This document shows, one piece after another, positions 1 to 23,363 of a DNA stretch of 23,363 bases. Source of the DNA: a virus; the IMG/VR virus record IMGVR_UViG_3300001533_000667, positions 1 to 23,363 of that record; one strand, written 5' to 3'. Position 1 is the first letter of the stretch. Each line of letters starts with the position of its first letter. The position numbers were made by a program, and so were the translations under genes. The notes under the pieces were generated by a model. It saw only the letters and a program-made list of their open reading frames with translations, was not told the DNA's origin and searched no databases.

Positions 1-357
1 AAACGAAGCATCTGCAAAAGCAAACGCCTTGAAATCCTTTTTACTCAATCCTTTTACAGACTGATAGTTGTAGTAATCATCCCACACTTTCTGACCGTAT
101 TTACGTTCAAGTGATTTATAACAATGCTCAAATGCTCCATCCTCGATTAAACGGATATATTGATTTGTAGTAAGCATACCCTTGTATTTTCTATTGCTTA
201 CAAACCGCCCTTGATACCGACCATCACCCAAATACCTATGTACAGCATTATGGGTAATTTTTGTTATATTCTTCCAATCTTTCGGAATACCAAGATAACT
301 TTTAACTAGGTCGGATTCATTTGCAAGTTCAACTAATTGTTGTCCGATTATTTTCAT
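1..357 (-). CDS. Hypothetical phage protein, C-terminus beyond window
   Basis: An open frame starts at the ATG on bases 355-357 and runs off the left edge of the window after 119 codons, so only the N-terminal part is seen. The start follows an A/T-rich stretch without a Shine-Dalgarno motif, as for the other genes here, and lies 13 nt after the stop of the fibre-like gene, which suggests co-transcription. The visible protein is basic and rich in Tyr and Lys (for example RYLGDGRYQGRFVSNRKYKG around residue 41). I see no signal peptide, membrane helix or catalytic motif, and I do not recognise the family. By position it may be another virion or tail-region protein, but that is inference. Confidence 0.7.
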   Translation of the reverse strand, partial: MKIIGQQLVELANESDLVKSYLGIPKDWKNITKITHNAVHRYLGDGRYQGRFVSNRKYKGMLTTNQYIRLIEDGAFEHCYKSLERKYGQKVWDDYYNYQSVKGLSKKDFKAFAFADASF

Positions 358-370
358 ATTCTGGTTATAA

Positions 371-2728
371 TTAAGCTGTTATAACAATCCAATCAGGACT
401 TGGATTAAATAAAATTTCATTGGCGGTAAGAGCATGTCCGACTACTTTAACTACATCTCCATCTCCGCTTGGAGCTGTTGTTACTATGTCTCCAGAGGTA
501 GTACCGAGATAAACTGGAGCACCTACTGTAAGGTCAGGAAAAGCTGCATCTGCTCTAATTTGTCCATAAAGTAGTATTTTTATAGAATTGCCGTCAGTTG
601 AAGCAGCAACTGCTATACCTACCATAACTGCACCAGCAGTAGCGGTGGCGTCTGCATCGGTCTTATACCATTCTGAATCAGCAGCTTTTAAGTAAATCGT
701 TTCACCAAAGGCAATAGTATCACCAGCAGTTCCCGTAATTGTTATACCTGAATAATCTCCGTCTGCTCCGCCTGCGGCATCTAATTCAATAGATGCTTTT
801 TCAGTAAGCTGTAAAGTTGAAACTGTGCCGTCTGTACCAATAGACTTATTAGTAAATGCTTCTGTACCCGCTAAAGTAGCCAAAGTTCCCGTTGTAGGTA
901 AGGTCACATCTGTATCCGCTGTTGTTGTAAGAGTTAAAGCGTCTGCTCCTGATAAGGTTAAAGAACCAGAGGCAGGTGTAAATCCTGTTACTGTGGCTGC
1001 ATTTCCTGTACATGAACCTGAAGAACCGGAAACGTTACCTGTTACATCTCCAGTTAAATTACCATTAAATGTGGTAGCTCCAACTACACCTCCATCAAAA
1101 GTTACACCTTCAATAGTAATATTCTTACCAGCATAAGCCGTAAAAGTGGTGTCAGCATCTGTTTCTGCAGTAAATGCCACTCCATCAAAACCCCAATGAC
1201 CGTCCAGTACAAGTTTTTGTCCCGCTGTAGGAGTAATAGTAAGTGACGAAGCACCTGCGGAAGAAATTGCATTACCATTAATAGTAATATCATCAACTGT
1301 AAGTGTAGTAAGTGTACCTACATTTGTCAGAGATGAATTTACTATATTGGCTCCCAGTGTTGTAGCATTTAAAACAGAAGTTCCATTAATCTCATAAGCA
1401 TTTCCTGTAACTAAATCTATCCCATCTGCATCTATTACTGCTCCGTTAGTCACTGTTAGACTTGTGGCTATTGTTACTGCAGAAGGAAGACCTATTGTTA
1501 ATGTCTGAGAAGAGGCAGAAGTACTTATTTCATTCGCTGTACCTGCAATAGTAAATGCCTGAGAATCCAAATTAACAGCTCCTGTTCCTGTATCTCCTGC
1601 AAAATCTAAATCCTGAGCCGTTATATTGTCGTCTACATAGCCCTTAGTTACCAATTTATCATTATCTCCTGCGCCTGTTGAAATACTAGCAATACTAGAA
1701 GTAACTCCCCCAATAATAATAGTTAAAATATCATCAACCGCCCAACTTATTAAATTATCGGCATCTCTACCTACATATAAAGCAACATTTTGTAAACTTG
1801 TAATATCCGTATTAGCACCCGATAAGGCAGAATTGCCTATTTTTGTTCTCTCAGAAGAAGTTAAAACTTTTGCATTTGTAGCTTCCACCATATTCGCCAT
1901 ATCAAATACATCCCCTGAAATAGCAGTAGGGTCATAAGTAGCAATATCTAAATAATCTCCTACTGTAGTATCCACATAACCCTTTACTGCTTTTTCAGTT
2001 GGTAAAGCTGTATCAGAGTTACCACCTAGAGTATTATCTTTTGAAAATTCATTAATAGCATTTACAACTGTAAGCCCCGCAAAAGTAGGTGAAGACGCTT
2101 TAGCTAAATTCTGGTCAATAGTACAGGTCTCTGAAATAGTCAATGTTTTACTTGTGGCACCAAAATCAATAGTTCCTGCATTTGTAGAAGCTAAGGTTAC
2201 CGCATTACCGACAGTTAAATTTGCGTCTATATTTAAAGTTGCTCCAGCGGCAATATCCAAACTGGCATTTCCTTTTGCTATATTAAATGTATTTGTTCCC
2301 TCTGTAAGAACAACCGCCGTTTCTGATACAGCGTCCCCCGCAGTATTTACAGTATAAATTGCGTTGGATGTAGTAAATAAATTAGGCGTGTCCTGCAAGG
2401 ATAAAAAAGTACCCCAAGAAATCTCAGATAATTGAAGCCATTGTGTATCAACATCTCCAGTAGTGGCAATACAAACATATATTGCAGGAATTCCCGCTCC
2501 ATTATCCTCTACAATCCTAGCGTCATTCAATGTATTTCCTACCAATGGCAAAGATGCCTTATCCGCTACAGATGTTTTCCAATTTAAATTACCCGCTGTA
2601 AGGGTATACAGCTGGTCTATGGCTAGCTTAATATTGTTATTTGAAGGACTAGTAGCATTTACATAGCTAACTTCTTGAGCCTTATGCTTTAATAAATGTT
2701 GTCCTCTGTGTGTAATTTGTACCCCCAT
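371..2728 (-). CDS. Large repetitive fibre-like structural protein
   Basis: This 785-residue protein is rich in Thr, Gly, Ala, Asn and Val and is almost free of Cys, as is usual for trimeric phage fibres and appendages. The middle holds irregular beta-rich repeats built on phrases such as TLTIG, LTVTNGAVIDADG and GNLTGDVTGNVSG, the last very common in phage and metagenomic tail-fibre proteins. The recurrent phrase LVTKGYVDD / PTEKAVKGYVDTT also looks like a fibre repeat. The C-terminal ~110 residues (LYGQIRADAAFP, VGAPVYLGTTSGDIVTTAPS) form a distinct module seen at the ends of phage surface proteins. I start at the ATG of MGVQITHRG; a TTG five codons upstream (base 2743) is also in frame. 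It probably forms part of the virion surface or host-contact structure. The exact role (fibre, spike or head fibre) cannot be decided. Confidence 0.8.
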   Translation of the reverse strand: MGVQITHRGQHLLKHKAQEVSYVNATSPSNNNIKLAIDQLYTLTAGNLNWKTSVADKASLPLVGNTLNDARIVEDNGAGIPAIYVCIATTGDVDTQWLQLSEISWGTFLSLQDTPNLFTTSNAIYTVNTAGDAVSETAVVLTEGTNTFNIAKGNASLDIAAGATLNIDANLTVGNAVTLASTNAGTIDFGATSKTLTISETCTIDQNLAKASSPTFAGLTVVNAINEFSKDNTLGGNSDTALPTEKAVKGYVDTTVGDYLDIATYDPTAISGDVFDMANMVEATNAKVLTSSERTKIGNSALSGANTDITSLQNVALYVGRDADNLISWAVDDILTIIIGGVTSSIASISTGAGDNDKLVTKGYVDDNITAQDLDFAGDTGTGAVNLDSQAFTIAGTANEISTSASSQTLTIGLPSAVTIATSLTVTNGAVIDADGIDLVTGNAYEINGTSVLNATTLGANIVNSSLTNVGTLTTLTVDDITINGNAISSAGASSLTITPTAGQKLVLDGHWGFDGVAFTAETDADTTFTAYAGKNITIEGVTFDGGVVGATTFNGNLTGDVTGNVSGSSGSCTGNAATVTGFTPASGSLTLSGADALTLTTTADTDVTLPTTGTLATLAGTEAFTNKSIGTDGTVSTLQLTEKASIELDAAGGADGDYSGITITGTAGDTIAFGETIYLKAADSEWYKTDADATATAGAVMVGIAVAASTDGNSIKILLYGQIRADAAFPDLTVGAPVYLGTTSGDIVTTAPSGDGDVVKVVGHALTANEILFNPSPDWIVITA

Positions 2729-2791
2729 AGTTTCTGTGAACAAGTAATAAAATATTCTCGTGAGCAGGGCTAAGCCTGTGAGCAGAAACGT

Positions 2792-2815
2792 AGACCTAAA
2801 ATGTATTTTAGGTCT
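2792..2815 (-). terminator. Perfect 10-bp hairpin at a gene end
   Basis: AGACCTAAAA and TTTTAGGTCT pair perfectly around a 4-base TGTA loop. On the minus strand the hairpin begins within the TAG stop (2814-2816) of the shifted frame of the PAS-like gene. No clean U-run follows, so it may be a weak terminator or an mRNA 3'-end stabiliser ahead of the fibre gene. Confidence 0.55.
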
Positions 2816-3109
2816 AGGCCGCTATATCCCAAGGCGTGCCTGACCATATGGCATTGCGCCAAGCTATTTTTTCAATAGACTTAACGCCACTTACTGTCGC
2901 ATACTCTAAAACTTGTTCTAAACACGCTTCTCCTGCCCTATAAGGTCACTTTTACGATAACCCAGTATTGCCTGTGTTGCCTCATTAACCATAGTGATCA
3001 CGCCATCAGAGTCACTTACTAAGAACTTTTTTATATTAGGTTCTTTAGAAGAATCCATCATGCTTGCTATTAAAGAGGCTCTGAAGCCGTTTACTTGTAT
3101 TTGTACCAT
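2814..3109 (-). pseudogene. Small gene with PAS-like sequence, split by a frameshift
   Basis: From the ATG at 3109 a 63-codon frame ends at a TAG (2918-2920). Its second half (FLVSDSDGVITMVNEATQAILGYRKSDLIG) resembles the start of a PAS sensory domain, which typically reads DGVI..vN.A...lLGYs..eLiG. The -1 frame is open from just before that stop and continues for 37 codons (EACLEQVLEYATVSGVKSIE, then EKIAWRNAIWSGTPWDIAA) to a TAG at 2814. A perfect hairpin starts exactly there, which supports the shifted frame as the true C-terminus. One extra base in the GGG run near 2939 would join the two into one protein of about 98 residues. I see no canonical X XXY YYZ slippery heptamer in the overlap, so a mutation or a sequencing indel is likelier than programmed frameshifting. 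PAS identity is by eye only, and the second half is not clearly PAS-like. Confidence 0.5.
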
Positions 3110-3158
3110 CGTATTATCAATTAATAGATAAGTTGCTCTGACTATATTCTAATCTATT

Positions 3159-3198
3159 CTGTCCCTAACGGCATAGCATAGCGCCCATCTAGGGACAG
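3159..3198 (-). terminator. Perfect 9-bp inverted repeat after the decoration-type gene
   Basis: CTGTCCCTA (3159-3167) and TAGGGACAG (3190-3198) are perfect inverted repeats around a 22-nt loop that can pair further (GGC/GCC). It starts 6 nt after the stop of the 199-aa gene. No U-run follows, so it may be a terminator, a processing site or an mRNA stabiliser. Confidence 0.5.
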
Positions 3199-3204
3199 CC
3201 AAGG

Positions 3205-3804
3205 TTAGAATACCTCGGTCAAGTATGAAACTTTAAACGAATCGTCGGCTACAATTGCTATTGCGGGTACAAAAGTGTTACCTGTTGTACTAACAGTAGG
3301 CAATGCTTCAGTTGTGAAACTAGAAGAGGCAGTTGCTTTACGTTCTACAAGTAGAACATCAGCCGCTACCTTAACAGGACGATATAAACCTAGAGCGCTG
3401 GATACACCAATACTAATCGTATCGCCAGCGGCCACTCTAGCAGGAAGAACTACTTTGTCTAATGACTTGAACGGAAGAGTACCTGATACCAAAGCGGCAC
3501 CATTTGCAGCAATCGTTTCTGTAATAGTTCTATCTCCCCAATCTTTACCAGTAATTACTACATTACCAGCTACTGTGGAAGCATTTCCAGTAATCGTTAA
3601 AGCTCTATACTCATTAGGGTCGGTAAGAGTACCAGATAGGGTAGTAGTAGTTCCCGATGCTAACGTAGTAGCCCCCACAACCTTAGTTGCTGACTGAACT
3701 TCTACATCTACCATAGTTTGTACTACTGGAAAGCCACCTTCAAAGGTGTCTTGCGCCCATCTTTTTCCCCCTCCCCATATTTGGGAATTACGTCTTTTTA
3801 ACAT
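3205..3804 (-). CDS. Probable head decoration or minor structural protein
   Basis: This 199-residue protein begins with a short basic segment (MLKRRNSQIWGGGKRW) and continues as a Thr/Val/Ala/Gly-rich, beta-strand-rich body. Motifs such as DPNEYRALTITGNASTVAGN, VVITGKDWGDRTITETI and LPARVAAGDTISIGV are of a type I recall from uncharacterised phage structural proteins encoded near the capsid gene. It lies directly downstream of the major capsid gene, with a short hairpin between, and upstream of the fibre region. A decoration, head-stabilising or head-fibre role fits this position and composition. No enzyme motif or cysteine pattern is visible. The start ATG at 3804 follows an A/T-rich, Shine-Dalgarno-free leader. 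Function is inferred from position and sequence style. Confidence 0.65.
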   Translation of the reverse strand: MLKRRNSQIWGGGKRWAQDTFEGGFPVVQTMVDVEVQSATKVVGATTLASGTTTTLSGTLTDPNEYRALTITGNASTVAGNVVITGKDWGDRTITETIAANGAALVSGTLPFKSLDKVVLPARVAAGDTISIGVSSALGLYRPVKVAADVLLVERKATASSSFTTEALPTVSTTGNTFVPAIAIVADDSFKVSYLTEVF

Positions 3805-3841
3805 AATGAGTAGTGAATTAATAAAATAAAATTTTATGAGG

Positions 3842-3857
3842 GGGGTTGTTACACCCC
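3842..3857 (-). terminator. GC-rich hairpin followed by A/T-rich DNA after the capsid gene
   Basis: GGGGT (3842-3846) pairs with ACCCC (3853-3857) around a 6-nt loop. On the minus strand it lies 18 nt after the capsid stop and is followed by more C residues and an A/T-rich stretch that itself contains ATAAAATTTTAT. It is a plausible partial terminator that lowers downstream expression relative to the capsid gene. Confidence 0.5.
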
Positions 3858-3874
3858 GCTCAATGCTTTAGCAA

Positions 3875-4855
3875 TTAGGAAATCCTAACATTCTGAATTC
3901 TAACGTGGAATTCTTCTGCACGACATACTAATACAGTTGCTTCAGTAATCATGAATTTAATCGCAGCACCTGTTCTGTCTAGCATACTTTTTCCAATTGG
4001 ATAAAGGTCTTCCATATAAAGAACATCTTGACCTCTAGCCTGTTCTGTTACTACATAAATATCAGAAACTGTATTTCCAGTAGCAACATAAGTTGTAGCG
4101 TCATCTGCAATAGCAAAAGTAGCTACAATAGGAAGTTTTCCTATCATTGACTGGTAAAAACTAACTTCCACACCAGTACTCAACCCTTCGGTTGCGCCTT
4201 GGTTGATATTTACACGCACATCACCCGCTAAAGACTGGTTGATAGCACGCTTCATACCATAACTACAATAAATTGCAGTTGGGCGAACACCATAAGTATT
4301 AACAATTGTAACAATTGCTTGGTCAAGAAGGTCGGTACGGAAACCTAGAGCATTGTTAGCGTCGTCAATAGTGTTAGTAGTGATAAGAGAATCTAATCCA
4401 TCAAATTCAAGAGGAGAACCAGTAGCATCACCTGTAATTATCATGGTTTCTTCATCTTGTATGACTTCACGCAAAGCAACCTCAGTCTGCTCTGCTTCTT
4501 GGTCAAGAAAAGTTTTACCCGCAGCCAACATTCTGTCAGTAATACTTTTAGTTTTACCAAGTTCCTTATATATAGCACTACGTCTTACATAAGAAGTAGC
4601 ATCTTCGGTAGGTGTACCGCCTTCTGTAAAGGCCGCAGTACTTGTACCGATAGCCGTCATTACATTCCAAGAAGCCGCTAATCCAGAGCCAGTTTTACGA
4701 GCCAGCCTATCACGGATAGGAGTCTCCTTGAAATCTAAGCGGTTTACAAAACCAGATAGGTTTTCACGAGTTAATATAGCACCTGCAATGTATGTTGGAG
4801 TAGAAAGTACTTTCTCTACGTTCGCCAAGGTGCTTTGTATAGATTGTGGGTCCAT
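3875..4855 (-). CDS. Major capsid protein, HK97-like fold
   Basis: The 326-residue product has the length and look of an HK97-type major capsid protein without an N-terminal delta domain. The N-terminus (TYIAGAILTRENLSGFVNRL then KETPIRDRLAR) is followed by an E-loop-like part (ASWNVMTAIGTSTAAFTEGG, TPTEDATSYVRRSAIYKELG) and a helix with DQEAEQTEVALREVIQDEE that resembles the spine helix. The C-terminal half (GFRTDLLDQAIVTIVNTYG, VRPTAIYCSYGMKRAINQS, YLEDLYPIGKS-like segment) fits the P and A domains. It lies directly after the protease and scaffold-like genes, the standard head-gene order. ATG at 4855 follows an A/T-only leader. I am confident of the role but cannot assign a named capsid family. 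Confidence 0.85.
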   Translation of the reverse strand: MDPQSIQSTLANVEKVLSTPTYIAGAILTRENLSGFVNRLDFKETPIRDRLARKTGSGLAASWNVMTAIGTSTAAFTEGGTPTEDATSYVRRSAIYKELGKTKSITDRMLAAGKTFLDQEAEQTEVALREVIQDEETMIITGDATGSPLEFDGLDSLITTNTIDDANNALGFRTDLLDQAIVTIVNTYGVRPTAIYCSYGMKRAINQSLAGDVRVNINQGATEGLSTGVEVSFYQSMIGKLPIVATFAIADDATTYVATGNTVSDIYVVTEQARGQDVLYMEDLYPIGKSMLDRTGAAIKFMITEATVLVCRAEEFHVRIQNVRIS

Positions 4856-4904
4856 AAATCAAATAGAATTAAAATAATAAAAATAACTCTTCGCTATAAA
4901 CTAA

Positions 4905-5690
4905 TTAGGCTTCAGCAACTTGAGAAGCAATAAACTCTTTTGCAAGTTTATACGCATCAGAAGGTGTTTTGCCTTTTTCCATGTATTCGCCTATTTTACT
5001 GTCCAGAAGTGCCTGAATATTGCTAGGAACCTCATTAACCTCTGTCATAGACTTCTCTACCGCTTGGAAATCTGTAGCCATTGATTTTCTACCTAGTGGC
5101 ATTTGAGATAACTTCTCAATAATGTCCGCTTGAGATTTTACAATCCCCTGCAAGTCTTCCACTGATTTAGTTAGAGTTTCGATAGCCGCAGTTTTTTCAA
5201 CTAGACCATCAACCACTTCACTAATTTCACTGATAGACTTTTCAACCTTTTCAGTAAAGGCTTTGTCGAAAGACTCCGCAACTGGAGCTTCTTCTTTCTT
5301 CTCAACCTCTTCTTCAGGTTCAGCTTCCTCTTCAGCAGGTTTTTCTTCTTCTGCCTCTTCAGCAGGTTTTTCTTCTTCTGCCTCTTCCTCCGCTGGTTCT
5401 TCAACGGGAGTTTCCTCCGCTGGTTCTTCAACGGGAGTTTCCTCCGCTGGTTCTTCAGCTTCTTCTTCAGCAGGTTTTTCTTCCTCCTCTACTTCAGGAG
5501 TTTCAACTTCTTCTTCCTCAACTTTTTCCTTTTCAGGTTCAGCTTCGGTTTCAGGAGTTTCTTCAGTTGGAGTCTCAACTACTTCTTCAGTAGGAGTCTC
5601 AACTTCTTCATCCTCAGCTTTTTCAATGACAGGAGTTTTCAACTCTTCATTTACTTTGGCCTTAGAATCTTTCTTAACTTTAGTTTTCAT
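4905..5690 (-). CDS. Acidic Glu/Pro-repeat protein, probable scaffold or capsid assembly protein
   Basis: This 261-residue protein starts with a short basic segment (MKTKVKKDSKAKVNEELK). Residues ~20-140 are almost entirely E, P, A, T and V in degenerate repeats such as EEPAEETPV. A likely coiled coil follows (FDKAFTEKVEKSISEISEVV, KTAAIETLTKSVEDLQGIVK). A conserved-looking tail (LGRKSMATDFQAVEKSMTEV) comes before a helical C-terminus with the residues PSDAYKLAKEFIASQ. Similar tails (phrases like LGRKSM and P.eA..lA.e.i) are found in phage head-assembly proteins encoded between protease and capsid. Its place between those genes suggests a scaffold that is cut by the protease during maturation, but the low-complexity body prevents a family call. 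The 27-bp DNA repeats suggest that this segment varies in length. Confidence 0.65.
   Translation of the reverse strand: MKTKVKKDSKAKVNEELKTPVIEKAEDEEVETPTEEVVETPTEETPETEAEPEKEKVEEEEVETPEVEEEEKPAEEEAEEPAEETPVEEPAEETPVEEPAEEEAEEEKPAEEAEEEKPAEEEAEPEEEVEKKEEAPVAESFDKAFTEKVEKSISEISEVVDGLVEKTAAIETLTKSVEDLQGIVKSQADIIEKLSQMPLGRKSMATDFQAVEKSMTEVNEVPSNIQALLDSKIGEYMEKGKTPSDAYKLAKEFIASQVAEA
5385..5465. repeat. 27-bp direct tandem repeats within the scaffold-like gene
   Basis: The unit beginning TTCCTCCGCTGGTTCTTC recurs at 5385, 5412 and 5439 with a strict 27-bp period; the third copy diverges at its end. It encodes nine-residue EEPAEETPV-type units in frame. Degenerate flanking copies of a TTTTCTTCTTCTGCCTCTTC phrase lie at 5340-5390. 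Confidence 0.9.
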
Positions 5691-5698
5691 AAGGTTAA

Positions 5699-6973
5699 TT
5701 AGTTAAAGATATAATATGAATTGGGACTACTTAACAAATTCGCATAAGCTTCAGCACATTTACTAATCTGCGCATCTTCCATTTCTGGTTTGACATTAGA
5801 TGTGCCCTTTGAATACTCATACGCTTTTTGCAATGTATCTATCTCTTCCTTACTGATAGTAATTTTTTCCCTCTTTCTTTTCTCAACCAATTGTTCTTGA
5901 GTAACAAATCCTTTTTTTAATAAATCCAAATCCTTTAAGTGTCTGAATAAGTGCGACATAATAACTGTATAATCACTCGGCGTGTAATACCCCCTAAAAT
6001 CAACTGCTTTCTTCATTTGATACAACACAAGTTCTTTATCCAGAACAAAATCTTTTCTATGGTGTGGCATAACCATTTCCCTGTTCCAAAGTACAATCAT
6101 TTGCTCCTCTACCAAATTATCCCAAAACTCATCTTTAGTTAAAATTTCTGGGTATGAGTCAGATTCTGGTAAGTCTACACTAGACATTACTGTAATTAAT
6201 TGAGCAACCAATTGTAAATCCTCCACAGTTAATCCCCTAGTATAAGGTTCATAGCAATCATCACTTTCAATAACAACATCTTTCATTACGCTATCTACCT
6301 GAGGTTCAATTTGTTTATACCACGCTGTAAAATCTTTAGCACGCATCTCCTTTACCTTCTCTTCTGTAACTTTAGAAGGCTTTTTTTCATAGTCTTTATA
6401 AAACTCAATTAATTTTTGAGCCTGCGTACTATAAGGAATAGTCTTATCTGTATTTTTTTCAAACTCATTCATCTTATCCCAATCAATAGACTTAGCCATT
6501 GATAGGGAAAGAGAAGTAGACTTATTAGACGGGTGTTTTACAATAGATATTTCCTGTAGAATAACATCTTTATAAACTTTAATACTCCTGCCTAACTCTT
6601 TTGAGTACTCGTATATTGCATCAATAACTGCACCACCTACTGATAAACCAATTTCAGAACCACGTTTTAGTAGTACTGCAATATCTTTTCCTAATGACAT
6701 CTCTGTATCAATCTCTCCTTTTACATATAATCTGTTGTCTTTATCTAGTGTAGCTTCTTTCCAAATTCCAATATCAGAATAGAATTTATGTTCATGCTCG
6801 CATTTAATTGGAATATTTCCTCCATTTACGCCAGCCAACATTTTTTGGATTGCCGCAACATCAAATCTTTCTTCATCTCTATCAATAGTTGGGTCAGAAG
6901 CAACCCCCTCTATCACTATTTTACCATTGCCTTTTTCGTAGCTTTTCACCACAGACAAATTAATTTTAAACAT
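5699..6973 (-). CDS. Prohead protease, XkdF/S78-like, with long C-terminal extension
   Basis: A 424-residue protein. Residues ~1-155 look like a phage prohead protease of the XkdF/S78-like group: VIEGVASDPTIDRDEERFD, then a His-containing strand (IPIKCEHEHKF, residues ~54-64), then a Ser-containing motif (SEIGLSVGGAVIDA, residues ~106-119) and VILQEISIVKHPSNKSTSL. The His and Ser are the likely catalytic residues. In these phages the enzyme cleaves scaffold and capsid N-termini inside the prohead. The C-terminal ~270 residues, from SIDWDKMNEFEK on, are helical, charged and unlike the protease core; they may act as a fused scaffold or target domain, which is inference. The gene ends 8 nt before the acidic scaffold-like gene starts, and a terminator-like structure lies upstream. 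Family assignment is by motif recognition and the active site is unproven. Confidence 0.75.
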   Translation of the reverse strand: MFKINLSVVKSYEKGNGKIVIEGVASDPTIDRDEERFDVAAIQKMLAGVNGGNIPIKCEHEHKFYSDIGIWKEATLDKDNRLYVKGEIDTEMSLGKDIAVLLKRGSEIGLSVGGAVIDAIYEYSKELGRSIKVYKDVILQEISIVKHPSNKSTSLSLSMAKSIDWDKMNEFEKNTDKTIPYSTQAQKLIEFYKDYEKKPSKVTEEKVKEMRAKDFTAWYKQIEPQVDSVMKDVVIESDDCYEPYTRGLTVEDLQLVAQLITVMSSVDLPESDSYPEILTKDEFWDNLVEEQMIVLWNREMVMPHHRKDFVLDKELVLYQMKKAVDFRGYYTPSDYTVIMSHLFRHLKDLDLLKKGFVTQEQLVEKRKREKITISKEEIDTLQKAYEYSKGTSNVKPEMEDAQISKCAEAYANLLSSPNSYYIFN

Positions 6974-7104
6974 AGGTTTATGGCTTTAAATAAATAAAAA
7001 GACCGAATTCTAAGTTGTAACTTAAACTTATTAGTCGGCCTTCTTGAGGTCTCAGGGTGTTCAGCCCTTCGTGGTTTGTCAATCTAATATAATCATATTA
7101 TAAA
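6974..7104 (-). other. 131-nt non-coding gap with two hairpins upstream of the protease
   Basis: This gap between the Com-like gene and the protease gene has no plausible ORF. On the minus strand it first forms a small hairpin (AGGG 7054-7057 with CCCT 7065-7068) and then the larger terminator-like hairpin at 7001-7040. It may be a leader or attenuator that separates portal/MuF expression from capsid expression. Confidence 0.45.
6990..7040 (-). terminator. Intrinsic terminator candidate with U-run
   Basis: On the minus strand GGCCGA (7035-7040) pairs with TCGGTC (7001-7006, one G-U). Inner complementarity of CTAA..GTT with AACTTAG leaves a small bulge. A TTTTTATTTATTTA run follows at once. 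The layout fits a rho-independent terminator placed ahead of the head-assembly genes. Confidence 0.6.
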
Positions 7105-7449
7105 TTAGTTGGCAAGCATTTTCTTTATTTTTTTTCCTTTCTCCGTCCATGGGTGTTTATACTTAGGACCTCTCATCGCCTCTGTATCATAAGAATTTAA
7201 CCAATGACACGCCCCACATTTTATTTCTATCTTTCCTATTCCTATACTTAATAGTAACAATCTTGTACAGTTACAACAAACATGCGCCACAGCTCTGGCT
7301 TGAAAATCCTTACCCCTCAAACCAATACATTGGTCTTCTCTTGATGGATAATTAATTCTTCTACACTTTGGACAAATCACCTCGACCTCGATATCACCCT
7401 CTGCCTTGTAGAGCAAGTGGTTACAATTATGACATCGAAAATCTTTCAT
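7105..7449 (-). CDS. Protein with two Com-like zinc fingers
   Basis: A 114-residue protein with two tandem zinc-ribbon units. Unit one has C6-x2-C9 and C26-x2-C29 in the context RCHNCNHLLYKAEG then VEVICPKCRRINY; unit two has C58-x2-C61 and C78-x2-C81 in the context CCNCTRLLLLS then KIEIKCGACHWLN. Each resembles the Com protein of phage Mu (CxxC..LL...........ikCprC...N), a small zinc protein that binds mRNA and activates translation of the Mom DNA-modification enzyme. Com-like proteins are also found near head genes in many phages with no known target. The C-terminus is Lys-rich, consistent with nucleic-acid binding. It lies 9 nt after the MuF gene and ahead of a structured non-coding gap. 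An RNA-binding regulator is the best guess. No mom homologue is visible in this window. Confidence 0.65.
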   Translation of the reverse strand: MKDFRCHNCNHLLYKAEGDIEVEVICPKCRRINYPSREDQCIGLRGKDFQARAVAHVCCNCTRLLLLSIGIGKIEIKCGACHWLNSYDTEAMRGPKYKHPWTEKGKKIKKMLAN

Positions 7450-7458
7450 ATAATAAAG

Positions 7459-9468
7459 TTAAAAAATATTAGTTATTAATCTTTGTTCAGTCCACAATTC
7501 CTTGTCAGCGGTATTGAGAACTTGGTATACTTCCTTTAATTCCTTAGAAACAGCCTTTTGTACTGCCTCCTTAAGCCCAATTATTCTTACCCCATTTTCT
7601 TCCGTAGCTATAGACTTTACTAAAAAATTTGTATTCCTAGGAAATATAACTTCAGACTCTCCCCCAAATACTATATCTTTACCCCCTTTAGGAGATTCTA
7701 TTTTAAACAAAATACTCATATTATCCCTGTCTACTCCCCTTGTATCAATAAAAGACTGTGCCCAATTTTTACTGTATGAAGTTGAAAAGTAAGCAGTGTC
7801 CTTAAAACTTCCCAGAGACTCCAAATTTTTTATAAATTTTTCCCCCTCTTGTGCGCTTAATCTTATACCCCTAAAGACAGGTAGTGGCTGTGATTCTAAT
7901 TTTAATAAAGTATTATCTATGTATTTAGTTAATAACTTTTGGTCGCTAGATAAAACTCCTGCCCTTAGTGCCTTATTAATTTCCCAACTATTTATATTTC
8001 CTACATATTGTTTGAGAGCTTTTATCTCATCTAAATTTACACCCAATTTACCATAACCCTGCAACTGGGATATTCTTAACTCTGTCTCATATGCCTGAGT
8101 AGACACCGACCCCCAAGTAGTAGTGCCTGAAACTGGCACATTGGGCTGAACATAAGTATTATAGAATTTTTTTCTTTCTTCTAAAGAGTATGGCAAAGGC
8201 GTAACCCTTCCTTTTAGTCCTAATTTTAATCTTAGTTGCACATACCCCTCATCCGAAAGTCTTAATTGAGCATATTCTAAGGCTATTTTTCTATCTGTCC
8301 CCTCTAGCCTTCTAATTTCATCATAATAATTTCCTATCACTTTATCCTGACCTACTAAACTCTCTCCTCCAGCCCAAACGGCTTCTGGGTTCTGACACTT
8401 TTCACTTTTACCCTCAATTTCATAATCAGGACCATTATTTTTTGCTTTATTAAATAACTCAGTAACCCTATCAAAAATACTTGTATGATGTTTAACAAAA
8501 TCACCACACTCTTTAAATTCATATCTAACAGTACACCTACATAAGGCATGGGCGGGCGGAGCCATTCCAGTAAAATCCGAACCTCTTACAGTATCCGTAG
8601 CCTCTATCTCAGCGTGAAAACTACTCTCAATCCCAATTGTTCCTCCATTCAAAGGTTCACATATTGGACACACCCTTTCGTCTTCGGCAGTTTCCCAAAT
8701 TTTATGAGTAGCTCCGTTCATCATAGCTGTTTGCTGGCGCATCCATTCTGACACAGCTACTGTTTCTGTCATTACAATCTTTCTAGCACGCTCTTCAGAA
8801 AATCTTAAACCCGCTCCCTGCATACGTTTTATCATTGCACTCTTTCTCTCCCCTTTTTTTATCCCGATAGCTAACTGGTTCACAAAGCGTTTCTTTGTAG
8901 TTTTATCTAGCCCTTTAATCAGTGTATTGGTTCGGGACGATATTTGGGACACTAAATCCTTTTTGGACAGTCTAAACTTAATAGGTTGAGGAATCTTAAT
9001 TGAATCAATAATACTCTGACCTCCTTTGTTTGCCATATTCTTAAGATACCCATTCATCTCAGGGCGAAATTTATTGTAGCTGGAAATTGACTTAGACCTT
9101 TGACCTACCTGAGTAGCCATAAAACCTAATAATGCCCCCATCTTTAAAGCGCTGGAAGTAACTGATATTTTATCTTCCTGTAAATTCTCCGTGGCCAACG
9201 CCCTTAACTCTTCTTCCGACCTAATATCATCTTCGTCCTGTTTCTTAAAACTCTTTTTCAGTTTTATCTTAACCCCCCGTCTATTAACAAAGTATTTTGG
9301 ATACTCAGCATACAAGGTCTTAATAACACCCGATATAATTAAATCATTCCATTGCTCTTCCAAAGATTTCTGTATCAGTTGCTCTATTCGTTTATACTGC
9401 GGAGTTTTTGCCAGACTTCGGAAGAAATCACTACCGCCTGTGATGGGCTTCTTCTCAAACTTATCCAT
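7459..9468 (-). CDS. MuF-type head protein fused to an ADP-ribosyltransferase domain
   Basis: I start at the ATG of MDKFEKKPITGG (669 residues), which overlaps the portal stop by 8 nt; a longer reading from 9552 would lie deep inside portal. The N-terminal helical part leads to a MuF (Mu gp30/SPP1 gp7-like) domain at residues ~228-315, with ARKIVMTETVAVSEW, DERVCPICEPLNGG and the conserved end PPAHALCRC. MuF proteins enter the capsid with the portal and may be injected. The C-terminal ~200 residues resemble ARTs of the R-S-E class: VFRGIR (Arg ~533), AYFSTSYS (STS ~562-564) and GGESEVIF (ExE at ~604/606). That suggests a NAD-dependent toxin or effector that modifies a host protein on infection. 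Fusions of MuF with toxin domains are known in phages. The motifs are visible directly; the activity and target are inferred. Confidence 0.85.
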   Translation of the reverse strand: MDKFEKKPITGGSDFFRSLAKTPQYKRIEQLIQKSLEEQWNDLIISGVIKTLYAEYPKYFVNRRGVKIKLKKSFKKQDEDDIRSEEELRALATENLQEDKISVTSSALKMGALLGFMATQVGQRSKSISSYNKFRPEMNGYLKNMANKGGQSIIDSIKIPQPIKFRLSKKDLVSQISSRTNTLIKGLDKTTKKRFVNQLAIGIKKGERKSAMIKRMQGAGLRFSEERARKIVMTETVAVSEWMRQQTAMMNGATHKIWETAEDERVCPICEPLNGGTIGIESSFHAEIEATDTVRGSDFTGMAPPAHALCRCTVRYEFKECGDFVKHHTSIFDRVTELFNKAKNNGPDYEIEGKSEKCQNPEAVWAGGESLVGQDKVIGNYYDEIRRLEGTDRKIALEYAQLRLSDEGYVQLRLKLGLKGRVTPLPYSLEERKKFYNTYVQPNVPVSGTTTWGSVSTQAYETELRISQLQGYGKLGVNLDEIKALKQYVGNINSWEINKALRAGVLSSDQKLLTKYIDNTLLKLESQPLPVFRGIRLSAQEGEKFIKNLESLGSFKDTAYFSTSYSKNWAQSFIDTRGVDRDNMSILFKIESPKGGKDIVFGGESEVIFPRNTNFLVKSIATEENGVRIIGLKEAVQKAVSKELKEVYQVLNTADKELWTEQRLITNIF

Positions 9469-11899
9469 ATATAGGAGGATAATATTTTTTAGCTTTCTTT
9501 TTAAATGACTTCTTAGCACTCTTATCCAAATTGTCAATTTGTTGAACATCACTCATGTCATCTCTATTGTCCTCTGGGTTAGGACTTGGCGCACTACTTC
9601 CTGCATCGTCTTCAAATTCATCTTCTTCCACAGGCTCAATTCCCTCTCTTTCTGATACATCCTCTGGTGAAATAACACCTTGCTCAATATAAATTTTATC
9701 TATCTCAGCCTGTTTTCTTCTATCCTCTAAATTAGTAGCCTCTTCAAACTTAAATTCATAATCACCATATCCCTGTGGAATCATTATCTCCCTATTGAAA
9801 TACTCTTCTACCAAATTCTTAGTAGACTGGACGCCTCTCGAGGTAGTAAGACTCTCCTGTACCTGAGCCGTATTACCTTGAATCGTAATATCCCCATCTC
9901 TTCTCGTTACGAATAGGTGATTGGGCACTTCAAAACAATAAACCTTTCCTTTATAGAGCTTTCTAGTAATATGGTCTTTCTGCACTCCATACCCATCTCC
10001 TTGTGCCTTGCATATAAGAACTCTGTATGCCCTAGATTTATTTTCATGTGCTCCATAGTGCACTCTTAGTTTCGCCCTATAACCTAACTTATAAGAAAGC
10101 TCCTGAACATTTGAGCATAATTCTTCACTAGTAGAATAATAGGTACAAGAAGTCCTATTCTCTCTTGAATCAAAAGTACCATCCCCATCCATAAGTGCTT
10201 TCCATAATATGCTTAATTGTCTGACAGATAGCCCCATGAACTGCCTTGGTATTTTTTTCTCCTTACAATACCCACCACAATTCTCTAAAAGCCACATACA
10301 AAGCTGCTTTCCATATACATTAAATCTTATGCAACCATTCTTATCTATGCAAGAATCATAACTAAAACCCAGTCTATTTAGAACCCCTTCCATTCTTCTT
10401 GCCACTTCCCCATCATTCTGACTTAGGGTTAAGTGATACCTCTTATGTTCTAAAATATCCTTTACGGCTAACCCTCCCTCGGATATAAAGTATCCCAAAA
10501 ATTCCAACCAATCATCCATCAATAGTACAGTTTCACTATTGCCAGAGCCTTTCCATGACTCCTTGGATACAGGTGGGAGTACAAAGTGACCCATCTCCAC
10601 TCCATCAAACCCCTTTATAGAATCTACGAAAGAAAATCTAGCCCAAGGGATTTTTTCAGCGTCTACTTTACAATACTCTGAACCCCTAAACTCCTTTGAC
10701 CACATCTTATGCTCATCTGTTACTGCTATGTTTACATTTGTATTATGAAAGTAATTTAACTCCTCATTCACATCATAAACATACTTATTCATTGGTAAAT
10801 GGTACTCTAGTTTCTGATTTTGTGGGTTATATGTTGCAATTTTTTCTCCCTCTGAAACTTCATACCACTTCTTCCAACCATTTTCTGTTAAGGTTTCTGT
10901 CTCTTCATCATAACAAGCCCTATTTACATCTTGAGTGATATTAGCGTCCATACCAGACAATCCATATGCCGCTAATTTCAGTCTAGACAGCCAATCCAAA
11001 TATTCAACATACTGCATATCCTTGTGACTTCCATTTTGAAATGGGATATATTTCTTAGGGTTATCTGAACCCCATACAAATTTCATTCTTTGATTTCCAC
11101 CAATAACCGTAGCATTCCATAGTGCCACAAATTGCTGAGCCTCTTCATTGGACATACCCCCCAAGTCTAACATTCCAGGGGGAACATTATCCGCTGAAAA
11201 GGTTTTTGCATTATAAACCTGTGCATTCAAACTCGCTTGCACAGTCATTAATATACTTTCAATAGGTGACATACCATATCCATAGGCATCTAATTCATTC
11301 TGAGGATTCGACATCATGTAAATAATTTCGTCCTGCTTGAATTCGGCAACTACCTCATTATTTACTACTTGTACATATGCCTTGTCGGGGTCATACTCTC
11401 CCAATTTATTAAATCGAGGTCGAATAGTAGCTCCATCAACTGAATTTAATTCCATCAATTCACCTTTAGCATTATGCACCTTTTCAATTACACCAGCGTC
11501 CAGCACTAGCAAATCTTCCAATATCCTATCTAACAATACCCTCAAACTCTCAGAATTTGGGTTTAGCATTATAAATAGCGCATTTATGGATTGCAACTTT
11601 GCCTCATCAGGTTCAACCCCTGGCTTAGGTACTATCCGCCACTTGGCTTGTGATACCTCTTTCTTTATCACATTTACACATATACGAATTAGAGAATCAA
11701 CTTTGGCAATCTGCCTTAGCTGTGCAAAAGAAACTTTAGTAGGTTTCGGTGTTCCCTTTATGGGGTCATACCGCATTGCATTCATATTCGCCTGAATAGG
11801 TGCAATAGCCAAAGCCTTTTTACCCTCCTTGGAAAATGCATCTCTAGCAAATCCCATAAATGAATCTCCTAACTTCGAGAAGAATGAAGGTTTGTTCAT
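9461..11899 (-). CDS. Portal protein precursor interrupted by an intein
   Basis: The 812-residue precursor is portal extein (1-328), intein (329-676), portal extein (677-812); splicing would give a 464-residue portal. Portal features include FAQLRQIAKVDSLIRICVNV near the N-terminus, DLLVLDAGVIEK, the EIIYMMSNPQ and YGYGMSPIESIL segments, and LKLAAYGLSGMDANITQDVN just before the intein. The extein junction restores NRA|TAQVQESLTT, the conserved helix of HK97/SPP1-type portals. The C-terminal tail is acidic, then Lys-rich, and overlaps the MuF start. Portal forms the dodecameric ring at one capsid vertex through which DNA is packaged and ejected. Gene order terminase, portal, MuF is standard. 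The intein must splice to give a working portal. Confidence 0.9.
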   Translation of the reverse strand: MNKPSFFSKLGDSFMGFARDAFSKEGKKALAIAPIQANMNAMRYDPIKGTPKPTKVSFAQLRQIAKVDSLIRICVNVIKKEVSQAKWRIVPKPGVEPDEAKLQSINALFIMLNPNSESLRVLLDRILEDLLVLDAGVIEKVHNAKGELMELNSVDGATIRPRFNKLGEYDPDKAYVQVVNNEVVAEFKQDEIIYMMSNPQNELDAYGYGMSPIESILMTVQASLNAQVYNAKTFSADNVPPGMLDLGGMSNEEAQQFVALWNATVIGGNQRMKFVWGSDNPKKYIPFQNGSHKDMQYVEYLDWLSRLKLAAYGLSGMDANITQDVNRACYDEETETLTENGWKKWYEVSEGEKIATYNPQNQKLEYHLPMNKYVYDVNEELNYFHNTNVNIAVTDEHKMWSKEFRGSEYCKVDAEKIPWARFSFVDSIKGFDGVEMGHFVLPPVSKESWKGSGNSETVLLMDDWLEFLGYFISEGGLAVKDILEHKRYHLTLSQNDGEVARRMEGVLNRLGFSYDSCIDKNGCIRFNVYGKQLCMWLLENCGGYCKEKKIPRQFMGLSVRQLSILWKALMDGDGTFDSRENRTSCTYYSTSEELCSNVQELSYKLGYRAKLRVHYGAHENKSRAYRVLICKAQGDGYGVQKDHITRKLYKGKVYCFEVPNHLFVTRRDGDITIQGNTAQVQESLTTSRGVQSTKNLVEEYFNREIMIPQGYGDYEFKFEEATNLEDRRKQAEIDKIYIEQGVISPEDVSEREGIEPVEEDEFEDDAGSSAPSPNPEDNRDDMSDVQQIDNLDKSAKKSFKKKAKKYYPPIYG
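9872..10915 (-). mobile_element. Intein in portal with LAGLIDADG endonuclease
   Basis: The intein spans C329 to N676 of the precursor (348 residues). Its first residue is Cys (CYDEETETLTENGWKKWYEV, block A with the usual EVSEGEKIATYN that follows). A splicing His is visible in NIAVTDEHKMW. Two LAGLIDADG-type helices are present: WLEFLGYFISEGG and LWKALMDGDGTF. The end KVYCFEVPNHLFVTRRDG...QGN, with downstream Thr as the +1 nucleophile, matches blocks F and G. The penultimate residue is Gly rather than His, a known variation that may slow splicing. The endonuclease probably drives homing into intein-free portal genes. Confidence 0.9.
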
Positions 11900-11905
11900 A
11901 GCTTA

Positions 11906-12154
11906 TTAATTATTTAATAAATCATCGGGCTCACTACTTGCCAGTAAATTTAAACTCTTTTCAAGAGTACTTACTAAACCTGCTTTTTCTACAAACACAT
12001 AGAACACATGCACAAATTCATAACCTTTTGGCAACATTGTATTTTTAACTGTAACTGTATTTATCTGAATATCAAATATTTCGTAACCAATGGCCTCAAG
12101 TTTATCGAGTCCATGGTTAACTTCTTCTACGCTTTCATATTTATATATCTCCAT
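11906..12154 (-). CDS. Small hypothetical protein between terminase and portal
   Basis: An 82-residue protein that I do not recognise. It starts MEIYKYESVEEVNHGLDKLE and has an alpha/beta look, with strands such as YEIFDIQINTVTVKN and YEFVHVFYVFVEKAG and an acidic end. There are no Cys, signal peptide or membrane segments. It is packed between terminase and portal (44 nt after the terminase stop, 7 nt before the portal start), so it is probably expressed with them. Short unrelated genes are common at this position in phages. Real coding is supported by spacing and by the lack of a better frame on either strand. Confidence 0.6.
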   Translation of the reverse strand: MEIYKYESVEEVNHGLDKLEAIGYEIFDIQINTVTVKNTMLPKGYEFVHVFYVFVEKAGLVSTLEKSLNLLASSEPDDLLNN

Positions 12155-12197
12155 ATTAATTGTACTGTAGTATGAAAATAATATTTTTTCAAGTTTT

Positions 12198-15100
12198 TTA
12201 TTGAATTACCCCTGCGTCAAGCATTCCTTGTAGCTGTTTATAATATTTCTCTTTGGCACTCAACTCCCTCTGTTGTGCAACAGTCCTCTTATCAGCAGTA
12301 TTAACTTCGGAAGAATTTGTCTGCATCATTCCCATTTCTCCCCCACTATTCTGTATTGCATTATACACCGCACCACATACAGCATCCGCCACATCTTTTG
12401 AATTATGAACAAACACTCCTGAAGCCAAGGCAAAATTTTCCGTTTCTGGAACAGTTAAATCATATACATCCTCATTAGTAGTAATTTTTTTAACAGCTAA
12501 AATTCTGTGGTTTCTTTTTGATGACGTTCGCTCAGGAAGCATTTTTGCTCTTTTAGCTCTTTGATAATGCATATCACATAATCCTCTCGCATTAGAAATT
12601 CTAACACAACCCTCCATAGAACAATTTTCCACCCTTTTACCATAGTTGCCTGCCGACCATTTAGCCCTCATTCTATCGGAATGCACTTTTTGAGCCACCT
12701 TATCCTTCCTATATACTTCATGGCCCTTTCTTAATAAGCCCTCCTTAGCACTCCATAATTTATTTCCATGATGCTTATAGTGTGCGGTTCTACTCATAAC
12801 CTCCAAATTTCTTGGGTCATTGTTCCACTTAACTTCATCTTTATGGTGGACGACTTTGCCTTTTGAACATCCACCAACTGCCAACTGATGTGTCAATAAT
12901 CTCTTCTTTCTAATAGGACACCACACTCTTTCATAATCCGCATAACCTCCTTTATAAGACCTTGTTCTGTATAAAGGCATTATAGAAATATCGGGAGTTA
13001 AATTTTGAGCTTTAACCCATTCTCCATCCAAAGTCATAAACAAGTGTTCTGGTGTACACCTTACAACCTGAAAATTATCTAAAGTAACCTCCACTAATTC
13101 TTTGGCAGTTTTGGTTACTCTAGCATTCCTAGCCTTTTTTATGGATACCCCGTTTTTATCCATAGAGTAAACATAAAACGCATCATTACGTTCCGAAAGT
13201 TCTTTAAAAGTAGGATTAGTTCCATCAGCCAAAGCCACTCGTGTTTCTCCTGTAAAACATCCACCTGGCGGGTGGTCAACTTTATTTGACTTAGTAATTT
13301 CTAATCTCTGCAATTCATCAAACAAAAAATCCATTTTATGGCACTTAACCCTCTTAGAATAAATTAATTCTTTCAAAGTATTATACGGCTCAATAGTTCT
13401 GTCTACTGATAAATACTCGGCTCTTATTCCTTTGCTTCTAAGTATCTGAAGGGTATCCGCTGAATTATGAACAAACACCCCAGCAGAAGTAGCAAAATTA
13501 TGATTTTCCTCCACTTCAATATCCCAAACTGCATCTTCTATTCCTAAGTCTTCTATTTTAATTATCTTGTGGTTTACTGTTTCACAAAATTCTTTCCAAT
13601 ATCTGAAACCTTGCTTATTTATTCTATTCCTAACTTTTCTAGCGGTAGTATTTAATTTTTTACATACTTCTGAAAAAGATAAACCTGTATTTTGTTTGAG
13701 TAAATCAATAGTCAAACTAGAATCGTACATAGGGTGTTTCTCTCCATAATGAGCTGTCTTTCTTTTAGCCATTTTCTTTCTATGCTGTTCATTTGACCAT
13801 AATTTCTTTTGCATTTCTGACATATTTTTTCTGGCATCTTTGCTAGTTTCAGTCCCCTTTCTTACAGGGTTATTTCTGTTTCTCTCAGAAATAATTTTAC
13901 TGATTTTTTCATGTTCTTCTTGTCTTCTCCATCTTTTTTTATTACCTTTAGCTAAAGCTTTCTTCATTCTATCGGGATTTTCTTTCCAAATTCTTCTAGA
14001 GGTTTCAGCCAATGCTTTGTTGCGTCTTTCTTGTGCTTCAGTATTTCTAGATAATTTTTCTCTGGCTATCTCTAAACCTTTTATTGCTAAATCTCGATGT
14101 AATTTTCCGTGTTCTTTATAACTTAAACTTTCTAAATTAATAGGTTCATTATTACGCTTGTCTCTATTCTTGTGGTGAATTACTTTACCTCGTTCTATTT
14201 CTTTTTTCTGGCGCATAATAGCCCTATGAGTATACTCCCAACTTCCTCTAGAATGGAGCACCATTTCATAATCTTTTAAATCTTTCATACCCTTTTTTCT
14301 ATACAAAGGCATTAAACTTTCTCCTACTTTCAGATCTTTAACTTGTTTAAAAGAGCCATCTCTTAACATAAATGGGTGATTATCAGAACAATCAATATGC
14401 TTACCATTATCTAAATGTACTCTAAATATTTTCTTTTTTCCCGATGACCAAACATTTCTAACCTTGCCAAAACCAACATCACCCTTTTTATTTATAGAAT
14501 ACACATACTCTCCTGGTTTAATATCTTCTATTTTTTTGTCTTCACCTTTTAACAAAGATAACTCTGTTTCTTTTAATAATGACATATTTTTATCTTTAGT
14601 ATTATTACCATTATTATATATTAAACTTTGAAATTGACCGAAGGTTGTTACAGGAATCTTTGTTCCAGAACGTAGACATTGAAATTGGTCGAGTGTTACT
14701 AATTTAATTGAATACCCCATAGCCTTCAGGGCGTATATCTTATTTCTTACCTCTTCAAAATTTATTTCTCCCGTTACACCCGCTGATATTCTTTCTGCCA
14801 AATCAACCACAATTTTCTTTTGTCGTTCTCCTGTTATCTCGTTCTCTTCCCAGCCATCGAAATGAGTCATAGCAAATCCAGCGTGGTCTCCCTTTCCTTT
14901 TTTATTCAGCGCCAAATCTATATGTATATAGTAACTAGTCCTCAGAGCGGGTTCTGCGAATTTATACTTACCATCTGACTGCAAGGGAGTATCAATACTC
15001 TCATCAAACATCGTCTTAATTACATGAGGGTGTGCCATGAACGCCTCAATAGTCATACTTGGTAATGCCGCAAAGTCCCTCTTGGCTTTATCTGGGTCTT

Positions 15101-16109
15101 GCAAGAAACTCTTTTTATACTCGCCAGGAACTTCCCAATATGTTTTCGTAGATATAAACTCATCTGTTACAAAACAAATATCTGCTTTGTTACTTAAATC
15201 TGGCTTATCATCTACTAAACCATCTCTGCTATGAAAATAAAACTTGTTAGCCATATCCGCTTGTTTCAGAGGTCTTGTTTTCCATGTCGGTATCTGAGAA
15301 TGATAAATCAAATCAGGGAACTTCTTAGCGTCCTCAAGTTTATTCATTATAAAATCGCCCTCATATCTAGGAGATGAAATCATAACCACCAATCCATCAT
15401 TACCAAATCTGGATACAATACGTCTTTGCAGGGCATTATAAATTTCTTCTGCTATCTGCTTATTCTCATTGTCCATATAAAAAGCCGCCTCATCTAATAC
15501 AGCGTAAAAAATATTATACCCTAATGGTGTAGTTGACTTACTGTTACCCGACACTAGTAATATATTTTCTCTGGAAAATCTTATATTAGTAGTAAGCACC
15601 TTGGGGTTGAACCTTTTGAACCAAGGGCTTTTCTCCATTAAGTTCCTAATACCCGTAAAACAGTTCTCCAACGCTTGTGTAGCAGTAGTACCCATATTCA
15701 TTATGGTAATGGGCTTATCTTTAGCTAAATAATAAGTAGCGTGAGGATTTCTAAGACACAAAAGATAATGAGTAGCGTAGCAAGCTAGTATTTCTGACAC
15801 AGTTGTTTTTCCTGCACCTATCCCCGCTACAATAACCGCCTCTGAATATCCCTTCTCTATAATATCCCTACACATCTCCCTTACTTTCGGATAAACATAA
15901 TCACCTATTCCCAAATATCTATTATCATCTAAAAAGGTATCAATGCTAACTCTGGGATACCTCCATTTTTTCCTGTCTGTTAAGTATTCTTTGAAGTACT
16001 GTATGTCAGTCTTGTTTCGCATAATACCTGAATGCTCCTTTAACATTTGGAGAACATTCTCCGAAAAGTTTTGCATGAAATTTGGTATTTTAGTAACAAC
16101 TTTGGACAT
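12198..16109 (-). CDS. Large terminase subunit precursor with two inteins
   Basis: The 1303-residue precursor holds extein 1 (1-477), intein 1 (478-882), extein 2 (883-950), intein 2 (951-1236) and extein 3 (1237-1303); the spliced product would be 612 residues, normal for TerL. The ATPase shows Walker A GIGAGKTT (96-103) and Walker B VLDEA (D206, E207), with the coupling-like segment VVMISSPRYEGDF. The nuclease shows IHIDLALNKKGKGDH (D398), VTLDQFQ (D474) and SKDVADAV (D1239/D1242). Intein 1 lies right after the DQFQ motif and intein 2 right before SKDVADA, so both disrupt the nuclease until removed. TerL packages DNA through portal and cuts the concatemer. It starts 2 nt after the TerS stop. 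Confidence 0.93.
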   Translation of the reverse strand: MSKVVTKIPNFMQNFSENVLQMLKEHSGIMRNKTDIQYFKEYLTDRKKWRYPRVSIDTFLDDNRYLGIGDYVYPKVREMCRDIIEKGYSEAVIVAGIGAGKTTVSEILACYATHYLLCLRNPHATYYLAKDKPITIMNMGTTATQALENCFTGIRNLMEKSPWFKRFNPKVLTTNIRFSRENILLVSGNSKSTTPLGYNIFYAVLDEAAFYMDNENKQIAEEIYNALQRRIVSRFGNDGLVVMISSPRYEGDFIMNKLEDAKKFPDLIYHSQIPTWKTRPLKQADMANKFYFHSRDGLVDDKPDLSNKADICFVTDEFISTKTYWEVPGEYKKSFLQDPDKAKRDFAALPSMTIEAFMAHPHVIKTMFDESIDTPLQSDGKYKFAEPALRTSYYIHIDLALNKKGKGDHAGFAMTHFDGWEENEITGERQKKIVVDLAERISAGVTGEINFEEVRNKIYALKAMGYSIKLVTLDQFQCLRSGTKIPVTTFGQFQSLIYNNGNNTKDKNMSLLKETELSLLKGEDKKIEDIKPGEYVYSINKKGDVGFGKVRNVWSSGKKKIFRVHLDNGKHIDCSDNHPFMLRDGSFKQVKDLKVGESLMPLYRKKGMKDLKDYEMVLHSRGSWEYTHRAIMRQKKEIERGKVIHHKNRDKRNNEPINLESLSYKEHGKLHRDLAIKGLEIAREKLSRNTEAQERRNKALAETSRRIWKENPDRMKKALAKGNKKRWRRQEEHEKISKIISERNRNNPVRKGTETSKDARKNMSEMQKKLWSNEQHRKKMAKRKTAHYGEKHPMYDSSLTIDLLKQNTGLSFSEVCKKLNTTARKVRNRINKQGFRYWKEFCETVNHKIIKIEDLGIEDAVWDIEVEENHNFATSAGVFVHNSADTLQILRSKGIRAEYLSVDRTIEPYNTLKELIYSKRVKCHKMDFLFDELQRLEITKSNKVDHPPGGCFTGETRVALADGTNPTFKELSERNDAFYVYSMDKNGVSIKKARNARVTKTAKELVEVTLDNFQVVRCTPEHLFMTLDGEWVKAQNLTPDISIMPLYRTRSYKGGYADYERVWCPIRKKRLLTHQLAVGGCSKGKVVHHKDEVKWNNDPRNLEVMSRTAHYKHHGNKLWSAKEGLLRKGHEVYRKDKVAQKVHSDRMRAKWSAGNYGKRVENCSMEGCVRISNARGLCDMHYQRAKRAKMLPERTSSKRNHRILAVKKITTNEDVYDLTVPETENFALASGVFVHNSKDVADAVCGAVYNAIQNSGGEMGMMQTNSSEVNTADKRTVAQQRELSAKEKYYKQLQGMLDAGVIQ
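12402..13259 (-). mobile_element. Second TerL intein, HNH-containing
   Basis: Residues 951-1236 of the precursor (286 residues). It begins CFTGETRVALADGTNPTFKE (block A); block B is VRCTPEHLFMT with its His. It ends EDVYDLTVPETENFALASGV then FVHN|S (blocks F and G, penultimate His, Asn and +1 Ser all present). The central region has an HNH signature KVVHHKDEVKWNNDPRNLEV. A Cys-rich stretch follows (CSMEGCVRISNARGLCDMHY), which looks like a small zinc finger for DNA recognition. All residues needed for splicing are present. The insertion site HPPGG|SKDVADA is a highly conserved terminase motif, the usual choice for a homing element. Confidence 0.93.
13464..14678 (-). mobile_element. First TerL intein, HNH with NUMOD-like DNA-binding region
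   Basis: Residues 478-882 of the precursor (405 residues). It begins CLRSGTKIPVTTFGQ, unusual because a second block-A-like stretch (KETELSLLKGEDKKIEDI) comes about 35 residues later; the intervening stretch appears to be an insertion. Block B is IDCSDNHPFMLRDG. It ends DAVWDIEVEENHNFATSAGV then FVHN|S. An HNH motif (KVIHHKNRDKRNNEPINLES) follows the first splicing half. After it comes a long basic helical stretch (~670-790) with repeated RR(W/I)-type segments, then a NUMOD3-like HYGEKHPMYDSS and a helix-turn-helix-like FSEVCKKLNTTARKVRNRIN. Such modules bind the homing site. Splicing residues are intact, although the N-terminal layout is odd. Confidence 0.9.
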
Positions 16110-16111
16110 AA

Positions 16112-16678
16112 TTAATCATTATCTTCTACAATCTCTCCCTCTTCCATTTTATCTATGGTCGTATCAAGAAATGCAACCAAAGCCTCTAAGGCTTCGGGCT
16201 TGGCGTTCTCTAGGTCAGCAGTACCTGAATCATAAATATTATTTATATTATTTTGCTGAATATTTACATTTATATTTTGCCTTCCCAAATTCCAATTCTG
16301 CAATTCAGCATAGTTCATTTGCATTTTATGTAAACTCTCTAAACCTGCCATATACTCAAAGGGTTTCCATGTCTTACTCTGCTTAGCCATATGCAATGAA
16401 GCTTTTTCAAGAGTCAATTCCATTTGAGCCAAAAAAGCCACACGCAACTGTTCTAAATGGTCATAGTCTTCGTTGCTTAATGGCTTGTTCTTCCTGAAGT
16501 AGTTTGCAATATCCCTATCAATAGTTCTTCTCGAAACCCGCCCCCAACCTTTTATTGAAGCCAAATTATTTATTTGTTTTACAATAGTGGCATTACTTAC
16601 TCCTGCTAATTTTAACCCCACAGAATATTCCCTCCTTGCCTCTACTAGCTCTATGGGTACAGCATTTCTACCCGCCAT
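16112..16678 (-). CDS. Probable small terminase subunit
   Basis: A 188-residue protein directly upstream of TerL, with a 2-nt gap between its stop and the TerL ATG. The N-terminal ~65 residues form a likely helix-turn-helix (VEARREYSVGLKLAGVSNAT, RVSRRTIDRDIANYFRKN), as in small terminases that bind the packaging site. The middle is helical and suits oligomerisation (LEQLRVAFLAQMELTLEKAS). An Asn/Gln-rich patch (NINVNIQQNNINNIYDSG) comes before an acidic C-terminus, typical of TerS tails that contact TerL. Start ATG at 16678 has no Shine-Dalgarno sequence. The family call rests on position and architecture rather than on a recognised signature. Confidence 0.75.
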   Translation of the reverse strand: MAGRNAVPIELVEARREYSVGLKLAGVSNATIVKQINNLASIKGWGRVSRRTIDRDIANYFRKNKPLSNEDYDHLEQLRVAFLAQMELTLEKASLHMAKQSKTWKPFEYMAGLESLHKMQMNYAELQNWNLGRQNINVNIQQNNINNIYDSGTADLENAKPEALEALVAFLDTTIDKMEEGEIVEDND

Positions 16679-16690
16679 TTAAAATATTGT

Positions 16691-16795
16691 TTAAAAAGTA
16701 TTGCTACAAACCACAACCTCTTTAAACAGCCCTTTTTGTTCCAAAGAGCATGACTTGTAATCTAGGACTAAAATTGTATCCGTTTTTATATGCAT
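16691..16795 (-). CDS. Possible 34-aa ORF upstream of TerS
   Basis: A short frame from ATG 16795 encodes 34 residues beginning MHIKTDTILVLDYKSCSLEQ and ends 12 nt before the TerS start. Another frame over the same bases (VMLFGTKRAV at its end) is also open for about 28 codons, so coding is uncertain. It adjoins the decayed IS605 element and could be the remains of a gene the element interrupted. Confidence 0.25.
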   Translation of the reverse strand: MHIKTDTILVLDYKSCSLEQKGLFKEVVVCSNTF

Positions 16796-16945
16796 ACTCC
16801 CATGTGAACTACACCGGAGCCTAAAGGCATCGGTGCTTCCTGCTTCAACCTACCACTACTTCTTAGGGATTGCTCCGTTCGTCCATAGTTGGGTAGTCCA
16901 CAGGCTTGAATTTCCGCCATTCCAGCGGTGATATTTTCTTGTATT
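16786..16945 (-). pseudogene. tnpB: tnpB 3' remnant (IS605-type)
   Basis: On the minus strand the frame from about 16945 to the TAA at 16786 reads ENITAGMAEIQACGLPNYGR then SSGRLKQEAPMPLGSGVVH, the style of the extreme C-terminus of IS605-family TnpB proteins. The RuvC and zinc-finger parts are absent. In intact elements the guide (omega) RNA scaffold overlaps exactly this 3' part, so the remnant may keep RNA function even without protein. It lies between a strong promoter and the right-end hairpin. Assignment is by phrase recognition. Confidence 0.6.
16812..16835 (-). repeat. Right-end hairpin of the decayed IS605 element
   Basis: CACCG pairs with CGGTG, then GCC with GGC around a TAAA loop, with a G-T and an A-A between. 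It is a subterminal palindrome of the kind bound by the Y1 transposase. It lies at the 3' end of the tnpB remnant. Confidence 0.7.
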
Positions 16946-16957
16946 TCTCATAATTCT

Positions 16958-16986
16958 ATTATATACTTTAGTGAACCTATGGTCAA
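16958..16986 (-). promoter_or_regulatory. Sigma-70-like promoter TTGACC-N17-TATAAT
   Basis: On the minus strand, TTGACC (16981-16986) and TATAAT (16958-16963) are 17 bp apart, nearly a perfect consensus. It points through the tnpB remnant toward TerS, whose start is about 280 nt downstream. An ATG (16949-16951) sits 6 nt after the -10 box and opens a 31-codon frame, so a leaderless transcript is possible. Confidence 0.65.
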
Positions 16987-17075
16987 ATACTTTTTGGTCT
17001 GATGACTACTTTGCTTGTAGTACTGGAGATGCTAGCACAGAAACAATTATGGAGTATATCAGAACACAAGGATGA
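16971..17075 (+). pseudogene. tnpA: tnpA 3' remnant (IS200/IS605 Y1 transposase)
   Basis: The plus-strand frame ending at TGA 17073-17075 reads LWSNTFWSDDYFACSTGDAS then TETIMEYIRTQG. This matches the C-terminal signature of Y1-type TnpA (LW....WS..YF..s.G....e.i..YI..Q). The catalytic HUH motif and the tyrosine helix upstream are gone, so this is a fragment. It is the only plus-strand coding trace in the window, divergent from the tnpB remnant as in IS605. Confidence 0.75.
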
Positions 17076-17089
17076 TTAGGTGCTTACAT

Positions 17090-17112
17090 CCCCTAGCCTA
17101 AAGGCATAGGGG
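17090..17112. repeat. Left-end hairpin of the decayed IS605 element
   Basis: CCCCTA pairs with TAGGGG and GCC with GGC around a TAAA loop with one bulged A. It sits 14 nt beyond the tnpA stop and 11 nt before the end of the Acb2-like gene, so the element boundary nearly touches that gene. It may also act as its terminator. Confidence 0.7.
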
Positions 17113-17123
17113 TTTTATATAAA

Positions 17124-17345
17124 TTATTTTCTCACCTCTGTTTCTACAGGATTAGTTACGCCTTTTACTGCCCACATAACTAACTCTTCTAATTTCGTTT
17201 TAGCTACTGCAATATGTCTTGGGTTAGCGTCAAACGCTGTACAAATATCTTCATATAATATCTGTGCCTTTTCTTTGATAGAGGCTACCTTTTCTTTCTG
17301 AGATAAAGTAAGCTCTTTGTACTCTGGTATAAATGGATTTTCCAT
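17124..17345 (-). CDS. acb2: Acb2-family cyclic-oligonucleotide sponge (anti-CBASS)
   Basis: A 73-residue protein with an N-terminal Tyr/Pro segment (MENPFIPEYKELTLSQKEKV), a first helix (ASIKEKAQILYEDICTA) and a second helix with HIAVAKTKLEELVMWAVKGV. The phrase A.TKLEEa.MWAvKavT is the hallmark I associate with Acb2/Tad1-hairpin proteins. Acb2 oligomers bind cyclic di- and trinucleotides made by CBASS and related systems and so block host defence. Y9 and a Lys in the first helix (K24 or K26) may correspond to ligand contacts described for Acb2 of Pseudomonas phages; that needs alignment. The length fits the family. It is encoded between QueD and the packaging genes, with the QueD stop 11 nt upstream of its ATG, and is the second likely counter-defence or nucleotide-related gene in this block. 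Confidence 0.75.
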   Translation of the reverse strand: MENPFIPEYKELTLSQKEKVASIKEKAQILYEDICTAFDANPRHIAVAKTKLEELVMWAVKGVTNPVETEVRK

Positions 17346-17356
17346 AATTAATTAAT

Positions 17357-17803
17357 TTATAAATTTTTATACTCTGCAAAAGCGGTAGGTGTTTCCCATA
17401 CAGTTACAGTTCTTAAGTTAATATTTTTAGCCCTAAACTCTTTGACTAACTGGTTATACATCCACTCTGCCATATTTTCTGCCGTAGGAACAAAATCAAC
17501 TGCAATAACTCTCCAACCTTTAGACTGAAAGAATTGGATAGTATCGCTATCATATTGATTGGATAGCATACACCCGTGGCCAAGAGTTTCATCGAAAAAA
17601 GTTTTAGCTATCTTTTTTACTGTATGGAAGTCAACTACCATTCCCTCATCGGCATCTCCAACACTATTATCATCTTCTAGCATATTTGGACCAACAAATG
17701 TCAGCCTAACTTTATATCTATGCCCGTGTAAATTCTTACACAACCCTGAATGATTAGGCAAACGATGCGCCATATCAAACTCGAAATCTTTAGAAATTTT
17801 CAT
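17357..17803 (-). CDS. queD: QueD-like 6-carboxytetrahydropterin synthase
   Basis: A 148-residue member of the 6-pyruvoyl-tetrahydropterin synthase/QueD family, which turns dihydroneopterin triphosphate into carboxytetrahydropterin, the second step toward 7-deazaguanines (queuosine or modified DNA). The zinc ligands are visible: H13 (FDMAHRL), H26 and H28 (KNLHGHRYKV). The catalytic Cys is C22 in SGLCKNLHGH. GMVVDFHTVKK, PTAEN (E109) and VTVWETPTAFAEY (E137) are conserved. The usual Asp before the active-site His (LDH) is Gly here (TLGHGCML, H76), which could reduce activity. The first gene upstream is a membrane protein whose end overlaps this start by 14 nt. Phage QueD genes usually serve DNA protection; QueC and FolE are not seen in the window. 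Confidence 0.88.
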   Translation of the reverse strand: MKISKDFEFDMAHRLPNHSGLCKNLHGHRYKVRLTFVGPNMLEDDNSVGDADEGMVVDFHTVKKIAKTFFDETLGHGCMLSNQYDSDTIQFFQSKGWRVIAVDFVPTAENMAEWMYNQLVKEFRAKNINLRTVTVWETPTAFAEYKNL

Positions 17804-18005
17804 ATATTAATTCAATTAAATGTAAAATAGTCATAGCAAGCATTAAACCTACGAGGAAGCATACAATTCCTGCAACAGGTATCCACAAAGGAGAAAATAC
17901 CCAAATCCAAGACCAAAAAATTATTTCTGTAATTTTCATAGAAGCAAAAATTACAACTAAAGCTACTAAGCAACCCAATGATGTTTGTTTACCATATGTT
18001 TTCAT
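17790..18005 (-). CDS. Small two-helix membrane protein
   Basis: A 71-residue protein with a short polar N-terminus (MKTYGKQTS) and two hydrophobic segments: about residues 10-38 (LGCLVALVVIFASM, then IIFWSWIWVF) and 40-66 (WIPVAGIVCFLVGLMLAMTI). It ends in an acidic tail (ELIYENF). It overlaps the start of queD by 14 nt, so the two are probably translated together. I do not recognise the family. Small phage membrane proteins of this type include holins and superinfection or defence-related proteins, but nothing here, such as a neighbouring endolysin, points to lysis. Confidence 0.65.
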   Translation of the reverse strand: MKTYGKQTSLGCLVALVVIFASMKITEIIFWSWIWVFSPLWIPVAGIVCFLVGLMLAMTILHLIELIYENF

Positions 18006-18023
18006 ACTTATAATCCATTAAAT

Positions 18024-18314
18024 TTATTTAGTATGTTGCTTCATTACCTTATTATAGTCTTCAATATGTTCTTTTATAGGACGAGTTCTATTACAAAGGT
18101 TGCAAATAATAAAAACATCCTCCTTCTTCACATTTCTACGTTTTCCATCAATCATAACTATATCTGAATACTTTTTAAAGTATCGGCAGAACTTCTGCTG
18201 GTGCGCATTACCACACTCGCATACAGTTAACCCCTGACCAAACATATAAACAACCTTTATTCCCTCTACTTTTGGAACATTGGGAACCGATGATACAGAT
18301 GTATTTTCACTCAT
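18024..18314 (-). CDS. Small Cys-rich hypothetical protein, probably zinc-binding
   Basis: A 96-residue protein with a Ser/Val-rich N-terminus (MSENTSVSSVPNVPKVEGIK), then LTVCECGNAHQQKFCRYFKK and FIICNLCNRTRPIKEHIEDY. The pairs CxC (with a His and Cys nearby) and CxxC could hold one zinc ion. The arrangement looks like a degenerate zinc ribbon, and the many Lys/Arg residues suggest nucleic-acid contact. It starts 1 nt after the stop of the upstream 93-aa gene, so the two form a translational unit. I do not recognise the family. Confidence 0.6.
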   Translation of the reverse strand: MSENTSVSSVPNVPKVEGIKVVYMFGQGLTVCECGNAHQQKFCRYFKKYSDIVMIDGKRRNVKKEDVFIICNLCNRTRPIKEHIEDYNKVMKQHTK

Positions 18315-18315
18315 A

Positions 18316-18597
18316 TTATTTTTTAGTTTTTTCTGGTGTAGGCGATAAGCCCTCTAGTTTATTGGCTATCGATAACCAAATTTTTCTAGGACCAGCATTT
18401 CCATTTAAAGTAACATTCTCAGGCTTTTCTAGTTTGACTTTCATAAAATTAAAATATTCATCGTCCATCTGCTTGCTATTTAACTGCTCAATGCAAGCAT
18501 CCAGTTTGCGCATATCCCCCAAAGTTCTAAAAGGTTGGTTCTCTAGTATATACGTAATACTAGCTACCTCTTCTTTTGTAAAATTTATTGCTTTCAT
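18316..18597 (-). CDS. Small hypothetical protein with helical N-terminus
   Basis: A 93-residue protein beginning MKAINFTKEEVASITYILEN and continuing with DMRKLDACIEQLNSKQMDDE and YFNFMKVKLEKPE. The pattern of two helices with an acidic turn is common among small phage proteins that I know only as uncharacterised. A Lys-rich C-terminus (PTPEKTKK) follows a WLSIANKLEGLS segment. No catalytic or metal motif is seen. It is closely coupled to the downstream Cys-rich protein. Confidence 0.6.
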   Translation of the reverse strand: MKAINFTKEEVASITYILENQPFRTLGDMRKLDACIEQLNSKQMDDEYFNFMKVKLEKPENVTLNGNAGPRKIWLSIANKLEGLSPTPEKTKK

Positions 18598-18619
18598 TTT
18601 TATATAATTAAAAATTAAA

Positions 18620-18688
18620 TTACATTTTTAGCTTAGCATACTTTTTTAATTTTTTCAATACCCCCACGCCCAATGGCATTTCTGACAT
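18620..18688 (-). CDS. Possible 22-aa peptide ORF
   Basis: The ATG at 18688 opens a 22-codon frame for a basic peptide (MSEMPLGVGVLKKLKKYAKL and two more residues) in the gap between the ParB-like and the 93-aa genes. The leader (ATAAACCAAA) is A/T-rich like the other starts. Real expression is unproven. The rest of the 145-nt gap shows nothing convincing. Confidence 0.25.
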   Translation of the reverse strand: MSEMPLGVGVLKKLKKYAKLKM

Positions 18689-18742
18689 TTTGGTTTATAC
18701 TTATAGCTTATCTAAGCCATTTATATTTTACTAAATGTCTAT

Positions 18743-19555
18743 CTATTTGTTCTTCTTTTTCTTAGACTTAGGTTCTTCTTCTGGCTCTACCTCTGGCGAA
18801 ATTTCTGGTTCTTCTTCAGGTTCATTTATCATTTCGACAAATTCTTCTGTTATCTCTGGGGTATCCATACCATTCTGAACTGCATTTAACCTTTCCGCCC
18901 GTTCTAGAACTTCTGCGTGCTTATCGGGAAAATTATTTTTCAGAAACGCATCACATATTTCTGTTATTCCTACCTCTGGTGAATTACTTCCCGTCATATG
19001 TATTGCTGACTCAACCATATCTAACTGAGTAAGAGTGAAACCAAAGGTTAAATCATTTACCAAATTTTCGCCCCCAATTAAATCGTCTGGAATATCAGGG
19101 TCATTATTCAACGCTTCTAACTGTGAGGGGTCAAAATCCAATAACTCTTCATAACTTCTTATTTCTTCCTCTGTAAAACCTAACAATACGACCAACTCTT
19201 CTTCGGTGTAGGTTTTCTTTAATTCTACTAATACTTCAGCGAGTTTAAGGCTATCAAATTCGCCACGAAGTTTATTCATGGTAATCGTTCTAATCATAGC
19301 CTCTGCATCATTTTTTGTTTCCACAATGCACTCTACCTCTGTCCAAGCTAACTCTTTCAGTGCTTGCCATCTATGCTCCCCATCTATAATTTCATACTTT
19401 CCCTCTTCGGTAGGGTGCGCTCTTACAATTATTGGCTGAGTAAAGCCATCTCTCTTGATGTCTTCCATCAGCGTTCTTTGGGTTTTTTCATCAACCACAT
19501 TAGGATTCCATGTATTTGGAACTATACTGTTAATATCAATTTTTTGAATATCCAT
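18743..19555 (-). CDS. ParB/Srx-fold nuclease-like protein
   Basis: I choose the ATG of MDIQKIDINS (270 residues); a TTG five codons upstream lies in the end hairpin of the tnpB element. The N-terminal ~100 residues match the ParB/sulfiredoxin (ParB N-terminal) fold: INSIVPNTWNPNVVDEKTQR, then GFTQPIIVRAHP and the nucleotide-binding box IIDGEHRWQAL (G59-E60-H61-R62). A helical middle with YTEEELVVLLGFTEEEIRSY suggests the helix-turn-helix of ParB-type proteins. The C-terminus is strongly acidic, then Lys-rich. Phage ParB-like proteins can act in partition, as DNA nucleases or CTPases, or as regulators. No ParA or parS is visible, so partition is not supported. The tnpB element ends 12 nt upstream of its start, which may have displaced its promoter. 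Confidence 0.75.
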   Translation of the reverse strand: MDIQKIDINSIVPNTWNPNVVDEKTQRTLMEDIKRDGFTQPIIVRAHPTEEGKYEIIDGEHRWQALKELAWTEVECIVETKNDAEAMIRTITMNKLRGEFDSLKLAEVLVELKKTYTEEELVVLLGFTEEEIRSYEELLDFDPSQLEALNNDPDIPDDLIGGENLVNDLTFGFTLTQLDMVESAIHMTGSNSPEVGITEICDAFLKNNFPDKHAEVLERAERLNAVQNGMDTPEITEEFVEMINEPEEEPEISPEVEPEEEPKSKKKKNK

Positions 19556-19750
19556 TCTGACATACTCCAAGGGCTAAAGCACCTTGGGTTCTTCAGGTCA
19601 AAAGCCCCACTATTGTGGTAGCCTCGCTGATACCGTTGTCCACGGTGGTTAGTGCTAAAATATTCCTGCTTGCGTTCTCATCCCTGTCTAAAACCAATCC
19701 ACACGAAAGGCAGATATGGGTTCTGACCGACAAGGACTTTTTCACGATGT
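19540..19750 (-). ncRNA. Candidate omega (reRNA) guide RNA of tnpB
   Basis: In TnpB systems the guide RNA overlaps the 3' part of tnpB and ends with a guide taken from the flank. Here that region would be the last ~150 nt of tnpB, the right-end hairpin and roughly 20 nt of the ParB-like leader and start codon. The limits are an estimate from family knowledge; only the hairpin is seen directly. Confidence 0.4.
19567..19587 (-). repeat. Right-end hairpin of the tnpB element
   Basis: CCAAGG and CCTTGG pair around GCTAAAGCA. It lies just downstream of the tnpB stop. By analogy with known IS605-type elements the omega RNA scaffold ends about here and the guide would be copied from the bases that follow, which include the start of the ParB-like gene. 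Confidence 0.65.
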
Positions 19751-20690
19751 CTCCGCATTGGCTACACTTCTGGGAAGTGAAACATGGGTTCACTTTCACC
19801 AATGCCTTTCCAAGCATTTTCAGCTTGTAGTCCAGCATATTGGCAAAGATTCCCCAGCTTGCGTCCGAGATTGATTTTGATAGGTGTCTATTTTTCACCA
19901 TCCCTTTCACATTCAAATCCTCCATCGCCACAAGATCATATCCTTTGGCGTACCTGCTTGAAGTCTTATGCAGAAAATCCCTGCGTCTGTTTGCTATCCT
20001 CTCGTGGGTTCGTTTGATGGTGTGGTATGCCTTTGCCTTCCGTTTACTCCCCCTTTTAGCCTTGGAAGCCTTGCGTTGCTGGATAGCGAGAAGAGCTTCG
20101 GATTCCCTAAAACTCTTTGGGGGCACAATCTTATTCCCCTCGGAATCGGCTACAAAGTATTTCAGTCCAAGGTCGATTCCTATCTTCTTTTCGCATTTTA
20201 CACTTAGCTTCTCGGCTACCTCATCAACAACCTGCAAATACCATCCGCTTGCCCGTTTCACAATCCTCGCTTCGCTTGGATTCGCTAAGTTCTGCAAGCC
20301 TCTGGTCTTGATTCCATCCAGCCCGTATTTTTTCCAAGTCACGAGGTACTTCCCGTCAATCCTGTAATCGGTTCCGTATTGTCTGAGATTTAGACTGCGA
20401 TAACGCCCGAACTTCTTGAACCTCGGGAATCCGCCAAGTTTGAAAAAATGCTGATAGGCGTTGTTCAGGCGGTAGATGACCATCTGCCTTTGGCTTGCTG
20501 GCAAGTCGCCTTTTCCCTTTCCAATTTTCTGTAGGTCATAGCGAGATATATTTTTCTTATCAGTCTCCCATGCGCTCTTTTTGGTCTCAAGGCAGAAATT
20601 GTAGAACAGCCTCGATTCCTCAAGGAGTTTTTCCAGAGTGACAATCTGCTTTGCCGATGGGTATAATTTTGCTTCTCTCGTAAGGTTCAT
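19593..20690 (-). CDS. tnpB: TnpB RNA-guided nuclease (IS605 OrfB family)
   Basis: A complete 365-residue TnpB, within the usual length. The N-terminal domain (AKLYPSAKQIVTLEKLLEES, LPASQRQMVIYRLNNAYQHF, GGFPRFKKFGRYRSL) is typical. RuvC motifs are intact: GIDLGLKYFVA (D173), VAMEDLNVKGM (E257) and DRDENASRNIL (D337). The zinc finger has C309, C312, C327 and C330 (QKCSQCG and ICLSCGL). TnpB uses an RNA from its own 3' end to cut target DNA beside a short motif and helps retain the element. All key residues are present, so it is probably active. ATG at 20690 lies 6 nt after a -10 box, so its message may be leaderless. Confidence 0.95.
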   Translation of the reverse strand: MNLTREAKLYPSAKQIVTLEKLLEESRLFYNFCLETKKSAWETDKKNISRYDLQKIGKGKGDLPASQRQMVIYRLNNAYQHFFKLGGFPRFKKFGRYRSLNLRQYGTDYRIDGKYLVTWKKYGLDGIKTRGLQNLANPSEARIVKRASGWYLQVVDEVAEKLSVKCEKKIGIDLGLKYFVADSEGNKIVPPKSFRESEALLAIQQRKASKAKRGSKRKAKAYHTIKRTHERIANRRRDFLHKTSSRYAKGYDLVAMEDLNVKGMVKNRHLSKSISDASWGIFANMLDYKLKMLGKALVKVNPCFTSQKCSQCGDIVKKSLSVRTHICLSCGLVLDRDENASRNILALTTVDNGISEATTIVGLLT

Positions 20691-20696
20691 GGTTAG

Positions 20697-20725
20697 ATTC
20701 TAGCACCTGCTAAACTTCAAGTCAA
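20697..20725 (-). promoter_or_regulatory. tnpB promoter TTGACT-N17-TAGAAT
   Basis: On the minus strand TTGACT (20720-20725) and TAGAAT (20697-20702) are 17 bp apart. Only 6 nt separate the -10 box from the tnpB ATG, so transcription would start at or next to the start codon. Confidence 0.65.
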
Positions 20726-20758
20726 TACCTCTTTCATTTACTGTAGGTGTTCGCTCTC

Positions 20759-20783
20759 ATCCCACGGCTAAAGTGTGTGGGAT
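20759..20783 (-). repeat. Left-end hairpin of the tnpB element
   Basis: ATCCCAC (20759-20765) and GTGGGAT (20777-20783) pair perfectly around GGCTAAAGTGT, a typical subterminal palindrome of IS605 ends. It lies 23 nt after the stop of the phosphoribosyltransferase gene and could also serve as its terminator. Confidence 0.75.
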
Positions 20784-20805
20784 TTCCCGCTCACTCTATT
20801 AATTA

Positions 20806-21231
20806 TTATTCCCACGGAAAACAAACCCACCCGTCTTTTTCTTTCACGCAGTAATCTACTAGGTCGGGTGAGTGTGGTTTTTTATATAAAACAGCAATTT
20901 TAGAATTAGGATAATACTTTTTTGCTAACTCTAAAGTCTTGCCAGTGTCAATTAAATCATCGACTATCAACCAGTTATACCTTTTGGAAACCTCTGTACT
21001 GGCGGGTATAACTTTTAAATCTTTCTGTTCATTATCTTTATTATAAGAAGTTATACAAAGCGTCCTTATCAACTTTACTGAAAGATATCGAGCCAAAAAA
21101 TAGGCTGGTACTAGCCCTCCCCTAGTAACTGCCAGTATTTTAGTACTAGCCTTATAAGGAATTGAATCGGCTAAAGCCTTAATATCTTTTTCAAATTCTT
21201 CCCATGATATTTTAATTCTCTGGTTTGACAT
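20806..21231 (-). CDS. Gpt-like purine phosphoribosyltransferase
   Basis: A 141-residue type I phosphoribosyltransferase. The PRPP-binding motif is WLIVDDLIDTGKT (residues 87-99), the early loop is LAVTRGGLVPAYFLARYL (R37-G38-G39), and the C-terminus DYCVKEKDGWVCFPWE resembles the W..PW(D/E) end of bacterial xanthine-guanine phosphoribosyltransferase (Gpt). The enzyme attaches a purine base to ribose 5-phosphate from PRPP. Its start overlaps the end of the second QueE-like gene by 20 nt, so the two are probably co-translated. Next to QueE-like and QueD genes, a 7-deazaguanine base is an attractive substrate, making a nucleotide that could feed DNA synthesis; this is inference, and ordinary guanine/xanthine salvage is the default. 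Confidence 0.85.
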   Translation of the reverse strand: MSNQRIKISWEEFEKDIKALADSIPYKASTKILAVTRGGLVPAYFLARYLSVKLIRTLCITSYNKDNEQKDLKVIPASTEVSKRYNWLIVDDLIDTGKTLELAKKYYPNSKIAVLYKKPHSPDLVDYCVKEKDGWVCFPWE

Positions 21232-21799
21232 GAATATTAATAAGTTTAGTTTTAAATTTAAACTTTTCTGAATCTTTCAAATATAAAGCAACCAAATCCA
21301 CAATATCCTTAGCCTCCGCCTTATCGCTTATTCTGAAATACACCGTAGGTTTTGTTATTATTCTATCTCTTACATACGCTTTAGCATTTTCATATTCTTT
21401 TACTGACTTAACATTAATAAATATTTCATCCAAATCTTGCAACAAAGGCAAGTTTCTAGGGTCAACATCATTCTTCTTATCGGAAGGTGGGTTGAGTCTT
21501 AGGCAAAAAATTATATTACGCTGTCTACGAACAGTTTCAATAACATCTGAAGCATCTGTAATATAATAAATTATCTTTCCCTTTGAAATCAAACCCTCTA
21601 TCACAGTCTGAATATCGGTATTATCAATTAGCTTGCCCTTTACTAAAACATTTCTAAGCGGACATTCTAAAACCTTTTGTAAAATATCATTAACTTCCAT
21701 ATCTTCACCTTTCTCGCTGACGGCAACCATTGTACAGGGAGTCCCAACCAAAGAACCTTCGGTAAGAACTATCTGTTTTATAGGTAGTATTTTTAACAT
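21212..21799 (-). CDS. Degenerate QueE-like protein without radical-SAM motifs
   Basis: A 195-residue protein that reads as a stripped-down QueE. The N-terminal LTEGSLVGTPCTMVAVS matches the QueE opening (QGEG...GtP..FVRlaGC), but the CxxxCxxC loop is replaced by a few residues (EKGED) that lead straight into MEVNDILQKVLE. GGEP is replaced by VLVKGKL. The C-terminal half keeps QueE-like phrases: LDEIFINVKSVKEYENAKAY (compare DEIKFVv.s.eDyewAk) and ALYLKDSEKFKFKTKLINIH. It lies 9 nt after the 239-aa QueE-like gene and overlaps the phosphoribosyltransferase gene. It cannot bind a 4Fe-4S cluster, so it is probably a binding, regulatory or structural partner. The homology is by eye and should be tested by profile search. 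Confidence 0.6.
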   Translation of the reverse strand: MLKILPIKQIVLTEGSLVGTPCTMVAVSEKGEDMEVNDILQKVLECPLRNVLVKGKLIDNTDIQTVIEGLISKGKIIYYITDASDVIETVRRQRNIIFCLRLNPPSDKKNDVDPRNLPLLQDLDEIFINVKSVKEYENAKAYVRDRIITKPTVYFRISDKAEAKDIVDLVALYLKDSEKFKFKTKLINIHVKPEN

Positions 21800-21808
21800 A
21801 ATAAAAAA

Positions 21809-22528
21809 TTATACGCCCCGTTTCTTCGGGCCGTGAAGTAAAATATTAAATCTGTTTGACATTCTATAACCTTTTGCCAAACATTGTTGCTCTATATAAG
21901 GTAAGGTTCTCATCATTCCCACTGTATCCGTAGGAAAAGGTTTCAGCCAAATCCTAGAGGGTACAATTTTAAAATCGCTTTGCAGTATCTTAACCTCCTT
22001 CATATCGCTTTCATGTCTAATTTCAAATAAAAATTTTGCTTTCTTATTCTCTACTAAAGCATTCAAGCTATCCTTTTTAATTCTGTTATGGTGGGTTTCC
22101 ATAACTGAACCATGAGCCGAATTCCCTAATTTGACCTGAACATTATATTGACCAACATACTTATCTAACTCTAGCAACGGAACAGTTCTCCCATTCGTTT
22201 CCATTTCCACAAAAGGTAACCTTCCAAATTTCCCCTCAAATTCTTTGAAAAAGCTAATTAAACCCTCTTGCTGTAACAATGGCTCTCCCCCAGTAATAAT
22301 TAAATGAAATTTATTACCTAAGGACAACTTAGTTATCTGTGCTACTACTTCGGAAACTTCCATTACTTTTTTATTCTTCTCTGGGTTATCCGAGGCAAAA
22401 ATATGAATTGAATTTCTGTCGTGATAGTCTGTACCAAAAAGCCTCACCAATACCGCGGAATATCCTGAATAACTGCCTTCTGCCTGCACTGCTGGGTACA
22501 CTTCACTTAGCTCTAGCTTGCTCTTCAT
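21809..22528 (-). CDS. QueE-family protein lacking all cluster cysteines
   Basis: A 239-residue QueE homologue of nearly normal length. It opens LSEVYPAVQAEGSYSGYSAV then LVRLFG and has the SAM-binding ITGGEPLLQQEG (G80-G81-E82-P83), VEMETNGRTVPL, VQVKLGNSAHGS and the typical QueE ending RFNILLHGPKKRGV. The radical-SAM motif CxxxCxxC, which in QueE reads like GCDYSCSWCD, is GTDYHDRNS here (residues 32-40): Thr, Asp and Ser replace the three Cys. The only Cys in the protein is near the C-terminus. It therefore cannot make 7-carboxy-7-deazaguanine by the known chemistry. Everything else looks conserved, so it is probably a selected pseudoenzyme, not a decayed gene. A promoter candidate lies upstream. 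Confidence 0.8.
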   Translation of the reverse strand: MKSKLELSEVYPAVQAEGSYSGYSAVLVRLFGTDYHDRNSIHIFASDNPEKNKKVMEVSEVVAQITKLSLGNKFHLIITGGEPLLQQEGLISFFKEFEGKFGRLPFVEMETNGRTVPLLELDKYVGQYNVQVKLGNSAHGSVMETHHNRIKKDSLNALVENKKAKFLFEIRHESDMKEVKILQSDFKIVPSRIWLKPFPTDTVGMMRTLPYIEQQCLAKGYRMSNRFNILLHGPKKRGV

Positions 22529-22580
22529 ATAAATAGGTGTTCAATTGATAAATTAATGAACATCCTTAAACCTCAAATTA

Positions 22581-22609
22581 AGCCTACACCAGCTCTATAA
22601 AATTGTCAA
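22581..22609 (-). promoter_or_regulatory. Promoter candidate with perfect TTGACA -35
   Basis: On the minus strand TTGACA (22604-22609) and TAGGCT (22581-22586) are 17 bp apart; the -10 is weak (3 of 6). It lies about 55 nt before the first QueE-like gene. The leader also has a short dyad (GTTCA..TGAAC). Confidence 0.4.
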
Positions 22610-22614
22610 CTTTT

Positions 22615-22824
22615 TTATTCATATCGGCATTCGTTCCTTGCTTCCCACCCCGCACAAGCATTCCTCCAAGCCTCATCTACAGCCTCTCTGAAGCCCTCAT
22701 CGCTAGAATATATATCTTCGGCAGTCATACTTTCCTGCCCCTCCTCAGCATACTCTTCTTTTAAGGACTCTTTATTATTTTCAAACCAATCCTTGAATTC
22801 ATAGTATAGGCTCTGTGTCTGCAC
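22615..22824 (-). CDS. Small acidic hypothetical protein
   Basis: About 69 residues, strongly acidic, with a helical look: FKDWFENNKESLKEEYAEEG, then SMTAEDIYSSDEGFREAVDE and AWRNACAGWEARNECRYE. The only start candidate upstream is a GTG at 22822-22824; no ATG lies near the N-terminus. The first ~20 codons overlap the end of the zinc-finger gene in the -1 frame relative to it. I do not recognise the family. The acidic character would suit a DNA mimic or a binding partner, but that is speculation. Confidence 0.5.
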   Translation of the reverse strand: MQTQSLYYEFKDWFENNKESLKEEYAEEGQESMTAEDIYSSDEGFREAVDEAWRNACAGWEARNECRYE

Positions 22825-22919
22825 TTGGCAGAACAGTAAGTCCTTGACCTTTTCTTAGTTATAGGCTTGTTGCATATCTTACAGTTGTTTAATATCTCTA
22901 CTTTAAAATGTTTTCCCAT
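22761..22919 (-). CDS. 52-aa CxxC zinc-finger protein
   Basis: Starting at ATG 22919, the frame encodes 52 residues with NNCKICNKPITKKRSRTYCS then AKCRHRAYTMNSR. Four Cys (C13, C16, C29, C33) form a CxxC...CxxxC zinc site of the sort (YCS..CR.RAY) found in many tiny phage proteins. It is highly basic and probably binds nucleic acid. Its last ~20 codons overlap the acidic ORF downstream, which continues in the -1 frame. Confidence 0.65.
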   Translation of the reverse strand: MGKHFKVEILNNCKICNKPITKKRSRTYCSAKCRHRAYTMNSRIGLKIIKSP

Positions 22920-22965
22920 TGTTGTGAGTTATTAATTTATATTCTTCGGGGGCTAGGTCAATGCC

Positions 22966-23355
22966 TTAGTCCTCTATTGGAAAAGTTTCCCCTGCCAGTA
23001 ATTTAGTAGTAATTTTCTGAACAATGGTTTCGTGCATTTCATTTGCTTTATCATCAGCATCTTTTTCATTAATGCTCCACTCGCTGTCAAAGTTTATCTG
23101 TTTGCTTACATCAGCGTCATAATATCTTTTATCATTTAGGTCTGAATAAAAAGCCATTGTTTCGTAATATCTTTTGTAGCCGATTTGTTCAATAGTTCCG
23201 TTATGTCTCCAGCACCCTACACTACTTACAACAATTTTTATGTCTTTATATTCAAGTAATGTATTTCTTCTAAATTCACAATCATGGGCAAGAATGAAAT
23301 GTCCAGCCCAACCACGTTCCGTTCTGATGACATTTAAATCTTTAATGTTTTTCAT
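22966..23355 (-). CDS. Hypothetical phage protein
   Basis: A 129-residue protein that I do not recognise. It starts MKNIKDLNVIRTERGWAGHF, continues ILAHDCEFRRNTLLEYKDIK and IVVSSVGCWRHNGTIEQIG, and ends in a charged helical stretch (DKANEMHETIVQKITTKLLA). The first half looks beta-rich, with Trp, His and two Cys that might be structural. The style (RGWAGHF..AH.C.FRRNTLL) is one I associate with conserved hypothetical phage proteins. No signal peptide or membrane segment. The ATG follows only A/T. Confidence 0.65.
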   Translation of the reverse strand: MKNIKDLNVIRTERGWAGHFILAHDCEFRRNTLLEYKDIKIVVSSVGCWRHNGTIEQIGYKRYYETMAFYSDLNDKRYYDADVSKQINFDSEWSINEKDADDKANEMHETIVQKITTKLLAGETFPIED

Positions 23356-23363
23356 ATAATATT

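Follow-up and report, generated by a model that had tools for sequence, protein, structure and literature searches.

QueE, the 7-carboxy-7-deazaguanine (CDG) synthase, is a homodimer and has been studied as a radical enzyme; its product is a precursor of modified bases in DNA and RNA. The roles of its residues (cluster, substrate, Mg and SAM binding) have been described in Escherichia coli, where the single mutants C31A and C35A stay active in vivo and C38A alone abolishes queuosine (PMC11142719). In phages, the 7-deazaguanine DNA modification systems consist of FolE, QueD, QueE, QueC and DpdA (PMC6884629). CDG serves in the modification of both DNA and tRNA and also in CBASS immunity, and a phage protein that binds it could thus act as a shuttle, as a regulator or in counter-defence. 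In type IV CBASS, Cap9 conjugates CDG to a defence protein, and this step is essential for defence (PMC13279940, PMC11996544).

Here we analysed the 23,363 nucleotides (positions 1 to 23,363) of the IMG/VR record IMGVR_UViG_3300001533_000667, hereafter the window, which comes from an uncultured virus and may be a fragment. A tandem pair of QueE-like genes without the cluster had been predicted in this DNA. Both open reading frames are indeed present, both derive from QueE and neither encodes the cluster cysteines. They lie on the minus strand, 9 nucleotides apart, and the start of a phosphoribosyltransferase gene overlaps the end of the second one by 20 nucleotides:

21809-22528, minus strand: protein A (239 aa), assigned as a QueE homologue; cluster cysteines lost, residues of the substrate pocket kept
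21212-21799, minus strand: protein B (195 aa), assigned as a remote QueE homologue, cysteine loop deleted and GGEP lost
20806-21231, minus strand: phosphoribosyltransferase, closest model xanthine phosphoribosyltransferase; the order A, B, phosphoribosyltransferase is the same in the sister contig

The sister contig is a single IMG/VR contig of 29.6 kb (L001/L002), in which A and B are again adjacent and each share 82% identity with the copy in the window. No further virus was found with A or B, so that the expectation that the two genes would occur together elsewhere holds in the one case available.

Protein A, a QueE homologue without cluster cysteines

Judged from its sequence, protein A is unambiguously a homologue of QueE. 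It matches phrog_2076, annotated as 'QueE-like radical SAM domain' (E 1.8e-23), and Bsubt_queE (E 1.7e-10). Moreover, a profile-profile comparison with 17 viral QueE covers all 239 residues (probability 100%, E 2.4e-44). The region of the cluster reads GTDYHDRNSIH, versus GC-x3-C-x2-CDT in QueE. Mapped on E. coli QueE, the cluster cysteines C31, C35 and C38 are replaced by T, D and S in both viruses, the Mg threonine T40 by His and the SAM serine S136 by Gln. The loss of one cysteine would prove little, because the C31A and C35A single mutants stay active; protein A lacks all three. The substrate-binding residues Q13, E15 and R27 of the E. coli enzyme are kept as Q15, E17 and R29, together with TGGEP, ETNG and the Lys of SPK. 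These positions (Q15, E17, R29, TGGEP, ETNG and K133) are invariant or nearly so across other QueE. The former cluster loop, GTDYHD(R/K)NSIH, differs between the window and the sister contig by a single R/K exchange, and a conserved insertion containing HH follows K133. The conserved Asp and His of this loop could mean catalysis rather than mere binding.

Protein B, a remote relative of QueE

Protein B matches the QueE family TIGR04349 (E 7.5e-8), and the copy of the sister contig does so independently (E 1.3e-6). We then built a gams-type QueE HMM from 25 bacterial-genome sequences. With this HMM, the B proteins of the window and the sister contig reach 32.7 and 25.3 bits, and the best of 1,300 shuffled sequences 6.9 bits, a margin that shows that the match is not due to chance. 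Protein B has no significant Pfam match, and neither the viral QueE profile nor protein A matches it. In the alignments, it keeps E14, G15, G19, G55 and T81; among the QueE motifs, the Glu-Gly of QGEG and the following Gly are retained, with scattered core residues. The cysteine loop, GGEP, the Glu of ETNG and the SPK lysine are missing and R27 is replaced by Ala. The deletion of the loop and the loss of GGEP, which the original prediction had read from the letters, are thus seen in the alignments to QueE. The prediction had also described B as QueE-like at both ends; the likeness itself stands, but it runs along residues 20-186 and concerns the short gams-type profile, not the viral one.

An AlphaFold model of B from its two sequences alone reached a pLDDT of 39 and was discarded. 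With QueE sequences in the alignment, the pLDDT was 73 and the four best PDB matches were all QueE, from Bacillus subtilis and E. coli (E about 1e-5); this fold match is only partly independent, because QueE sequences sat in the alignment. A lack of structural similarity to QueE had been named as the finding that would speak against the assignment of B; the predicted fold is nearest to QueE, with this same reservation about the alignment. From the alignments and profile matches, protein B is a remote QueE homologue from which nearly all active-site residues are gone.

E. coli QueE also has a moonlighting role, and A or B might block host cell division in a comparable way. The R27A mutant of E. 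coli QueE makes no queuosine and still blocks division, which is in favour of this idea (PMC11142719). However, the block requires C31 and C35 as well as the region E45-W67 of the enterobacterial enzyme, and B. subtilis and Pseudomonas aeruginosa QueE do not show the effect (PMC11142719). With C31 and C35 missing from A and the whole loop missing from B, a division block appears extremely unlikely.

Conservation of the pair beside a 7-deazaguanine cassette

Comparison of the window with the sister contig gives a dN/dS of 0.11 for A and 0.09 for B. Both genes are under strong purifying selection, since these values are near that of the major capsid protein (0.09). In the sister contig, the genes follow each other in the order A, B, phosphoribosyltransferase, FolE (E 3.8e-68), a PTPS-like protein belonging to phrog_17812, a glycosyltransferase (weak match) and a DpdA-family protein (E 1.8e-34 against phrog_887). 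A and B are thus the first genes of this operon, after which come ParB, QueD and a canonical QueE of 267 aa with the motif CNLNCNFC. FolE, QueD, QueE and DpdA therefore all accompany A and B in this contig; no QueC was found in the window or in the sister record. Because the sister also has a normal QueE and a QueD, the pair there supplements a 7-deazaguanine DNA-modification cassette of the phage and is not its CDG synthase.

Since the cluster is lost in both proteins and selection nevertheless keeps both intact, A and B probably do something new inside the phage base-modification pathway. The loss took two forms: A is a QueE minus its cluster, with the residues of the ligand pocket kept, and B is a QueE minus its whole active site, of which the scaffold only is left. 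Our preferred reading, a tentative one that falls slightly short of an even chance, is that A and B form a conserved QueE-derived pseudoenzyme pair within a phage 7-deazaguanine module, A being the ligand binder and B its dimer partner. Protein A would bind CPH4 or CDG with no radical conversion, and B would be its structural partner, the second half of a QueE-like dimer. With the adjacent phosphoribosyltransferase, the pair would hold, hand over or regulate a deazaguanine intermediate. As had been proposed, the pair would work without QueE-type radical SAM chemistry, because neither protein has the cluster cysteines. A dimer of two divergent halves is not assured, because B lies closer to the profile of gams-type QueE than it does to A.

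The two proteins might also act separately, A as a ligand binder of the pathway and B as an unrelated scaffold or regulator that shares the operon by chance. In line with this, the QueE profiles matched by A and by B are not the same, and the two proteins do not match each other. However, the genes are strictly adjacent and under similar constraint in both viruses, and we consider separate action unlikely.

Gene loss in the window

Over most of its length, the window is collinear with the sister contig; two exceptions are informative. At the site of the canonical QueE of the sister, the window has a QueE remnant, a TnpA fragment and an Acb2-type hairpin gene. At the site that extends from FolE to DpdA in the sister, it has a TnpB gene:

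17357-17803, minus strand: QueD (6-carboxytetrahydropterin synthase) homologue, common to the window and the sister contig
16722-16802, minus strand: C-terminal remnant of a canonical QueE, 26 codons and a stop; 23 of 26 residues identical to the QueE of the sister
16932-17072, plus strand: IS200/IS605 TnpA (Y1_Tnp) fragment, adjoining the QueE remnant
17124-17345: Acb2/Tad1 hairpin-domain gene, 73 aa (Pfam E 2.6e-11)
19593-20690, minus strand: TnpB gene, at the site of FolE, the PTPS-like protein, the glycosyltransferase and DpdA in the sister

The window thus retains A, B, the phosphoribosyltransferase and QueD. FolE, an intact QueE and DpdA are absent from their places, although the record may be a fragment and these genes could lie elsewhere. 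The QueE remnant differs from the sister QueE by 6 synonymous and 3 replacement changes, and the loss of the canonical gene is therefore probably recent; the TnpA fragment is a probable scar of it. After so recent a loss, the fact that A and B survive argues only weakly for a role outside DNA modification. With FolE, QueE and DpdA gone from these positions, A and B may have been left behind in the window as recent orphans.

Other differences were noted. Traces of IS200/IS605 elements are found at both sites of modification-gene loss (16722-17345 and 19570-20797). The Acb2/Tad1 family includes anti-CBASS sponges, and the sister contig carries no such gene. In addition, the genes for the portal protein and the large terminase in the window (9461-11899 and 12198-16109) contain long intein-like insertions, two of them in the terminase; the copies in the sister are uninterrupted.

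The pair could also be considered as decaying, functionless baggage left by a duplicated QueE. The active-site losses of A and B and the absence of most of the cassette from the window would agree with such a decay. Purifying selection argues against it, with a dN/dS of about 0.1 for both genes and open reading frames that are intact in the two viruses, and we regard decay as very unlikely.

A counter-defence role was also weighed. Protein A would capture CDG, or B would join the host QueE as a dead subunit; either would lower host CDG and weaken type IV CBASS or other host uses of deazaguanines. Several observations are in line with this proposal: the defence needs CDG conjugation by Cap9 (PMC13279940, PMC11996544), an Acb2-type hairpin gene lies near the QueE remnant, A, B, the phosphoribosyltransferase and QueD persist in the window, in which the usual position of DpdA lacks that gene, and B resembles the bacterial gams-type QueE. 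On the other hand, FolE, QueD, QueE and DpdA are all present in the sister phage, which therefore needs CDG itself, and the loss of QueE from the window looks recent. PADLOC has no match for A or B, although it covers defence and not counter-defence proteins. Counter-defence is, on this evidence, quite improbable. If CDG capture were true, it would be a phage counter-measure against deazaguanine-based immunity.

Rarity of the pair in sequence collections

We searched for further copies of both genes. Among about 160 viral loci listed with QueE or phrog_17812, no cluster-free QueE besides A was seen, all the other complete QueE keeping their cluster cysteines, and no further B was found. B was likewise missing from 50,697 phage records and from 72,556 plasmids. 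None of 50 whole viral records contained more than one QueE-like gene, and none a convincing B; 292 bacterial genomes of one phylum gave only chance-level matches to B. Searches of viral contigs with A, B, the phosphoribosyltransferase and the small terminase recovered the sister contig alone, and genome contigs searched with A yielded two canonical QueE. The viruses found to carry the A-B pair are therefore two, the window and its sister. Rarer relatives of A or B may exist elsewhere.

Several candidates for a cluster-free QueE were rejected. The second QueE-like open reading frame of L014 encodes another radical SAM protein, with the motif CNAKCWFC. In L150, L167, L172 and L073, the cysteines are present and widely spaced. 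L177 is truncated at the border of its contig, L039 carries a frameshift and L030 is interrupted by an apparent intein; in this last viral QueE (L030:1-846), the intein stands directly before the last cluster cysteine (...LVHNCDTPYTWD). In a tree of 137 sequences, A, B and L012 fall together near the root; this grouping looks like long-branch attraction and was not taken as kinship.

A widespread viral cassette was also observed during this survey. It associates FolE, QueD and QueE with the PTPS-like protein of phrog_17812 and a glycosyltransferase-like protein (L002:7515-8874; also L010, L045, L060, L133, L150 and L172); most examples lack QueC and carry either DpdA or a phosphoribosyltransferase. 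Its product might be a glycosylated or otherwise unusual deazaguanine in DNA.

This cassette bears on the possibility that A is a new enzyme, a cluster-free QueE barrel carrying out non-radical chemistry on CDG or on a later base, with B as a subunit. A metal-dependent decarboxylation is one example, for which the Asp and His of GTDYHD(R/K)NSIH could bind the metal. The conservation of this loop between the two viruses bar one exchange, the conserved HH insertion after K133 and the kept substrate residues agree with an enzyme. Moreover, no QueC was found in the sister sequence, so that CDG must undergo another kind of processing there, ahead of DpdA or after it. However, the cassette with the PTPS-like protein and the glycosyltransferase is common in other viruses without A and B, and so the core pathway seems complete without them; in addition, the metal site is a guess from sequence alone. 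We regard a new enzyme as distinctly unlikely. Taken broadly, a new activity of the pair on 7-deazaguanines, whether non-radical catalysis or a CDG capture that disarms type IV CBASS deazaguanylation, is unlikely.

Comparison with known systems

A conserved pair that lost its cluster along two different routes would show that the QueE barrel has been turned by phages into a pseudoenzyme or recruited for a new chemistry of 7-deazaguanines. A and B are small and soluble and the candidate ligands are known compounds, so that these readings are directly testable.

The closest relative is QueE itself (the viral type phrog_2076; solved structures 5tgs/5th5, 6nhl and 4njg). Protein A is homologous to it over its full length, with the substrate-pocket residues, GGEP and ETNG kept, and the predicted fold of B is nearest to it. 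The differences are that the cluster cysteines are gone from both proteins, that the Mg and SAM residues of A are replaced and that almost the whole active site of B is lost. TIGR04347 ('pseudo-SAM/SPASM') is, by name alone, a radical-SAM-like family without radical chemistry; neither A nor B matches its model at E up to 1. DpdL, reportedly presented by Cui et al. in 2023 as a predicted CDG decarboxylase of phages, would likewise be an extra phage step on CDG. In the sister cassette, the widespread PTPS-like protein of phrog_17812 would be the more likely counterpart of DpdL.

As in the described phage 7-deazaguanine systems (PMC6884629), the sister contig has FolE, QueD, a canonical QueE and a DpdA-family protein. 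A and B with the adjacent phosphoribosyltransferase are extra in it, and QueC was not found. The window differs further, with FolE, QueE and DpdA missing from their places and only QueD and the QueE remnant left. Finally, the QueC-like Cap9 and QatC (PMC13279940, PMC13329287) are likewise pathway enzymes reused for a new role. Cap9 and QatC keep the catalytic motifs of QueC and act in bacterial defence, whereas A and B are QueE-derived, phage-borne and cluster-free. The novelty of the pair is that proteins of the QueE family lacking the defining cluster are found inside a known type of phage pathway.
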